In this document: positions 1 through 64,000 of the stretch, piece after piece
Position numbering within the stretch: position 1 is the first letter of the stretch
Layout of the letters: the number at the start of each line of letters is the position of its first letter
Assembly (NCBI RefSeq): GCF_015767435.1
Contig: NZ_JADWOV010000319.1
Location: 1 to 64,000 of the forward strand
DNA from: Polaribacter sp. BAL334
GTDB lineage: Bacteria; Bacteroidota; Bacteroidia; Flavobacteriales; Flavobacteriaceae
Direction of reading: 5' to 3'
DNA length: 64,000 nucleotides
The notes under the pieces: model-generated
The model's database searches: none
The model's input: the letters and a program-made list of their open reading frames with translations, nothing else
What the model was told of the DNA's origin: nothing
Made by a program: the position numbers and the translations under genes

Positions 1-65
1 GGTTTTAGGGAACTTTTTTTTAGGGGTTTTAGGGGTGTATTTATGAACTTTATATTCTTATTTAC
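1..65 (-). ncRNA. candidate small RNA 1 of a three-member tandem array (cut by window edge)
   Basis: No open reading frame is present. On the minus strand, a -7 element (TAATTTTA, 70-77) is followed by a transcript of which about 65 nt lie in the window. It shares the early block AATATAAAGTTCA with unit 2 (TTTATAAAGTTCA). It then has ACACCCCTAAAACCCCTAAA, also like unit 2. The 3' end and terminator lie left of base 1. Start position is inferred from promoter geometry. It could instead be the leader of a gene outside the window. Confidence 0.55.
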
Positions 66-69
66 ACAG

Positions 70-168
70 TAAAATTACATCTTAAATTTCATAAAAACTC
101 TAAAAATCGTCTTTGGTAAGCATTCGTATTAAAGAAGAAATAACTGTGTTCTTTTTAGGAATAACTGT
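70..168 (-). promoter_or_regulatory. LytTR-type paired direct repeat plus promoter for small RNA 1
   Basis: On the minus strand ACAGTTATT occurs twice (160-168 and 139-147) with exactly 12 nt between. This is the 9-12-9, 21-nt-period architecture of LytTR-domain binding sites; AgrA-type repeats read ACAGTTAAG. The promoter-proximal repeat ends 62 nt from the -7 element TAATTTTA (70-77). That element differs from the Bacteroidota consensus TAnnTTTG only at its last base. The same spacing recurs in the two other units. Confidence 0.7.
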
Positions 169-205
169 TTTTTCTTACAATAAACGTTATCAGTTTTTGG
201 GCAAT

Positions 206-249
206 AAAAAAATCTTCTAGAATATTTAGGGGTCGATTCTAGAAGATTT
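206..249 (-). terminator. intrinsic terminator of small RNA 2
   Basis: A perfect 14-bp stem pairs 210-223 with 236-249 around a 12-nt loop (224-235) that contains CCCC on the minus strand. The minus-strand 3' side runs into a U-tract (A-run at 206-212 on the plus strand). Confidence 0.85.
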
Positions 250-331
250 TCAGTCTTAAGGGGGTTAGGGGTACTTTTTTTAGATTAGGGGTTTTCGGGG
301 GTTTTTTGGTGAACTTTATAAACTGTTTGAT
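206..331 (-). ncRNA. candidate small RNA 2, C-rich, with intrinsic terminator
   Basis: A minus-strand transcript of about 125 nt is predicted between the -7 element TAAATTTG (336-343) and a strong terminator (206-249). No ORF fits. The body carries C-tracts separated by A/T (ACCCCCG, ACCCCTAA, ACCCCTAACCCCC), and the terminator loop adds another GACCCCTAA. C-rich single-stranded loops are how several known bacterial small RNAs pair with G-rich translation starts; that role here is inference. The first 20 or so nt resemble units 1 and 3. Confidence 0.65.
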
Positions 332-335
332 ATAG

Positions 336-434
336 CAAATTTACCTCATTTAAACCATATAATATTGAAAAACAGTGTTTGGTAAGTATGTGATCATAGA
401 GGGATATAAGTGGCTGATTTTTGGGAATAAGTGG
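336..434 (-). promoter_or_regulatory. LytTR-type paired direct repeat plus promoter for small RNA 2
   Basis: Minus-strand repeats CCACTTATT (426-434) and CCACTTATA (405-413) are separated by 12 nt. The -7 element is a perfect TAnnTTTG (TAAATTTG, 336-343), again 62 nt from the proximal repeat. CTTACCAAA lies 18 nt further on (378-386), at the same offset as in unit 1 (112-120). No good -33 TTTG is seen, which fits an activator-dependent promoter. Confidence 0.7.
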
Positions 435-516
435 TTTAATAATGAATTTTGATATATTTTTTAATCTAATTCTTACATATCAATAATTAAAAAATAATGA
501 AAAAAAATTCTTAAAC

Positions 517-555
517 AAAAAAAAACTCCTAGAATTCGGGGGAATATTCTAGGAG
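517..555 (-). terminator. intrinsic terminator of small RNA 3
   Basis: A perfect 10-bp stem pairs CTCCTAGAAT (526-535) with ATTCTAGGAG (546-555) around a 10-nt loop. On the minus strand it is followed by nine U (A-run 517-525). Confidence 0.88.
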
Positions 556-618
556 CGGATTCTACCAATTTAATTGCTAGGAAAAACTAAAAAATCACTA
601 TGAAACTTTATTATTAAC
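517..618 (-). ncRNA. candidate small RNA 3 with intrinsic terminator
   Basis: A minus-strand transcript of about 100 nt is predicted from the -7 element TAATTTTG (623-630) to the terminator at 517-555. Its start (AATAAAGTTTCA) matches the start of units 1 and 2. The middle has diverged and lost the CCCCTAA repeats. The terminator loop still exposes CCCCC. No ORF is present. The shared start, shared promoter layout and own terminator support a diverged paralogue. Confidence 0.65.
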
Positions 619-622
619 GCAG

Positions 623-721
623 CAAAATTATATCAATTTTATTTTAGGAATTCAAAAATATAATTGCAGTTAGCAACTGATTTTCACATAAAATAAGTGT
701 ATGGTTTTTGGGAATAAGTGG
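623..721 (-). promoter_or_regulatory. LytTR-type paired direct repeat plus promoter for small RNA 3
   Basis: Minus-strand repeats CCACTTATT (713-721) and ACACTTATT (692-700) are 12 nt apart. The -7 element TAATTTTG (623-630) fits TAnnTTTG and is 62 nt from the proximal repeat. A -33 TTTG is at 653-656 with 22 nt spacing. The three regulatory segments in the array are all exactly 99 nt long. Confidence 0.72.
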
Positions 722-800
722 TTTATAATTCAAAAACAAATATTGTTGTTTCCGAAAATAGTTAGGTAAGAAATAGATTGGTTTTTTTATATGAAGATAA

Positions 801-1985
801 TTATTTTGGAACTTTTACAATAAAAGTTGTTCCTTCATTTAAAACAGAATTTACATGGATACTGGCTTTTAAATTGTCTGCTATTTTTTTGCAGATTGCC
901 AGTCCTAAACCAGTCCCTTCGTATTTAGAATTTGAATGCAAACGTTTGAATGGTTTGAAAATATAGTCAAAATAGTCAGATTCAATACCAATTCCGGTAT
1001 CTTTTATAGATAATATCCAAGAATCAATTTCTTCTTTAGCACTTATCTCAATAGTCAAAGGTTCAGTATCCTTTTTATATTTGATAGCATTTGATAAAAA
1101 GTTAGTAAACAGCACTGTAAATGCAATTTTGGAAGAAAATAAAGTGGGTAAATTAGTACAAATCAATTTTGGTTTTTCTTGAATTGTGCATGTTAAACTA
1201 TTAAAAAGTTCGGTTACTAATTCATTGAGATCAAATTTTTCAAAGTTTCCAACAGCATTCGTACTTTTACTATATTCCAACAAATTGTTGATTAAATCGT
1301 TCATTTTACCCGTACTTTGAAGTATAAATCCAATATACTTCTCGTCTTTTTCATCCCATGTTGAATGATACTTTTTGTCAATTAATTTCGTAAAAGAATC
1401 AATAGCTCTCACTGGCGCTTTTAAATCATGAACAGCCATGTAAGCAAAATCTTCCATGTCTTTTGAATATTGTTCAATCTTTACTTGATATTCATTAACT
1501 AATTTTGTTTTTGCACGTAATTCTATCAAATATTCTACATGTTTTGATAAAATCACCAACATTTCTTTTTGTTCCTCAGTTAATATTTTTACTTCATAAT
1601 CAATCACACATAAAGTTCCTAAAGCAACACCTGATTTTGATTCTAATGGAACGCCATAGTAAGAAACAATTTTCGGATTTTCATAGACTAATGGATTTTC
1701 TATAAAACGAACGTCTTTTCTTGCGTCTTCTACAATAAAAATTTCATCGGGTTTTTCGATTGCCAATTTACAAAATGCTTGTTCTATAGGGGCTTCTGTG
1801 ATTGATATTCCAAATCTTGATTTGAAAAGCTGTTTGTGAATGTCTAAAACTGTAATTAAGGCAACAGGAGTTTTACAGATTTTTGATGCTAATTCTGTAA
1901 TATCATCAAACATTTTTTCTGATGCTGTATCTATTAGATTCAGTTCAATAAGTGCTTTTTGTCTTTCAATATCAGAGATTGTCAT
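801..1985 (-). CDS. GAF-domain sensor histidine kinase
   Basis: This soluble kinase of 394 residues has no membrane segment. Residues about 25-155 form a GAF domain (…GVPLESKSGVALGTLCVID). A HisKA domain follows with the phospho-acceptor His near residue 186 in the H-box AVHDLKAPVR. The HATPase domain shows an N-box Asn near 299, DTGIGI near 329-334 and GTGLGLAICKK. It should sense a cytoplasmic signal and phosphorylate a receiver protein. It is divergent from the LytTR regulator 79 nt away, and the single-domain receivers nearby are candidate partners. Its 3' end points into the small RNA array, which starts 80 nt further on. The ligand cannot be told from sequence. Confidence 0.9.
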   Translation of the reverse strand: MTISDIERQKALIELNLIDTASEKMFDDITELASKICKTPVALITVLDIHKQLFKSRFGISITEAPIEQAFCKLAIEKPDEIFIVEDARKDVRFIENPLVYENPKIVSYYGVPLESKSGVALGTLCVIDYEVKILTEEQKEMLVILSKHVEYLIELRAKTKLVNEYQVKIEQYSKDMEDFAYMAVHDLKAPVRAIDSFTKLIDKKYHSTWDEKDEKYIGFILQSTGKMNDLINNLLEYSKSTNAVGNFEKFDLNELVTELFNSLTCTIQEKPKLICTNLPTLFSSKIAFTVLFTNFLSNAIKYKKDTEPLTIEISAKEEIDSWILSIKDTGIGIESDYFDYIFKPFKRLHSNSKYEGTGLGLAICKKIADNLKASIHVNSVLNEGTTFIVKVPK

Positions 1986-1999
1986 TTTTAATGAGGGTT

Positions 2000-2034
2000 T
2001 TTGCTATAAATATACTAAATTATTTGTATTTTTG
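2000..2034 (+). promoter_or_regulatory. promoter of the LytTR regulator operon
   Basis: TATTTTTG (2027-2034) fits the Bacteroidota -7 consensus TAnnTTTG. A TTTG at 2000-2003 can serve as -33 with a slightly long 23-nt spacer. It lies 30 nt before the regulator ATG at 2065. Confidence 0.5.
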
Positions 2035-2064
2035 AAGTGACCCACAACAATTATACAACTTTTA

Positions 2065-2814
2065 ATGAAGGTTTTACAAGCAATAGTTATTGAAAATGAT
2101 TTGGATGTAATTAAATTGCTCAAACAATTTGAAATTGAAAATTCAGTTCTATTTTCAGTTATAGCTTTTGTAGATGATTGTAAAAATATTACTTCACTCA
2201 TCAATGAAAAAAAACCTGATGTGTTATTTATCTGTAAAGATCAGTTTACCTATGACCCCAAAATTTTAAACGATTTAACTGTTCGTAAACCTAAAATAAT
2301 CATTGCATCTAAAGATAAATGCGATGCTTATGAAGCGTTTGGTCACAATGCCATCGACTTTTTATTGAAACCTTTAAACACAAATTCACTCATAATTTCT
2401 ATTTATAAAACAATCAAATACTTAGAAATGGAAACTGTTTTTCAAGATGATGTGCTAGGAAAAATTAAAACAATCAATTCGTTACAACAAAAGTTCGAAT
2501 ATGTTTCAATAGCATCTGTTGATAAAATTGAATTGTTAAAAATTGAAGATATTATATTTTGCAAAGCTGATGGAAAATATACCGAGTTTTACACAACTAA
2601 TGATGCTAGAATGATTTCAAGCAGAAATTTAGGAGAATATACACTAACTTTAAGCAATAATTTTTTTAGAATTCATCATTCTTATATTGTAAATATCAAA
2701 TATTTAGTAAAAATAATTAAGAATAACGGACTATTTTGTGAATTAAAGAACGGACACATTTTGCCAGTTGCAAAAAGAAGACAAGAAGAATTTATGAAAT
2801 TTATCAACCATTAA
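2065..2814 (+). CDS. LytTR-family response regulator with degenerate receiver
   Basis: This 249-residue DNA-binding regulator has an N-terminal receiver fold (about 3-120) and a C-terminal LytTR domain (about 147-247). The LytTR part shows IIFCKADGKYTEFY and RIHHSYIVN, both typical of the family. In the receiver, the phospho-acceptor slot of the motif PDVLFIC is Cys57 instead of Asp. The switch Lys (LLKPLN, Lys102) is kept, and the N-terminal acidic pair reads EN. It is therefore probably not controlled by ordinary phosphorylation. LytTR proteins bind 9-12-9 direct repeats, and three such sites lie about 1.3-1.9 kb away in this window, so it is the obvious candidate to bind them. That link is inference. 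A receiver-only gene follows 22 nt downstream. Confidence 0.9.
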   Translation: MKVLQAIVIENDLDVIKLLKQFEIENSVLFSVIAFVDDCKNITSLINEKKPDVLFICKDQFTYDPKILNDLTVRKPKIIIASKDKCDAYEAFGHNAIDFLLKPLNTNSLIISIYKTIKYLEMETVFQDDVLGKIKTINSLQQKFEYVSIASVDKIELLKIEDIIFCKADGKYTEFYTTNDARMISSRNLGEYTLTLSNNFFRIHHSYIVNIKYLVKIIKNNGLFCELKNGHILPVAKRRQEEFMKFINH

Positions 2815-2836
2815 TACATTTTAAAAACAAAGAACA

Positions 2837-3226
2837 ATGAGCTTCAAATACAAAAAAATAATGATTATTGATGACGATGCTATTGATAATTATTTGGTGA
2901 ATGTTCTGATCAAAACCAATCAAATAGCCGAAACTGTTTTGGAATTTGATAATGGAGAAAAAGCAATAGAATATTTACAAACAAATAGAGATATTCACGA
3001 CAATTTGCCGGAATTAATTTTGTTGGATATTTATATGCCAAGAATGAATGGAATAGAATTCATAGAAAAATTAGATGAATTAGATATTCCTTGTGGAAAA
3101 AAATGCAAAATTTGTGTGGTTTCTAGCAGCATTAATGACAATGATATTCTGAGAACAAAATTGAATTCTAATGTTTTTAAATATACTACCAAACCAATTA
3201 CGCCAGAGTTTTTATTATCTTTATGA
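2837..3226 (+). CDS. single-domain response regulator (CheY/Rcp1-like)
   Basis: This stand-alone receiver has 129 residues and no output domain. The acidic pocket IDDD (11-14), phospho-acceptor Asp64 in LLDIYMP and the Lys of TTKPIT are all intact. It should act as a phosphorelay intermediate or bind a partner protein. It follows the LytTR gene by 22 nt and is probably co-transcribed. Unlike that neighbour's receiver it keeps all catalytic residues, so it could relay phosphate from one of the two kinases here. It ends 7 nt before the convergent receiver gene. Confidence 0.88.
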   Translation: MSFKYKKIMIIDDDAIDNYLVNVLIKTNQIAETVLEFDNGEKAIEYLQTNRDIHDNLPELILLDIYMPRMNGIEFIEKLDELDIPCGKKCKICVVSSSINDNDILRTKLNSNVFKYTTKPITPEFLLSL

Positions 3227-3233
3227 CAAAATT

Positions 3234-3629
3234 TTAAACAACAAATTCAATAGTTTCTTTCAGAATATTTGGATTTAAATCGTCTTTCATCAACAAATTA
3301 GATACCCCCAATTTTTTACTTTCTTGAACAATTTTTTCGTTTTTATGACCAGATAATAAAATTATTGGAGTTGAATCTGCATGAAGTAGGAGATTTTGAA
3401 CCAACTCTATATCACTTGAATCTGGTAAATGTAAGTCAGAGAAAATGACTGAAATTTTATTTCTATTATTTTTTATAAAATCTATTGCTGTATTAAAATT
3501 TGCACAGTGATTTATAAAAATATTTTCAAAAGATTCTTTTAAATATTCTTCTAGTAAAAAATAATCTCCAAGATTATCTTCAATTACTAAAACATCCAAT
3601 TGAGTTATTTCAGTAAGGGTCTTTGCCAT
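3234..3629 (-). CDS. single-domain response regulator
   Basis: This 131-residue receiver-only protein has the acidic pocket (VIEDN, 15-19) and phospho-acceptor Asp65 in VIFSDLHLP. The Thr/Ser switch and Lys regions are recognisable (IILLSG, LLMKDD). No DNA-binding domain follows. It lies 4 nt downstream of another receiver gene and is in the same orientation as the large multi-PAS kinase. The three genes probably form one operon in which the kinase feeds the two receivers. The final output is not visible. Confidence 0.86.
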   Translation of the reverse strand: MAKTLTEITQLDVLVIEDNLGDYFLLEEYLKESFENIFINHCANFNTAIDFIKNNRNKISVIFSDLHLPDSSDIELVQNLLLHADSTPIILLSGHKNEKIVQESKKLGVSNLLMKDDLNPNILKETIEFVV

Positions 3630-3633
3630 TGAG

Positions 3634-4065
3634 TTATTCTGATAATGTTGTTAATTGCAACCAAAATTCTTTAATTTTTAAAATAGCATCTAAAAAATCT
3701 TGAATTTCAACTGGCTTTGTAATATAACTATTTGCGTGATTTTCATACGCTTTATCAATATCTTGCTGATTTGAAGAAGTGGTAAGCATAATCACTGGAA
3801 TTTTTTTTAGTATAGGATCTTCTTTGATTTTTATAAGCACTTCATGACCATTAAAAATGGGCATGTTAATGTCTAAAAGAATCAAATCTGGTTTTTCAAC
3901 ATTTGAAAAAGATCCTTTTTTGTACAAAAAATCAAGCGCTTCTTGACCATTTCTGGCAACACTTATTTTTGAATCAATTTTGCTTTCTTCAAATGCATCA
4001 ATAGTTAAAATAATATCACCTTCATTGTCTTCTACTAAAAGGATGTGTGTCTTATTTATTTTCAT
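3634..4065 (-). CDS. single-domain response regulator (Rcp1-like)
   Basis: This receiver of 143 residues matches the family often found beside phytochrome or multi-PAS kinases. The acidic pocket is VEDNEGD (11-17), the phospho-acceptor is Asp65 in LILLDINMP, and TTSSN and YITKPVE carry the switch Thr and Lys. There is no output domain. It lies 75 nt downstream of the 1650-residue kinase and 4 nt upstream of a second receiver, so phosphotransfer from that kinase is likely. Confidence 0.9.
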   Translation of the reverse strand: MKINKTHILLVEDNEGDIILTIDAFEESKIDSKISVARNGQEALDFLYKKGSFSNVEKPDLILLDINMPIFNGHEVLIKIKEDPILKKIPVIMLTTSSNQQDIDKAYENHANSYITKPVEIQDFLDAILKIKEFWLQLTTLSE

Positions 4066-4140
4066 AACTAATTTATTGGGAGTTTACAAAAATATAAACA
4101 AATCTGATTGATTTTTTATTTTTTTTAAATTTACAAAATT

Positions 4141-7100
4141 TTATGACTTTTCGATGCTTTTGGGTATTGTAAAAAAGAAAGTAGCTCCTTCATTAATATT
4201 AGAAATTACTCCAATGATACCTCCCCAAGATTCTACTTGTTTTTTAGCAATTGCCAATCCAATGCCTGTTCCTTCATAGGTTTCTTTGTTATGAAGTCGT
4301 TGAAAAATAACGAATATTTTTTCATGGAATTTTGGATCAATTCCAATACCATTGTCTTGAACAAAGATTTTAAAGTAATTTTCATCTTCTTCAGAATAAA
4401 TATTTACTCTTGGAAAAATATCTTTTCTAGAATATTTTAAAGCATTGTCAATTAATCCGTGAAGTGTTTGAATGAATGGTGATTTGAAACATTGAATGAT
4501 GGGCATATTTCCTACATTTAATTCAACATTTTTATCGATAATTAGTTGTTTTCTAAGAAACTCATATTCCAAAATAATATCCATCACAGCAAAAGTTTCT
4601 GGAGTTTCATTGATTTTTCCTGCTCTTGAATACTCTAATAAATCAAGAATAATTTTTTTCATTCTTCTAGCTCCATCAGTCGCAAAATGAATGTATTGCA
4701 TTCCTTTTTCATCCAATTGAGTTTCGTATTTTCTTTTCAATAAATCCATAAAGCTAGAGATCATTCGCAAAGGCTCTTGCAAGTCATGAGAGGCAATAAA
4801 AGCAAATTGCTCTAATTGTTCGTTTGATAATTCAAGGTCTTTGGCATACTTTCTTAAGGATTCATTCAGCGCAATTAATTCTAATTCTTGTGCTTTTTGT
4901 TTTGTCAAATCAGCAATTGAACCAAACATTTTCTCTACTTTTCTTTCTGAATTTCTAATAAATATTCCTTTGTCAATGACAAATAAAATAGTTCCATCTC
5001 TTTTGATAAAGCGATATTCTTCAGCCCATTTTAAAATAGTTGGATCTGCAATGGCATCAAAAATACTTTTTCGAACTCTTTCAACATCTTCTGGATGGAT
5101 TTGGTCCAACCATAATTTTGAACTTGGTTTTACAGTTTTTAAATCATATCCTAAAATTGTTTCAAAACCTGCTCCCCAATAGTGAGAATCATCAATAATT
5201 CCCCATTCATAAATGGCATCACTTGTTGCTTCAGCCACTTTTCCAAAACGTTCATTGGCTTCAATTAATTTCAAATCAGCCTCTTTTCGTTGTGAAATGT
5301 CTTTAAAATATACGGATAAACCTTCCTTTGAAGGATAAGCTGCAATCTCTAACCATTTTTTTAATGTAGTGGAGTATATTTCTATATTTAAAGTTTCTTT
5401 TGTTTCTAATGATTTTTTTAAACTTTTATAGATTCCAAAATTAATACCGTCATTAAATACTTCTCGAATATTTTCTCCTACAATTTCTTCTCTATTCTTT
5501 CCAACTAAAACCTCTGCTTGTTTGTTCCAGTAAGTAACTCTCCAATATTTATCAACAGCAAAAAAGGCATCACCAATACTTTCTAATATTTTATTTTTTT
5601 CATTTAAAATTTTTAAAATCCTCTCATCAGCTAGCTTTTTCTCAGTAATGTCAATACGGATTGCCATATACTGAAATGGTTGCATATTTTCATCTAAAAA
5701 GGGAATGACAGTGCTCAAAGCCCAATAAAGAGTACCGTCTTTAGCTCTATTTTTCACTTCGCCTCTCCAAACTTTTCCAGCCTTAATTGTATCCCAAAGA
5801 ACTTTAAAAAAGGCTTTTGAATGGTATGTTGAATTGATAATTTTATGCGTATTTCCTTCTAATTCTTCTCTTGAATATTTTGAAAGTTTGCAAAAATTAT
5901 CATTTACATCTATTATGATTCCATTTTTATTGGCAATGGTTATACTTGCAGATTGATCAAGTGCAAGTTTATAATCTTTTAAATTTTTTAAACTTTCTTG
6001 AAGTGCAATTTCATTTAGTTTTTGTTTATTGATATCTTGAATACTTCCATAAATTCTTATGACTTTTCCATTGATTATCTCAGCATTTCCATGAGTTCTA
6101 ATCCATATTTCATTATTTTTAGCAGTAATCAAGACTGCTTCAAAATTGTATGGTTTTCCATTTTTTATACAATCTTGAACTCTGCAAGTAATTAAATCTT
6201 GAAAATCTTTTCGATAAAAATTAATTGCCGTGTCAATATTTGGATTAAAATCAGTTACCGATGTTTCATGAATTTCATGAACCATGTCTGACCAAAATAA
6301 TTGGTTACTGATCAAATCAACCTCCCAACTTCCTATTCTGGCTAATTTTGACGTTTGCTCTAATAATTCTTTGTTTTTTTCTTCATAAGTAACATCTAAA
6401 ACAACTGAGTTAAAAAGTGTTGTGCCATCAATTAAATAACTTGGAGTTCCTAATCCTAAATAGGTTTTAACTTCACCATTTGGTTTCACATTTCGCCATG
6501 TTGCAGTCCATTTTGATTTTGACGTCATAGAATCTAAAACGGTTTGTTTGATACGTTCTAAACTTCCACCAAGTTCAATTTGTTTCCAAACTTTATTTAC
6601 ATTTTCTAAAACTTCATCTGGGCTATATCCCCAAAGTTCATATGAACCTTTTGTAACGTATCTAATAGAATCAGTTCCATCAGGATGTATTAAATATTGA
6701 TATGCAACACCTGGTAAATTATCTGCTAAAGATTGATATCGTAATTCAGTTTGTTTACGTTCGTTTATATCTTGAAAACTACCAAAAACTCTAAGGCATT
6801 TTCCATTAACAAATTCAGCATTTCCAATGCTTTTTATCCATAATTCATTATTTTTCGCGGTAACTAAAACAGCTTCAAAGTTGAATGGAGTTCCAAATTC
6901 TATACAGTTAGAAACATTTTTTGCAACTAAATCTTTAAAATCGTCTCTATAAAAATTGATTCCTGAATCAACACTTGGTATATGATTCTTAGGATCCGTT
7001 TCATGAAGTTCATGAACCATATCAGTCCAATATACCTTATTATTGATCAAATCAACCTCCCAACTTCCAATTCTGGCTAATTTTGATGTTTGTGTAGTTA

Positions 7101-9093
7101 GGTCTAGAAGTCTTATTTCTTGTGTAATATTTTTTGCAGAAGCATAAATTAATCCTTCCTCTAAATTAATGTTGCTTGTCCAACTCAACCAAACAATTTC
7201 TCCATTCTTTTTAATGTATCTGTTTTGAAAATTGAGAGTTTTGTTACCATTATTGAGATTTTTTAAATCTGAATTAGAAATGTTTTTATCCTCAGGATGA
7301 ATAAATTTTTCATAATTGTAATGCAATATTTCATCCTCTTGATGTCCAAGGATTTCACATCCTGCTTTGTTTATTTTTAAAAACGTACCATTCAAGTCAG
7401 TTACACAAATCAAATCAGGAACAGCATCATACAAATGATTTAAATCATTTTCGAGTTTTTTACGATTGATTTCAGATCCGATAAAATCTTTTAAATCTTC
7501 GAGGGTTGTTTGATGGTTTATTAGATATTTAGAATTGTTTTTTGTTCCAACTATCATTATACCAATTACTTCATTATTAAATAAAAGTGGGATGCCAAGC
7601 ACAGTATTGATTCCTGAGCTTTTAGCGGCGTCTTTTCTAATAAAATCTAAGTTTTCACTAACATCACTCCAAAGAACTGACGATTTTTTTTGCCATACCA
7701 ATCCAGGAATTCCCTCTTGTGGAAGTATAGAAGTTTTATTGAATGATGATTTATAAAACTTTTCAGCAATTTTTGAGTTGCAAATTTTTGAGATAAGATT
7801 TATTTTTGTTTTATCAAGGTTTGGTAACCATATTTCTGCAAAATCAAAATTTCCAAAATCACAAATTGTTTGGCAAACTTTTTTTGTTGAAGATATTAAT
7901 GAATTTTCATCTTTAAAATTAGTACTAATTTTAGCTAATAAATCTTTTTTAAGTTGGGTTTGTTTTTCTTTTGTGACATTTTTTTGGATTGAAATCCAAT
8001 TTGTATAAGCACCAGTTTCGTTAGTAATGGGTGTTACCGATAATTTTACCCAAAATTCGTCACCATTTTTCTTATTATTTAATACCGTTATTTCACAGGG
8101 TTCCCGATTTTTTAAAGCTGTTTTAAGTTTTTCTAATTCATTTTTATCTGAGTTAGGTCCTTGCAAAATGCGGGGAGTTTTTCCAATAATTTCTTCTGCT
8201 GTATAACCAGTCATTTTTGTAAATGCCTGATTTACATAAATAATTTTAGGTCCCGAATTTTCTATAGGTTCAGCTTCAGTTATAACAATAGCATCTTTGG
8301 TGTTTTTAATGACGTTTTCAAGTAATCTTAACCTTTCTTCTTCTTCTTTCCGTTCTGTAATATCTTGAACAGTCCCTTCTAGACTTATTGGAACTCCGTT
8401 TTCATCACTTTTTACACTAGCAATTTCATGAACCCATTTTACAGATGAATCAGGTAAAATAATTCTATGGATGGCATCATGAAAACCATCATCTTTAATG
8501 GATTTTTTATATCGCTGCAAAAGATTTTCCAAGTCATTTGGATAAATGGTATCAAGAACACTTTGAAGGCTTGACTGTTTTTTTTTATTTTTTCCACCCC
8601 AAATTTGACTGACTTCTTCTGTCCAAGTAATTGTATTAGTTGCAAGTTCAAGTCTCCAATAACCTAATTTAGCAATATTTGCAGCTTCTTTTAGTTGTTC
8701 TTCAGTTTTTATAAGTTTTGCAAGTTGAACTTGTTTTTCAGTTACATCTTGAGAAATATTTAGGATACATTTTTTATTGTTGAAGTTTACTTTATGACCA
8801 ACAATATCCATTTGAATAAGGTTGCCATTCTTTTTTTGATGAGATAAAATTCCGAATTGAATTTTTCCTTCAGTTGTATCAATATTTCTTAAAAAGTCGT
8901 CTAATTTTGAAAAATCTTCTTTTGGCCCTAAATCTCTTAAAGTAAGAGAAAGAAACTCTTTTCTGGAATATCCATAAAGTTCTATTGCAGCCGCATTTAC
9001 TTCTAAAATTTGAAATGTTGCAATTTCATAAATCCAAGAAGGAAGAGGATTTAAATTGAAAAAATCAGTACAATTAATCTCTATTTCACCCAT
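4141..9093 (-). CDS. large multi-PAS/GAF sensor histidine kinase
   Basis: This soluble hybrid sensor has 1650 residues and no transmembrane segment. Approximate order: three PAS domains (10-375), one GAF (380-550), then seven PAS (552-1410), HisKA with His near 1436 in ASHDLQEPLR, and HATPase with NALKYSRK, DNGIGID and GTGIGLAIAKK. PAS 5 and PAS 7 (near residues 667 and 912) are close duplicates, both starting TSKLARIGSWEVDLI, and the DNA is also nearly identical there. PAS 3 has a LOV-like stretch (GKTPRILQGP), but the flavin-binding Cys is Pro, so it is not a LOV photoreceptor. It heads an apparent operon with two receivers. The signals are unknown; redox, light or small ligands are all possible for PAS arrays. 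Confidence 0.9.
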   Translation of the reverse strand: MGEIEINCTDFFNLNPLPSWIYEIATFQILEVNAAAIELYGYSRKEFLSLTLRDLGPKEDFSKLDDFLRNIDTTEGKIQFGILSHQKKNGNLIQMDIVGHKVNFNNKKCILNISQDVTEKQVQLAKLIKTEEQLKEAANIAKLGYWRLELATNTITWTEEVSQIWGGKNKKKQSSLQSVLDTIYPNDLENLLQRYKKSIKDDGFHDAIHRIILPDSSVKWVHEIASVKSDENGVPISLEGTVQDITERKEEEERLRLLENVIKNTKDAIVITEAEPIENSGPKIIYVNQAFTKMTGYTAEEIIGKTPRILQGPNSDKNELEKLKTALKNREPCEITVLNNKKNGDEFWVKLSVTPITNETGAYTNWISIQKNVTKEKQTQLKKDLLAKISTNFKDENSLISSTKKVCQTICDFGNFDFAEIWLPNLDKTKINLISKICNSKIAEKFYKSSFNKTSILPQEGIPGLVWQKKSSVLWSDVSENLDFIRKDAAKSSGINTVLGIPLLFNNEVIGIMIVGTKNNSKYLINHQTTLEDLKDFIGSEINRKKLENDLNHLYDAVPDLICVTDLNGTFLKINKAGCEILGHQEDEILHYNYEKFIHPEDKNISNSDLKNLNNGNKTLNFQNRYIKKNGEIVWLSWTSNINLEEGLIYASAKNITQEIRLLDLTTQTSKLARIGSWEVDLINNKVYWTDMVHELHETDPKNHIPSVDSGINFYRDDFKDLVAKNVSNCIEFGTPFNFEAVLVTAKNNELWIKSIGNAEFVNGKCLRVFGSFQDINERKQTELRYQSLADNLPGVAYQYLIHPDGTDSIRYVTKGSYELWGYSPDEVLENVNKVWKQIELGGSLERIKQTVLDSMTSKSKWTATWRNVKPNGEVKTYLGLGTPSYLIDGTTLFNSVVLDVTYEEKNKELLEQTSKLARIGSWEVDLISNQLFWSDMVHEIHETSVTDFNPNIDTAINFYRKDFQDLITCRVQDCIKNGKPYNFEAVLITAKNNEIWIRTHGNAEIINGKVIRIYGSIQDINKQKLNEIALQESLKNLKDYKLALDQSASITIANKNGIIIDVNDNFCKLSKYSREELEGNTHKIINSTYHSKAFFKVLWDTIKAGKVWRGEVKNRAKDGTLYWALSTVIPFLDENMQPFQYMAIRIDITEKKLADERILKILNEKNKILESIGDAFFAVDKYWRVTYWNKQAEVLVGKNREEIVGENIREVFNDGINFGIYKSLKKSLETKETLNIEIYSTTLKKWLEIAAYPSKEGLSVYFKDISQRKEADLKLIEANERFGKVAEATSDAIYEWGIIDDSHYWGAGFETILGYDLKTVKPSSKLWLDQIHPEDVERVRKSIFDAIADPTILKWAEEYRFIKRDGTILFVIDKGIFIRNSERKVEKMFGSIADLTKQKAQELELIALNESLRKYAKDLELSNEQLEQFAFIASHDLQEPLRMISSFMDLLKRKYETQLDEKGMQYIHFATDGARRMKKIILDLLEYSRAGKINETPETFAVMDIILEYEFLRKQLIIDKNVELNVGNMPIIQCFKSPFIQTLHGLIDNALKYSRKDIFPRVNIYSEEDENYFKIFVQDNGIGIDPKFHEKIFVIFQRLHNKETYEGTGIGLAIAKKQVESWGGIIGVISNINEGATFFFTIPKSIEKS

Positions 9094-9297
9094 TTCAAAT
9101 TCAAAAGTTAAAAAACTTTTATGTAAATCTTTCGATTATACGTTTGTTAGTTTTATCGACATGAGTAAAAGTAGTGAAAATAAGTTAAAATTATTCAATA
9201 ATATTATTTTAAAAATATCAAAAAATAAGTATTTATTTTAACCAAAATGTGAGTTGTAATAAAGTTGTAATTATTTGAAAATGAAACATTAAAATTG

Positions 9298-9371
9298 TCG
9301 GGATGACAGGATTTGAACCTGCGACCACACGACCCCCAGCCGTGTACGCTACCAGACTGCGCTACATCCCG
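9298..9371 (-). tRNA. tRNA-Pro (anticodon GGG)
   Basis: The 74-nt cloverleaf has a 7-bp acceptor stem (CGGGATG/CATCCCG), a D-arm AGCGCAGTCTGGTAGCG, an anticodon loop CTGGGGG giving GGG, and a T-arm GGTTCAAATCC. No CCA is encoded. It lies downstream of tRNA-Thr with a hairpin between. A second proline tRNA (TGG) is at 26227-26301. Confidence 0.95.
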
Positions 9372-9390
9372 AAAATTATTAAAATATGTA

Positions 9391-9425
9391 AAAAAGAAAA
9401 GTCTCAAAAACTCATTTTGAGACTT
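9391..9425 (-). terminator. hairpin terminator between tRNA-Thr and tRNA-Pro
   Basis: AAGTCTCAAAA (9399-9409) pairs with TTTTGAGACTT (9415-9425), an 11-bp perfect stem. On the minus strand it is followed by a T-rich run. It could end the tRNA-Thr transcript or mark a processing point before tRNA-Pro. Confidence 0.65.
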
Positions 9426-9433
9426 GTATGTTG

Positions 9434-9507
9434 AGCCGATAGAGGGACTCGAACCCACGACCTGCTGATTACAAATCAGCTGCTCTAGCCAGCTGAGCTA
9501 CATCGGC
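9434..9507 (-). tRNA. tRNA-Thr (anticodon TGT)
   Basis: The 74-nt cloverleaf has a GCCGATG acceptor stem, D-arm TAGCTCAGCTGGCTAGAGC, anticodon stem GCTGA/TCAGC with loop TTTGTAA (TGT), and T-arm GGGTTCGAGTCCC. CCA is not encoded. Its own promoter lies just upstream. Confidence 0.96.
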
Positions 9508-9520
9508 TTTTTTGATGGCG

Positions 9521-9551
9521 CAAATTAAACATAAAAAAAGAAGATGTACAA
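9521..9551 (-). promoter_or_regulatory. promoter of tRNA-Thr
   Basis: On the minus strand TTG (9549-9551) is followed after 20 nt by TTAATTTG (9521-9528), one mismatch from TAnnTTTG. It is 13 nt from the mature tRNA 5' end. Confidence 0.5.
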
Positions 9552-9580
9552 GAAAAAAAATCAGGAATAGTTTTTTTTAT

Positions 9581-9786
9581 CAATTAACCTGTTGGCTACA
9601 ATTAAATTTTAAAATTAATTTGCCACAAATTCACGGATTTTTTATACCTATGAATCCTATAAATCTGAATTTTCATCTAAGATGAAAACAATTATTGGGA
9701 TGAATTCCTTAAAATTGGTGAATTCGTGGAAAAAAAAACTATTTCATTATTCAATAAAATAATTAGACCCAATAGGTTATCAATTA
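9581..9786. repeat. REP-like imperfect inverted repeat in a gene-free stretch
   Basis: This 296-nt gap (9508-9803) has no gene. It holds nested arms: AATTAACCTGTTGG near 9582 against CCCAATAGGTTATCAATT near 9768, TTGCCACAAATTCACGGATT (9620-9639) against a partner reading AATTGGTGAATTCGTGG near 9713, and an inner TTTTCATCT/AGATGAAAA hairpin near 9670-9688. Palindromes built on CCACGAATTCACGAATT are common intergenic repeats in flavobacteria. No transposase is nearby. Confidence 0.5.
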
Positions 9787-9803
9787 TTAATTTCTTTGGA
9801 AAT

Positions 9804-11108
9804 TTATTCTAAAGCTTCTTTATACACTTTCAAACAACGTTCTCTTGCAAATGTATGTTCAACTATTGGTTTTGGATAGGTAAATTCTTGAAAATCTGGC
9901 ACCCATTTTTTAATGTAGTTTAATTTTTTATCAAACTTTTCAATTTGAGAAGTTGGATTAAAAATTCTGAAATAAGGCGCTGCATCTACTCCTGAACCTG
10001 CAACCCATTGCCAATTCCCAACATTGCTCGCCATTTCGTAATCGTGTAATTTTTCAGCAAAATAGGCTTCTCCCCATCTCCAATCAATCAGCAAATGTTT
10101 GCATAAAAAACTACCAACCAACATTCTGACTCTGTTGTGCATAAAACCAGTTTCATTCAATTGACGCATTCCTGCGTCCACTAAAGGATAACCAGTTTTT
10201 CCTTCGCACCAAGATTTGAATTCTTCTTCATTATTTCTCCATAAAATTCTGTCGTATTTCGATTTGAAACTTTGAGAAACTGTATGCGGAAAATGCCATA
10301 AAATTTGCATAAAAAATTCTCGCCAAATCAATTCTTGCCAAAAGATTTCATTTTCTTCAGCAATCGCTTTTTGAATCATTTTTCTGATACTTACCGTCCC
10401 AAATCTCAAATGAGGTCCCAAACGTGATGTGGAATCTTTTTCAGGGAAATTTCGGGTTTCTTCGTATTCTTGAATCAATTTTGAAGAAATTGTAAAAGGC
10501 AATACTTTTTGAGTTGAAATTGTAAAACCAATATCAGAAAGTGTCAAATTTGGAAAATCGATATTTTTTACCAAATTATTAAGCAAACTTTCTGATGGAT
10601 AAAAAGTAAGTTCGGTTTCTTTAAACCTCACTTTCCAAGCTTTCATATAAGGTGTATAAACCACGTAAGGAGTTCCATCTTTTTTGACAATTTCATTTTT
10701 TTCAAAAATTACTTGGTCTTTAAAAGTTCTAAATCCAATATTTTTTTCTTTAAGAAAATAAGCTATTTCTTGATCACGTTTTGATGCATAAGGCTCGTAA
10801 TCGTGATTGGTGAAAACAGTTTCAATGATATATTTTTCAGTTATTTTTTCAAAAATAGGTAAAGAATTTCCATGAAAAATGGCTATTCCGCTTGAAAAAC
10901 TTTTTTCAAGTTCAGTATGCATTTCCTGCAAAGTTTCATGGATAAATGAAACTCTAGCATCGTTTTTGGGCAATTTATCTAAAATTTCCGAATCAAAAAT
11001 AAAGAGGGGTAAAACTGGATTTCCAGATTTTAATGCGTTAAAAAATCCAACATTATCATCCAATCGCAAGACTCTACGAAACCAAAATAAATTAATTTTT
11101 TCCTTCAT
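9804..11108 (-). CDS. phr: class I CPD photolyase
   Basis: The 434-residue enzyme repairs cyclobutane pyrimidine dimers using FADH- and blue light. The N-terminal antenna domain starts with INLFWFRRVLRLDDN. The FAD domain has TGYPLVDAGMRQL, NETGFMHNRVRM and ASNVGNWQW, followed by AAPYFRIFNP; this carries the flavin-contacting Asn and the Trp next to FAD. The open frame extends upstream to a TTG codon. I use the ATG at 11108, which gives the usual N-terminus and a 17-nt overlap with the upstream SRPBCC gene. It is the last gene of the 15398-to-9804 operon. Confidence 0.95.
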   Translation of the reverse strand: MKEKINLFWFRRVLRLDDNVGFFNALKSGNPVLPLFIFDSEILDKLPKNDARVSFIHETLQEMHTELEKSFSSGIAIFHGNSLPIFEKITEKYIIETVFTNHDYEPYASKRDQEIAYFLKEKNIGFRTFKDQVIFEKNEIVKKDGTPYVVYTPYMKAWKVRFKETELTFYPSESLLNNLVKNIDFPNLTLSDIGFTISTQKVLPFTISSKLIQEYEETRNFPEKDSTSRLGPHLRFGTVSIRKMIQKAIAEENEIFWQELIWREFFMQILWHFPHTVSQSFKSKYDRILWRNNEEEFKSWCEGKTGYPLVDAGMRQLNETGFMHNRVRMLVGSFLCKHLLIDWRWGEAYFAEKLHDYEMASNVGNWQWVAGSGVDAAPYFRIFNPTSQIEKFDKKLNYIKKWVPDFQEFTYPKPIVEHTFARERCLKVYKEALE

Positions 11109-11574
11109 TAGATTGATATTCTCCAAATAATTCCAGTAGTTTTTGTTGTCTGTAATTGAATATTTCTTCCAATTTTGGCTTCACTAAAAATGGATGTACC
11201 AATTGCCCTAATATTCCCAAAGGGACTTTATAATCAATGATATCTTCCAATTCAACTCCACCTTCAATCTCATGAATAAAATGCTTGTGATGCCACAAAG
11301 CATAAGGTCCATATAATTGAATATCAACAAAATATTTTTTTTCTACATAGTGTGTGATTTCAGAAACCCATTTTGTTTTGATACCCAAAATTGGGGTTAC
11401 TAAATATTGTATAATTTGTCCTGCAAACATTGGTTTTTCTGCTCCAGAAATGATGTCAAAACTCATGTAATCTGGAGTTATGATTTTTAAATTTCTTGGA
11501 TTTGATAAAAATTCCCAAGCTTCATTTAAACCAATTGGCAATTGTTGCTTTTTGTGTAACGTGTAAATTTTCAT
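11092..11574 (-). CDS. SRPBCC-family (START-like) ligand-binding protein
   Basis: This 160-residue protein has the helix-grip pattern of the polyketide-cyclase/START superfamily: an N-terminal LPIGLNEAWEFLSNPRNLKIITP, a strand-rich middle and the C-terminal helix (LEEIFNYRQQKLLELF). Members beside photolyase genes are common in marine bacteria, but their ligand is not known to me. There is no signal peptide. It overlaps photolyase by 17 nt and follows tspO by 1 nt, so translation is probably coupled. A role with pigments or hydrophobic photoproducts is only a guess. Confidence 0.85.
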   Translation of the reverse strand: MKIYTLHKKQQLPIGLNEAWEFLSNPRNLKIITPDYMSFDIISGAEKPMFAGQIIQYLVTPILGIKTKWVSEITHYVEKKYFVDIQLYGPYALWHHKHFIHEIEGGVELEDIIDYKVPLGILGQLVHPFLVKPKLEEIFNYRQQKLLELFGEYQSNEGKN

Positions 11575-11575
11575 C

Positions 11576-12040
11576 TTAATTATGCACTAAAACGTAGAGG
11601 TTTAGTGAAGTTGCTATACATAACCAGACCATGTATGGCAACAATAAATATTTATATTTTCCAATATTTTTACTCAAATTAAAGTAAAAATAGAAAATTA
11701 CAGCCGTAAGTAAAACAATACCTATCAATGCTGTAAATACCAAATGTTGATTGAAAAACAAGTAATTCCAACTTACATTCAATATAAATTCAATCAGAAA
11801 AATACTGAAAATCAATTTTTTATTGATTTCTGATGTGAAAAGCTTTGCTAAATAAATGGAAAAACAAATCATTATTGTTGTCCAAGCGACCCCAAAAACC
11901 CAACCTGGAGGAGTCCAAGGAGCTTTGTTTAGGCTAGAATACCAATCGGAAGTTGGTCCTTCATTCATTAAAAAACTTCCAATTGCCAATCCTCCAAAAT
12001 TAATGGCTAAGAAAATGAACACAAACGAAATTTGTTTCAT
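11576..12040 (-). CDS. tspO: TspO/MBR-family tryptophan-rich sensory protein
   Basis: The 154-residue protein has five predicted membrane helices and the family hallmarks NFGGLAIGSF, WYSSLNKAPWTPPGWVFGVAWT and, near the end, LLPYMVWLCIATSLN. TspO binds porphyrins and cholesterol-like molecules and in bacteria is linked to light and oxygen responses (Rhodobacter). Its position inside a photolyase operon fits that link. Its ATG overlaps the stop of the upstream Lacal_2735 gene by one base (TAATG), which suggests translational coupling. Confidence 0.94.
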   Translation of the reverse strand: MKQISFVFIFLAINFGGLAIGSFLMNEGPTSDWYSSLNKAPWTPPGWVFGVAWTTIMICFSIYLAKLFTSEINKKLIFSIFLIEFILNVSWNYLFFNQHLVFTALIGIVLLTAVIFYFYFNLSKNIGKYKYLLLPYMVWLCIATSLNLYVLVHN

Positions 12041-12219
12041 TAGTTTTTATTTTTAGATTCAAAAATAGCTATTTTTTGAAGAATTGTATCTGCTTCAAGA
12101 TACTTTTGATCACTTTCACTTCTGTTGATAGATTGCAATTTATAGCCTTCCTCCATCAGTTTTTTATACTGGTCTTGTAATTTTTCTACTTCTGATTTCT
12201 TTTTAAATACTCCAAACAT
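12040..12219 (-). CDS. Lacal_2735-family small protein
   Basis: This 59-residue gene was read directly from the DNA. It starts MFGVFKKKSEVEKLQ and ends in a helix with INRSESDQKYLEAD, which matches the small flavobacterial Lacal_2735 family as I remember it. The protein is highly charged, almost all helical, with no membrane segment. The function is unknown. It lies 4 nt downstream of the glutathione peroxidase gene and overlaps the tspO start by one base, so it is an integral part of the light-cluster operon. Confidence 0.85.
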   Translation of the reverse strand: MFGVFKKKSEVEKLQDQYKKLMEEGYKLQSINRSESDQKYLEADTILQKIAIFESKNKN

Positions 12220-12223
12220 GGTT

Positions 12224-12694
12224 TTATTTTAGATGATTGATGATTTTTGAACTAGTTGGTTTTGTAATAGAAAAATAATAATCAATCAAATGGCCATTTT
12301 TATCGATCAAGTATTTTTGAAAGTTCCATTTTACAGAGGAACTTTTGTTTCCATTCAAACTTTTTGAGGTCAACCAAGCATACAATGGGTGTTGATTGTC
12401 TCCCTTAACGTCGATTTTTTCAGTCATCAAAAATGAAACTCCATAGTTCATTTCACAGAATTCTTGAATTTCAGAGGCATTTCCTGGTTCTTGTTTTCCA
12501 AATTGATTGCAGGGAACTCCAATAACTACTAATTTTTCTTTGTAGGATTGATATAATTTTTCTAAATCTTCATATTGAGGCGTAAAACCGCATTTAGAAG
12601 CTACATTTACAAATAGTAAATACTTGTTTTTGAAATCAGAAAAATGAATTGGTTTTCCTTGAAGACTGTTTATTTTGATGTCGTAAATATTCAT
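12224..12694 (-). CDS. glutathione-peroxidase-family thiol peroxidase
   Basis: The protein has 156 residues and a complete catalytic set: Cys35 in VASKCGFT, Gln64 in PCNQFG and Trp123 in VKWNF. Bacterial members with Cys in place of selenocysteine usually take electrons from thioredoxin rather than glutathione. Flavobacteria make bacillithiol (BshC is in this window), so glutathione itself is an unlikely donor. There is no export signal, so it acts in the cytoplasm on peroxides formed under light stress. It sits 3 nt after the SDR gene in the photolyase operon. Confidence 0.93.
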   Translation of the reverse strand: MNIYDIKINSLQGKPIHFSDFKNKYLLFVNVASKCGFTPQYEDLEKLYQSYKEKLVVIGVPCNQFGKQEPGNASEIQEFCEMNYGVSFLMTEKIDVKGDNQHPLYAWLTSKSLNGNKSSSVKWNFQKYLIDKNGHLIDYYFSITKPTSSKIINHLK

Positions 12695-12697
12695 TTT

Positions 12698-13381
12698 TTA
12701 AATTTTAAAGCTTACAATGCCACAATCCAATTCAAAAATTTGTCCTGAAATTGATAACGCATTGTCTGATATTAAAAAATGTGCCATTGCTGCAACTTCT
12801 TCAGGATGTAAAAATTTTTTCAATGGATGACGTTCTGTGATATTTTCAATCATTTTTTCGTTTCTCAATAATTTGGAAGCTAAGTCAGTATTTGTCACTG
12901 TTGGAGCAATTGCATTGACACGAATTGTTGGGGCTAATTCAGCGCCCAAAGATTTTGTCAAGCCTTCAACAGCAGATTTTGCAGCGGCAACACTGGCATG
13001 AAAAGGCATTCCCAATTTTGCAGCAACAGTGCTAAAAAGTACGATGGAAGGATTTTTACCATTTTTCAAATCAGGTAAAAAATGTTGGATTGCTTTGACT
13101 GCACCAATCACATTAATTTCAAAATCTTCTCTAAATTCCTCTAATTTTAATCTTGAAATTGGTTTTAAATTGATGCTTCCAGGACAATAAATCAAACTAT
13201 CAATTGCTTCAATTGCAGGTAATTCATCTGTCAAAATATCACAAGAATAGTGTGTAAAATTTTGATGAATTTCTGCTGGTTCATTTCTGCTAATATTAAT
13301 TACCTGATTTTCAGAAACTAATAAATTTACAATAGCATTTCCAATTCCTCTACTTCCGCCAATAACGACTATTTTTTTCAT
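12698..13381 (-). CDS. short-chain dehydrogenase/reductase lacking the catalytic Tyr
   Basis: This 227-residue Rossmann protein has the NAD(P) motif GGSRGIG (8-14), a Ser near 117 (VLFSTVAAK) and the C-terminal SDR pattern (VNAIAPT, HPEEVAAMAHFLIS). In the YxxxK active-site motif, the Tyr position is Val131 (SVAAAKSAVEG), while Lys135 is kept. The codon is GTT, so a single-base miscall does not easily explain it. Either chemistry differs or the protein binds nucleotide without classic catalysis. SDRs are regular members of light-induced photolyase clusters. The substrate is unknown. Confidence 0.88.
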   Translation of the reverse strand: MKKIVVIGGSRGIGNAIVNLLVSENQVINISRNEPAEIHQNFTHYSCDILTDELPAIEAIDSLIYCPGSINLKPISRLKLEEFREDFEINVIGAVKAIQHFLPDLKNGKNPSIVLFSTVAAKLGMPFHASVAAAKSAVEGLTKSLGAELAPTIRVNAIAPTVTNTDLASKLLRNEKMIENITERHPLKKFLHPEEVAAMAHFLISDNALSISGQIFELDCGIVSFKI

Positions 13382-13385
13382 TGTA

Positions 13386-13601
13386 TTAAGGTCTTCCTTT
13401 TAAACGCTTTTCGATTTTTTGTTTCACGAGTGTCAAGCGTTTCATTTGATCCATAATTTCAGGATCTTTTTTTGTTTTGTAAAATTCGTTCAATTCAAGA
13501 ATTAAGGCTTTCACTTCTCTTGATGCCAAAATTCTTTCGCTAGTTGTTTTGAACGCGAAATTTCTGTTCTCAAATTCTTGCGCTCTTTCTAATAATTCCA
13601 T
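13386..13601 (-). CDS. small conserved unknown protein, paralogue of the next gene
   Basis: The 71-residue protein is all-helical and highly charged. Its core (ERILASREVKALIL, LNEFYKTKKDPEIM, MKRLTLVKQKIEKRLKG) matches the adjacent 75-residue gene at most positions. There are no cysteines, membrane segments or known domain. The N-terminus (MELLERAQEFENRNF) also aligns. The two are a tandem duplication, separated by 73 nt, retained inside the photolyase operon. No function is assigned. A small adaptor or nucleic-acid-binding helix bundle is possible. Confidence 0.82.
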   Translation of the reverse strand: MELLERAQEFENRNFAFKTTSERILASREVKALILELNEFYKTKKDPEIMDQMKRLTLVKQKIEKRLKGRP

Positions 13602-13674
13602 TTTAAATCGGGTAATTTTATAACTTCCGAATATAAGTATTTCAATTAGATTAGCAAGACAAATATTCCTAAAA

Positions 13675-13902
13675 TTATGCAGCAGGAACTTTAAAGCCTT
13701 TCAATCGCTTTTCTATTTTTTGCTTGATAGCTGTTAATCGTTTCATGATTTCCATGATTTGCTGATCTTTATTCTGTTTATAAATTTCATTCAAACTTAA
13801 AATCAATGATTTTACTTCTCTTGACGCCAAAATTCTGTCACTTGTAGTTACGAATTTCATCGGTCTTTGCTCAAACTCAAGAGCTCTGTGTATGATGTCC
13901 AT
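13675..13902 (-). CDS. small conserved unknown protein, paralogue of the previous gene
   Basis: This 75-residue protein shares the core DRILASREVKSLIL, LNEIYKQNKDQQIM and MKRLTAIKQKIEKRLKG with its neighbour. The N-terminal MDIIHRALEFEQRPMKF also corresponds. It is basic and helical with no Cys or signal peptide. It starts 28 nt after the folE stop. Conservation of the central 14-residue TS-RILASREVK block between copies marks the likely functional surface. I do not recognise a family name. Confidence 0.82.
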   Translation of the reverse strand: MDIIHRALEFEQRPMKFVTTSDRILASREVKSLILSLNEIYKQNKDQQIMEIMKRLTAIKQKIEKRLKGFKVPAA

Positions 13903-13930
13903 AAATTTAGTAATTTAACGTAGGTTGAAT

Positions 13931-14629
13931 TTAATAATTTAATGTGTTTTGTAATTCTGCAATTTTTTCTGGAGTATTGAATGCTCCTCCAAAATAAGAG
14001 GTTACTGTTGCTGAAGTGTCATCTTTGATTCCTCTTGAGGAAACACACAAATGTTTTGCATCTATAATGACTGCAACATCTTCAGTTTGTAAAACAGCTT
14101 TTAATTCTTCAGCAATTTGGTTTGTCAAACGTTCTTGCACTTGTGGTCTTTTTGCAAAATATTGAACAATTCTGTTCAATTTAGACAATCCAATTACTTT
14201 TCCAGAGGAAATGTAAGCTACATGTGCTTTGCCGATAATTGGCACAAAATGATGCTCACAATTGGAATAAAATGTAATATTTTTTTCAACCAACATTTGG
14301 TTGTATTTATATTTGTTATCAAACAATGCCACTTTTGGTTTGTTTGCAGGATTTAATCCAGAGAAAATCTCGTCAATATACATTTTTGCAACTCTGTTTG
14401 GAGTTCCTTTCAATGAATCGTCAGTTAAATCTAAGCCCATTACGTCCATAATTTCTGCAAATAAGGAAGTAATTTTTTTCTTTTTTTCTTCATCAGAAAT
14501 GGCAAAAGCATTTGGTTTCATAGGAGTTTCAATTCCTGTGTACAAATGATCGTCTCCAATTTCTTCAAATGAAAAACCATTGAATTTTTGCTCTGTTTCT
14601 TTTTCTTTTAATACGACTTCTGTAATCAT
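13931..14629 (-). CDS. folE: GTP cyclohydrolase I
   Basis: This 232-residue enzyme converts GTP to 7,8-dihydroneopterin triphosphate, the first step to folate and pterins. Hallmarks are TPNRVAKMYIDEIFSGL, the zinc and active-site segment NCEHHFVPIIGKAHVAYI, KLNRIVQYFAKRPQVQERLT and CVSSRGIKDDTSATVT. The N-terminal 50 residues are a family-variable extension. FolE copies in photolyase clusters are known from several marine bacteria; a pterin or folate antenna (MTHF) for the photolyases is the usual explanation, here inferred. Confidence 0.95.
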   Translation of the reverse strand: MITEVVLKEKETEQKFNGFSFEEIGDDHLYTGIETPMKPNAFAISDEEKKKKITSLFAEIMDVMGLDLTDDSLKGTPNRVAKMYIDEIFSGLNPANKPKVALFDNKYKYNQMLVEKNITFYSNCEHHFVPIIGKAHVAYISSGKVIGLSKLNRIVQYFAKRPQVQERLTNQIAEELKAVLQTEDVAVIIDAKHLCVSSRGIKDDTSATVTSYFGGAFNTPEKIAELQNTLNY

Positions 14630-14692
14630 CTTTTTGTTTCTTTTTAATGTGCTGTCTTTAAGTACTCCAAGCTTAAAAGCAAAGCACGAGGT

Positions 14693-14968
14693 TTATCTTT
14701 TTGATATAGAGTTATTTGATATTGATTTTTGTCTTGTACATTTAAAACGACCTTGTTCAAAAGTTCGTAATTTTTCGTGTTTTGTTTTTCGTCCTTGAAC
14801 GCGTTCTCTCCACATTTTGAAACTTTTTGGTTTCATTTCTTTTCGCATCAATTCAATGACTTCTTGTTCTTTTAATCCAAATTGAAATTGAATCGCTTCA
14901 AAAGAAGTTCTGTCTTCCCAAGCCATTTCTATAATTCTATCGATTGCTATTTCGTCTAAATTTTCCAT
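14693..14968 (-). CDS. DUF2805 / TIGR03643-family protein
   Basis: The 91-residue protein is built around EIAIDRIIEMAWEDRTSFEAI, LKEQEVIELMRKEMKPKSFKMWRERV and GRKTKHEKL, the signature of this family. A helix-turn-helix-like layout in the first half suggests nucleic-acid binding. The open frame continues further upstream, but the ATG at 14968 lies one base after the upstream stop and gives the usual family N-terminus. Members are typically found with photolyase and cryptochrome genes. The function is unknown. Confidence 0.88.
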   Translation of the reverse strand: MENLDEIAIDRIIEMAWEDRTSFEAIQFQFGLKEQEVIELMRKEMKPKSFKMWRERVQGRKTKHEKLRTFEQGRFKCTRQKSISNNSISKR

Positions 14969-14969
14969 C

Positions 14970-15398
14970 TTAAAAAGATTCAAATTCATAGAGTTTGTTA
15001 TTTTCAATCTTTAAATCAATCAATTTGTCGAGAAACTTTTTATTTTCTTTCAACAAATTATTCTTTTTAAATTTTACGAAATTTCCTTGTGCATGAATAC
15101 TAAATGTTACTGTGTTGTAAATATGCAATTGATAAAAGGGAATTGCCCAACTGAAATTTTTTAAACCTTTATTGATGTGAATCAAAATGCCCTTTTCGCG
15201 CAATTCAATACTTCCATAATTGATATCAGAAACTGCATTCATTAAGTTAGAAAAATGTTGACTCACTTGTTCAATCATCATTCTTTTTGAACCAGTTCCA
15301 CCCATTCTTATAGATTGTAAAAATGAATATGGCTTTCCTAACAAGTCATCAAAAACTTCTTTGGCTTCTTTATTTGAATATGTAGTATCGTACATCAT
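14970..15398 (-). CDS. conserved unknown protein, first gene of the photolyase operon
   Basis: This 142-residue soluble protein has no motif I recognise. It is mixed alpha/beta: a Lys-rich N-terminus, GGTGSKRMMIEQVSQHFSN, then strands (GSIELREKGILIHINKGL, FYQLHIYNTVTFSIHA). It starts with two Met codons, and either may be used. It is the promoter-proximal gene and directly follows the shared palindrome, so it is expected to be made at high level when the operon is on. It is separated by one base from the DUF2805 gene. Confidence 0.75.
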   Translation of the reverse strand: MMYDTTYSNKEAKEVFDDLLGKPYSFLQSIRMGGTGSKRMMIEQVSQHFSNLMNAVSDINYGSIELREKGILIHINKGLKNFSWAIPFYQLHIYNTVTFSIHAQGNFVKFKKNNLLKENKKFLDKLIDLKIENNKLYEFESF

Positions 15399-15406
15399 AA
15401 CTACAT

Positions 15407-15448
15407 CAAAGATAGTTATGTTTAACGTAATAATTAAAAAGTTAAACA
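15407..15448 (-). promoter_or_regulatory. promoter with palindromic operator for the lower light-cluster operon
   Basis: On the minus strand the -7 element TATCTTTG (15407-15414) fits TAnnTTTG. Just upstream lies TGTTTAAC-N14-GTTAAACA (15419-15448), a perfect 8-bp inverted repeat. It occupies the place of the -33 element, and no good TTTG is seen at the normal spacing. The same half-sites with the same 22-nt period occur at 22055-22086. This pattern fits a dimeric activator or repressor; MerR/LitR-type light regulators control similar clusters elsewhere, but none is encoded here. Confidence 0.75.
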
Positions 15449-15488
15449 GATATTAACAAAAAATTATATTTTGTATTATTTTGAATCG

Positions 15489-16976
15489 TTATTCACTTTT
15501 CAACATTCGAGTTCTATCAGACAAAGTATGTCTTTTTAAAATCCTTCTGTTTTCAACAACAACTGTGGCATCATTTCTCAAGTTCCAAAGAATTTCACTC
15601 GCTTTTTTCCTTGCTGAGCTTGCATTTACAATTGGAAAAGGATAGTCAACTCCCAATTCAAAATTGTTAAATTGTTGGTCTAAAGGAGTCATCAAATACG
15701 GTTCGTGAATGAATGGTAAAGGCAGATTTTTCAATTCAGGAACCCATTCTTTTATGAATTGTGCATCTTCATCATGCTCCAAACTATTTTTCACTGGATT
15801 GTAAATTCGGATATTGTTGATGCCAGTTTCTGCAGCTTGCATTTGCAATTGGGGAAAGTGAATTCCGGGCTCAAAATCCAAAAACATTTGCGATAAATGA
15901 TGCGTAGCTTCTTGCCAAGGTTGCCACAAAATATGCGTTAAAAAAGAAACTAATAAGGAACGCATTCTAAAATTCAAATAACCAGTTTCATTCAAACAAC
16001 GCATACTTGCATCTACCAATGGAAATCCTGTTTTTCCTTCAATCCACGCTTTTTTATACTCTGTAGAAATGCTTTTTTTTAGTTTGTGATAGCCTTTATT
16101 GATGCTCGCATTTTCCATAGTATGTTCCATTTCAAACTTTTGAATAAAATGCGCTTGCCAACGCAATCTGGAAATGAATGGACCTAAATGACGTTTATTT
16201 TGCTCGTTTTTACTATTCTGAGCTTTTTGAAAAACTTGCCTAATGGATACATTTCCCCAAGCAATATAAGGTGACAATCTACTGCTACTTTTTCTAGATA
16301 ATGCAGGTTTCGAAATGTGAAACATGTATTCTTTATGTCGTTCTTCAAAAAAAGAATTGGCATATTTCCAAGCCATTTTTGTACCTCCTTTTTGAAATAT
16401 TTTATTTTCAGGAGTTGATAAATCAGTTGTTAAAAATGATTTTTCTAGCATATTTATTTCATCAATGCTAATGAATTTTTCAGCCTGAAATTCAATTTCA
16501 AATTGCGGTAAATTCATATATTCTTCCCATTTCTCGAACCAATCTTCTCTATTGACTAAACCTCTTAACACACCATTATTGTTGTTTTCAATCCAATTGA
16601 TGGAGTTGTTTCTGCAATATCTTTTAAATTCTTTGTCTCTGTTGAATGTAATTAGTAAACCTGTTTCTTGATGAGAAAAAACGCTGTGAATCGTGTAAGA
16701 ATTTAATAGCTGATTGAACGCAGTAACAACCTCTGTGGTTACTGTTAAAATTTTTGTATTGAATGCTTTCAAATCGTCGTTCATATCTGTCAAAGATTGT
16801 TTGATAAAGTTCCAATGACGTTCATGATAATGAGGATCTTCTTGTAACGATTTTTCAAAAACATATAAAAATAATACTCGTTTGTTAGATGATAAAGCAT
16901 TGAAAATAGCCTCATTATCTTGAAAACGTAAATCGCGTTTTAGCCAAATTACCGATATTTCTTCTCTAATATTCAT
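15489..16976 (-). CDS. photolyase/cryptochrome-family protein without a classic Trp triad
   Basis: The 495-residue protein has an N-terminal antenna-type domain (VIWLKRDLRFQDN) and an FAD domain (GKTGFPLVDASMRCLNETGYLNFRMRS, LDFEPGIHFPQLQMQAAETG, IRIYNPVKNS). In normal photolyases the stretch before the last motif reads GNWQW; here the corresponding residues are QLQMQ, so the Trp next to FAD is missing. This places it in a separate subgroup of the family, whose substrate I do not know. Its start overlaps the FeS photolyase gene by 11 nt, so the two are likely co-translated. Confidence 0.88.
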   Translation of the reverse strand: MNIREEISVIWLKRDLRFQDNEAIFNALSSNKRVLFLYVFEKSLQEDPHYHERHWNFIKQSLTDMNDDLKAFNTKILTVTTEVVTAFNQLLNSYTIHSVFSHQETGLLITFNRDKEFKRYCRNNSINWIENNNNGVLRGLVNREDWFEKWEEYMNLPQFEIEFQAEKFISIDEINMLEKSFLTTDLSTPENKIFQKGGTKMAWKYANSFFEERHKEYMFHISKPALSRKSSSRLSPYIAWGNVSIRQVFQKAQNSKNEQNKRHLGPFISRLRWQAHFIQKFEMEHTMENASINKGYHKLKKSISTEYKKAWIEGKTGFPLVDASMRCLNETGYLNFRMRSLLVSFLTHILWQPWQEATHHLSQMFLDFEPGIHFPQLQMQAAETGINNIRIYNPVKNSLEHDEDAQFIKEWVPELKNLPLPFIHEPYLMTPLDQQFNNFELGVDYPFPIVNASSARKKASEILWNLRNDATVVVENRRILKRHTLSDRTRMLKSE

Positions 16977-18498
16977 CCAAATGATTGATTATATGAGTTG
17001 CTTTTTCTTGAATTTTTTGCAATTCTGATTTCGGCATTTTATCCAATACGCTATACATCATTTTCATTCTAAAATTCGAGTTTAGTTTTTCTCTTTTTTC
17101 ATCTAAAAAGTTCCAATACAAACTATTGAATGGACAAGCATTTTTAGTTGTTTTTTCTTTGTAATTATAGGTACATGAATCGCAATAATTACTCATTTTT
17201 TGGATATAACTTCCTGATGAAACATAAGGTTTTGTCGCTATTTTTCCTCCATCTGCAAACTGACTCATGCCTCTTGTGTTGGGCAGTTGCACCCACTCAA
17301 TCGCGTCCACATAAATCCCCAAATACCAAGCATCAATTTTATCAGGATGAATTTGTGTGAGCAAAGCAAAATTCCCAGTAATCATCAATCGCTGAATGTG
17401 ATGTGCATAACCATTGTCTAGAGAATTGTGAATCGCATTTTTCAAACAATTCATTTTAGTTTTTCCTGTCCAGAAAAAATCAGGTAGTTTATGCTGATTT
17501 TCTAAAAAATTTTCTTCTTTGTATTGTGGCATCAGCATCCAATACATGCCTCGCATATATTCTCGCCAACCAATAATTTGTCTGATAAATCCTTCCACTT
17601 GAGAAATATCAATTTCATCCCATTTTTCACGATACGTTTCCAAGACTTTTTCAACAATTTCTTTTGGAGAAATCATTTTAGTATTCATCGCAAAAGACAA
17701 TTTTGAATGAAATAGAAAAATATTATCTGTATGCATAGCATCTTGATAATCACCAAAATGCACTAATAAATTAGAGCAGAAATAATCCAATTGCGCTAAA
17801 GATTGTTTTCTGTTTATAGGATATTCAAAGTATGTTGAATTGATTTTTCCAATACTTTTTACAGAAGCAATTTCAAGTTCTTTCACAATTTCTGTAACAT
17901 CATTGTCGAAGTTTTTCTGTGGTGGAATCAATATTTCTTGGTGCCATTTTTTTCTGTTGGATTTGTCATAATTCCAAATGCCACCTTCAGGTTGGTTGTT
18001 GACCATCAAAACTTGATGTTTTTTTCGCATTTCGCGGTAAAAATTCTCCATCAAGAATTGTTTTTTTCCTTTGAAAAAAGTTCCTAAATCCTTTCTTTCA
18101 GTATAAAAATGTTCTGTTGAGAAAACTTCGGATTCAATACTTATTTCTTTACAAAAATCTGACAATTGCTTGTCCAATCTATATTCATCAGGTTCTTGAT
18201 ATTCAAACTTTTGAATCGAGTTTTCAGTAAAAAGTTGCAAAAGATTTTGTGTTAAATGTTGTTTGTTTTTTACGTCGTTAATTTTATAGTAAATAACATT
18301 GTGATTTGCCTTTTGTAAGTCATCCCCAAAGTTTCTCATTGCTGCAAAAAAGCCCGCTATTTTTTGAATATGATGTGTTACATAATCTGTTTCTTGACGC
18401 ATTTCAAAAAGACAATATATCACATTTTCATCTACTTTAGAAAACCAAGAATGATTGCTATTTAATTGATCTCCAAGAAGTAAACGTAGTTTATTCAT
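16966..18498 (-). CDS. FeS-BCP / prokaryotic (6-4) photolyase
   Basis: This 510-residue protein belongs to the photolyase-related family (LRLLLGDQLNSNHSWF at the N-terminus). Four cysteines bind the [4Fe-4S] cluster: one near residue 352 (KMNCLKN), CDSC near 437-440 and NACPF near 453. This spacing closely mirrors Agrobacterium PhrB (Cys350, 438, 441, 454). Members repair (6-4) photoproducts using FAD and a lumazine antenna. It completes a set with CPD photolyase and Cry-DASH, so the cluster covers both main UV lesions. It lies downstream of Cry-DASH after a short hairpin. Confidence 0.93.
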   Translation of the reverse strand: MNKLRLLLGDQLNSNHSWFSKVDENVIYCLFEMRQETDYVTHHIQKIAGFFAAMRNFGDDLQKANHNVIYYKINDVKNKQHLTQNLLQLFTENSIQKFEYQEPDEYRLDKQLSDFCKEISIESEVFSTEHFYTERKDLGTFFKGKKQFLMENFYREMRKKHQVLMVNNQPEGGIWNYDKSNRKKWHQEILIPPQKNFDNDVTEIVKELEIASVKSIGKINSTYFEYPINRKQSLAQLDYFCSNLLVHFGDYQDAMHTDNIFLFHSKLSFAMNTKMISPKEIVEKVLETYREKWDEIDISQVEGFIRQIIGWREYMRGMYWMLMPQYKEENFLENQHKLPDFFWTGKTKMNCLKNAIHNSLDNGYAHHIQRLMITGNFALLTQIHPDKIDAWYLGIYVDAIEWVQLPNTRGMSQFADGGKIATKPYVSSGSYIQKMSNYCDSCTYNYKEKTTKNACPFNSLYWNFLDEKREKLNSNFRMKMMYSVLDKMPKSELQKIQEKATHIINHLDEY

Positions 18499-18527
18499 TA
18501 TTTTTTATTGATATTTTTTATGCCTGA

Positions 18528-18544
18528 AAGGTCTTTGAGACCTT
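18528..18544. repeat. short intercistronic hairpin
   Basis: AAGGTCT pairs with AGACCTT around a 3-nt loop, in the 52-nt gap between Cry-DASH and the FeS photolyase gene. There is no U-tract on the minus strand, so it is more likely an RNA processing or stability element than a terminator. Confidence 0.45.
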
Positions 18545-18550
18545 GCAATA

Positions 18551-19858
18551 TTAAAATAAGGTTTTTTCTAACCAAAGATTTCTAAATTTATAATTTCCAT
18601 CATAATTCTGCGCTTGCAATTGTGTGTTGAATTTTCGGTCTCTAGGATCATTTCCAACTCCAGAAACGTACATCCAATTTCCATAATTGCTATGTACATC
18701 ATAATCCAATAACATCGATTCAAAATAAGCAGCCCCAATTCTCCAATCTTGCAATAATTCTTTGGCAAAATAGGAAGCTACATTTTGTCTTCCTCTGTTG
18801 CTCATCCAGCCAGTTTCCTTGAGTTCAATCATATTTGCGTTTACAAAATCATCTTTAGTTTTTCCATCAATCCAATTTTGAATAACTTTTGAATTGGTAT
18901 TCCAATGATAACTTATATCCAAAATTCCATCAATTTTGAAGATTTTAGAACCATATTTTAATGAAATATATTTGAAATAATCTCTCCAAATCAATTCAAA
19001 TATGACCCAGTAAGTAGATTCGTTAGAACCAAATTCTTTTTCAAATTGTTTGATTTTCCAGTAAATTGTTTTGGCTGATACACTGCCATTTGCCAACCAA
19101 GGAGAAAATTTTGTGCTATAATCGATTCCAACTAATCCGTTTCTAGTGTTTTTGTAAACGGACACTTTTTTGGTTTCAAAAAGATAATAATCCAATCTTT
19201 TAAGTGCTTCAGTTTCTCCGCCTTTAAAAGGAAAAGCCGAATTTCTATTGGTTTGAAAATCCTCAAAACCCAAGTCTTCCAATGTTGGAATCGCTGTTTT
19301 CGTATCAATCAAATTTGTTTCAGCCATTTTTGGAACTGAAATTTCAGCATCAATCCGTACTTTTTTCTCAACTCCTTTTCTAAAAGTGGTAAAAACATCA
19401 GGAATGTTTGAGAAATCTTTTGATACTGAATTTGGATGATATAAAAATTGATCAAAATCTTCCACAAATTTCAAATTTGGAAGTGCTTTTTTTAGAAGAG
19501 AATTCGTTTCTACTTCTTCATCTGTCCATTCTTTTTGAGTATAAATGGATGAAACCGTAAATTCCTTACATATTTTTGGGATTTCCTCTTCAGGACTTTT
19601 AAAATAGGTGAGAAGTGTGATGTTTACATCCGCCAAATTTCTTTTCAAATCAGCAACTGTTTCAATCAAAAATTTAGCTCTGAATTTTGCTGTTTTTTGA
19701 ATTCCGAAAGCATCAATTTTAAAATACTTTGGATCAAAAAAATAAACTGCAATTACTTTTTCATGATGATACATTGCTTTAAAAAGCGAAGTATTATCAG
19801 AAATTCGTAAATTATTACGAAACCAAATTAAGCTTGTATTGTCTTGTTTCTTCTGCAT
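18551..19858 (-). CDS. cryptochrome DASH
   Basis: The 435-residue flavoprotein starts [14 protein letters not shown]. Its FAD domain shows [45 protein letters not shown] and the DASH signature [22 protein letters not shown]. Cry-DASH proteins repair CPDs in single-stranded DNA and can act as photoreceptors. It overlaps the upstream DUF2256 gene by 31 nt in a different frame, a strong sign of coupled expression. A signalling role within this cluster is possible but not shown by sequence. Confidence 0.95.
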
Positions 19859-19968
19859 TTTTCACTGCAATATTTTACATTTTCCCAGTTTTTCTCCCAT
19901 TTTTTTCGCCAAGTGTAAGGTTTGTTGCAAGTCAAACAAATTTTTTGTGGAAGATGTTCTTTTTTCAC
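19828..19968 (-). CDS. DUF2256 small zinc-ribbon protein
   Basis: This 46-residue gene was read directly from the DNA and starts at GTG. It shows the whole DUF2256 pattern: [20 protein letters not shown] followed by [14 protein letters not shown]. Two CxxC-type pairs should bind one zinc. DUF2256 genes occur almost always next to cryptochromes or photolyases; their job is unknown. It begins 2 nt after the SDR/DUF2867 stop and overlaps Cry-DASH by 31 nt. Confidence 0.9.
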
Positions 19969-19970
19969 TT

Positions 19971-21392
19971 TTACTTATTAATGTTGTTAATCATTCCGTT
20001 AAAAACAAACCAATGAAAAGGCATTACAGCATACCAATACAATCTTCCAGCAATTCCTGTGGGTCTGAAAGTGGCAGTTTGATGTATATAATTTCCCTCA
20101 ATTTTGAACTCTAACCATGCTTCTCCAGGCAATATCATTTCTGCATATAGTAATAATTTTCCTTTTTCTTTATCGGCATAAATTACTCTCCAAAAATCCA
20201 ATGCGTCACCTGCATTCAATTCTGTTGGATGTCTTCTGCCTCTTCTCAAACCTGCTCCACCAAAAAACTGGTCTAAAAACCCTCGAATTTTCCATAAAAA
20301 AGTACCATAATACCAACCCGTTTCTCCGCCAATTGCCCATATTTTGTCCAAAGATTTTTCCCTGTTTTTTAAGCTTCTTTTTTTGTGGTCTTTGAAACAC
20401 CCAAATTCTGGAACATTGATAAATTCATGTACATAATTTTTGAGTTTTCCACTACTGATATAAGAATCTTTCCAACTTGAAAGAATGCTATTTTGTTCAA
20501 TTTTTTTGAAAGCCAATTCCACAGCTTCTTTATAGCTCATAGGATGTACATTCAGAATTTTATTGATATTACTTTTATTGCCAATGACTTCTACACCCAT
20601 TGAATTCACAAGAGAAGTTGCCAATTTATAAGAAGTTGATGTCACAAAATACAACCAATAGGATGATAACTTTGGTGTCATAATTGGCACTGTAATTATC
20701 CATCTTTTGAGTTTTCTAACTTCAGCAAATTGCAATAGCATTTCTTTGTAAGTCAGGATTTCTGGTCCAAAAATGTCATAAGATTGATTGAAAACTTCCT
20801 TTTTATTCAGTGAATTGAGAAGAAAACTCAACACATCTCTAATAGCCAAAGGTTGAGTTTTGGTATTCAACCATTTTGGTGCAATCATGGCTGGTAATTT
20901 TTCAACTAAATCTCTGATGATTTCAAATGACGAACTTCCAGAACCTACAATGATTCCAGCTTTGAAAGTTGTCAAAGCATATTTTGATGATGATAACGTA
21001 TTTTCAACATTTTTTCTTGATAATAAATGTTTGGAAAGTTTGGTGTCATTGGTAATTCCGCTTAAATAAATAACTTGTTGAATACTTGATTTTTCGGCAA
21101 ATCGTTTAAAATTCAGAGCACATTTTTCTTCTAAAATATGAAATTCTCTTGCAGAATTTGTCATTGAATGAATTAAATAATAAGCAAAATCAATATTTGT
21201 GGGAATTTTATCAATACTTTTTGAATCTAAAAAGTCAGCTTCAACAAGGACAATTTGATTTTTTCCTTTGTAATAATTTTTGGCTCTTTCCAAATCTCTT
21301 ACTGGGCAAATTATGGTATATCCTTCGTTTAATAATAAAGGAATCAGACGTTTACCTATATATCCAGTTGCACCAGTAACAAGAATATTCAT
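19971..21392 (-). CDS. NAD(P)-binding SDR fused to DUF2867
   Basis: The protein has 473 residues. The N-terminal half is an extended-SDR/NmrA-like Rossmann fold ([30 protein letters not shown]). The C-terminal half (about 325-473) is DUF2867, with [41 protein letters not shown] and [22 protein letters not shown]. This fusion is regularly found in light-induced cryptochrome operons. The substrate is not known; a redox or lipid-modifying role is only a guess. It lies 2 nt after the flavin reductase gene. Confidence 0.9.
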
Positions 21393-21394
21393 AA

Positions 21395-22018
21395 TTAATT
21401 GATGTTTTTGGGTCTTTGATATGAAAGTTGTGTTTTAAATTTTGGAAGGGTATAGGTATCTAAACCATTAATGGCAACAACTTTTCCTTTTGATAAATTG
21501 ATAAGTCCATCTTCTTGTAATAATGCATCATGAACAAACAATTCTTGAATTTGAGCAACAATCAAAATAACATCATTTGAAGAAATATAAATTTCTTCCA
21601 TAAACTTCATACTCATCTGAACAGGCGCGTTTTTCACAAAAGGCGCTTTGAAATTTCCTTTGAATTCAGGTTCTAAATTAGTCATGTCAAATTCAGAAAT
21701 TTCCTCAGTATATTTTGCAGACGTATGATGCGCATCTTCAATAATATCTTCCCAAATATGATTGATAGTGAAAATTCCAGTATCTAAAATATTTTTATAG
21801 GTATTTCTTGGGACAGTTGTAGGCCTTAAAATAAAACCAAGAGATGGAGGATTTGATCCTAAATGTGTTACAGAACTAAAAACCGCAACGTTTGTAATTC
21901 CATTTTCGGAGACAGTTCCTAATAGATTTGCGGATTTAAAACCAGAACAACTATTGATGAGGTTTATTTTATAGATTTTTTCTAAATCTTGAATGTCATT
22001 ATAAGCGAAAAACTTCAT
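21395..22018 (-). CDS. flavin reductase-like FMN-binding protein
   Basis: This 207-residue protein has the split-barrel flavin reductase fold. Recognisable parts are NLLGTVSENGITNVAVFSSVTHLGSNPPSLGFILRP, GIFTINHI and HTSAKY. It probably binds FMN and transfers electrons from NAD(P)H. As first gene of the Cry-DASH/FeS-photolyase operon it could supply reduced flavin to those enzymes, which need FADH-; that is inference from position. It follows the second copy of the shared palindrome. Confidence 0.88.
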   Translation of the reverse strand: MKFFAYNDIQDLEKIYKINLINSCSGFKSANLLGTVSENGITNVAVFSSVTHLGSNPPSLGFILRPTTVPRNTYKNILDTGIFTINHIWEDIIEDAHHTSAKYTEEISEFDMTNLEPEFKGNFKAPFVKNAPVQMSMKFMEEIYISSNDVILIVAQIQELFVHDALLQEDGLINLSKGKVVAINGLDTYTLPKFKTQLSYQRPKNIN

Positions 22019-22042
22019 GTTTCAAACTTTTTTAAGTTTTAA

Positions 22043-22086
22043 CAAAGGTACAAATTGTTTAAAATATAATAATTTTTGTTAAACAA
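22043..22086 (-). promoter_or_regulatory. promoter with palindromic operator for the upper light-cluster operon
   Basis: The minus-strand -7 element TACCTTTG (22043-22050) fits TAnnTTTG. Next to it, TTGTTTAA (22055-22062) and TTAAACAA (22079-22086) form a perfect inverted repeat with 16 nt between. The core TGTTTAA-N16-TTAAACA is identical, in sequence and spacing, to the element at 15419-15448. Again no normal -33 element is visible. Confidence 0.75.
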
Positions 22087-22120
22087 AAGTTACGTTAAAG
22101 TTTTCGCAAAGTAAAAAAAT

Positions 22121-22148
22121 AAAAACTTCAGAGAAATCTGAAGTTTTT
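22121..22148. terminator. terminator downstream of dabA, usable from both sides
   Basis: AAAAACTTCAG (22121-22131) pairs with CTGAAGTTTTT (22138-22148) around a 6-nt loop. A- and T-runs lie on both flanks, so it works in either direction. It separates the dabBA operon from the light cluster. Confidence 0.8.
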
Positions 22149-22181
22149 ATTAGATTAAGTGCATTTAACATTCATAAATTA

Positions 22182-24545
22182 TTACAAAACAGCTTCTTTT
22201 TCTTTTTTGTTGCTGTTTATTTCTGAAGTTGCTTTCCATTGAATTGATTTTTCATATTTAAAAATCTCATTTTTATTGGTTGGATCCATCACTAATAAAT
22301 AAATCCACTCATTATCCAACAGTGTTTTTGTACCTGGATTTCTGGAAATAATATCTGAAACTCTATTTATTGGAGCTTGAATCATAACTGTCAATCGCAA
22401 AGGTTGATGATACATGTTTTCATCGGAAGCAAATAAGGATTGTAGTGGTAAGCCCATTTTTAAATCGCCTCCATTTCCTTGTACAACTCCAAATTGACCT
22501 GTAATATTGTGCGTTATTTTAGAGCCTCCACCGTAAATTGAATTATCAACTGTTGAAAAATAATAGTGGTTGTTAATCCATTGCGTAACAGTCATTGGTC
22601 CTTGAATAATTCCTTCAAGAGCCTTTCCTTCAGTGTCTAATTCCCACTCATAAGAATGTAAAAAACAACGACTTTCAAGGTTTGAATTTTTTGTTAAACT
22701 TCTTGGACCAACAATAAATCCAGCGTTTTTTGCAAGCCCCCATTCAGGTCTGGTTTCTCCCCAATTATTTGCTTTCTCTTCAGCTGAATTTATGCTGTTT
22801 CTTTTGTTTCCAAGTCGTTCTTGAGTTGCGGTTTTTTGTGCCTTTTTTAAATTCGTTTTTAAATTTTGCACAAGTTCTTTGTGAGAATTAGGAATTTCGG
22901 CGTCAAAAAGTACTATTTCATCAGTAGTAGTATTGTGTTCCGCACCAATGAAAACTGTGTTTTCAGGAATCATAATTTGATGTTTCTCTGCTAATTCTTT
23001 TTTAACTTCTGATAAATTTGCCAATTTAGCAAGCATTCTAGCATTGTGTCTTCCTGGACTCGCTGCGCAGGCACCACAATCTAAACTTGAACTAAATGGA
23101 TTGTTCGCAGAATGACTTCCATGACCTGTAAAAACAACCAAAGGAGCAAATTGTTTCCAGCCCATTAAATCAAAAGCTGATTTTACAATTGCAACTTTTT
23201 CCTCTAAAGGAATTCCATAAGAATCATGGTTTTCAGTATTCGTTTTATGGATGTCAGGATGACATATATTTTCAGTTTTAGATGCTTTTTTATCTTCTAA
23301 CTGATATAATTTTTTAGGGATTAATGTTCTTGCGATTAATGAAATTCCGTAAAAGAAACCTGCACCTTCCACAAATCCAAAAGCAGAAGGAATCATATTT
23401 TTGATTCTTTTTAGAAAGTAATTACGAAATTTTGATACTTCATTTTTATTTTTAAAAGCTTCAAATTGATTCTTTTTGTTTTCTTGTGGAATTTCGGAAA
23501 CCTTATAAGCTGAGTTTAGGATTGGCGGACAAGATTTGCGTGTAATTCCATCGTTTAAACTCTCATAGTCCATAGCAATTCCAAAAAATCCTGCATAACC
23601 AAAAGTCTCGTAATTTCCTTTTGATTCTATATTTCTTCTGATTAGTTCAGATCGTGTATCAATACAAAACACCATTTGAGCATCAGGGATTTCAGATTTT
23701 TCAGTAGAAATTGACGTTGAAATTGATTCTTTTTTTAAGGTTTTTACCAACTGATTTTGCCAACTTTTTTCCCAAGCTTTTAATAAAATATATTGAAGTT
23801 GTGGAATTGAGGGATCTATAATGTTTTCGGTATTTTTTGGTAAAATTGATAAATTTAACTTTTGAGTTGTCCAAAGTCTTACTGCTAAATAATCAACCAA
23901 ATCAATAGGAAATTCTTGCTGCCAATCTGTGTTTGAATGTGTTCTATGGTTTATATACCCTACCCAGCCAGGAAGTGAAGCTAAATGATGTGTAAAAATT
24001 GATTGATATTCATTTTCTGAATATCCCTCTAAAACTAATTTTAAAGTGTCAATACTTTTTTTAGGAATTTCTTTGAGCGATGTTTTTCCTGTATCAGAAT
24101 CATAAATCACCAAAAGCCTCCAAGCTGCATAAAATCCTTCGCTTTTGAATGGCATATCCCATTCAGCAAGGCCTTCATCCATAAAAGAAGCTAACCATTT
24201 TGCCATGATTACATCCACAGCATGATTTTTATTAAGAGTTTCTTTTTCAGTTTTTGATGCAATCAAATTAAAATAATATTCAGGTTTTTCTAAAAATCCT
24301 TGTTTAGTTAGAAAATCAACTAAGATATTTTTATCAATGTCACCTCTTTCAAAAGCTTGTTGAAACAATTTTACTGATGGAAAAGCATTCGCATTGAAAT
24401 TGTTTTTTGCCAAACTAACAGCTTCTTCAAAAGGAGCGTTTTCATATCCTGATAATGGATTTGAAGCTACAAAAGTGTATAAAGGCCAAGTTTTACCTAT
24501 TACTTTTGACGCTTCATTGATGCTGTTTATGATATATTGACACAT
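22182..24545 (-). CDS. dabA: inorganic carbon transporter subunit DabA (DUF2309)
   Basis: The 787-residue cytoplasmic protein resembles a beta-carbonic anhydrase within the DUF2309 family. The predicted zinc and active-site residues are present: Cys and Asp in VFCIDTRSE near 293, His in GHGSHS near 471, and Cys in DCGACA near 490. In Halothiobacillus DabA works with the membrane subunit DabB to trap CO2 as bicarbonate, driven by cation flow. The pairing with dabB 2 nt upstream supports the same role. In a heterotroph the bicarbonate would feed anaplerotic carboxylation. Confidence 0.92.
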   Translation of the reverse strand: MCQYIINSINEASKVIGKTWPLYTFVASNPLSGYENAPFEEAVSLAKNNFNANAFPSVKLFQQAFERGDIDKNILVDFLTKQGFLEKPEYYFNLIASKTEKETLNKNHAVDVIMAKWLASFMDEGLAEWDMPFKSEGFYAAWRLLVIYDSDTGKTSLKEIPKKSIDTLKLVLEGYSENEYQSIFTHHLASLPGWVGYINHRTHSNTDWQQEFPIDLVDYLAVRLWTTQKLNLSILPKNTENIIDPSIPQLQYILLKAWEKSWQNQLVKTLKKESISTSISTEKSEIPDAQMVFCIDTRSELIRRNIESKGNYETFGYAGFFGIAMDYESLNDGITRKSCPPILNSAYKVSEIPQENKKNQFEAFKNKNEVSKFRNYFLKRIKNMIPSAFGFVEGAGFFYGISLIARTLIPKKLYQLEDKKASKTENICHPDIHKTNTENHDSYGIPLEEKVAIVKSAFDLMGWKQFAPLVVFTGHGSHSANNPFSSSLDCGACAASPGRHNARMLAKLANLSEVKKELAEKHQIMIPENTVFIGAEHNTTTDEIVLFDAEIPNSHKELVQNLKTNLKKAQKTATQERLGNKRNSINSAEEKANNWGETRPEWGLAKNAGFIVGPRSLTKNSNLESRCFLHSYEWELDTEGKALEGIIQGPMTVTQWINNHYYFSTVDNSIYGGGSKITHNITGQFGVVQGNGGDLKMGLPLQSLFASDENMYHQPLRLTVMIQAPINRVSDIISRNPGTKTLLDNEWIYLLVMDPTNKNEIFKYEKSIQWKATSEINSNKKEKEAVL

Positions 24546-24547
24546 AA

Positions 24548-26017
24548 TTATTTAGATTTATACATTAAAACTGTTTTATTGTAAGGCTGTGAAATGTTCA
24601 TTAATTTTACATACAGCCAAGGAATGTTTTTGTAAACACCTAGTTTCATTACAAAAAATCCGATGAGGAAAATGAAACCAAATATAATTTGAACCCAAGA
24701 TAATTTTGTAGGTTGATCAATCAATGGCATTTGAGACATTAAATGAGATACTCCATTATACATCAACGCATAAATACCAATTCCCAGTAAAAATATCACT
24801 GATGGGACAAGTATTTTTTGCAAGGCATTTAAACTTTTTTCTTTAACGATATTGTAACTTGCTTGTCCGACAGTGATGGCAACTACCAATGTTAAGAAAA
24901 CACTGCTGTTGATTTCAGTTCCTTTACCGGTCAAAAATGCAAAAAGATAAGCGCCTGTCACTCCAAAAATTAGCACTATTAAGGCTTGTAATGGTTTAAT
25001 TTTTAAAGATTCTTCTTGTTTTGGGACTGTTTGCCTGATTTCTTCTCCAGATGAAAGAAATAAATACGCTTTGTAAAATCCATGTAAAATTAAATGAGCA
25101 ACAGCTGCATTAAAAAAACCAAGCCCACATTGCATAATCATAAAACCCATTTGAGCAATTGTTGAACAAGCCAATTTTTGCTTCACATTTACTTGAAGTA
25201 ATTTGGTGAATTGGGCAAGAATTGCTGTTAAACCGCCAATGATAAATAATAAAGTAAGCGTATCTGAAGCGAAAAGTAAGGTTGAAAATAGTGATAATAA
25301 AATTCCAGCTCCATTCACAAAACCGGCGTGCATAAGTGCTGAAGCAGGTGTAGGTGAGGTCATTGCAGATAACAACCAGCGATGAAATGGATAAATGGCA
25401 GATTGAACAATAGCAGCAGTAATAATACAAAGTGATGAAATCATCAAAATATATTTAGGTAATTCATCAATTATTAATGATAAGCCATCAACAGTATATT
25501 CTTGGCTTGCGAATGCTAATACTAACAAGCTGACTGCAAGGAAAAAGGTACTAGTGAAAAAGTATTTTTGAGTGAATTTTGATGCTTCTTTAGCTTCTCC
25601 CCAATTTTTATCAATACCAATTAGTTGAGACATGAAAATCCCCATTACTAGCCAACTGAATAGCAATAAAAAGATATGATTTGACATAACAAGTATCATT
25701 ACTGATAAATTGAAACCCAAACAAAGTAGCATGAATTTAGCATGAAATCTGAATCCTTTAAGATAGCTTTTCGCATAAGTAGCTACAATTGCACTAAAAA
25801 AGGTAACAGTTGTCCACATTAAAATAGTAAATCCGTTAATTCTTAGGATGCTTCCTAAATTCCATTTAGGTAAGTTGTTAAAGTGTAAGATTAGGTAGCA
25901 AAGATTAGCGATAAAAAGAAGCCATAAAAATAAGTTTACAAGCGTAGAAATAGCTGATTTGTTAGTATCAACCTCTGGTTTCTGTTGATTAGAATCTGTT
26001 TTTTTTTCAAAATCCAT
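24548..26017 (-). CDS. dabB: proton-conducting membrane subunit DabB (NuoL-like)
   Basis: The 489-residue protein has about 13-14 membrane helices and belongs to the NADH-quinone oxidoreductase chain 5/Mrp antiporter family. Core residues are visible in SAIYPFHRWLLSAMTSPTPASALMHAG and KLACSTIAQMGFMIMQCGLG, which in complex I carry the proton path. There is no nuo operon around. The partner is DabA immediately downstream, so it is a DAC-type energy-coupled CO2 uptake subunit rather than respiratory complex I. Confidence 0.9.
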   Translation of the reverse strand: MDFEKKTDSNQQKPEVDTNKSAISTLVNLFLWLLFIANLCYLILHFNNLPKWNLGSILRINGFTILMWTTVTFFSAIVATYAKSYLKGFRFHAKFMLLCLGFNLSVMILVMSNHIFLLLFSWLVMGIFMSQLIGIDKNWGEAKEASKFTQKYFFTSTFFLAVSLLVLAFASQEYTVDGLSLIIDELPKYILMISSLCIITAAIVQSAIYPFHRWLLSAMTSPTPASALMHAGFVNGAGILLSLFSTLLFASDTLTLLFIIGGLTAILAQFTKLLQVNVKQKLACSTIAQMGFMIMQCGLGFFNAAVAHLILHGFYKAYLFLSSGEEIRQTVPKQEESLKIKPLQALIVLIFGVTGAYLFAFLTGKGTEINSSVFLTLVVAITVGQASYNIVKEKSLNALQKILVPSVIFLLGIGIYALMYNGVSHLMSQMPLIDQPTKLSWVQIIFGFIFLIGFFVMKLGVYKNIPWLYVKLMNISQPYNKTVLMYKSK

Positions 26018-26177
26018 TTTTAAAATTTTTATTATATTTATTGGTTTTTATAATTCGAGGCAAAGGTGTAAAATATAGTTTATATATTTTTATTTATAAT
26101 TATTATGAAATATATAAAAATATTTTATGAATTAAATTTTGAAAGAAATTCTACAATTTAGATTTAGAGATAAAAAA

Positions 26178-26208
26178 AAACCTTGTAAATCTATGATTTA
26201 CAAGGTTT
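26178..26208 (-). terminator. terminator after tRNA-Pro (TGG)
   Basis: AAACCTTGTAAAT (26178-26190) pairs perfectly with ATTTACAAGGTTT (26196-26208) over 13 bp. On the minus strand it ends in a run of T (26172-26180 on the plus strand are A). Confidence 0.88.
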
Positions 26209-26226
26209 AAATTTGGTTTTAATTTG

Positions 26227-26301
26227 TCGGGGTGGCAGGATTCGAACCTGCGACCTCCTGCTCCCAAAGCAGGCGCGATAACCGGGCTACGCTACACCCC
26301 G
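26227..26301 (-). tRNA. tRNA-Pro (anticodon TGG)
   Basis: The 75-nt cloverleaf has a CGGGGTG/CACCCCG acceptor stem, D-arm with AGCCCGGTTATCGCG, anticodon stem CCTGC/GCAGG with loop TTTGGGA (TGG) and T-arm GGTTCGAATCC. CCA is not encoded. It is a single-gene transcript with its own promoter and terminator. Confidence 0.96.
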
Positions 26302-26323
26302 AAATGAGTTTTTGTTGGGACTG

Positions 26324-26357
26324 CAAATATACATTCTTTTTATATAAATGCAACAAA
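26324..26357 (-). promoter_or_regulatory. promoter of tRNA-Pro (TGG)
   Basis: On the minus strand TTTGTTG (26351-26357) and, 19 nt on, TATATTTG (26324-26331), an exact TAnnTTTG. The element lies 22 nt before the mature tRNA. Confidence 0.65.
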
Positions 26358-26483
26358 TTAGATAATTATATAAATCGTACTGAAATGATTGTAACTAGCT
26401 ATGTTTTTATTACAAAAAACTATCAATATTTCTATTGAAAAGCGCAGAAAAACTTTATTTTTACCAACCAAAAAGGAAGTAAT

Positions 26484-27431
26484 ATGTCAGATACAATTGA
26501 GAAAATTAAATGTTTAATCATAGGCTCAGGTCCTGCAGGTTACACTGCAGCGATTTATGCAGCAAGAGCAGATATGAGACCAGTGATGTATACAGGAATG
26601 CAAATGGGAGGTCAATTAACTACAACAACTGAGGTTGATAATTTTCCAGGATATCCTAATGGTACAGATGGAACCATGATGATGGAAGATTTAAAAAAAC
26701 AAGCAGAGAGATTTGGAACTGATGTTCGTTTTGGTTTAGTTACTAAAGTTGAGTTGAGCAAAGAAATTGGAGGAATTCACAAAGTTATTGTTGATGAATC
26801 TAAAGAAATTGAAGCTCAAACTATTATAATTTCAACTGGGGCAACAGCAAAATATTTAGGAATTGAAAGTGAACAAAGATTGATTGGAGGAGGAGTTTCG
26901 GCTTGTGCTACTTGTGATGGATTTTTTTATAAAGGTCAAGATGTGGTTGTTGTTGGAGCTGGAGATACTGCAGCTGAAGAGGCTACTTATCTTTCTAATA
27001 TCTGTAGAAATGTAACCATGTTGGTACGAAAAGATTTTATGAGAGCTTCAAAAGCAATGCAACATAGAGTTAGTAAAACTAAAAATATTGAAGTTTTGTA
27101 TAACACAGAAATTGAAGAAGTTTTAGGGAAAAATGTTGTAGAAGGAGTTCGAATTATCAACAACAAAACTAAACAGACTGATGTAATTACCGTCACTGGA
27201 GTTTTTATTGCGATTGGACATACACCAAATACAGATTTGTTTAAAGGTGTTTTAGATATGGATGAAACAGGGTATTTAATTACCAAAGGAAAAACTACAA
27301 AAACAAATTTACCAGGAGTTTTTGCTGCTGGAGATGTTCAAGATAAAGATTACAGGCAAGCAGTTACTGCTGCAGGAACTGGTTGTATGGCTGCTTTGGA
27401 TGCCGAACGTTACTTAGGTTCTTTAGAGTAA
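26484..27431 (+). CDS. trxB: thioredoxin-disulfide reductase
   Basis: The 315-residue flavoenzyme reduces thioredoxin with NADPH. It has the FAD motif IIGSGPAGYTAA, the redox pair Cys141/Cys144 in SACATCDG, the NADPH motif VVGAGDTAAEEA and the C-terminal FAD motif GVFAAGDVQD. It is monocistronic. An AAGGAAG sequence 6 nt before the ATG looks like a Shine-Dalgarno site, unusual in this phylum. A possible promoter is TTG at 26435 with TATTTTTA at 26456. It would supply electrons to the thiol peroxidase of the light cluster. Confidence 0.96.
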   Translation: MSDTIEKIKCLIIGSGPAGYTAAIYAARADMRPVMYTGMQMGGQLTTTTEVDNFPGYPNGTDGTMMMEDLKKQAERFGTDVRFGLVTKVELSKEIGGIHKVIVDESKEIEAQTIIISTGATAKYLGIESEQRLIGGGVSACATCDGFFYKGQDVVVVGAGDTAAEEATYLSNICRNVTMLVRKDFMRASKAMQHRVSKTKNIEVLYNTEIEEVLGKNVVEGVRIINNKTKQTDVITVTGVFIAIGHTPNTDLFKGVLDMDETGYLITKGKTTKTNLPGVFAAGDVQDKDYRQAVTAAGTGCMAALDAERYLGSLE

Positions 27432-27437
27432 GAAAAA

Positions 27438-27480
27438 CTTACAACCTACAAGTTTTGAAAAGCTTGCAGGTTGTAAAGTT
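27438..27480. terminator. hairpin after trxB
   Basis: ACTTACAACCTACAAG pairs with CTTGCAGGTTGTAAAGT with one internal mismatch and a bulge. It lies between the convergent trxB and M14 peptidase genes. The T-run is weak. Confidence 0.55.
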
Positions 27481-27492
27481 ATTTTTAGGCTA

Positions 27493-29970
27493 TTATTTTT
27501 TTATGATATCTGAATTTAAAAGGAAAACAGCATTCGCTAAAAATAGTTTGCCATTGTCCCAAAAAGAACGAAATAAAGGATTGTCAACCATATAAATAAT
27601 ACTTCCACTTCCTTTTCGCTCTTCTCCAAATAACAATGATTCTGGAATATTTTTTACAGCCAAACTTCCAGCATATCCAGAAATATTTTTGCTAGTTGCA
27701 TCAAAATAAGCAACATTACTTCCTTTTTCTAAATACATGTAAGATTTATTTCCCAATTTTAAAGAAAAATAAGCGTCTTTATATCCAAAAGCTAAGGGAT
27801 GTGTGTTGTCAACTTTACTTTTAAAAAATGCTCCAGTTATAAAATCTTTAACGCTTTTGCGTTCCAAATCAGCATAAGGTGTCAGGTTTTTATTGGTTTC
27901 TTTTTCAGTTTCTTTGCTTTTTAAAGCAAATCCTTCTTTATCTACAAAACTCTGTAAAGCACTATCAATAGCAATCAAAGTTCCTCCAGATTGAACCCAA
28001 TTACCCAATTTTTCAAGTGTGTTTTTAGATAGTATCTCATCATAATATCCGTCAGGAATGATGAGTACATCAAAGTTTGATAAATTTACACTATTGAAAT
28101 AATCCGTGTTTAAAACTGTAATTGGATATTGTAACTCTGTTTCAAAAAAGTGCCAAATTTCACCAAAGCTCAATGATGAAGTTCCATTTCCTGACAGTAA
28201 TGCAACTTTTTGTTTCTGAATTGGTTTTACACTTGCAGAACCAAAATCAACACCAGAAGTCACAAATCCTGTTGAAACTGAGTGTAATTTCCGTTGATTT
28301 TTAGTAGCGATTTCTATGAGTTTTTCATCAAAATCCAAAGTTCTATTGTCATTTCTAAGAATGATTAATGTGCCTCTTTCGTATGATTTTCCATCAATTG
28401 AAAATGGTTTTTCAGAAAAACGAGGAGTGATGTTTTCTTGTAGTAAGTCTCCCAAAAAAACAGCATCCTCTAAACTATTCCATTTAGAAATGTAAGCGTA
28501 CGCATTTTTATCAACCGAATTTTTGATGGTTTCTGTAGCAATTGATTTGGTGGAATTTACACTTATTTTTGATGCAATTGCCTCAAAACCATGTGCATAC
28601 GGAATGGACCAAGCTGTGATATCATAGGTTAACGAATCTGCTAAAAATGCTTTTGGCTCAAACAAAACCTTTACCATTTTACCTTTTGGTTGATTGGTAT
28701 GAATCACCAAATCATTTGTAGTTGTGTTCAGTTTTCCTTCTTCGGAAGTTGAATATAGAATTCCTTTTGCAATTCCATTTGTTGCGTTTTCGTAACTGAT
28801 TTCATGTTTGTCAAGCAATTTTTTCAAACGATTTGTTTTGTCAATATTGTCATTTTTTAACACATAACTTTTAAAATCTAAATTGCTGTTGTCAAAAAAC
28901 TTTTTGAATTCTGAATTGATTTTTTCTACATTTTTTGAAGCTATTTCAACCGTTGATAAACCAGTTGTCATGTGATGCAAAGCCCTGTCTTTCAAAGTTA
29001 AAATCTCGCCATTATCCGTTTGAATTCCCAAACCTGCACGTCCATGTCCTGCTTGTTCATAGGTCATTCCAATGGCACCCATATAGGTTGGATAGGTGTC
29101 TCCATAACTTGGATACAGCAAATCAAAACTTTCTTTTGTGAAATAAAGCCATCCTTCTTTGTCAAAATATTTTGCATGATTTTTCCCAATTTCTGTTTGA
29201 AAATTGCGTTGCCATTCTGTGATGATTTCGTGAAAAGGTGCTGCAGCTGGTGCAAAATAATACGGATTGTTGATGTATTGTTCATGAAAATCAACGTGAA
29301 TATGAGGCATCCATTTGTTGTACACTTTCAGTCTTTGTTGCGTTTCTACTTGTGTAGCCCAAGCCCAATCTCTGTTTAAATCAAATAAATAATGGTTTGG
29401 TCTTCCTCCAGGCCAAGGTTCATTATGTTCTTTTGAATCTTGTGAAATATCAAAAGGCGAACTTTTTACTTGATTGTACCAATTTACATAACGATCTCTT
29501 CCATCAGGATTTATGCATGGATCAATAATGACAAGTGTATTTTTTAACCACTCTTTTTTTGAAGTCACTAATTCATAAAGTGTTAACATTGAAGCTTCTG
29601 TGCTTGAAGCTTCGTTTCCATGAACGTTATAACTCATCCAAACAATGGCAATTTTGTTATCCGTATTTCCTTTTAAAATCCCAGTTTGAGAAAGATTTGA
29701 TTTTCTAATATCTTCTAAATTTCTGATGTTTTCTTCAGATGAAATATAACTGATATATAAAGGTCTGTGTTCATTGGTTTCTCCATATTTTTCCAATTTT
29801 ACATTTGATAATGAGTTGCTTACATATTCAAAATACTCCACAACTTTATGATGTCTTGTGAAGCGACTTCCAATTTCATATCCTAAAAATTCAGAAGGTG
29901 ATTGTATATTTTGAGCGTTTAGATTGCTTATTGATAAGATTGCAATTGCTATAAGTTTGTAAATTTTCAT
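27493..29970 (-). CDS. secreted M14-family zinc carboxypeptidase
   Basis: The 825-residue protein starts with a signal peptide (MKIYKLIAIAILSISNLNAQ). The open frame runs further upstream, but the ATG at 29970 gives the signal peptide at the N-terminus. The M14 zinc site is in NVHGNEASSTEAS (HxxE) and HVDFHEQY, with the catalytic Glu in YEQAGHG. The C-terminal half carries a domain related to class I glutamine amidotransferase folds (VLIIPDGYYDEIL, LGNWVQSGGTLIAID). It probably degrades peptides in the periplasm or outside. A second M14 gene starts at 62682. Confidence 0.9.
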   Translation of the reverse strand: MKIYKLIAIAILSISNLNAQNIQSPSEFLGYEIGSRFTRHHKVVEYFEYVSNSLSNVKLEKYGETNEHRPLYISYISSEENIRNLEDIRKSNLSQTGILKGNTDNKIAIVWMSYNVHGNEASSTEASMLTLYELVTSKKEWLKNTLVIIDPCINPDGRDRYVNWYNQVKSSPFDISQDSKEHNEPWPGGRPNHYLFDLNRDWAWATQVETQQRLKVYNKWMPHIHVDFHEQYINNPYYFAPAAAPFHEIITEWQRNFQTEIGKNHAKYFDKEGWLYFTKESFDLLYPSYGDTYPTYMGAIGMTYEQAGHGRAGLGIQTDNGEILTLKDRALHHMTTGLSTVEIASKNVEKINSEFKKFFDNSNLDFKSYVLKNDNIDKTNRLKKLLDKHEISYENATNGIAKGILYSTSEEGKLNTTTNDLVIHTNQPKGKMVKVLFEPKAFLADSLTYDITAWSIPYAHGFEAIASKISVNSTKSIATETIKNSVDKNAYAYISKWNSLEDAVFLGDLLQENITPRFSEKPFSIDGKSYERGTLIILRNDNRTLDFDEKLIEIATKNQRKLHSVSTGFVTSGVDFGSASVKPIQKQKVALLSGNGTSSLSFGEIWHFFETELQYPITVLNTDYFNSVNLSNFDVLIIPDGYYDEILSKNTLEKLGNWVQSGGTLIAIDSALQSFVDKEGFALKSKETEKETNKNLTPYADLERKSVKDFITGAFFKSKVDNTHPLAFGYKDAYFSLKLGNKSYMYLEKGSNVAYFDATSKNISGYAGSLAVKNIPESLLFGEERKGSGSIIYMVDNPLFRSFWDNGKLFLANAVFLLNSDIIKK

Positions 29971-30171
29971 GAAAATAAAATTGATATTTGCCAAATGTAA
30001 GGAAATAAATGGATTTGGGAAACGTGATATGTTAGGCTCCGTTAAAAATATGTTAGATTGAAAATGATTTTCTTTCATGCTTTAAATAAATCGTATTTTT
30101 ACAGAAAATTATTTTAGAAATATGCAATTAGTAAAAGGAACTGAAATGTTACAAATATGTTTGGACTGTCT

Positions 30172-31764
30172 ATGAAAGTAACTCACATTCCCTTTCAAAA
30201 AACGGGTTTTTTCTCAAAAATGATGCATGATTATTTGGAGAAAAGTGACAATTTGAAACCATTTTACAACAACTTTCCTGACATTCAAGGATTTTATAAT
30301 CAAATTGAAGAAAAATCATCATCCTTTAGTTTGCAGACTAGAATTACACTTTTCAATGCTTTAAAAGTTCAATACCAAAATAGTACTATTTCTGAAAAAA
30401 CCGCTGCTAATTTGGCTCTTTTACAACAGAAAAACACCTTTACAATTTCCACTGGTCATCAATTAAATTTGTTTACTGGACCTTTGTATTTTTTATATAA
30501 AATCATTTCCACCATCAATTTGTGTGAGGAATTATCTGTAAAATTCCCTGATAAGAATTTTGTTCCTATTTATTGGATGGCAACAGAAGATCATGATTTT
30601 GACGAAATAAATTATTTCAATTTCAAAGGAAAAAAAGTTGCTTGGAATAGAAATGATGGTGGTGCAGTTGGACGATTTTCTACAGCTGGTTTAGAGGATG
30701 TTTTTGAAGTATTTAGTGCACATTTAGGAAATTCAAAAAATGCTAATTTTCTTAAAAATCTTTTTTCAGAAGCGTATTTACAGCATGATAATTTGGCTGC
30801 TGCCACTCGTTTTATTGCGAATGAATTGTTTGGAAAAGATGGTTTGGTGATTGTTGATGGTGATGATAAAGAATTGAAAAAACTTTTAATTCCTTTTATT
30901 AAAGACGATTTGGTCAATGAAACTTCATTTACTGAGGTTTCTAAAACTATTTCTGATTTGGAGAATGATTATAAAATTCAAGTAAATCCTAGAAATATCA
31001 ATCTTTTTTACCTTGATGAAAATAGTAGAGAACGAATCGTTTTTGAGAATGATTTATATAAAATAAACAATACAAATCTTCAATTTTCAAAGGAAGAAAT
31101 TTTAAAAGAAGTTGAGAATTATCCAGAGAAATTTTCACCAAATGTATTGTTACGGCCTTTGTATCAAGAAGTTATTTTGCCAAATCTTTGTTATATTGGT
31201 GGAGGAGGAGAAATTGCGTATTGGTTGCAATTAAAAGGATTTTTTAATAAAGTTGAAGTGCCTTTTCCTATTTTGTTACTTCGCAATTCTGTTCAAATTG
31301 TAAGTTCAAAACAATCAAAAAAAATGGAAAAACTTTCCATTTCCAATGAAGAAATCTTTTTAAATCAACATAAGTTGATTTCTAAAAAAGTTCTTGAAAA
31401 TTCAGAAATTGAAATTCAGTTTCAAGAGAAAATGCTTTTTTTACAGAAACAATTTGAGGATCTAAAGAGTGTGGCAAAAAATACGGATGTTTCTTTTTTA
31501 AACGCTGTAAACGCTCAAGAACGTAAACAACTCAAAGGGTTAGAAAATTTAGAAAAACGCTTGTTAAAAGCTGAAAAGAAACGTCAACAAGACTTGGTTG
31601 AAAGAATTATTAAACTTCAAAATGATGTATTACCAAATCAAAGTTTGGAAGAACGTCAGCGAAATTTTTCTGAATATTATTTGGAATACGGAGAAGCTTT
31701 TATGGAAACTTTAAAAGAGTATTTAAACCCTTTGCAATACCAGTTTACAATTTTAGAATTTTAA
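30172..31764 (+). CDS. bshC: bacillithiol biosynthesis cysteine-adding enzyme BshC
   Basis: The roughly 530-residue protein adds cysteine to glucosaminyl-malate to complete bacillithiol, the low-molecular-weight thiol of many Bacteroidota. Recognisable are MKVTHIPFQKTGFFSKMMHDYL, FTISTGHQLNLFTGPLYFLYK, PIYWMATEDHDFDEINYF, and a C-terminal coiled coil (about 410-490). An ATG lies five codons further upstream; I prefer the second ATG because it gives the usual family start. Its last 4 bases overlap the convergent membrane-protein gene. Confidence 0.94.
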   Translation: MKVTHIPFQKTGFFSKMMHDYLEKSDNLKPFYNNFPDIQGFYNQIEEKSSSFSLQTRITLFNALKVQYQNSTISEKTAANLALLQQKNTFTISTGHQLNLFTGPLYFLYKIISTINLCEELSVKFPDKNFVPIYWMATEDHDFDEINYFNFKGKKVAWNRNDGGAVGRFSTAGLEDVFEVFSAHLGNSKNANFLKNLFSEAYLQHDNLAAATRFIANELFGKDGLVIVDGDDKELKKLLIPFIKDDLVNETSFTEVSKTISDLENDYKIQVNPRNINLFYLDENSRERIVFENDLYKINNTNLQFSKEEILKEVENYPEKFSPNVLLRPLYQEVILPNLCYIGGGGEIAYWLQLKGFFNKVEVPFPILLLRNSVQIVSSKQSKKMEKLSISNEEIFLNQHKLISKKVLENSEIEIQFQEKMLFLQKQFEDLKSVAKNTDVSFLNAVNAQERKQLKGLENLEKRLLKAEKKRQQDLVERIIKLQNDVLPNQSLEERQRNFSEYYLEYGEAFMETLKEYLNPLQYQFTILEF

Positions 31765-32363
31765 TAAAAAACGGTGTCTTTCCACTGATATTTTTTACAA
31801 ATAAAATGCAAAATGGTATAAACCAACATATGCACAAAAACCAAACAAATAAAGGCATATAAAGGAACACCAAAGATTTGGTAAGGCCAATAATAAGTCC
31901 AAACGCCTAAATAAATCGTGATCATTTCTCCAAAAGCGGGGAGAATCAATGACAAGATAATGGCAAAGAAGATTTTGTTTTTCTGAGTTTGATTTGATAA
32001 TAATGGAATTAAATTTCGCTCTAATTTGTATAAATAATGAAAAGCTAACATCCACGCAAAAGGCAACCATAAAGGCAATTCACGATTCACTTCATGATAT
32101 TCCCAATATCCATTTTGAACGCCCCAAGTTTCTCCAACTATTCCTCCAAAACCAGTTAAAAGCATGCCAATCAGAAGAATCCAATTTTTATTAGTTGTTG
32201 GTTTTACGATTTCTTTGTAGCAGTTTTGAACGACTTTTAAAAACAGTAAGATTGCTAAAATTAAATCATACTTTTTGAAAACACCAATGACAACTCCTGC
32301 TAAAATCAATTTTAAAAGGGCTTTTCCAATTTCTTTAAAGAAGATTTTTTTACTAGAAATCAA
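31761..32363 (-). CDS. unknown integral membrane protein
   Basis: The 200-residue protein has about six hydrophobic helices. Conserved-looking polar stretches in the loops are GGIVGETWGVQNGYWEY and GEMITIYLGVWTYYWPYQIFG, with paired Glu and Trp. I do not recognise a family. The first codon is TTG at 32363, overlapping the upstream gene by 11 nt; no ATG is available in the region, so the start is uncertain. It is the last gene of the exopolysaccharide-like operon but may not be part of its function. Confidence 0.7.
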   Translation of the reverse strand: MISSKKIFFKEIGKALLKLILAGVVIGVFKKYDLILAILLFLKVVQNCYKEIVKPTTNKNWILLIGMLLTGFGGIVGETWGVQNGYWEYHEVNRELPLWLPFAWMLAFHYLYKLERNLIPLLSNQTQKNKIFFAIILSLILPAFGEMITIYLGVWTYYWPYQIFGVPLYAFICLVFVHMLVYTILHFICKKYQWKDTVFY

Positions 32364-32652
32364 AATGCTCGTTTTCTTTTTTTAATCGTTGAAATCTATT
32401 TTCATAAATGGAAAAAAGTAAAAAATAGGAAACTAAAAAATACAACACAAAAGATGTTGTGAATACGAAAAGTGTTGAATTTGAAAATATATTTTTTGAT
32501 TTTTGAAGAAAAAAACTAAAGATAAGTGAGAAAAAAAATGAGTAATACAAACTTTCAATCAAACAAAACCGAACTTTATTGAGTCTTTTTTTTGACCAAT
32601 TTTTTATGAATTGAGCTGTCTTTTTTTGATAAAATTCAGTTGATTTGGACAT
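32353..32652 (-). CDS. small unknown membrane protein
   Basis: The 99-residue protein has a basic N-terminus (KKTAQFIKNWSKKRLNKVRF), two membrane helices (about 36-56 and 66-88) and a charged C-terminus. No domain is recognised. It lies 3 nt after the DUF1573 lipoprotein gene and overlaps the next membrane gene, so it is co-transcribed. A possible role is a small accessory subunit of the synthase complex, similar in size and topology to PgaD; this is inference. Confidence 0.7.
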   Translation of the reverse strand: MSKSTEFYQKKTAQFIKNWSKKRLNKVRFCLIESLYYSFFFSLIFSFFLQKSKNIFSNSTLFVFTTSFVLYFLVSYFLLFSIYENRFQRLKKENEHFDF

Positions 32653-32655
32653 TAT

Positions 32656-33180
32656 TTACCTTACAGTTTTTGTAAAATCCACATAATATCCTTGCTGAGT
32701 CAAATCACCATCCACTTCTCCTGCCAATTTTTCTTTGCGTCTTTCCATGTAAATCTCTTCATAATCCTGGGTATAATGAGGAGAAGTAACCACATTTAAG
32801 TCAAACTTTATAGTTGTAAAAATATCTTTTTCAGTATTTGCAATAATGGTAATATAAAACTCTACATAGCCAATATTTTTAGCACTATCATAATCTAAGG
32901 TGATAAATCCAAAGTCATCTTGTCCAATGGAACCTGTAGGAAAATCAACTTCAATACAACCACAAGAAGCTTGTACTTCATAAATGATTAAAGGTTCTAC
33001 ACCTCTGTTATAAAACTTATAAGCTACATTTAATTCAGAACCTCGAAGAATTGGATAGTAATGACGCTCAGGATCTTCTATTTCCATTTTAGTCCTTTTT
33101 ACGTTCTCCAAACTAGGTTTTCTAAATTCGCAAGAACTTAGAATTGAGATTAGCGATATGAATAAAAATACTTTTTTCAT
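32656..33180 (-). CDS. DUF1573-domain lipoprotein
   Basis: The 174-residue protein has a lipoprotein signal peptide ending at LSSC near residue 17. The DUF1573 fold is shown by YKFYNRGVEPLIIYEVQASCGCIEVDFP, with the conserved SCGC motif and the following GFITLDYDS. DUF1573 is an Ig-like periplasmic domain of unknown role, abundant in Bacteroidota. The longer open frame starts at TTG; the ATG at 33180 puts the signal peptide at the N-terminus. It directly follows the DUF4838 gene. Confidence 0.85.
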   Translation of the reverse strand: MKKVFLFISLISILSSCEFRKPSLENVKRTKMEIEDPERHYYPILRGSELNVAYKFYNRGVEPLIIYEVQASCGCIEVDFPTGSIGQDDFGFITLDYDSAKNIGYVEFYITIIANTEKDIFTTIKFDLNVVTSPHYTQDYEEIYMERRKEKLAGEVDGDLTQQGYYVDFTKTVR

Positions 33181-33202
33181 AAGTGTAAATTTAATCAATT
33201 TT

Positions 33203-35386
33203 TTAATTAAAAATTATTTCATCACAAGCCAATGCATTTTTTCCAGAAATTTCGGCTCTTTTTATTACTATTTTGAAATATTCTGGAAGTGGAAGTTTGT
33301 CATATTCTGTTGGTAAATCAATAGAAATCTCTTTAGTGTTCAACACATCTTCATTTGCAGGAACACTTATTTTTTTCAATAATTTATTATTCATATCCAC
33401 TAATTCAATAAAACTAGGGTAATAAATTTTATGTTTTTTGTCCTGTAAAAATGAAAATGTAATTCTTTTAGCTTTAGAAATAGAACTTTTTTCAATTTCT
33501 AAAATAAGATTATCTGTAGAACTCAAATGCCAATTCGTATTGTAATCTTTCAAACCAAAAGTTCCATCATTTAAGACTTTAAAATTTCTGTAATCTTCAT
33601 CCATGTTTGACAGTACTTTGAATGATTTTTTATAGAAATAATGTTTTCTTTTATGATATCTAAAAATAGTTTGTCTCCAACTATTGATATATTCTTCTAA
33701 TGTATATTTTACTTCATTATAGGTTTTAATATCAGCTGATTTACTGTAAATTAGGAGTTTATCTAGTAAAGTTCCAATTTCGTTTTTTACAATGATTTCA
33801 TCATTCCCATCCAATGTTGCAAAACCATATTCGCTAAATCCAGCATCTCTCATGATTTCTAATTTTAGAAACGTAAAAGCTGTTGCTAACTTTAAAAAAT
33901 CTTTATCATACTTGTTGTTTTGAGTATGAGTATCAAATTCTTTATAGAAACTATAAAAAACTTTAGGGTCTAAATATTTATTTACTGATTTATTAATGCC
34001 ACTATAAATGCTCAATTCTTTTTTACTAGTGTAAAAACTACTTTCTGTAAACAAGTAGTAATTTGTTAAAATTTCAGCTAATTTTGGTGGATATTTTGAT
34101 GTAAAGTACTTTTTGATTTCAGTGTCTAAATGGATACTTGTATCCCAAAGTAAATTCGCAATAATAGTAGCTTTCAAATCTTGAAACGTGCTGTAATTGT
34201 ATTCACTTCCATGCATGAAAACCCCGTTTACACCCAATTTTTTATACAATTTTAGATTGTCTTGAGTAAGCATCAAAGAAGGATAGATATCAAAATAATT
34301 ATCAAAATTTACTACATAATCCCAAATAAATAGATTTTTAACATAGTTTCTCCATTTTTTGACATCACTTTCAAATTTTTGAAAATTTTTACTTCGTTCA
34401 ATAGGAATTCCTTTTTGAATATTGATGGTACTATAAAAAACACCTAAATTGTCTGATGCTTTGAACTTTGGAACTTCTCTTACGCTATTATATGCTGCTG
34501 TAAAAAATAACAATTTTGGATAATTTTTAGCTAGTTTATTCATAAATGTAAAAACAGCAGGAGAGGCATCTTTGGTAGTATTGCCAACAGCTTTACAAGT
34601 ACTACAGGTACACACCATTTCGTTATCGTTAGGCAAAATCATGAATTTTTTCAACGCAGTGTCATTTTCATGAATGTCTCTTATTTTTTTGTTTACAAAT
34701 TCAAAAAAGTGCTCACTTGTAAAACAAAATTGCTCTTCATTTCTTTCCTTATCAACTTCTGCAAAAATGGTTTCTGGAAGTTGAGATCCTTTGATGAGTT
34801 TTGGTAAATTGTGTCCCCAAAGTCCCCATTCTAATTCCAAGTAATTTGTTTTGTTCCAAGTTCTAAAATCAGCATCAAAATTAGGAGAAAAATAAGGTTC
34901 TCTGTATTCAAAATCAGGAGTTGAACAAAGGCTTAACTCATTTGGAATCATTACTTCATTTTGAATCTCATCTTGTAAACTTTGATTTATTTTTTCAGTA
35001 AAACTCAAAGAAGTAAATTTTTTAAAAAACTCTTGAATGGCAAAAGCTAAGTTTTCATTGGAAGAGCCTTGAATTATAATATTTTTATCTTTATTATAAA
35101 TACAATAGCTGTCTTTTTGAGTTGGATTGACACTTAAAAGTATATAAGAATAATTTTTATTCAATCCATTACTTCTCTCTACAATTAATGTTTCTTGAGT
35201 TAAAAGTTTGAAGTTTTTTACGAATTCACCAGCAGCTTGTGTAGTTTGAGCATCAGCATTTAAAGGAATAGAAATTCTAGGAATTATTTTTTTTTCACTT
35301 GAATAAAAAGTGAATTCATTTTTATCCTGAGCACAAGAATTAATGATAGAAAAAAATATAAAAAGGTATAAATATTTCTGGAACAT
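33203..35386 (-). CDS. DUF4838-domain lipoprotein, probable glycan-processing enzyme
   Basis: The 727-residue protein has a lipoprotein signal (SIINSC, Cys18). An N-terminal region (about 30-130) resembles the alpha/beta domain found before many glycosidase barrels (TQAAGEFVKNFKLLT). The DUF4838 region follows, with MVCTCSTCKAVGNTTKD and FVYFFTAAYN-like barrel strands. DUF4838 is regarded as a TIM-barrel glycoside-hydrolase-like domain. In this operon it takes the position that PgaB, a lipoprotein polymer-modifying hydrolase, has in the Pga system. The substrate is unknown. Confidence 0.82.
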   Translation of the reverse strand: MFQKYLYLFIFFSIINSCAQDKNEFTFYSSEKKIIPRISIPLNADAQTTQAAGEFVKNFKLLTQETLIVERSNGLNKNYSYILLSVNPTQKDSYCIYNKDKNIIIQGSSNENLAFAIQEFFKKFTSLSFTEKINQSLQDEIQNEVMIPNELSLCSTPDFEYREPYFSPNFDADFRTWNKTNYLELEWGLWGHNLPKLIKGSQLPETIFAEVDKERNEEQFCFTSEHFFEFVNKKIRDIHENDTALKKFMILPNDNEMVCTCSTCKAVGNTTKDASPAVFTFMNKLAKNYPKLLFFTAAYNSVREVPKFKASDNLGVFYSTINIQKGIPIERSKNFQKFESDVKKWRNYVKNLFIWDYVVNFDNYFDIYPSLMLTQDNLKLYKKLGVNGVFMHGSEYNYSTFQDLKATIIANLLWDTSIHLDTEIKKYFTSKYPPKLAEILTNYYLFTESSFYTSKKELSIYSGINKSVNKYLDPKVFYSFYKEFDTHTQNNKYDKDFLKLATAFTFLKLEIMRDAGFSEYGFATLDGNDEIIVKNEIGTLLDKLLIYSKSADIKTYNEVKYTLEEYINSWRQTIFRYHKRKHYFYKKSFKVLSNMDEDYRNFKVLNDGTFGLKDYNTNWHLSSTDNLILEIEKSSISKAKRITFSFLQDKKHKIYYPSFIELVDMNNKLLKKISVPANEDVLNTKEISIDLPTEYDKLPLPEYFKIVIKRAEISGKNALACDEIIFN

Positions 35387-35413
35387 ATATCTAAAAGATG
35401 ATTGAAACTTTTT

Positions 35414-38293
35414 CTAAAATTTAGTGATGATTGTAAAAGCCAAATTGTATTGATTTATGAATGCAAATGTACCCTCTGAAAATGTATTACTTTGGAAATT
35501 TGTCCATGTTCCATCAACAGCTAAAACAGTTCTTGGAGAAATATTATAATGATACCCAGCACCAACAGAAACATTTGAGAAATTTAAAAATACGGCTTGT
35601 CCTTCAGGTAATTGATTGTCAAAAGGAGCACTACCACCAGAAATTGTTACAGTAACTTTATCTTGCCTTGTATTTACATTTATTCTTGCTTGACCCATTA
35701 AATTAAAGTAGAAAAATTCACTATCTGTCATCAGATTTAACTTAGATGACACAACTATATCTTGCCAACTTCTTCCTCCTCCAAGAAGTAATGAAATAAA
35801 GTTTGTATCATCTTGCAGTCTTGAAAATCGTAAACCAGCTTGAGCATCATATCCTTTTTTAAATTCTTTGTATGCATTTCCGTAAAGAATAAATTTTGGA
35901 AAGAATTTAGTTCCTACTAATACTCCTACATCAGCATACATTGTTTTATTTAAAATTCTTGAGAAATTTATCCCAGGTTGAACTCCAACACCAAGTCTTC
36001 TTGCTGCATAATTTAATACACCACCATAGGTATTTTTTTCATATTTACGATTGAATGATAAGCCTGCAAGTGATGTGCTGAAAGGCAAAGAATCTGAAGT
36101 TGCTTTTGCATAAGTGATACCAACAATGTTTCTTAATTGCTCAGCTCTTAAAGTTTCTAGAGCAATATTCCATTCTTGTTTTTCATAAGGATTGTCAATT
36201 TCTCTATACTTTTGATAATAATACGCAGAATCGTATTCTTTCATCAACTCAAAAACAACTCCCTTTTTGTATCGTAAAAAATTATCATTAGGCGTTTTTT
36301 TCAATTTTTTGTTTATAAACTCAAGAGCCTCTTCATTTGGTTTATTGGTGATGTATAAATTAATCAAACGTTGCATAGATCCATCATCTTTTGGATTCAG
36401 AAAATATGCAGAATCATAACTTTTAATAGCTTCATCTGCTAAGCCTTCATCTTCGAAATTTTTTCCTTTAAAAAATAAAACTTCTGCTAGTGCATCTTTT
36501 ATTTTTCGGTCATAAATGTATACTTTCTTCAAAGAGTCTAAGATTGCGACAGATTTGTCATAATCTTTGTTAAGCGTATACATGTTAGAAAGTTTAAGTT
36601 TGAAATTTTTATTTCCAGGATAAAAACTCAATGCACTTAAACTGTAATTGATTCCTTTTTGATAATCAGGAATTGCTGAGGATGCATTAATAGCAATATC
36701 TAACAATGTTTTATTGTTGTTTTGTCTTGTCAACCCATCTTCTACAATTGGTAAAACTTGCTGAAATTTTTCTTCACGCATTAAGAAAGTTGCATATTCT
36801 TCAACTTGACTAACGTACAAATCTGTGTATTTTTTTTCTAAAGGATATTTAGCTTCTAAATCTCTGGTGATGGTAAGTGCATCATCAAACATTTGCATTT
36901 TTTGGTATAATGTTGATTTTCTTACTAAATAATCTGGATTTTCTGGATCAAGTTGAATCAATTTATCAATTTGGTCAGTTGCTTCATCAAATTTTTCTTG
37001 CTCAAGAAGAATACTATAAATTTGTTGTTCAGCTTCTTTAGTGAAATCAGGAGAAGAAACCAAGTCATTTAAAATAGGCAATGCTTTGTCATATTGTTTT
37101 CCTACTATATAATCTTTTGCGGTATCATACATTAATTTGTTGTAAGCGTAAGTAATATCAACGTCATCAGGAAACTTTTCGTGAAGATTTAAAACCGCTT
37201 TGTTATAATTTTCAATATCTAATGTAGCTTTATATAACTGCATTTGTTTGATGAGATACTTTTTATTATCAGGATTTCTGGCTAATACTTTTTTAAGGAA
37301 ATATTCTGCATCAATGTAATAACCTTTCCCCATTGCAGTATTAATAACAATGTCCATAGCTTCACCACCTCCACCTTCTTCAGCTAATTTTTTATATACG
37401 GTATAACTGTCATAATATTGACTAAAAACAGCAGCCTCTTGCATTACATAAGGAAGCGTTTTCGAGAATATTGTTGGGAACATTGATCTTCTTTTTTCTA
37501 GACTTTTAATGTATGTAATTGCTTCTCCATGTCTTCCTAATTCTACAAGTAATCCAATTTTTTTCTCCACCAAACTTAAATCATCAGGAAGTTCTTGCAA
37601 TGCTCTTTCTGTAAATTGAAGCGCATTTTCTTTACTACCTTTCATCATTTCATTATTGATGATTCCCTGATAAGCTTCTCTATTTGTAGGATTATTGTCG
37701 ATAATGGTTTTATAAATTTGATTTGCTTCGTCGTATTTTTTATTTTGAATGGCTTTATTTCCATCTCCAATCATTACATCATTGTATGCTTTACCAATTT
37801 CGGTATCATTTGGATAAATTTGATACAATCTTTTCAAGGCTCTTTCTGCTTCTTGAAAATTACCCATTTGTTTATAAATATTGATTTTTTTTAACCACCA
37901 ACCTCTACTATATGGCGTGATTTCCAATAATTCATTTACAAAACAAATGGCATCAGAATATCTTTTAGTAGTTTCTTCAAGGTTTACAAGATATTGTAAA
38001 ACATCAATATCTTTTCTTCTCCTATCATACACTTGCTTTAAAACATATCTAGCAGTATCATACTTACCAAGTTGAAGGTTAGATCGTCCTAGTAAAATTT
38101 TTAAATCTAAGTCATTTGGAGAAATTTGTAAACCTCTCCAACTCATTTTTGCGGCTTTGGCAAAATTATTTTCTTCAATATTTTTTTTTGCTTCTTCAAA
38201 ATATAAATCCGAAGAATCATATATCTGTGAATATATATTTAGTTGCGAAAAAATCATCACAACAAAAATGCATATTAACTTGTTTATTTTCAT
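35414..38293 (-). CDS. TPR protein with C-terminal YaiO-type outer-membrane barrel
   Basis: The 959-residue protein has a signal peptide (to about residue 22), around a dozen or more TPR repeats (about 30-690; e.g. NFAKAAKMSWRGLQISPNDL, KYDEANQIYKTIIDNNPTN) and a C-terminal beta-barrel (about 715-959) ending in aromatic F. The barrel starts near YAKATSDSLPFSTSLAGLSF, as in YaiO-family proteins. TPR-barrel fusions such as PgaA and BcsC export polysaccharide through the outer membrane. Its position after a processive GT2 gene supports that role. Confidence 0.88.
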   Translation of the reverse strand: MKINKLICIFVVMIFSQLNIYSQIYDSSDLYFEEAKKNIEENNFAKAAKMSWRGLQISPNDLDLKILLGRSNLQLGKYDTARYVLKQVYDRRRKDIDVLQYLVNLEETTKRYSDAICFVNELLEITPYSRGWWLKKINIYKQMGNFQEAERALKRLYQIYPNDTEIGKAYNDVMIGDGNKAIQNKKYDEANQIYKTIIDNNPTNREAYQGIINNEMMKGSKENALQFTERALQELPDDLSLVEKKIGLLVELGRHGEAITYIKSLEKRRSMFPTIFSKTLPYVMQEAAVFSQYYDSYTVYKKLAEEGGGGEAMDIVINTAMGKGYYIDAEYFLKKVLARNPDNKKYLIKQMQLYKATLDIENYNKAVLNLHEKFPDDVDITYAYNKLMYDTAKDYIVGKQYDKALPILNDLVSSPDFTKEAEQQIYSILLEQEKFDEATDQIDKLIQLDPENPDYLVRKSTLYQKMQMFDDALTITRDLEAKYPLEKKYTDLYVSQVEEYATFLMREEKFQQVLPIVEDGLTRQNNNKTLLDIAINASSAIPDYQKGINYSLSALSFYPGNKNFKLKLSNMYTLNKDYDKSVAILDSLKKVYIYDRKIKDALAEVLFFKGKNFEDEGLADEAIKSYDSAYFLNPKDDGSMQRLINLYITNKPNEEALEFINKKLKKTPNDNFLRYKKGVVFELMKEYDSAYYYQKYREIDNPYEKQEWNIALETLRAEQLRNIVGITYAKATSDSLPFSTSLAGLSFNRKYEKNTYGGVLNYAARRLGVGVQPGINFSRILNKTMYADVGVLVGTKFFPKFILYGNAYKEFKKGYDAQAGLRFSRLQDDTNFISLLLGGGRSWQDIVVSSKLNLMTDSEFFYFNLMGQARINVNTRQDKVTVTISGGSAPFDNQLPEGQAVFLNFSNVSVGAGYHYNISPRTVLAVDGTWTNFQSNTFSEGTFAFINQYNLAFTIITKF

Positions 38294-38309
38294 GGTCTTT
38301 TAGGGTAGT

Positions 38310-39866
38310 TTATGTTTTTATTTGTTCTACTTCACCAGATAATTTCTTTTCTTTCAATCTGTCTAAAATATTCGATTTTTTCTGATTATTTTCATTTCCA
38401 GAAGAGCTTGAATCATTTGAATTTGAATCACTTTTCTCAGAGCCCTCCTCTTTTTTCTCATTTTCAAATCCTTGTCTTGTCATTGTTCCCCAAGCTAATT
38501 CTCGCGATGTGATAAAACTATAATATCCTTTTAACGAGAAAAACATAATCATTGGGTGATATAAAATGGGCTCAATAAATGCGGTTAAAAACAATGATAA
38601 TACTTCTCTTGTGGTGTTGTAATACTTAAACGTCATTTGATCCCAAATAATTACAACTGAAGAAATCATAATCGCAAAAGTGTATGAATATAACAAAATA
38701 AGTGGGGCAAAACTCCAATTAATATAACCGTACAAGAATAAAAATATTGTAAAAAGTATTCCAAAAGCTTCAATTATTGGTGCTAAAAACTCAAAAATGA
38801 AGATATATGGAAACGTAATTAATCCCAATCTTTTATAATTGGGATTAAATAGAATTTTACGGTGATCCGTAAACATTTGAAACAAACCTGAAGCCCATCT
38901 TGTTCTTTGCCTACTTAAAATTTTAATGTTAGGAGGCCCTTCTGTCCAACAACAGGAGAGAGGAATATATCCAATTTTATAAGCAAGCCTGTTGTTCATC
39001 ATATGCGCAGCCATTCGCGTCAGCATATCCATGTCTTCAGCATGAGAATCTGCTCCATAACCACCAGCTTTGATGGCAATTTCTTTATCAAACATTCCTA
39101 AGCCTCCTGAAACATTTGGTACGCAGTTTATTAATTCCCAACCCATTTTTCCTAATAAATAAGAACGAATATATTCTAATTCTTGAAAACGTGGAATCAA
39201 CGCTTTTGGAGGTCTTACTCTTGTGATAATTCCTTCTTCAATCTCACAGTTATTTGACATTCGCAATGTTGCACCAACTGCAATAACTCGTACTTTCGAG
39301 TTTAAAATTGGCTTAATCATTTTAGTCAATGTATTTCTTGCCAAAATACAATCTACATCTGTGTTTAAATAATATGGAAATACAGAAGCATTTAGTCCAG
39401 CATTGAAAGCATCTGCTTTTGTTCCCCCATTTTCTTTATCAATTACAGTTAAAATTTCGTATTTCGGATTTTGAGATTTGAAAGTTCTTTTGTAAGGTTT
39501 TGTTTTAATTTTTTCTACATAAGCGAATGGAGCTTCTACCAGATCAAATTCTTTTATGAGTAATTCAAGAGTTTTATCTTTACTTCCATCATTCACAATA
39601 ATTACTTCAAAAATGGGGTAGTTCAATGTTAAAAGTGATTTTACATTTACGATAATTGTTTTTTCTTCGTTATATGCAGGTGCAATTACAGAAATACCTG
39701 GGGCTAAATTAGAGCTCAGTAATTCTTCATCATCAATATCCGTGTTGTAGCTTTTATAGTTATTTATAGCAATGAAAGAAAATATAGCTAGAACCATGTA
39801 ACTCAAAATTAGTGAGGTTGCATAGAAAAAAATAAAATATTCGTAAACTTTTACAAAAAACTCCAT
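38310..39866 (-). CDS. processive family 2 glycosyltransferase (polysaccharide synthase)
   Basis: The 518-residue inner-membrane protein has one N-terminal helix (about 12-34), a cytoplasmic GT-A domain and three or four C-terminal helices (about 350-460). Catalytic motifs are complete: APAYNEEKTI, VNDGSKD, LNTDVDC, HAEDMDML and the QRTRW processivity motif. A Ser/Asn/Glu-rich tail of about 60 residues follows. It probably polymerises a beta-linked sugar and moves it across the inner membrane, like PgaC or BcsA. The sugar cannot be told. It starts one base after the HEAT-protein stop. Confidence 0.9.
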   Translation of the reverse strand: MEFFVKVYEYFIFFYATSLILSYMVLAIFSFIAINNYKSYNTDIDDEELLSSNLAPGISVIAPAYNEEKTIIVNVKSLLTLNYPIFEVIIVNDGSKDKTLELLIKEFDLVEAPFAYVEKIKTKPYKRTFKSQNPKYEILTVIDKENGGTKADAFNAGLNASVFPYYLNTDVDCILARNTLTKMIKPILNSKVRVIAVGATLRMSNNCEIEEGIITRVRPPKALIPRFQELEYIRSYLLGKMGWELINCVPNVSGGLGMFDKEIAIKAGGYGADSHAEDMDMLTRMAAHMMNNRLAYKIGYIPLSCCWTEGPPNIKILSRQRTRWASGLFQMFTDHRKILFNPNYKRLGLITFPYIFIFEFLAPIIEAFGILFTIFLFLYGYINWSFAPLILLYSYTFAIMISSVVIIWDQMTFKYYNTTREVLSLFLTAFIEPILYHPMIMFFSLKGYYSFITSRELAWGTMTRQGFENEKKEEGSEKSDSNSNDSSSSGNENNQKKSNILDRLKEKKLSGEVEQIKT

Positions 39867-40994
39867 TTATTTGTACTTGATCAGTGGGGTTTCAATATGT
39901 TTCAAAATAGTAAGGTCAAAACCTTTTAAAGAATTTTTTAAATTCTGAAAAGCGATTTTCCCCTCATAACTATAATTTAAAATTGCTTCTGCAATAATCT
40001 TTTTTGTATCAATATTGTTTGTTTCACTAAAAATTTCTTGTAAAAATTTCAGTGATTTTCCGGTATTAAATTTTTTGATAGTTTTTACAATTGCAACCTG
40101 ACAAACTTCAGGTTCTGTATAATATCTATCAATTAGTGTTTGTTCTGTGTCTTTAATCCCTAATTCTCCTAACGTTAAAATTGCTTCAGCTCTTACTTTT
40201 GCGTTATCATCTTCAAGTTTTTCAAGTAAAATTTCATCAATCCCTTTTTGTTTAAAATATCCTACCATTTTAATCAAAAAGATTACCAAAGAGTCATTTT
40301 TTGAGTAGTTAATCCATTTTCCTAAACCCTCTAGATTTCCCCTTTGGCTTTGTAATTTTAAATATTGCATCAATTCTATTTCATCCCATTTCGTTAATGA
40401 TGTATCATATTCATCAAAAAAACGGTAAGGGTCATTGGAACTTAATGCTAAATATGAATTACGAGCCTCTGTTCTTATTTGTGAATTTCTACTATATGCA
40501 TGCGTCAACACTTTTGAATCAAATTTATTCAAATTTAATACAAAAGCTTCTTGAAATGCATCCATTTTTTCACTATTTGACCTTGAGTCAAATTTTGCCT
40601 CTAAATGCTCAATAATTCCTAAAGATTTTATGATATGATTATAGTGGTCAGATTTTCTATTTTCGTTTTTAAATCCAACCAAAACATCAACAGCATAATC
40701 TAAAGATTCTCTATTTACCTCACCAACAATTTCTTTGAAACGCTCAAAAAATTCAACCTCGTCATATTTTTCATTTTCAAAAAGCACCTCCTCAAATAAT
40801 TTTTTGATTTCGGGTAATTTTTCTTTCAAAAATCGTTGAATTTTGTTGTGTTTTTTTCTAATTGTATAAATTGTTATTACAAGAGCAATTGATGCAATGA
40901 TGAAAAACATCGTTAAAACGATGGTGATTTGAATGATAAGAGGGAACGTTTTTATCTTATAAACAAAAGATAGTAGCCACTCAACAAAACCCAT
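39867..40994 (-). CDS. HEAT-repeat membrane protein
   Basis: The 375-residue protein has one membrane helix (about 20-43) followed by a cytoplasmic all-helical domain. HEAT repeats are clear near LEDDNAKVRAEAILTLGELG and in the flanking helices. HEAT arrays are protein-binding scaffolds. As first gene of the operon, next to the synthase, it may anchor or regulate the synthase complex. I know no named homologue in Pga or Bcs systems. Confidence 0.82.
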   Translation of the reverse strand: MGFVEWLLSFVYKIKTFPLIIQITIVLTMFFIIASIALVITIYTIRKKHNKIQRFLKEKLPEIKKLFEEVLFENEKYDEVEFFERFKEIVGEVNRESLDYAVDVLVGFKNENRKSDHYNHIIKSLGIIEHLEAKFDSRSNSEKMDAFQEAFVLNLNKFDSKVLTHAYSRNSQIRTEARNSYLALSSNDPYRFFDEYDTSLTKWDEIELMQYLKLQSQRGNLEGLGKWINYSKNDSLVIFLIKMVGYFKQKGIDEILLEKLEDDNAKVRAEAILTLGELGIKDTEQTLIDRYYTEPEVCQVAIVKTIKKFNTGKSLKFLQEIFSETNNIDTKKIIAEAILNYSYEGKIAFQNLKNSLKGFDLTILKHIETPLIKYK

Positions 40995-41061
40995 TTATTA
41001 TATTTTATATTAACTATTTAAATATCGCTTAAATGAGGGAAATTTATGCATAAAAACGCCA

Positions 41062-41091
41062 CAAATGTAATAAAATTTTCAGTAAAATCAA
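41062..41091 (-). promoter_or_regulatory. promoter of the HEAT-GT2-TPR operon
   Basis: Minus-strand TTG (41089-41091) and, 19 nt on, TACATTTG (41062-41069), an exact TAnnTTTG. The spacing is optimal for Bacteroidota. The predicted leader to the ATG at 40994 is about 60 nt. Confidence 0.7.
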
Positions 41092-41115
41092 CGATTTTAT
41101 ATTAATTACGTAAAA

Positions 41116-42504
41116 TCACAAATGAATCACTTCTCCATAGGCATCAGCTACTGCTTCCATTACAGCCTCACTCATTGTTGGGTGTGGATGAATAGCTTTT
41201 AAAACTTCATGACCTGTAGTTTCTAATTTTCTTCCTAAAACAGCTTCAGCAATCATATCTGTTACACCAGCGCCAATCATATGACAGCCTAACCATTCTC
41301 CATATTTTGCATCAAAAATTACTTTTACAAATCCATCTGGAGTTCCTGCAGCTTTTGCTTTTCCTGAGGCTGAGAAAGGGAATTTCCCAATTTTCAATTC
41401 ATATCCAGCTTCTTTTGCTTTTGCTTCTGTCAAACCAACTGAAGCGATTTCTGGAGTAGCATATGTACAACCAGGAATGTTTCCATAATCAATTGGTTCA
41501 GTGTGCAATCCTGCCATTTTTTCAACACATGTAATTCCTTCAGCAGATGCTACATGTGCTAATGCTGGACCTGGAACAACATCGCCAATGGCATAATATC
41601 CAGGAATATTTGTTTGATACCAATCGTTTACCAAAATTTTATCTCTATCAACGATGATTCCAACATCTTCCAAACCAATATTTTCGATATTTGTTTTAAT
41701 TCCAACTGCTGATAATAAAATATCCGCCTCTAAAACTTCTTCTCCTTTTTTCGTTTTTACATAGGCTTTTACACCTTCTCCAGAAGTATCAATAGATTCT
41801 ACTGATGAACTTGTCATGATTTTTATTCCTGCTTTTTTCATTGAACGTTCCATTTGTTTTGAAATATCTTCGTCTTCAATAGGAACGATATTTGGCATAA
41901 ATTCAACAATGGTGACTTCAGTTCCCATGGTATTGTAAAAATGAGCAAACTCAACACCAATAGCACCTGAACCAACAACTATCATTGATTTTGGTTGTTT
42001 TGGTAATGACATTGCTTTTCTATACTCAATCACTTTTATGCCATCTTGTGGAATGTTTGGTAATTCACGAGAACGTGCACCAGTAGCAATAATGATATTT
42101 TCTGCTGCATATTCTGTTACAGTTCCATCGGCTGCAGTTACATCTACTTTTTTTCCTGGTTTTATTTTTCCAAAGCCGTCAATGATGTCAATTTTATTTT
42201 TTTTCATCAAAAATTGAACTCCTTTGCTCATTCCATCAGCTACATTTCTGCTTCTTTTGATAACCGCTTCAAAATCTTTATCAATGGCTTCTGCTTTTAA
42301 TCCATATTCATCAACATGTTTTAAATAGTCATATACTTGCGCAGATTTTAACAATGCTTTTGTAGGTATACAACCCCAATTCAAACAAATTCCTCCCAAA
42401 CTTTCTTTTTCAACAATGGCAGTTTTAAAACCTAATTGTGATGCTCTAATTGCTGTTACATATCCTCCAGGACCACTTCCGATAATAATAATGTCGTAAT
42501 TCAT
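41116..42504 (-). CDS. lpdA: dihydrolipoyl dehydrogenase
   Basis: The 462-residue flavoprotein (E3 of the 2-oxoacid dehydrogenase complexes) reoxidises lipoamide with NAD+. FAD motif [12 protein letters not shown], redox pair Cys40/Cys45 in [16 protein letters not shown] motif [12 protein letters not shown] and the C-terminal His-Glu dyad in [14 protein letters not shown] are present. An upstream TAAATTTG (42544-42551) can serve as -7 element. Lipoyl synthase is also in this window, at 47561-48430. Confidence 0.96.
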
Positions 42505-42566
42505 AATAGTTTATTTTTGTAATGTTGGGTTTGTTTACGGTTGCAAATTTAATCAATAAAATCTTT

Positions 42567-44345
42567 TTACATTCTCTCAGGAACGTTAATTCCTAAAAGT
42601 GAAAAAGACTGTTTGATAATATCTGCTACTTTTTTTGAAATTTGAACTCTCAATATTTTTTTCTGATGATTTTCTTCTCCTAAAATAGATACATTTTGGT
42701 AAAAAGAATTGAATTCTTTCACCAATTCATACGTGTAATTTGCAATAATTGCAGGTGAATAATTATGGGCTGCTTGTTGCACAGTTTCTGGGAATAAAGC
42801 CATTTGTTTGATGAGTTCTTTTTCCTTTTCATGAAGTTCTATATCGCTTAAATTCAGGCTATAATCAAAACTTGCTTTTCTGATGATGGATTGAATTCTA
42901 GCATAAGTATATTGAATAAATGGCCCTGTGTTTCCTTGAAAATCTACGGATGATTTTGGGTCAAATAAAATTCGTTTTTTAGGGTCTACTTTCAAGATAA
43001 AATATTTTAAAGCACCCAAACCAATGGTTTTGTACAATTCATTTTTTTCCGATTCAGAATAACCATCCAATTTTCCTAGTTCTTCAGAAATAGTTTTAGC
43101 AGTTTCAGTCATTTCAAGCATCAAATCATCTGCATCAACTACAGTTCCTTCTCTTGATTTCATTTTTCCTGAAGGTAAATCTACCATTCCATAACTCAAG
43201 TGAAATAAGTTTTTTGACCAATCAAATCCTAATTTTTTCAAAATCAAAAACAACACTTGAAAATGGTAATCTTGCTCATTTCCAACAGTATAGACCATTC
43301 CTCCAACATCTTTCAAATCTTTGACACGTTGAATAGCAGTTCCAATATCTTGGGTCATATACACAGCAGTTCCATCCGAACGCAATACGATTTTTTCGTC
43401 TAAACCTTCCTCTGTCAAATCACACCAAACAGAACCATCTTCTTTTTTGTAAAAAACACCTTTTTCAATTCCTGCTGCAACAACGTCTTTTCCTAACAAA
43501 TAAGTGTCACTTTCATAATACAATGCATCAAAATCAACACCTAAATTTTGATAAGTTACTGCAAAACCATCATAAACCCACGCATTCATTTTTTTCCAAA
43601 GTGCCACAGTTTCTTCATCACTATTTTCCCATTTTCTAAGCATTTCTTGAGCTTCTAATATAAGAGGAGCCGTTTTTTTTGCTTCTTCTTCTGATGTTCC
43701 TTGAGAAATTAATTCCGAAATTTCTTTTTTATATTCTTGATCAAATTTCACATAATAATTCCCAACCAATTTATCGCCTTTCAGTCCATTTGATTCTGGA
43801 GTTTCTCCATTTCCAAACAATTTCCAAGCCAACATGGATTTACAAATATGAATTCCTCTGTCGTTGATAATTTGGGTTTTGTACACTTTTTTTCCTGAAG
43901 CTTTGATGATTTCTGCTACAGCATATCCCAATAAATTATTGCGAACATGACCTAAATGTAAAGGTTTGTTAGTGTTTGGTGAAGAATATTCAACCATAAT
44001 TGCCTTTTCATTTTCTTTCGGATTTTCAAATCCATAAGTTGAATTTTCAAACATCGAGTTGAAAAGTTGTAAGAAATAACGATCGTCAATAACAAGATTT
44101 AAAAAACCTTTTACCACATTGAAGCGATTGATTTCAGCTACATTTTCAACCAAATAATTTCCTAATTTTTCTCCAATTTCAGCTGGATTTCCTTTGATAT
44201 ATCTCAATAATGGAAAAATAACTACAGTAATATCTCCTTCAAATTCTTTGCGAGTTGCTTGAAATTCTACACTTGGAATTTCTATTTGATACAGTTTTAA
44301 AAAGCCTTCTTTTAGGTGAGATTCAATAATATGTTGAATGGTCAT
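42567..44345 (-). CDS. argS: arginyl-tRNA synthetase
   Basis: The 592-residue class I synthetase charges tRNA-Arg. The HIGH-type motif is KPLHLGHVRNNLLG, and the KMSKS-like site is SGKMKSREGT, the form usual in ArgRS. An N-terminal Add-1 domain (about 1-110) and the C-terminal anticodon-binding DALR domain (about 470-592) complete it. Length is normal for the family. Confidence 0.96.
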   Translation of the reverse strand: MTIQHIIESHLKEGFLKLYQIEIPSVEFQATRKEFEGDITVVIFPLLRYIKGNPAEIGEKLGNYLVENVAEINRFNVVKGFLNLVIDDRYFLQLFNSMFENSTYGFENPKENEKAIMVEYSSPNTNKPLHLGHVRNNLLGYAVAEIIKASGKKVYKTQIINDRGIHICKSMLAWKLFGNGETPESNGLKGDKLVGNYYVKFDQEYKKEISELISQGTSEEEAKKTAPLILEAQEMLRKWENSDEETVALWKKMNAWVYDGFAVTYQNLGVDFDALYYESDTYLLGKDVVAAGIEKGVFYKKEDGSVWCDLTEEGLDEKIVLRSDGTAVYMTQDIGTAIQRVKDLKDVGGMVYTVGNEQDYHFQVLFLILKKLGFDWSKNLFHLSYGMVDLPSGKMKSREGTVVDADDLMLEMTETAKTISEELGKLDGYSESEKNELYKTIGLGALKYFILKVDPKKRILFDPKSSVDFQGNTGPFIQYTYARIQSIIRKASFDYSLNLSDIELHEKEKELIKQMALFPETVQQAAHNYSPAIIANYTYELVKEFNSFYQNVSILGEENHQKKILRVQISKKVADIIKQSFSLLGINVPERM

Positions 44346-44420
44346 TTCTTTGAAAAAAATTAAGCCACGAAATTACAATTTTTAGATAAATTTTAGGGTA
44401 AAATAGTGTAATTTTCGACC

Positions 44421-44933
44421 ATGGAAGAATATTTACAACAATTACCAAAATTAGCTGCACAAACCAAAAAAGAAAATCAGCAATATTTTGCACTTTTAAA
44501 AAAACGAACTCCTAAAAATTTGGATTATATCATGCAGGAATTGCATGACAAAGAATTTGAAAAAACGGATTGTTTGACTTGTGGAAATTGTTGTAAAACT
44601 ACTAGCCCTATTTTTACTGAAAAAGATATTGAGCGAATTTCTAAATATCTAAAAATGAAAATATTAGATTTTACGAATCACTATTTACAAAGAGATGAAG
44701 ATGATTTTATGGTGCTAAAATCAGCTCCTTGTTCGTTTTTAGATTTGGAGAATAATGAATGTACGATTTACGATGTTCGTCCAAAAGCGTGTGCAGAATA
44801 TCCTCACACAAATCGTCGAAAATTTATTCAAATTACTGATTTAACGATTGCAAATACGTCAATTTGTCCTGCAACTTTTAAAATTGTTGAAGCGTTGAAA
44901 AAAAGAGTTTCTTTTGATTTGAGTAAGAAATAA
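44421..44933 (+). CDS. YkgJ-family cysteine-cluster protein
   Basis: The 170-residue protein has the zinc/iron cysteine-cluster signature: CLTCGNCCKT near 53-62, CSFLD, CTIYDVRPKACAEYP. UPF0153/YkgJ proteins are thought to bind Zn or an FeS cluster; the function is unknown. It is divergent from argS, with a 75-nt intergenic region. It ends 21 nt before the convergent NamZ-type gene. Confidence 0.9.
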   Translation: MEEYLQQLPKLAAQTKKENQQYFALLKKRTPKNLDYIMQELHDKEFEKTDCLTCGNCCKTTSPIFTEKDIERISKYLKMKILDFTNHYLQRDEDDFMVLKSAPCSFLDLENNECTIYDVRPKACAEYPHTNRRKFIQITDLTIANTSICPATFKIVEALKKRVSFDLSKK

Positions 44934-44954
44934 CCTTAAATTTTGAATCTTGAA

Positions 44955-46154
44955 TTATCTGTAAATCAAGTATTTTTTTCTGATTTCTTTAAAATCTCTC
45001 AAATCATCTTTCCAGCTTTTTCTGATTTCTCTTTCAGTAAATCCTTGTTCTATTTGTTCTTGTAGCTTTTTTGTACCTGCAAGTTTTGTGAAGAATATTG
45101 TAAAATAAGGGTTTTCATACGTATTTTGTTGATAGGTGTCCAACAGCCATTCTAAATTGATTTGCTCTAAATCTTCTATTTCTCTCAAATCTTTTCCATA
45201 ACAAATCAATCCTTCATGTTTTGGATATTTAGATCCGTTATTTGGTTTTGGGATGAACTGAAATTCTCTATCATTTAAAAACGGAGAACCATACACTTGA
45301 AATTGCATTTCAGTTCCACGTCCAACAGAAACACTAGTTCCTTCAAAAAAACACAAACTAGGGTAGAGGTTGATGCTTTTGTCATTGGGTAGATTTGGAG
45401 AAGGTTTTACAGGTAATGAATAGCGTTTTTTGTGATTGTAATTAGCAATCGGAATTACGGTTACATCACATTGAATTTCATTCAATAACCATTTTTCACC
45501 TACAATCATTTGTCCATATTCACCAATTGTCATTCCATAAACCACAGGAACTCTGTGCAAACCAACAAAACTGGTGTGTTCTAATTCCAACACAGGACCA
45601 TCAATATAATGAGCATTCGGATTGGGTCTGTCCAAAATAATTACAGGAATATTGAGTTCGCCACAAGCTTCCAACACATAATGTAATGTAGAAATGTATG
45701 TAAAAAATCGAACGCCAACGTCTTGTAAATCGAAAACGATAACATCAATACCTTCTAATTGTGCTGCAGTTGGTTTTTTATTTTCTGCATATAATGACAC
45801 AATTTCTAAACCCGTTTTTGTGTCTTTTCCATCCACAATTAGTTCACCAGCATCTGCACTTCCTCGAAAACCATGTTCAGGAGAAAACAATTTTTTCACT
45901 TCGATTTTTAAAGAAATTAAAGTATCAGCCAAATGTGTAAAATTTGTTGAATTGTTTTCTTTAACGATGATTGAAGTATGATTGCCAACAATTCCTACTT
46001 TTTTTCCCTCTAAAAGAGGTACATACAAATCAAATCTTTCAGCGCCAACTTCAATTGAATTATTTTTTGATTGACCACAAACAGTCATTCCAAAATTCAG
46101 GAAAAGAACTGAAAATAAATATGTACTTTTGAAAAGCTTTAAAAATAGCATCAT
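44955..46154 (-). CDS. namZ: exo-beta-N-acetylmuramidase NamZ-like (DUF1343)
   Basis: The 399-residue exported protein belongs to the DUF1343 family, with KVGIVGNHTSI, LFSPEHGFRG, VFDLQDVGVRFFTYISTL and DRPNPN all present. NamZ of Tannerella removes terminal MurNAc from peptidoglycan fragments. A signal peptide (to about residue 27) places it in the periplasm, so it should help recycle murein. The start could be either of two consecutive ATGs. It lies back-to-back with the ABC permease gene. Confidence 0.9.
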   Translation of the reverse strand: MMLFLKLFKSTYLFSVLFLNFGMTVCGQSKNNSIEVGAERFDLYVPLLEGKKVGIVGNHTSIIVKENNSTNFTHLADTLISLKIEVKKLFSPEHGFRGSADAGELIVDGKDTKTGLEIVSLYAENKKPTAAQLEGIDVIVFDLQDVGVRFFTYISTLHYVLEACGELNIPVIILDRPNPNAHYIDGPVLELEHTSFVGLHRVPVVYGMTIGEYGQMIVGEKWLLNEIQCDVTVIPIANYNHKKRYSLPVKPSPNLPNDKSINLYPSLCFFEGTSVSVGRGTEMQFQVYGSPFLNDREFQFIPKPNNGSKYPKHEGLICYGKDLREIEDLEQINLEWLLDTYQQNTYENPYFTIFFTKLAGTKKLQEQIEQGFTEREIRKSWKDDLRDFKEIRKKYLIYR

Positions 46155-46155
46155 T

Positions 46156-47391
46156 TTGAATTTAGAATTATTTATTGCAAAACGTATTGTTGTTGGTAAA
46201 AAGTATAAAAGTAGTATTTCAACACCAATTATAAAAATTGCAATTACAGCAATTGCTTTAGGAATGACAATTATGTTGATTGCAGTGGCAACAGCTGCTG
46301 GTTTGCAATCTAAAATTCGTGATAAAATGGCGGGTTTTAAAGGTCATGTTCAAATTGTGAATTTTGATGCCAATAATTCAGATGTTTCTATAACTCCAAT
46401 TCAAAAAAATCAAGATTTTTATCCAACTTTTAAAAATATTGAGGGCATCAAAAAAGTACAAGTTTTTGCAAACAAAGCTGGGATTTTAAGAACAGAAACC
46501 GATTTTGAAGGAATTATTTTTAAAGGTGTTTCTGCAAAATATGATTGGACTTTTTTTCAAGAATATTTAGTGAAAGGAAGAATTCCGAATTTTAATAAAT
46601 CAAGAAATAGAGAAATATTGCTTTCTGAAACATTGATTAATAGATTGAAAATCAATTTGAATGATACTATTTTAGCAACCTTTATCAAATCAGAAACCAG
46701 TAAATTGCCATCCAATAGAAAATATATTGTTGTCGGAATTTACAATACAGGTTTTGCACAATTTGATAAAAATATGATGATTGGAGATGTTAAAGAAGTT
46801 CAGAATTTGAATAATTGGACAGAAAATGAAATTGGTGGATTTGAAATTATTTTAGAAAATTTTGATGAAATTGCATTGAAAGGCGACCAAATTTACAATG
46901 AAATTGATTCCACGTTAAACAGCAAAACAATTATTGAAATGTATCCAAGTATTTTTGAATGGATTGAACTTTTTGATAACAATGTTTGGTTTATCATAGC
47001 CATCATGATTTTGATTGCTGGTATTAATATGATTACAGCATTACTAGTTTTGATTTTGGAACGAGTGCAAATGATTGGTATTTTAAAAGCGATAGGAAGT
47101 AACAATTATAGTATTCAAAAAATCTTTTTATACAATGCTTCAGCGTTGATTTTAAAAGGACTTTTTTGGGGAAATTTGATTGGATTGTCAATCATTGGAA
47201 TTCAATATTTTTTTAAGATAATCACCTTAGATCCAGAAACGTATTATGTGGCAACTATGCCAGTTTACATCTCTTTTTCAGCTTTTGTATTGCTCAATAT
47301 TGGCACACTCATTTGTTGTTTTCTAATGCTGATTATTCCCTCATTTATTGTTTCAAAAATTCACCCATCAAAAGCGATAAAATTTTCATAA
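46156..47391 (+). CDS. ABC transporter permease (LolE/MacB/FtsX type)
   Basis: The 411-residue protein has four membrane helices, one near residue 25-45 (IAITAIALGMTIMLIAVATA) and three in the last 150 residues, with a large periplasmic MacB-PCD-like domain between. This is the LolC/E-type layout for lipoprotein release or export. No ATPase gene is adjacent. No ATG is available; the open frame reaches a TTG at 46129 inside the divergent NamZ gene. I prefer TTG at 46156 (LNLELFIAKRI), which clears the overlap. The start is uncertain. Confidence 0.85.
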   Translation: MNLELFIAKRIVVGKKYKSSISTPIIKIAITAIALGMTIMLIAVATAAGLQSKIRDKMAGFKGHVQIVNFDANNSDVSITPIQKNQDFYPTFKNIEGIKKVQVFANKAGILRTETDFEGIIFKGVSAKYDWTFFQEYLVKGRIPNFNKSRNREILLSETLINRLKINLNDTILATFIKSETSKLPSNRKYIVVGIYNTGFAQFDKNMMIGDVKEVQNLNNWTENEIGGFEIILENFDEIALKGDQIYNEIDSTLNSKTIIEMYPSIFEWIELFDNNVWFIIAIMILIAGINMITALLVLILERVQMIGILKAIGSNNYSIQKIFLYNASALILKGLFWGNLIGLSIIGIQYFFKIITLDPETYYVATMPVYISFSAFVLLNIGTLICCFLMLIIPSFIVSKIHPSKAIKFS

Positions 47392-47417
47392 GTGATTTTG
47401 GGAGTGTTTATAAAATA

Positions 47418-47443
47418 AAAAGACCGTATTAAAACGGTCTTTC
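47418..47443. terminator. terminator after the ABC permease
   Basis: AAAGACCGT pairs with ACGGTCTTT around ATTAAA, with an A-run before and T-rich bases after. It can serve plus-strand transcription and possibly the convergent lipA. Confidence 0.82.
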
Positions 47444-47560
47444 TAACTCAACTAATTCAAATAATTTACACAATGAAAACTTTTTTACAAGCTTTCTAAT
47501 TTAATATCAATCTTTGTGCCAAAGAATTATTTGAAATATATATTTTTTCAATTTTAACAA

Positions 47561-48430
47561 TTATTTTGCGTGTTTGTGTGCTTTATACGATGAACGAACC
47601 AAAGCACCACTTTCTACATACATAAAACCCATTTCCAATCCAATGGTTTCGTATTTTTTAAATTGTTCAGGTGTGATAAATTCCTTTACAGGAAGATGAT
47701 TTTTTGTGGGTTGCAAATATTGTCCAATTGTCAAAACATCCAATCCAACAGCTTTCAAATCATTCATAGTTTCAATAACTTCTTCTTCTTTTTCTCCCAA
47801 ACCAAGCATCAAACCTGTTTTAGTTCGCATTCCTTTTTCTTTCAGATATTTTAAAACTCCTAAACTTCTATCGTATTTTGCTTGAATTCGAACTTCTCTA
47901 GTCAATCTTCTCACAGTTTCCATATTATGAGAAACCACTTCAGGATGCACTTCAATAATTCTGTCAATTTGATTTGTATTCCCTTGAAAATCAGGAATTA
48001 AAGTTTCTAAAGTTGTGTTTGGATTGGCTCTTCTTATAGCTTCAATAGTTTCTGCCCAAATAATGGAGCCTCCGTCTTTCAAATCATCTCTATCCACTGA
48101 AGTAATTACAGCATGTTTGATTCCCATAATTTTTATAGAGCGTGCTACTTTTTCAGGTTCATCCCATTCAACAGTTTCAGGTCTTCCCGTTTTTACGCCA
48201 CAAAATCCACAAGAACGCGTACAGATATTTCCTAAAATCATGAAAGTTGCAGTGCCTTCTCCCCAACATTCTCCCATGTTTGGACAACTTCCGCTCGTAC
48301 AAATGGTGTTCAATTTATATTTATCAACAAGTCCTCTAAGTTCAGTATATTTTTTACCTACAGGAAGTTTTACTCGTAACCAATTGGGTTTTTTTTGTCT
48401 TTCGGGAAGCACTACATTTTCTGTCGTCAT
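47561..48430 (-). CDS. lipA: lipoyl synthase
   Basis: The 289-residue radical-SAM enzyme inserts two sulfurs into octanoyl groups of E2 and GcvH proteins. Both [4Fe-4S] clusters are visible: [12 protein letters not shown] (auxiliary) and CTRSCGFC (SAM). The C-terminal SSYKAHK Ser ligand region is also present. Length is normal. Its own promoter has the -7 element TAAATTTG at 48451-48458. Confidence 0.96.
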
Positions 48431-48450
48431 TTTTGTTCTTTTTGAAGTTG

Positions 48451-48458
48451 CAAATTTA
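48451..48458 (-). promoter_or_regulatory. -7 element of lipA
   Basis: TAAATTTG on the minus strand fits TAnnTTTG and lies 20 nt before the lipA ATG, in the 40-nt gap behind the Nramp-like gene. No clear -33 was found. Confidence 0.45.
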
Positions 48459-48470
48459 CAAAGAAATGAA

Positions 48471-49691
48471 TTAAATACTTGTTAAAAACCAAACGCTAAA
48501 ACCAATCAAAAAAACAATTCCAATCAAACTCAGCATTTTTGTGAAAATATTGGGGTGAAATTCTTTAGGAGTATGTTTCCCAAAAATGAGAATTGTATTC
48601 ATAATTGCATAAAAAGGGGCTGTTAAGAAAGATAAAATTGTAGCAACTTTTACTAAAATTCCCATATTTCCAATGAAAAATTGCAAAATTATAAAGGTTC
48701 CAATGAGTAGAAATAAAATCCAAAACCAATAAGTAAATATCGTTTTTTTATCAAATAATAAATTTGTAGAAATTGTCATGGCTCTTGGAGAAGCATCTAA
48801 AGTAGTAATTGTGGTACTAAACATTGTGGTGAAAGCTGCAATTGCAATGAAAATATAAGAGAAACCTCCTAAGTTTTTTGTGTATAAATTGATCAATTGT
48901 GAGGCAAAAACAGTGCCTTTATCTGAAAAAGTTTCTCCTGACGAAAACATTACTAAGGCACCTAAAGCAACAAAACAAACTCCCAAAAATAAAGTACCAA
49001 TGTAACCAACATTAAAATCGAAAATGGCTTCTTTCGAAGTTGTTCTTGATTGTGTTGATTTATTTTTTTCTACTGACCAAATGGAATGCCAAATAGAAAC
49101 ATCTAATGGTGCTGGCATCCAACCTAAAAAAGCAATTAAAAAAGTAATTTCTACAGCTCCTGAAGGAATAATTTGCGAAAAACTAAATGATTGATTTGAT
49201 TTTGATAAAGCAACCAAAACTGCTATTATTGTACTGATTGTCAATACAATAATGATGTATTTCATCAAATGATCAAGCAATTTATATTTTCCAATTAAAA
49301 GAATTAAAATACTGATAACTAGAAGTATAGTTGACCAAATTACTAAATTATTGGTAATTCCGAATAATTGTGAAGCCAATCCTGCAGTGACAATTGTTAC
49401 AGCTGCTTGAATGGTAAACATAGTTGCAAAATTCAAAATATAGTAAATGGCCAAAACAGGTTTTCCTAATTTTCGATAACCATCTAACAAAGTTTCGCCA
49501 GTTGCAGCTGCATATCTTGGCCCAAATTGAAAAAAAGGATATTTAAAAAGATGTACTAAAAAAAGCGCCCAAATCAATCCAAAACCGAAATCTGCTCCAG
49601 CTCTTGTGGATTGAACCAAATGTGAAACCCCAACTGCAGCTCCAGCAAATAATAAACCAGGTCCAAAAGATTGCAGGAATTTTCTTTTCAT
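48471..49691 (-). CDS. Nramp-family transporter with divergent metal site
   Basis: The 406-residue protein has about 11 membrane helices and the Nramp/APC fold. The TM1 motif DPGN, which binds the transition metal, is replaced by [12 protein letters not shown]6 has [14 protein letters not shown] where Nramp has the MPHN-type site. Family members lacking these residues are known and do not all carry Mn2+ or Fe2+; some transport Mg2+. Thus the substrate here is open. It lies directly after the ECF sigma gene and may depend on it. Confidence 0.85.
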
Positions 49692-50255
49692 TTAAGATTT
49701 TTTAATAATCTCAGCTAATAATTTTTTAGCTCTTAATAATTTGATTTTCAAATTATTAACAGGTTCTTGCAATTGCTCAGAAATTTCTTTATAACTCATT
49801 TCTTGAAAATAGCGCAATTGAATGACTTCCTGATATTTAGGTTTTAATTGCTTGATATCTCTCAATAATTTTGCTAAGTTTTGTTCACCAATGATAGTAT
49901 CTTCTGGAGTTGGATTTTCATCAGCAATTTGATATACTTTTGCACCTTGTTCTTCCGTTATTTGAACTGAAATTGAACTGTTTTTCTTTCGTAAAAGATC
50001 AATATGAACGTTTTTAGAAATGGTAATTAACCAAGTTTTAAAAACGTAATTTTCATCAAAAGTGTCAATTTTTTCAAAGGCTTTAGAAAACGTTTGGATA
50101 GTAATATCCTCAGCTTCATTCTCGTTTTTGGTGCGTTTCAATTGATAATTATAAACAGCAATCCAAAAGGTATCCAACAAAAATCGAAAAGCAGCTTGAT
50201 GACCACTTTTTGCCTTTGCAATTTGATTTTCAAGATTTTTAGAATCTATTTCCAA
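49692..50255 (-). CDS. ECF-type sigma-70 factor
   Basis: The 187-residue protein has region 2 (ENEAEDITIQTFSKAFEKID, FKTWLITISKNVHIDLLRKK) and region 4 (QLKPKYQEVIQLRYFQEMSYKEISEQL). No anti-sigma gene is adjacent. The only available start is TTG at 50255, 10 nt inside the upstream glycosyltransferase gene, so translation may be coupled. The downstream Nramp-like gene begins at the next base. Its target promoters are unknown. Confidence 0.9.
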   Translation of the reverse strand: MEIDSKNLENQIAKAKSGHQAAFRFLLDTFWIAVYNYQLKRTKNENEAEDITIQTFSKAFEKIDTFDENYVFKTWLITISKNVHIDLLRKKNSSISVQITEEQGAKVYQIADENPTPEDTIIGEQNLAKLLRDIKQLKPKYQEVIQLRYFQEMSYKEISEQLQEPVNNLKIKLLRAKKLLAEIIKKS

Positions 50256-51346
50256 CGAGTAGGTTTTGATGTCAAATTAGCAATAAAGATACTAATTTGA
50301 ATCAATAAAAAACTAATATCTAAAATTGGTAAAAAATAAATTAGATTTTTTTCTTCCATTTTTTTTGCAGCAATTCCAATAACTATGAATTGCACTAAAA
50401 AGTAGGCAGCAATAATTGTTATTATAATTTGGTATGGATAAAAGAAAACTAATAAAATTCCCAAAACATAAAAAAATAATTTTGAAACACTAAATAATCC
50501 CAATAAAAAACGATGTTTGAATTGGTACCTTTTTTTCAATAAAACTTTCTTTTTTAGGATGGAAAACCAATTTTTAAACGAACTAGAATTTGCGCATTCA
50601 GTAAAACTGCTTTTATCAATTGTAAATGTTGTATTTGATTGATTTGAAGCGTCTTGAATGAATAAATCATCTTCGCCAAATTCATGTTTCATGTGATTGA
50701 TATATCCTTTTGCGTTGTAAAACTCCGTTTTTTTATACGCTAAATTTTTGCCATCAGCCATCATGGGAATTCCTAATTTCGCAAAATTTAAGTATTGTAA
50801 ACTAGTGATGAACTGGTAAAATCGAATTAAAAAGCTGGCAAACGATTTTTCATACGCAAAAGTTGAATATCCTAAAATAATAGACTTTTCTTCAGAAAAA
50901 TTTTTACTCATTTCAGAAATCCAATTTTCAGAAACGGGTTTACAATTTGCTTCTGTAAAAAGTAAATGATCGAATTTTGCTGCCTTAATTCCCAATGTCA
51001 AAGCATATTTTTTACTTCCCCAAAAAGCTTCATTATTCTCAACATTTACGACGCGAATATTTGAGTGATTTTTTGCAAATGATTTGATGACTCTTTCTGT
51101 TTTATCGGTTGAATTATTATCAATCAAAACCACTTCGTAATTTGGGTAATTTTGTGTGAGAATATTTGGAAGAAAGTTTCTTAAATTTTCTGCACTATTT
51201 TTGGCGAAAATGATAACAGAAATTGGGTTTTTTGAATGACTTTTAGAACTTTTTTTAGCAAAAAAGACAGACGAAAAAATAAAATAATAAGCGATTTGAA
51301 TTCCTGCAAAAAGTACAAAAATGTAGAAAACTACAGGGATAATCAT
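50246..51346 (-). CDS. family 2 glycosyltransferase, membrane-bound
   Basis: The 366-residue protein has an N-terminal helix (about 5-28), a GT-A domain (VIIFAKNSAENLRNFLP, VLIDNNSTD) and two or three C-terminal helices. The DxD-type metal motif reads FTEANC instead of DADC, so the first Asp is Glu and the second is Asn. A GED-like motif (FGEDDLF) is kept. No processivity QxxRW is seen. It heads a compact group with the sigma factor and Nramp-like genes. The acceptor is unknown. Confidence 0.85.
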   Translation of the reverse strand: MIIPVVFYIFVLFAGIQIAYYFIFSSVFFAKKSSKSHSKNPISVIIFAKNSAENLRNFLPNILTQNYPNYEVVLIDNNSTDKTERVIKSFAKNHSNIRVVNVENNEAFWGSKKYALTLGIKAAKFDHLLFTEANCKPVSENWISEMSKNFSEEKSIILGYSTFAYEKSFASFLIRFYQFITSLQYLNFAKLGIPMMADGKNLAYKKTEFYNAKGYINHMKHEFGEDDLFIQDASNQSNTTFTIDKSSFTECANSSSFKNWFSILKKKVLLKKRYQFKHRFLLGLFSVSKLFFYVLGILLVFFYPYQIIITIIAAYFLVQFIVIGIAAKKMEEKNLIYFLPILDISFLLIQISIFIANLTSKPTRWK

Positions 51347-51357
51347 AAAATTGAAAA

Positions 51358-51561
51358 TTATTTATGTTGAGGTTCGTTGCAAGTATCAAATTGATCAGGA
51401 GTTTTCCCACAAAATCCGCAAGCAACACCTTCTTTATTTAACATTGGATTTTGACTTGCACAAGTTCCTGCAAATTTACCGTCCTTTTTAGCCCAAATTT
51501 TAATGGCAATTCCTGCAACACCTAATAGTAATAATCCGAAAGTTATCAATAATAATTTCAT
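51358..51561 (-). CDS. small membrane or secreted protein with Cys pairs
   Basis: The 67-residue protein has one hydrophobic N-terminal segment (LLLITFGLLLLGVAGIAIKI) and a short tail with four Cys (GTCASQNP, GVACGFCGK, DTCNEP). The tail could bind metal or form disulfides. Such small proteins are common in flavobacteria; the function is unknown. The longer frame begins at TTG; I take the ATG at 51561. Confidence 0.78.
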   Translation of the reverse strand: MKLLLITFGLLLLGVAGIAIKIWAKKDGKFAGTCASQNPMLNKEGVACGFCGKTPDQFDTCNEPQHK

Positions 51562-51634
51562 AGAAAATATAAAGCGCAAAGGTACAAATTATATAACAGT
51601 TTTTGAAATGGATTGCAAGGCTTTTTCAGAAAGT

Positions 51635-52645
51635 TTAAGCAATAATATTTACCTCAATTTCCAACTCAATTTCAAATTTTTCTAAAATAGTTTCCTGAAT
51701 ATTTTTAGCTAAATCCAAGATTTCCAAACCTGTAGCATTTCCATAATTGACTAAAACTAAAGCTTGTTTTTCGTGAACACCACAATTTCCAAATCGTTTT
51801 CCTTTAAAACCTGATTGTTCAATAAGCCAACCTGCAGGAATTTTAACTTCGGTTTCTGAAATTGTATAACTTGGAATTGTTGGATAATTTGAAAGTAATT
51901 TTTCAAAATGTTCGATTGAAATCAATGGATTTTTAAAAAAACTTCCACTATTTCCCAGTTCTTTTGGGTCTGGTAATTTTGATTTTCTGATGGCAATTAC
52001 AGCATCAGAAATGTCTTTTAAAGTTGGATTGCTAATTTTTTTCGATCTCAATTCAGTTTCAATTGCGCCATAAGAAGTATGAAAAATATGGTGCTTTTTT
52101 GTCAATTTAAAGGAAACTGAAATAATGATGAATTGATTTTTTACCTCATTTTTGAAAATGGAATTTCTATAATCAAATTTGCAGGTTTCATTTGAAAATG
52201 ATGTTATTTTTCCAGTTTCAATTTCAACTACTGAAACTTTTGTGATGGTATCTTTTACTTCAACTCCATAAGCGCCAATATTTTGCATAGGACAAGTGCC
52301 TACTTTTCCTGGAATTAATGATAAATTTTCTAAACCACCATAATTTTTATTGACAGTCCAAAGTACAAATTCGTGCCAATTTTCACCTGCATTTACAGTA
52401 ACTTCGATACAATTATCATCTTCATTTTCTACTGTAATCCCTTTGATATCAATATGAACGACTAATTTTTCAATATCATTGGTTAGCAACATATTGCTAC
52501 CTCCAGAAAGTAAAAAAATGTCTTTTTCTTTGGATAAAAGCAATTGCAATTCTTCTACAGAATGAATAGAAACAAAGCGTTTTGCTTTGACATCAATCCC
52601 GAAAGTATTGTAATTTTTAAGCGATATGTTTTCTAAAATATTCAA
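51635..52645 (-). CDS. murB: UDP-N-acetylenolpyruvoylglucosamine reductase
   Basis: The 336-residue flavoenzyme makes UDP-MurNAc. FAD-binding and active-site motifs are LSGGSNMLL, IPGKVGTCPMQNIGAYGVE, CKFDYRNSIFK and LGNSGSFFKNP (catalytic Ser). It is the type I (E. coli-like) form. The start codon is TTG, immediately after the TAA of the upstream aminotransferase gene. The N-terminus NILENISLKNYNTFGIDVKA is the usual one, so the TTG start is convincing. Confidence 0.94.
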   Translation of the reverse strand: MNILENISLKNYNTFGIDVKAKRFVSIHSVEELQLLLSKEKDIFLLSGGSNMLLTNDIEKLVVHIDIKGITVENEDDNCIEVTVNAGENWHEFVLWTVNKNYGGLENLSLIPGKVGTCPMQNIGAYGVEVKDTITKVSVVEIETGKITSFSNETCKFDYRNSIFKNEVKNQFIIISVSFKLTKKHHIFHTSYGAIETELRSKKISNPTLKDISDAVIAIRKSKLPDPKELGNSGSFFKNPLISIEHFEKLLSNYPTIPSYTISETEVKIPAGWLIEQSGFKGKRFGNCGVHEKQALVLVNYGNATGLEILDLAKNIQETILEKFEIELEIEVNIIA

Positions 52646-53836
52646 TTAGTCTTTGTAAATTTTTAATGCTTTTTCTAAAATAAGTAATGCTTTTTTCAAA
52701 CTTTCCTCATTCAAAACGTAAGCGAGTCTTATTTGATTTAGGCCAATATTGGGTGTTGAATAAAATCCTGCAGCAGGTGCAACCATTACAGTTTCCCCAT
52801 TTACATCAAAAGATTCTAGCAACCATTGCGCAAATTTATCCGCATTTTTTATCGGCAATTCTACAATACAATAAAAGGCACCTTTTGGTTTTGCAACTCT
52901 AATTCCTTCAATTTTTTGCAATCCATTAATTAAGATGTCTCTTCTTTTTACATATTCATTTTTTACTTCTTCAAAATAAGATTGTGGTGTGTCTAAAGCT
53001 GCTTCACAAGCAATTTGCGCCAATGTTGGCGGACTCAAACGTGCTTGTGCAAATTTTAAAGCCGTTTTTATAACGTCTTTATTTTTTGAGACAATACAAC
53101 CAATTCTTGCACCACACATACTATATCTTTTTGATACAGAATCTATTACAATTGCATGATTTTCTAAATTAGGTTCTTGTAAAATAGAATAATGTTCATT
53201 TCCATCATAAATAAATTCTCGATAAACTTCATCAGCAATTAAGAATAAATCGTGTTTGATGACAATTGCTGCCAATTTTTGAATCTCTTCTTTGCTATAC
53301 AAATATCCTGTAGGATTTCCTGGATTGCAAATTAAAATTGCTTTTGTTTTTGAGGTAATTAATTTTTCAAAATCTTCAATAGGAGGTAAGGAAAAATTAT
53401 CTTCAAATTTAGAAATCACAGGAACAATTTTTGCACCAGAAGCCGTTGAAAAACTATTGAAATTGGCATAAAAAGGTTCAGGAATAATGACTTCATCATC
53501 CGTATCTAAAATGCTTCCAAAAGCAAAAAGTAGTGCTTCAGAACCTCCAGTTGTAACAATTATTTCATCCTGATTTACATCAATTTTGTGTTTACTATAA
53601 TAATGAGCAATTTTTTTTCGATATTGTTCAGAACCATTAGAACTTGAATATTCCAAAATTTTCAAAGAGTGATTGCTAATCGCTTTTAATGCAATTTCTG
53701 GAGTTTGAATATCTGGTTGACCAATATTCAAATGGTAAATTTTTTTGCCTTGTTTGATAGCTTTTTCAGCATAAGGAGCCAGTTTTCTGATTGGAGATTC
53801 TGGCATTTGATGTCCTTTTTTTGAGATAGAAGGCAT
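52646..53836 (-). CDS. PLP-dependent class I/II aminotransferase
   Basis: The roughly 396-residue protein has fold-type I motifs: VTTGGSEALLFAFG, CNPGNPTGYLYS, ADEVYREFIY and the PLP Lys in DSVSKRYSMCGARIG. It resembles aspartate aminotransferases of the AspC/Thermus type. The exact substrate is not fixed by these motifs. The longer frame begins further upstream; the ATG at 53836 gives the usual N-terminus. It is followed directly by murB. Confidence 0.92.
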   Translation of the reverse strand: MPSISKKGHQMPESPIRKLAPYAEKAIKQGKKIYHLNIGQPDIQTPEIALKAISNHSLKILEYSSSNGSEQYRKKIAHYYSKHKIDVNQDEIIVTTGGSEALLFAFGSILDTDDEVIIPEPFYANFNSFSTASGAKIVPVISKFEDNFSLPPIEDFEKLITSKTKAILICNPGNPTGYLYSKEEIQKLAAIVIKHDLFLIADEVYREFIYDGNEHYSILQEPNLENHAIVIDSVSKRYSMCGARIGCIVSKNKDVIKTALKFAQARLSPPTLAQIACEAALDTPQSYFEEVKNEYVKRRDILINGLQKIEGIRVAKPKGAFYCIVELPIKNADKFAQWLLESFDVNGETVMVAPAAGFYSTPNIGLNQIRLAYVLNEESLKKALLILEKALKIYKD

Positions 53837-53998
53837 ATTGAAATTTTTGGTTTTTTTGAATGTGCAAATTTGCAAAATATATGTTTACAACGAACTTTTT
53901 AATGCATTTTCTTTAAAGGTTAATTATTTGCAAAAAAATAGTGTATTAAATTCATAATTCGTATTTTCAATCCAAATTTTTGAGAACTATTTTATTTT

Positions 53999-55336
53999 AT
54001 GTTTAAAAACTTTCTTTTTTTTACTATTTTTTTCTTTTTACCTTTCAATTTAAAAGCGCAAAATGGCTTTCGTTTTATAAATCAAAGTAAAAAAAATGTT
54101 CGTGTTGATTTTAAATTGATCAATAATTTAATTGTAATTCCATTAAAAATTAATGGAAAGGAATTGTCATTTATTTTGGATACTGGTTCTAATAAAACCA
54201 TCGTTTTTAATATCTCAGAAAATGATACTATTGGTTTGAAAAATTTAGAGAAAGTTGAACTTCAAGGGCTTGGAAAAGGAAATTCAGTAGAAGCTTTGTT
54301 GTCTCAAAATAATTCAATTTCATTGGGAAATATTCAAAGTGAGAATGAAACTATTTACGTTATTTTAAAAGATTATTTTGATTTATCAAGTAAAATGGGT
54401 ACAACAATTCATGGAATCATTGGGCACAATCTTTTAAAGAATTTTACTATTAAAATCAATTATATTGCTAAAAAAATTGATTTTTATGAATCAAAAAATG
54501 GGGAGTTTAAAAAATGTAGAAAGTGTGCTGTTTTTCCAATAAAAATTATTAGAGGGAAGCCATTTTTAGAGGCTAAAGTACAAATAGATACTCTTGGTAA
54601 TTCATTGACGGATGTAAATTTATTGATTGATTCTGGTGGAAGTGATGCTTTGTGGCTTTTTGAAGAATCTAAAAAAGAAATACAAACTCCAAATAATTTT
54701 TTTGTGGATATTTTGGGTGAAGGTTTAAGTGGAACTATTTATGGAAATAGGAGTAGAATTCCTTCTTTTAGGCTAGGCATTTTTCAGTTGGAAAAACCAA
54801 CAGTTTCTTTTTTAGATTCATTGACAACCATAAATGCAAAAATTTTTAAAGAAAGAAATGGCAGTATTGGAGCAGGAATTTTGAAAAGATTTACAGTTTG
54901 GATTGATTATCCTAACAAAAAAATAATGTTGAAAAGGAATAGTAATTTTTCTGAAAAATTCAACTATAACATGAGTGGTTTAGAGGTGGTTTATAATGGA
55001 AAACAATTGGTTAGAGAAGAGGAAACAAAAACATTTACTGATGGTTATAATCAACAAATTGAATCAAGTAACTCAGTAAGTTTTGTGACCAGTTTTTCTT
55101 ACAAATTCAAACCATCTTTTGTCATAAAAAGTGTTGTTAAAAACTCTCCTGCTGAAAAAGTTGGTTTGCTGAAAGACGACATAATTTTAAATATCAACGG
55201 AATTCAAGCGCATGAATTTACACTTGGAAAAATTATTGAAAAGTTTCAGGAAAAAGATGGTAAAAAAATAAAAATTACAGTTGATAGAAAAGGTCAAAAA
55301 CTAAAATTTGAATTCTTTTTGAAGCAAAAAGTGTGA
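53999..55336 (+). CDS. exported retropepsin-like aspartyl protease with PDZ domain
   Basis: The 445-residue protein has a signal peptide ending near KAQ at residue 21. Two aspartyl-protease half sites are seen, LDTGSNKT near 61 and IDSGGSDALW near 214. A C-terminal PDZ domain (about 365-440, KNSPAEKVGLLKDDIILNING) binds peptide ends or regulates access. Such proteins are common in Bacteroidota periplasm; the target is unknown. The gene is convergent with the DUF1573 gene, only 4 nt apart. Confidence 0.88.
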   Translation: MFKNFLFFTIFFFLPFNLKAQNGFRFINQSKKNVRVDFKLINNLIVIPLKINGKELSFILDTGSNKTIVFNISENDTIGLKNLEKVELQGLGKGNSVEALLSQNNSISLGNIQSENETIYVILKDYFDLSSKMGTTIHGIIGHNLLKNFTIKINYIAKKIDFYESKNGEFKKCRKCAVFPIKIIRGKPFLEAKVQIDTLGNSLTDVNLLIDSGGSDALWLFEESKKEIQTPNNFFVDILGEGLSGTIYGNRSRIPSFRLGIFQLEKPTVSFLDSLTTINAKIFKERNGSIGAGILKRFTVWIDYPNKKIMLKRNSNFSEKFNYNMSGLEVVYNGKQLVREEETKTFTDGYNQQIESSNSVSFVTSFSYKFKPSFVIKSVVKNSPAEKVGLLKDDIILNINGIQAHEFTLGKIIEKFQEKDGKKIKITVDRKGQKLKFEFFLKQKV

Positions 55337-55340
55337 AAAA

Positions 55341-55742
55341 TTAGTTAGAAATCAAACTTTTCTCTTTTTCTAACGAAGCAGCTTGCTCAACAATTCCTTT
55401 AATTCTGATTATTTTTCTAGGCTCTTTTGCGTTTGAAAAAATAGTAATTTGTTTAGAAAATCCGCCAACTCTTTTGGTATCGTAAGAAACTTTTATTTCT
55501 CCTTTTTCACCTGGCATGATTGGTTTTTCAGGTTTTTTAGGAACTGTACAACCACAAGAAGATTGAATATTTGTGATGATTAAAGGTTGCGTACCTACAT
55601 TGGTAAAAACAAAAACTTTTTCACCATTTGAGTTTTGCGAAATTTTTCCATAATCAATAGTTTCAGTTTCAAACTTGAATTCTTGAGAATGAATTGATAT
55701 TGAAATAAATAGAATTGTGAAAAATGAGAATATTGTTTTCAT
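55341..55742 (-). CDS. DUF1573-domain secreted protein
   Basis: The 133-residue protein has a signal peptide (to about residue 19) and one DUF1573 domain with VFTNVGTQPLIITNIQSSCGCTVPKKP and GEIKVSYDTKRVGGFSKQI. The SCGC motif is shared with the lipoprotein at 32656-33180, but the two are otherwise different. Role unknown. It is divergent from valS. Confidence 0.88.
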   Translation of the reverse strand: MKTIFSFFTILFISISIHSQEFKFETETIDYGKISQNSNGEKVFVFTNVGTQPLIITNIQSSCGCTVPKKPEKPIMPGEKGEIKVSYDTKRVGGFSKQITIFSNAKEPRKIIRIKGIVEQAASLEKEKSLISN

Positions 55743-55827
55743 GTTTTTAAAAATTTGATGTAAAATTATTGAATAATATTTGTTTTAAAAAATCATATTG
55801 TAATTTTTTATACAAATCAGATAATTG

Positions 55828-55835
55828 TACTTTTG
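55828..55835 (+). promoter_or_regulatory. -7 element of valS, which decides its start
   Basis: TACTTTTG fits TAnnTTTG exactly. It overlaps the TTG codon at 55833 where the longest frame begins, so that TTG would lie upstream of the transcript. The ATG at 55866 is therefore the start. Confidence 0.55.
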
Positions 55836-55865
55836 CGAACTATATATCAAAAATTATTCCGAAAA

Positions 55866-58511
55866 ATGACAATTCCATCAAAATATGATGCAAGCCAAGT
55901 AGAAAGCAAATGGTATCAATATTGGACAGAACATCAATATTTTCACTCAACTCCTGATGAAAGAGAGCCTTATACGATTGTGATTCCTCCTCCAAATGTT
56001 ACTGGAGTTTTGCACATGGGACACATGCTCAATAATACTATTCAAGATGTTTTGATAAGACGTGCACGTTTGTTGGGAAAAAATGCTTGTTGGGTTCCAG
56101 GAACTGATCATGCATCCATAGCTACTGAAGCAAAAGTGGTTGCAAAATTAAAAGAGCAAGGAATCAATAAAAACGACTTGACTCGCGAAGAATTTTTAGC
56201 TCATGCTTGGGAATGGAAAAATGAATATGGAGGCATTATTTTAGAGCAACTAAAAAAACTGGGAGCTTCTTGTGATTGGGATAGAACTGCGTTTACAATG
56301 GATTCAGCAATGTCAGAATCTGTTATTAAAGTTTTTGTTGATTTATATAATAAAGGATTGATTTACAGAGGATTCAGAATGGTAAATTGGGATCCAGAAG
56401 CAAAAACTACCTTGTCTGATGAAGAAGTTGTTTATGAGGAAAAACAAGGAAATTTATACTTTATAAATTATAAAATCCTTGATTCGCAAGAAACGTTAAC
56501 AATCGCTACTACAAGACCAGAAACTATTTTTGGGGATACAGCTATTTGCATCAATCCAACAGATGAACGTTTTTCGCATTTAAAAGGAAAAAAAGCAATT
56601 GTACCAATCTGCAATCGAATTATTCCAATTATTGAAGACGAATATGTAGATGTTGAATTCGGAACTGGTTGTTTAAAAGTAACGCCAGCTCATGATGTCA
56701 ATGACAAAACTTTAGGTGAAAAACACCATCTTGAAGTGATTGATATTTTTAATGACGATGCTACTTTAAATTCATTTGGATTGCATTATCAAGGAAAAGA
56801 CCGTTTTGTGGTTCGTAAAGAAATCACCAAAGAATTAGAAAATTTGGGTTGTTTGTTGAAAACAGAACAACACATCAACAAAGTGGGAACTTCAGAAAGA
56901 ACCAAAGCTGTGATTGAACCTAGATTGTCTGATCAATGGTTTTTGAAAATGGAAAATTTGGTAAAACCAGCTATTGATGCAGTTTTAGGTGAAAATTCCG
57001 AAATTAATTTGGTTCCAAAAAAGTTTGATAATACCTATCGTCATTGGATGGAAAACATTCGTGATTGGAATATTTCGCGACAATTGTGGTGGGGACAACA
57101 AATTCCTGCATATTATTTTGGTCCCGAAATTTCGGGAGGAAAAGAGGATTTTGTAGTAGCTGAAAACATCGAAAAAGCGCTTGAATTAGCAAAACTAAAA
57201 ACGAATAATCAACAACTAACAACCAAAGATTTACAACAAGACAATGATGCTTTAGACACGTGGTTTTCCTCTTGGTTGTGGCCAATTTCGGTTTTTGATG
57301 GCATCAGAAATCCTGAAAATGAGGAAATTAATTATTATTATCCAACCAATGATTTGGTGACAGGTCCAGATATTTTGTTTTTTTGGGTGGCAAGAATGAT
57401 TATTGCAGGGTATGAATATAGAGGTGAAAAACCATTTCAAAATGTATATTTGACAGGATTGGTTCGTGATAAACAACGAAGAAAAATGTCAAAATCTTTG
57501 GGAAATTCTCCTGATGCTTTAAAATTAATTGATGATTATGGAGCTGATGGAGTGAGAGTTGGCTTGTTATTAAGTTCTGCTGCAGGAAACGATTTGATGT
57601 TTGATGAAGAATTGTGTCAACAAGGAAAAGCGTTTGCAAATAAAATTTGGAATGCTTTCAGATTGATAAAAGGTTGGGAAATTGATGATAATTTAGCGCA
57701 ACCAAACACTGCCAAAATAGGTTTGGAATGGTATGAAGCAAAATTCCAAAAAGCACTTTCAGAAATGGAAGATCACTTTTCAAAATACAGATTATCAGAT
57801 GCTTTAATGAGTGTTTATAAACTGATTATGGATGATTTTTCCTCTTGGTTATTAGAGATTGTAAAACCAGCTTATCAGCAACCCATTGACAAAATTACCT
57901 TTGATAAAGTCATTGAAGTGTTGGAAAATAATTTGAAAATTTTACATCCATTTATGCCTTTTTTGACAGAAGAAATTTGGCAGCACATTACTGAAAGAAC
58001 TCCTGAAGAAGCTTTGATTATTGCAAAATATCCAATAATAAAAGAGTATAATTCTGAGATTATTACTGATTTTGATTTTGCAACCAATATAATTTCAGGA
58101 ATTAGAACGATCAGAAAAGAGCAGAATATTGCTTTTAAAGATGATATTGAATTGTTTGTAATTGGCAATGAAAATAATGCTGCTTTTTTTGATGAAATCA
58201 TTCAAAAGTTGACAAATATTTCTGAAATCCAGTATATTTCTGAAAAAGTGGAAGGAGCTTCATTCAGAGTGAAATCCAATGAGTATTTCGTGCCAATTTC
58301 TAATTCAAATATTGATATTGCAGCCGAAAAAGTAAAATTGCAAGAAGAATTAAAAAGAGCTGAAGGATTTTTGGTTGGCGTTCAAAAAAAGTTGTCAAAC
58401 GAACGTTTTGTCTCTAGCGCACCAGAAGAAGTGATTGTTTTAGAGCGCAAAAAAGAAGCGGATGCTTTGGCAAAAATTGACATGATAAAAAGTAGTTTAT
58501 CAAACCTATAA
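55866..58511 (+). CDS. valS: valyl-tRNA synthetase
   Basis: The 881-residue class I synthetase has [15 protein letters not shown] (HIGH), the editing domain with [36 protein letters not shown] and [11 protein letters not shown] (KMSKS). A C-terminal coiled coil (about 815-881) is usual for ValRS. Start at 55866 gives [21 protein letters not shown] terminator follows directly. Confidence 0.96.
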
Positions 58512-58518
58512 AAAATAA

Positions 58519-58546
58519 AAAAGGGAAGTTTTAACTTCCCTTTTTT
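58519..58546. terminator. terminator shared by valS and the aldo/keto reductase
   Basis: AAAAGGGAAGTT pairs with AACTTCCCTTTT. A-rich and T-rich flanks allow use from both directions between the convergent genes. Confidence 0.88.
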
Positions 58547-58549
58547 GTC

Positions 58550-59545
58550 TTATAAATTCTGACTAATTGCATTCAATTCCTCCTCAGAAAAATGAGTATT
58601 TTGAGTAGCTTTTATACTGTCCAAAATTTGCTCAGTTTTGCTTGCTCCAATCAAAACAGAGGTAATTCTGTGGTCTTTTAAAATCCAAGAAATGGCCATT
58701 TGCGCCAAACTCTGATTTCTATTTTGTGCAATTTCATTCAATGCTTTAATTTTTGGCAACATTTCTAAAACCTGATTTGTGTTCAAAAACGGACTGTCCT
58801 TCACTGCTCTTGAATCTTTTGGCAAGCCATTGATGTATTTATTACTCAACATTCCTTGAGCCAAAGGCGAAAAACAAATGGCACCAACTCCAGTATTTCC
58901 TAACAAATCTAGTAACCCGTTTTCAATCCATCTGTCAAAAATATTATAACGTGGTTGATGAATCAAACAAGGAGTTCCCAAATCTTGTAAAATTTTAAAC
59001 GCTTGTTCAGCTCTTTCAGGTTGGTAATTTGAAATTCCAATATACAATGCTTTTCCTTGACGAACCATCAAATCCAATGTTCCCATTGTTTCCTCTAAAG
59101 GCGTGTCATAATCAGGTCTGTGATGGTAAAAAATATCTACATATTCCAAACCCATTCTTTGCAAACTTTGGTCTAAACTTGCTACTAAAAACTTTTTGGA
59201 ACCCAAATCTCCATAAGGACCTTCCCACATTCCATAACCCGCTTTTGAAGAAATAATCAATTCATCTCTGTACGATTTGAAATCTTTTTTCAGAATTTTC
59301 CCAAAGTTTTTTTCAGCAGATCCTGGAGGTGGACCATAATTATTTGCCAAATCAAAATGGGTAATTCCGTTGTCAAAAGCGCATTTTAATAAGGCTCTTT
59401 GATTTTGAAAATCATCATTTTTCCCAAAATTATGCCATAATCCCAATGAAATTTCTGGTAAAAGCAAACCACTATTTCCAGTTCTTCTGTAGTTCATTTT
59501 TTGATAACGATCTGCGTTTGCAGTGTATTTGAATTTTTTACTCAT
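58550..59545 (-). CDS. aldo/keto reductase, YghZ/GAP-reductase type
   Basis: The 331-residue TIM-barrel enzyme uses NADPH. Catalytic Asp and Tyr are in HFDLANNYGPPPGSAE, Lys in ISSKAGYGMWEGPYGD and His in FYHHRPD. The motif AGYGMWEGPYGDLGSKK is typical of the YghZ (L-glyceraldehyde 3-phosphate reductase) group. It overlaps the stop of the next gene by 4 nt (ATGA), suggesting coupled translation with the FAD/FeS dehydrogenase. Confidence 0.92.
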   Translation of the reverse strand: MSKKFKYTANADRYQKMNYRRTGNSGLLLPEISLGLWHNFGKNDDFQNQRALLKCAFDNGITHFDLANNYGPPPGSAEKNFGKILKKDFKSYRDELIISSKAGYGMWEGPYGDLGSKKFLVASLDQSLQRMGLEYVDIFYHHRPDYDTPLEETMGTLDLMVRQGKALYIGISNYQPERAEQAFKILQDLGTPCLIHQPRYNIFDRWIENGLLDLLGNTGVGAICFSPLAQGMLSNKYINGLPKDSRAVKDSPFLNTNQVLEMLPKIKALNEIAQNRNQSLAQMAISWILKDHRITSVLIGASKTEQILDSIKATQNTHFSEEELNAISQNL

Positions 59546-62442
59546 GAGATAATTGCTTCTTTTAAAATGGTGATTGGGTGTTTTGCAATACGTTTTGTTC
59601 CATCATAAATTTGATGGCGACAACTGGTTCCTGCAGCTGCAATTTCGGTTTCGATAGTACAATTTCTAATTTTTGGGAATAAGGTATCTTCGCCAACTTG
59701 CATACTAATTTCGTAATGTTCTTTTTCATATCCAAAAGAACCTGCCATTCCGCAACATCCTGTATTTAAAATAGTTACCTTATAGTTTTTAGGAATATTC
59801 AATATCTGAAAACTAGCATGTGTACTTGATAATGCTTTTTGATGGCAATGTCCGTGAATTTTTATTTCTTTTTCTTCGGATGAAAAAATGGCGGCATCAA
59901 AGTTGTTTTTTTGATGTTCATTGCTCAAAAATTCTTCAAAAGTAAAAGCGTTTTTTGCAATATTTTCAGCCGAATTTTTATCAGTTGCCAAGCGAATATA
60001 TTCGTCTCTAAAGGTTAAAATGGCAGAAGGTTCAATCCCTATCAAAGGTGTTTTATCCGAAATTTTATCTTTGAAAATTTCAATATTTTGGTCACACACT
60101 TTTTTGGCTTCTTTCAAAAATCCTTTTGAGATAAAACTACGTCCACTTTCAGAATGAGGTAAAATTTTTACTTCATAACCCAACTTCTCCAACACAAAAA
60201 TGGCGTCTTTTCCAATTTCAACATCATAAAAATTCGTGAATTCATCATTAAATACATACACTATTTTTTGTTTTTTGGCGATTTTTTGTTTCGCAAACCA
60301 ATTGCTAAAAGTGGTAGAAGCCAATTTAGGAACGCTTCTTTGTTGGGCAATTCCCATCACCGATTTTGTGAATGAAGTATTCAAAACAAGGTTCGTAATT
60401 GCAGGAGCAATACTTCCTATTTTGTTGTATTTCACATTATTTGCAAACAACGAATTTCGGAAAGAATAGCCATTTGTTTCTTGATATTGGTACAAAAATT
60501 CTGCTTTCATGGTAGCAATATCCACATTACTTGGACATTCAGAAGCACAGGCTTTGCAACTCAAACAAAGGTCAAAAACTTCTTTTAATTCTTTGTGATT
60601 GAACTTATTAGCTTCATCAGAATTTGTTAAAAAATCACGTAACGCATTGGCTCTTGCTCTTGTAGTATCTTTTTCGTTTTTGGTAGCTCTATAACTTGGG
60701 CACATGGTTCCTCCAGCAGAAGCAGGTTTTCTACAATCTCCTGAACCATTGCATTTTTCAGCCAATTTTAAAATTCCTTCGCTATCAGAAAAATCTTGAA
60801 TTGTGTTAATTTCAGGTTCTTTTCTGTCCACTTCATAGCGTAAACTTTTATCCATTGGAAAAGCATCCGTAATTTTTCCTTGGTTGAAAACGTTTTGTGG
60901 ATCAAAGGCTTTTTTGATTCTTCGCAATAATTGATAGTTTTGATCGCCAATCATCAACGGAATAAATTCAGCACGTACAATTCCATCTCCATGTTCACCA
61001 CTAAATGAACCTTGATATTTTTTGACCAATTGCGCAGTTTCTGTGGTGATTTTTCGAAATAACACTACATCTTCTTGCTTCTTTAAATTCAGAATTGGAC
61101 GCAAATGAATTTCTCCAGCTCCAGCATGCGCATAATAGACAGCATCTTGCTGAAATTTGTCCATCATTTGTGTGAATTCTTCAATATAATTTGGCAAATC
61201 TTCCAAAGCAACAGCAGTATCTTCAATACATGCTACAGCTTTCATATCTCCAACAATATTTCCTAATAAGCCTAAGCCCGCTTTTCTCAATTCATGCACT
61301 TTGTTGATGTCACTTCCATACACTTTTGGATGGTAAAATCCGAAGTGGTGTTTTTGCAAATCAGCAATCAATTTATCCGCTAAAACTTCAGTTTTTTCTA
61401 CTGAATTTGAAGAAATTTCCAACATCAAAATTGCTTCAGGATCACCTTGAAGAAAAAAGCGATTTTTAGCTTGTTCTCTGTTATTTTTTGTACAATCTAA
61501 AATCGTTTTATCCATCAATTCACAATTGTATAAATTGTGATTCATGGCAATTAAAGTCGCTTTCATACTCTCATTAATGCTTGTAAAATGAGAACAAACC
61601 ATGATGCTCTCCTTTGGAGGAAGTGCATCTAATTGTAACGTGATTTCCGTTGAAAAAGCCAATGTTCCTTCACTTCCCGTCAGTAATTTTGCAATATTGA
61701 TGGTTGATTTTGTACCGCCAAATAATTCAGATGTTAAAAATTCATCCACAGCATATCCTGTATTTCTTCTGTGAATGGTTTCTTTTGGAAACTCTTTTTT
61801 GATTTCTTTTTGATTGATTTCAGAAGAAAGTTCTTCAAAAATCGTTTTATAAATAGTGCCTTCTAAGTCATTTTGTTTGGTTTTTTCAAGGAATTTATCC
61901 GAAGAAATTTCCTCAAAAATAGCGATACTTCCATCACTCAAAATAGCTTCAATTTTCAACACTTTATCACGAGTTACACCATATTTGATAGAGGTGCTTC
62001 CTGAGGAATTGTTTCCAACCATGCCACCAATCATACATCTATTGGAAGTGGAAGTATTTGGACCAAAAAATAAACCAAAAGGCTTTAAATACAAATTCAA
62101 TTCATCTCTTACAATTCCTGGCTGAAGCGTGATGGTTTTTGATTGCTCATCAAAATGAATGATTTTAGTAAAATATTTTGAAACATCCACCACAATTCCA
62201 TCTCCCACACATTGTCCAGCCAATGAAGTTCCTGCAGTTCTTGGGATTAAAGTGATATTGTTTTTTGAAGCAAAATCAATTAAAATTTTGATGTCATTTT
62301 CATTTTTAGGAAACGCTACTGCCAAAGGAATTTTGCGATAAACAGAGGCATCAGTTGCGTAAATGGTTTTATGCAATTGGTCAAAAAGGAGTTTTCCTTC
62401 CAATGAATTGTGCAGGTTTTCAAGTGCAAAATGGTCAATCAT
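59542..62442 (-). CDS. FAD- and FeS-dependent D-2-hydroxyacid dehydrogenase
   Basis: The 966-residue protein joins an FAD-binding PCMH domain (about 40-210, IPRTAGTSLAGQCVGDGIVVD), an FAD-oxidase C-terminal domain (SGEHGDGIVRAEF), 4Fe-4S motifs (CNGSGDCRK, CLSCKACASECPS) and C-terminal CCG-type segments (GHCHQKA, NTGCCGMAGSFGYE). This is the YdiJ/D-lactate dehydrogenase architecture. It oxidises a D-2-hydroxyacid such as D-lactate or D-2-hydroxyglutarate and passes electrons onward. Confidence 0.92.
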   Translation of the reverse strand: MIDHFALENLHNSLEGKLLFDQLHKTIYATDASVYRKIPLAVAFPKNENDIKILIDFASKNNITLIPRTAGTSLAGQCVGDGIVVDVSKYFTKIIHFDEQSKTITLQPGIVRDELNLYLKPFGLFFGPNTSTSNRCMIGGMVGNNSSGSTSIKYGVTRDKVLKIEAILSDGSIAIFEEISSDKFLEKTKQNDLEGTIYKTIFEELSSEINQKEIKKEFPKETIHRRNTGYAVDEFLTSELFGGTKSTINIAKLLTGSEGTLAFSTEITLQLDALPPKESIMVCSHFTSINESMKATLIAMNHNLYNCELMDKTILDCTKNNREQAKNRFFLQGDPEAILMLEISSNSVEKTEVLADKLIADLQKHHFGFYHPKVYGSDINKVHELRKAGLGLLGNIVGDMKAVACIEDTAVALEDLPNYIEEFTQMMDKFQQDAVYYAHAGAGEIHLRPILNLKKQEDVVLFRKITTETAQLVKKYQGSFSGEHGDGIVRAEFIPLMIGDQNYQLLRRIKKAFDPQNVFNQGKITDAFPMDKSLRYEVDRKEPEINTIQDFSDSEGILKLAEKCNGSGDCRKPASAGGTMCPSYRATKNEKDTTRARANALRDFLTNSDEANKFNHKELKEVFDLCLSCKACASECPSNVDIATMKAEFLYQYQETNGYSFRNSLFANNVKYNKIGSIAPAITNLVLNTSFTKSVMGIAQQRSVPKLASTTFSNWFAKQKIAKKQKIVYVFNDEFTNFYDVEIGKDAIFVLEKLGYEVKILPHSESGRSFISKGFLKEAKKVCDQNIEIFKDKISDKTPLIGIEPSAILTFRDEYIRLATDKNSAENIAKNAFTFEEFLSNEHQKNNFDAAIFSSEEKEIKIHGHCHQKALSSTHASFQILNIPKNYKVTILNTGCCGMAGSFGYEKEHYEISMQVGEDTLFPKIRNCTIETEIAAAGTSCRHQIYDGTKRIAKHPITILKEAIIS

Positions 62443-62644
62443 GAGTAATAAACAATAGATAAATTGTGCTTACAAATATCCGAATAAATTTTGCATTTTT
62501 AGGATTACAGAAAGTGGATTTATCACTTTTGTGAAATTCATAAAAATTAGATTTTTCACTTTAAATTTCATAGGAAAAGCGCTTTTTTTTACTCTATTAA
62601 TCAAAATCGAGTGTTAAAAAAAAGTATTTTCAAACTTAGATTCC

Positions 62645-62652
62645 TATATTTG
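62645..62652 (+). promoter_or_regulatory. -7 element of the second M14 peptidase
   Basis: TATATTTG fits TAnnTTTG and lies 29 nt before the ATG at 62682. The rest of this 239-nt gap holds nothing else I can name. Confidence 0.5.
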
Positions 62653-62681
62653 AATTCTTTATCAAATTCAATTCATTTTCA

Positions 62682-64000
62682 ATGAAAAAAATATCATTAT
62701 TTCTTTTTTTATGTTCCTTTTTTACGGTAGCTCAAAATGTAGATTTGTCTTATTATTTGCCCAAAGAAACGTATAATGCTACTATTCCAACACCCAAACA
62801 AATCATAGGTCATGAAGTAGGAGAGTGGCATGTGACGCATGATAAATTAGTGCAATACATGAAAGCGTTAGCAGCTTCTTCTGACAGAATTTCCATCGAA
62901 AATAGAGGGGAAACCTTTGAAGGAAGACCGCTGATTTTATTGACAATTACTTCGCCAGAAAATCACAAGAATTTACAAGAAATTAAAAAACAACACATTG
63001 CTGCAACAAATGATGCCAATATTGATGTTTCCAATCATCCAATTGTGGTGAATCAAGGATTTTCTATCCATGGAAATGAAGCAAGTGGCTCAAATGCAGC
63101 ATTGGCAATTGCTTATTATTTAGCAGCTTCTGATACTGAAGCAACCAAAGAATTATTGAAAAACACCATCATTTTATTTGATCCGTCTTTCAATCCTGAT
63201 GGATTGCAGCGTTTTTCATATTGGGCAAACTCAAATAAAAATAGGAATATCAATCCAGATCCAAATGACAGAGAATATCATGAAGTTTGGCCTGGAGGAA
63301 GAACCAATCATTATCAATTTGACATGAACCGAGATTGGTTGCCTGTGCAATTGCCAGAAAGTAAAGCTCGTTTGAAAACTTTTCATGATTGGTTGCCCAA
63401 TATTTTAACGGATCATCATGAAATGGGCAGTAATTCCAGTTTCTTTTTTCAGCCAGGAATTCCTTCAAGAACACATCCAATGACGCCTCAAATCAATCAA
63501 GATTTAACGAGAGAAATTGGAAATTATCATGCAAAAGCTTTTGATAAATTGGGTTCTTTGTATTATTCAGAAGAAAGTTTTGATGATTTTTATTACGGAA
63601 AAGGTTCTACGTTTCCTGATATCAATGGAAGTATTGGTATTTTGTTTGAGCAAGCAAGCTCAAGAGGGCATGCTCAAGAAACTGAAAATGGCATTTTGAC
63701 GTTTCCTTTTACCATTCGAAATCAAGTAACATCGGCATTTTCAACTTTGGAAGCTGCTAAAAATATGCGTGTAAAAATCTTACAATATCAGCAAGATTTC
63801 TATGCTGAATCAAGAAAAACCTTTGAGAAAAAAGCCATCGTTTTTGGAGATGAAAAAGATGCTGCAAAAACATTTCATTTGGCAGAAGTGTTGAAAAGAC
63901 AACAGATAAAAATTCATGAAGTTGCTGTTGACTTTACTCAAAATGGTAAAAATTTTAAGAAAGGGTATAGTTATGTAGTGCCCATGAATCAAAAAAATCA
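62682..64000 (+). CDS. secreted M14-family zinc carboxypeptidase, cut by window end
   Basis: The first 439 residues lie in the window; there is no stop before the edge. A signal peptide (MKKISLFLFLCSFFTVAQ) is followed by the M14 domain. Zinc ligands are in SIHGNEASGSNAALA (HxxE) and LTDHHEMGSNS. NMDRNRDW-like FDMNRDWLPV and FEQASSRG (catalytic Glu region) are present. It is related to, but not a close copy of, the M14 gene at 27493-29970. Confidence 0.92.
   Translation, partial: MKKISLFLFLCSFFTVAQNVDLSYYLPKETYNATIPTPKQIIGHEVGEWHVTHDKLVQYMKALAASSDRISIENRGETFEGRPLILLTITSPENHKNLQEIKKQHIAATNDANIDVSNHPIVVNQGFSIHGNEASGSNAALAIAYYLAASDTEATKELLKNTIILFDPSFNPDGLQRFSYWANSNKNRNINPDPNDREYHEVWPGGRTNHYQFDMNRDWLPVQLPESKARLKTFHDWLPNILTDHHEMGSNSSFFFQPGIPSRTHPMTPQINQDLTREIGNYHAKAFDKLGSLYYSEESFDDFYYGKGSTFPDINGSIGILFEQASSRGHAQETENGILTFPFTIRNQVTSAFSTLEAAKNMRVKILQYQQDFYAESRKTFEKKAIVFGDEKDAAKTFHLAEVLKRQQIKIHEVAVDFTQNGKNFKKGYSYVVPMNQKN

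Follow-up and report, generated by a model that had tools for sequence, protein, structure and literature searches.

A putative LytTR-controlled array of CCCCUAA small RNAs in Polaribacter and a candidate partner RNA with a UUAGGGG loop

The Csr/Rsm sponges (RsmY, RsmZ, CsrB) are two-component-controlled RNAs that carry many copies of a short motif, GGA, which is also present at mRNA starts, and the factor that they titrate is a protein. In streptococci, several small RNAs (csRNAs) are controlled by one response regulator, CiaR, which is not a LytTR protein. The sites of LytTR regulators consist of two direct repeats with a period of 21-22 nt. Excerpts of the published description of LhrC1-5 from Listeria monocytogenes (PMC4132741) present a multicopy RNA family that is controlled by one two-component regulator (LisRK), carries C-rich motifs several times over, in unpaired stretches as well as in the loop of the terminator, and blocks a G-rich Shine-Dalgarno site. 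The multicopy FopS RNAs of Bacteroides thetaiotaomicron act at the start codons of surface-protein mRNAs, where they are direct repressors that bind RbpB; LytTR control is not reported in the excerpts of that study (PMC11697453). Rfp18 of Flavobacterium psychrophilum is a structured RNA conserved within its genus, with metalloprotease and adhesin mRNAs as the predicted pairing targets of one of its stem-loops (excerpts of PMC9723704). In open-access literature, LytTR combined with small RNAs and flavobacteria matched one or two papers (PMC5395568, PMC10057207). Small RNAs of Polaribacter matched only papers with unrelated titles, and neither CCCCTAA nor CCCCUAA was found among the ten best of thousands of matches.

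The tandem array of Polaribacter sp. BAL334 described here can be compared with each of these systems. Like LhrC, it has several copies, a predicted dependence on one two-component regulator, and repeated C-rich motifs that extend to the terminator loop, although unit 3 has its motif in the loop only. The regulator family and the phylum differ, and, whereas LhrC blocks a G-rich site, the array motif is also found on mRNAs and its complement on another small RNA. Because GGGG is not enriched at 644 BAL334 starts and the genus starts show CCCC, we do not file the array as LhrC. From the Csr/Rsm sponges it differs in its repeated motif, which is CCCCUAA and not GGA, and in the titrated factor, which is most likely an RNA. 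The logic of a small-RNA sponge, shared in part with Csr/Rsm, is the reading that we favour. FopS is similar in its multiple copies, its occurrence in Bacteroidota and its link to surface-protein mRNA starts, but it has a different seed and represses directly. The csRNAs are, to our knowledge, unrelated to the array RNAs.

The window that we analysed is a stretch of 64,000 nucleotides. On the minus strand of its positions 1-735, one design is repeated three times, comprising a paired repeat, a TAnnTTTR -7 element and a terminator. The paired repeats, of the form CACTTATTCC-N11-CACTTAT (CAGTTAT in unit 1), were placed by a site pattern scan at 693-720 (unit 3), 406-433 (unit 2) and 140-167 (unit 1). 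Their period is 21 nt in all three units, upstream of the promoter, as in LytTR regulons. A preliminary description, made from the sequence alone, had reported three such pairs with a -7 element exactly 62 nt beyond each, and this spacing holds: the elements are TAATTTTG (623-630), TAAATTTG (336-343) and TAATTTTA (70-77), beginning at 630, 343 and 77, respectively, against a background rate for TAnnTTTR of 0.002 per base. With 5' ends placed from the positions of the -7 elements, the predicted RNAs would span 515-616 (unit 3, with one CCCC block, in the terminator loop), 202-330 (unit 2, with five CCCC blocks) and 1-64 (the 5' part of unit 1), all on the minus strand. The terminator of unit 3, as read from the sequence, is a perfect 10-bp stem (526-535/546-555), as described earlier; that of unit 2 (209-223/236-250, with CCCCUAAA in the loop) is likewise perfect, with a stem of 15 bp and not the 14 bp first given. 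The earlier statement that no protein gene lies here also holds, as closed ORFs of at least 60 aa are absent from positions 1-777 and AUG is absent from the three RNAs. The anatomy of three minus-strand units with promoters and terminators is well supported, and the units are probably transcribed as discrete RNAs.

Unit 1 leaves the window, as had been noted, because the window begins at the end of contig C245. Contig C220 completes it: the two contigs share an overlap of 108 nt, with one mismatch, at the end of C220. The high end of C220 (locus L015) carries the whole of unit 1, with four CCCC blocks and its own CCCC-loop terminator, and beyond it lie two alpha/beta-hydrolase genes. The single-contig genome G020 has the same order, with the kinase followed by two RNA units and by ORFs of 304 and 287 aa, which are equal in length to the hydrolases of C220 and have a similar start. 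This gene order supports the join of C245 and C220, which we infer.

The array sites are three of only five sites with at most three mismatches in the 3.3-Mb BAL334 genome. A looser pattern (at most two mismatches) gave five matches in this genome versus none for the backwards control. The five sites belong to the three units, the hydrolase operon and a gene for a 72-aa membrane protein on contig C191; the regulon appears to extend beyond the RNAs, with the same promoter type at the alpha/beta-hydrolase operon and at 72-aa membrane-protein genes. Among 52 distinct sites (at most two mismatches) in the loci scanned, the exact 62-nt spacing was found for 16 of 18 sites in the five genomes with an ortholog of the LytTR regulator discussed below, versus 4 of 34 elsewhere. 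The two exceptions in the ortholog genomes are one G031 site and one G062 site; the four 62-nt sites elsewhere are in G065, G099, G134 and G138, and the other sites have a -7 element at 33 nt, 53-54 nt, other distances or none. In a narrower count of 12 chosen loci from six regulon genomes (at most three mismatches, some sites left out), all 20 sites had the 62-nt spacing (five each in G000 and G020, four each in G114 and G031, and one each in G062 and G065). Within the spacer, T occupies position 36 in 20 of these sites and position 37 in 19; a -33 element would fall here. The spacer also holds a third conserved box around TnCTTAC (C14 in 20 of 20, T18 and C20 in 19 of 20; in the window, for example, at 391-378, between site and promoter), which may be a further half-site. 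Recurrence of the site-promoter geometry and of the units in related genomes, which the preliminary description had named as a check, was found, and the geometry did not arise by chance.

The sites of G099, G134, G138 and G157 were considered as array RNAs and rejected, being mostly multi-repeats before a LytTR regulator and other genes. By reading, they are without CCCC RNAs, and their -7 element lies at 33, 53-54 or 62 nt or was not found. Autoregulation is suggested at L083:2896 (G099) and L087:2340 (G134), where a LytTR-type regulator ORF is preceded by a -7 element with the same site type 62 nt ahead of it.

The candidate activator of the array is encoded close by. A LytTR response regulator gene (2065-2814, plus strand) is divergent from a GAF-histidine kinase gene (801-1985, minus strand) and adjoins a gene for a stand-alone receiver protein (2837-3226, plus strand), followed by two more receiver genes (3234-3629 and 3634-4065, minus strand). 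Beside the receiver genes, positions 4141-9093 encode a 1650-aa histidine kinase with many PAS domains. The kinase/LytTR/receiver neighbourhood, including the same kinase neighbour, is preserved in G020, G062 and G114. Orthologs of the 2065 protein with at least 68% identity are present in five of the 166 genomes of the genus (G000, G020, G031, G062 and G114), and its next-best relatives have 35-38% identity. A site with at most one mismatch occurs in all five ortholog genomes and in 5 of the 161 others, a co-occurrence expected by chance with a probability of about 2.5e-7 (hypergeometric, relatedness ignored). The exceptions are G065, G019 and four genomes with another site type; G065 (82% complete) has a two-mismatch site and an RNA, and a LytTR ortholog was not found in it. 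The identical geometry in relatives, the synteny and this co-occurrence support the earlier proposal of a small-RNA array under LytTR-type control. A LytTR protein would bind the array sites, and the 2065 protein is the most likely candidate.

The three units contain four, five and one CCCC blocks (units 1, 2 and 3, respectively), and 7 of the 9 blocks in units 1 and 2 are CCCCUAA. Among 18,600 windows of 129 nt from the same genome, only unit 1 itself has four or more. The RNAs are rich in A and U and have little structure apart from the terminator, which has CCCC in its loop. A covariance model built from six units without unit 3 (R1) recovers unit 3 at 40.4 bits and detects a further unit in G062 (49.5 bits) directly behind the orthologous kinase gene; in locus L229, no site with at most four mismatches was found before this second G062 unit. 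Covariation in the terminator stems of this small unit set amounts to two double-changed pairs, and 62 of 500 shuffles were as good. R1 also matched 3' terminators of protein genes, at 35-41 bits. By reading, at least L105, L107, L109, L111, L112, L114, L115, L117 and L118 were rejected as chance matches, and L099-L101, L103, L104, L108, L113, L120, L122 and L123 were taken as other RNAs or leaders with CCCC motifs. Apart from tRNAs, no Rfam family reached its gathering score in the window or in 12 loci that included the array, the UUAGGGG RNA described below and the Flavobacterium celericrescens array; matches below threshold were weak (sbrA, for example, at 20.7 bits). The preliminary observation of a tandem array is confirmed and its interpretation, as a whole, partly supported; not noted in it were the repeats of CCCCUAA, the recurrence of this motif at start codons of mRNAs and the partner RNA with a UUAGGGG loop.

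A separate array is found in Flavobacterium celericrescens (L196:290-1075), where four tandem small-RNA units have the same type of paired site. The -7 element lies at 33 nt in the three units scored, and the terminator stems vary. The units share an invariant core with GGGGG that ends CTGTAGGGGG(G/A)ATTTAA and contains UAGGGG, the complement of CCCCUA.

The array motif recurs around mRNA start codons in the genus. Paired CCCCTAA is present in 86 of the 166 genomes, and the arrangement CCCCTAA-ATG-CCCCTAA in 58 places from 38 genomes, versus 5 for the backwards control. The ATG opens an ORF of at least 60 aa in 38 of the 58 places, versus 515 of 3914 background ATGs; the other 20 have no such ORF. 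By eye, the 38 ORFs start like signal peptides or lipoproteins, and the complete ones include two proteins with type IX sorting tails and one CAP-domain protein. Since the downstream CCCCTAA stands in two reading frames among these ORFs (31 and 7), a nucleotide motif is favoured. In the BAL334 genome (1.26 Mb scanned), we counted five starts with CCCC just before the ATG. Two belong to 72-aa genes and one to the hydrolase operon; the remaining two are those of a 163-aa protein and of a protein whose Hpt match is below threshold. The start of the 163-aa protein is flanked on both sides by the motif, as in its G062 counterpart. Six of 11 stop-bounded ATGs with CCCC close before them were set aside (five ORFs of 63-90 aa and a 518-aa ORF with CCCCACTG). 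No CCCCTA was found within 30 nt of 644 predicted starts in 0.86 Mb of the same genome. At least four C's stand close before the ATG in 9 of 11 of the 72-aa genes from five genomes and in two of three hydrolase leaders.

The 72-aa membrane-protein family with C-rich leaders (L396:11132-11345, L414:16885-17100) has 1-3 copies per genome among those read and no match in Pfam or NCBIfam; in G062 (L356), one copy and the UUAGGGG RNA are about 80 nt apart. Six genus genomes (L175, L181, L183, L194, L278, L279) carry a conserved element CCCCTAAATnAATAnATATGAAnTAA...CCCCTAA without a 60-aa ORF, perhaps a further CCCCUAA RNA. The repeat CCCCTAAGTATCCCCCTAGTATCCCCTAAGTAT, exact or nearly so and with an 11-nt period, is found between genes in G000 (two places), G020 and G062 (L155, L157, L160, L161).

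The complement of the motif is displayed by a separate small RNA. This partner RNA consists of two hairpins, the first of which shows in its loop UUUAGGGG, the exact complement of CCCCUAAA from the unit 2 terminator. In an alignment of eight sequences, all 168 of 168 cells are paired and six pairs are changed on both sides, and none of 500 shuffles was as good. At an E-value of 1e-4, model R3 found the partner in 48 of the 166 genus genomes, with AGGGG in the loop of 45 of the 50 matches read (51 in all; one of the five others was misread at the edge of a contig). The flanks of eight loci were read, and in all of them the partner follows the same gene, which is THUMP-like by Pfam (one tested); in six of the eight it is followed by an ORF that we take to be fdhD. 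The BAL334 copy (C242:163758-163837, 40.1 bits) follows this gene too, as its counterparts in relatives do; it fell below the genus-wide threshold and was recovered by searching fetched stretches. At E 1e-4 the partner was found in none of G020, G031 and G114, a threshold that also missed the BAL334 copy. It was first met through model R2, most other matches of which are unspecific. A search of 12 genomes for TAGGGG before a T-run revealed no conserved RNA (110 matches versus 63 for the control), missing the partner because its T-run lies beyond the reach of the pattern. Rfp18 is possibly related to the UUAGGGG RNA; it belongs to a different genus, and the two are likened by description and not by sequence.

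The loop of the BAL334 partner, UUUUAGGGGU, pairs with unit 1 over 10 of 10 nt (-14.2 kcal/mol), and pairing as good was obtained with 18 of 1000 dinucleotide-shuffled units and 1 of 1000 shuffled loops. For unit 2 the energy is -13.4 kcal/mol (56 of 1000 units, 8 of 1000 loops) and for unit 3 -11.4 kcal/mol (58 and 4, respectively). These values are for the loop only, as duplex energies of the whole RNAs ignore the cost of opening the stem; against dinucleotide-shuffled units, the pairing is modestly special. The longest complement to the loop RNA is 10 nt in unit 1 and at most 9 nt in unit 2, with none of 7 nt or more in unit 3. As in a sponge, a second small RNA of the cell finds several complementary sites in the array, and pairing between array and partner is likely. 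The loops pair only slightly better with mRNAs of their own genome than foreign loops do (7.8 versus 7.3 nt, better in 14 of 18 cases), and G043, G046 and G156 have UUAAGGG(G) loops, yet CCCCTAA places are present in them (places that were selected by that motif); strict co-evolution is therefore not shown. If co-variation holds, the counts of CCCCUUAA versus CCCCUAA at starts would shift in genomes with UUAAGGGG loops.

We propose that the LytTR-controlled array provides decoys that free CCCC-tagged mRNAs from the UUAGGGG RNA, a reading to which we give slightly better than an even chance. When the kinase/LytTR system fires, a LytTR regulator, most likely the 2065 protein, would switch on the three RNAs from sites that end 62 nt before the -7 element of each RNA gene. 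Units 1 and 2 would expose four and five CCCC blocks, mostly CCCCUAA, to the UUAGGGG loop of the separate conserved RNA. This RNA would otherwise pair with CCCC around the start codons of secreted proteins, lipoproteins and small membrane proteins and hinder initiation. The decoys would rise together with some CCCC-tagged mRNAs (those of the 72-aa protein and the hydrolase operon), which would escape once the UUAGGGG RNA is titrated. Several observations count against this proposal: the single CCCC block of unit 3, the absence of CCCCTA near the 644 predicted BAL334 starts, the modest advantage of the pairing over shuffled units, the small difference between own and foreign loops on mRNAs, the partner not found in G020, G031 and G114 at E 1e-4, the site and RNA of G065 with no LytTR ortholog found, and the second G062 unit with no site found before it.

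The best-surviving alternative, though an unlikely one, is a protein sponge resembling Csr/Rsm, in which an RNA-binding protein reads CCCCUAA at mRNA starts and the array titrates that protein. It would account for the presence of the same motif on decoys, on mRNAs (where it often flanks the start codon on either side) and in terminator loops, as in Csr systems, and it fits the weak co-variation between loops and targets. However, 48 of 166 genomes, and BAL334 itself, have an RNA with the exact complementary loop, and this conserved RNA makes an extra protein unnecessary. Direct antisense action, with C-rich RNAs pairing to G-rich mRNA leaders and blocking their translation, seems decidedly unlikely: the control of several RNAs by a single response regulator and their C-rich motifs, unpaired or in the terminator loop, do recall LhrC (excerpts of PMC4132741), but GGGG is not enriched at BAL334 starts (ratio 1.09; 644 starts, 0.86 Mb), the genus starts show CCCC and not its complement, and Bacteroidia ribosomes ignore Shine-Dalgarno sequences (excerpts of PMC9976891). 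It is also improbable, and rather more so, that the UUAGGGG RNA has a positive effect on CCCC mRNAs, by activation or stabilisation, and that the array lowers their output; F. psychrophilum requires the possibly related Rfp18 for two metalloprotease mRNAs to reach their full levels (excerpts of PMC9723704), but motifs on both sides of a start codon are more easily read as blocked initiation. That the array is a set of regulator sites and terminators in AT-rich intergenic DNA without functional, discrete small transcripts, as the degenerate unit 3 might suggest, is hardly credible given the recurrence of motif content and geometry in G020, G062 and G065 and the separate four-unit array with its invariant core in F. 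celericrescens.

Returning to the decoy proposal, it may be extended to a genus-wide CCCCUAA/UUAGGGG network in Flavobacteriaceae, in which one conserved loop RNA masks the start codons of secreted-protein mRNAs at sites on either side of the AUG and is itself controlled by a LytTR two-component system by way of decoy arrays; we hold this wider reading tentatively, at somewhat less than an even chance. If true, Csr-like logic would rest entirely on pairing between RNAs, in bacteria without Shine-Dalgarno pairing. Targets can be predicted in each genome from the short motif. In the Flavobacteriia, where post-transcriptional control is little charted, a two-component system would then determine, by means of decoy RNAs, how much secreted and surface protein (type IX cargo, lipoproteins) is produced.
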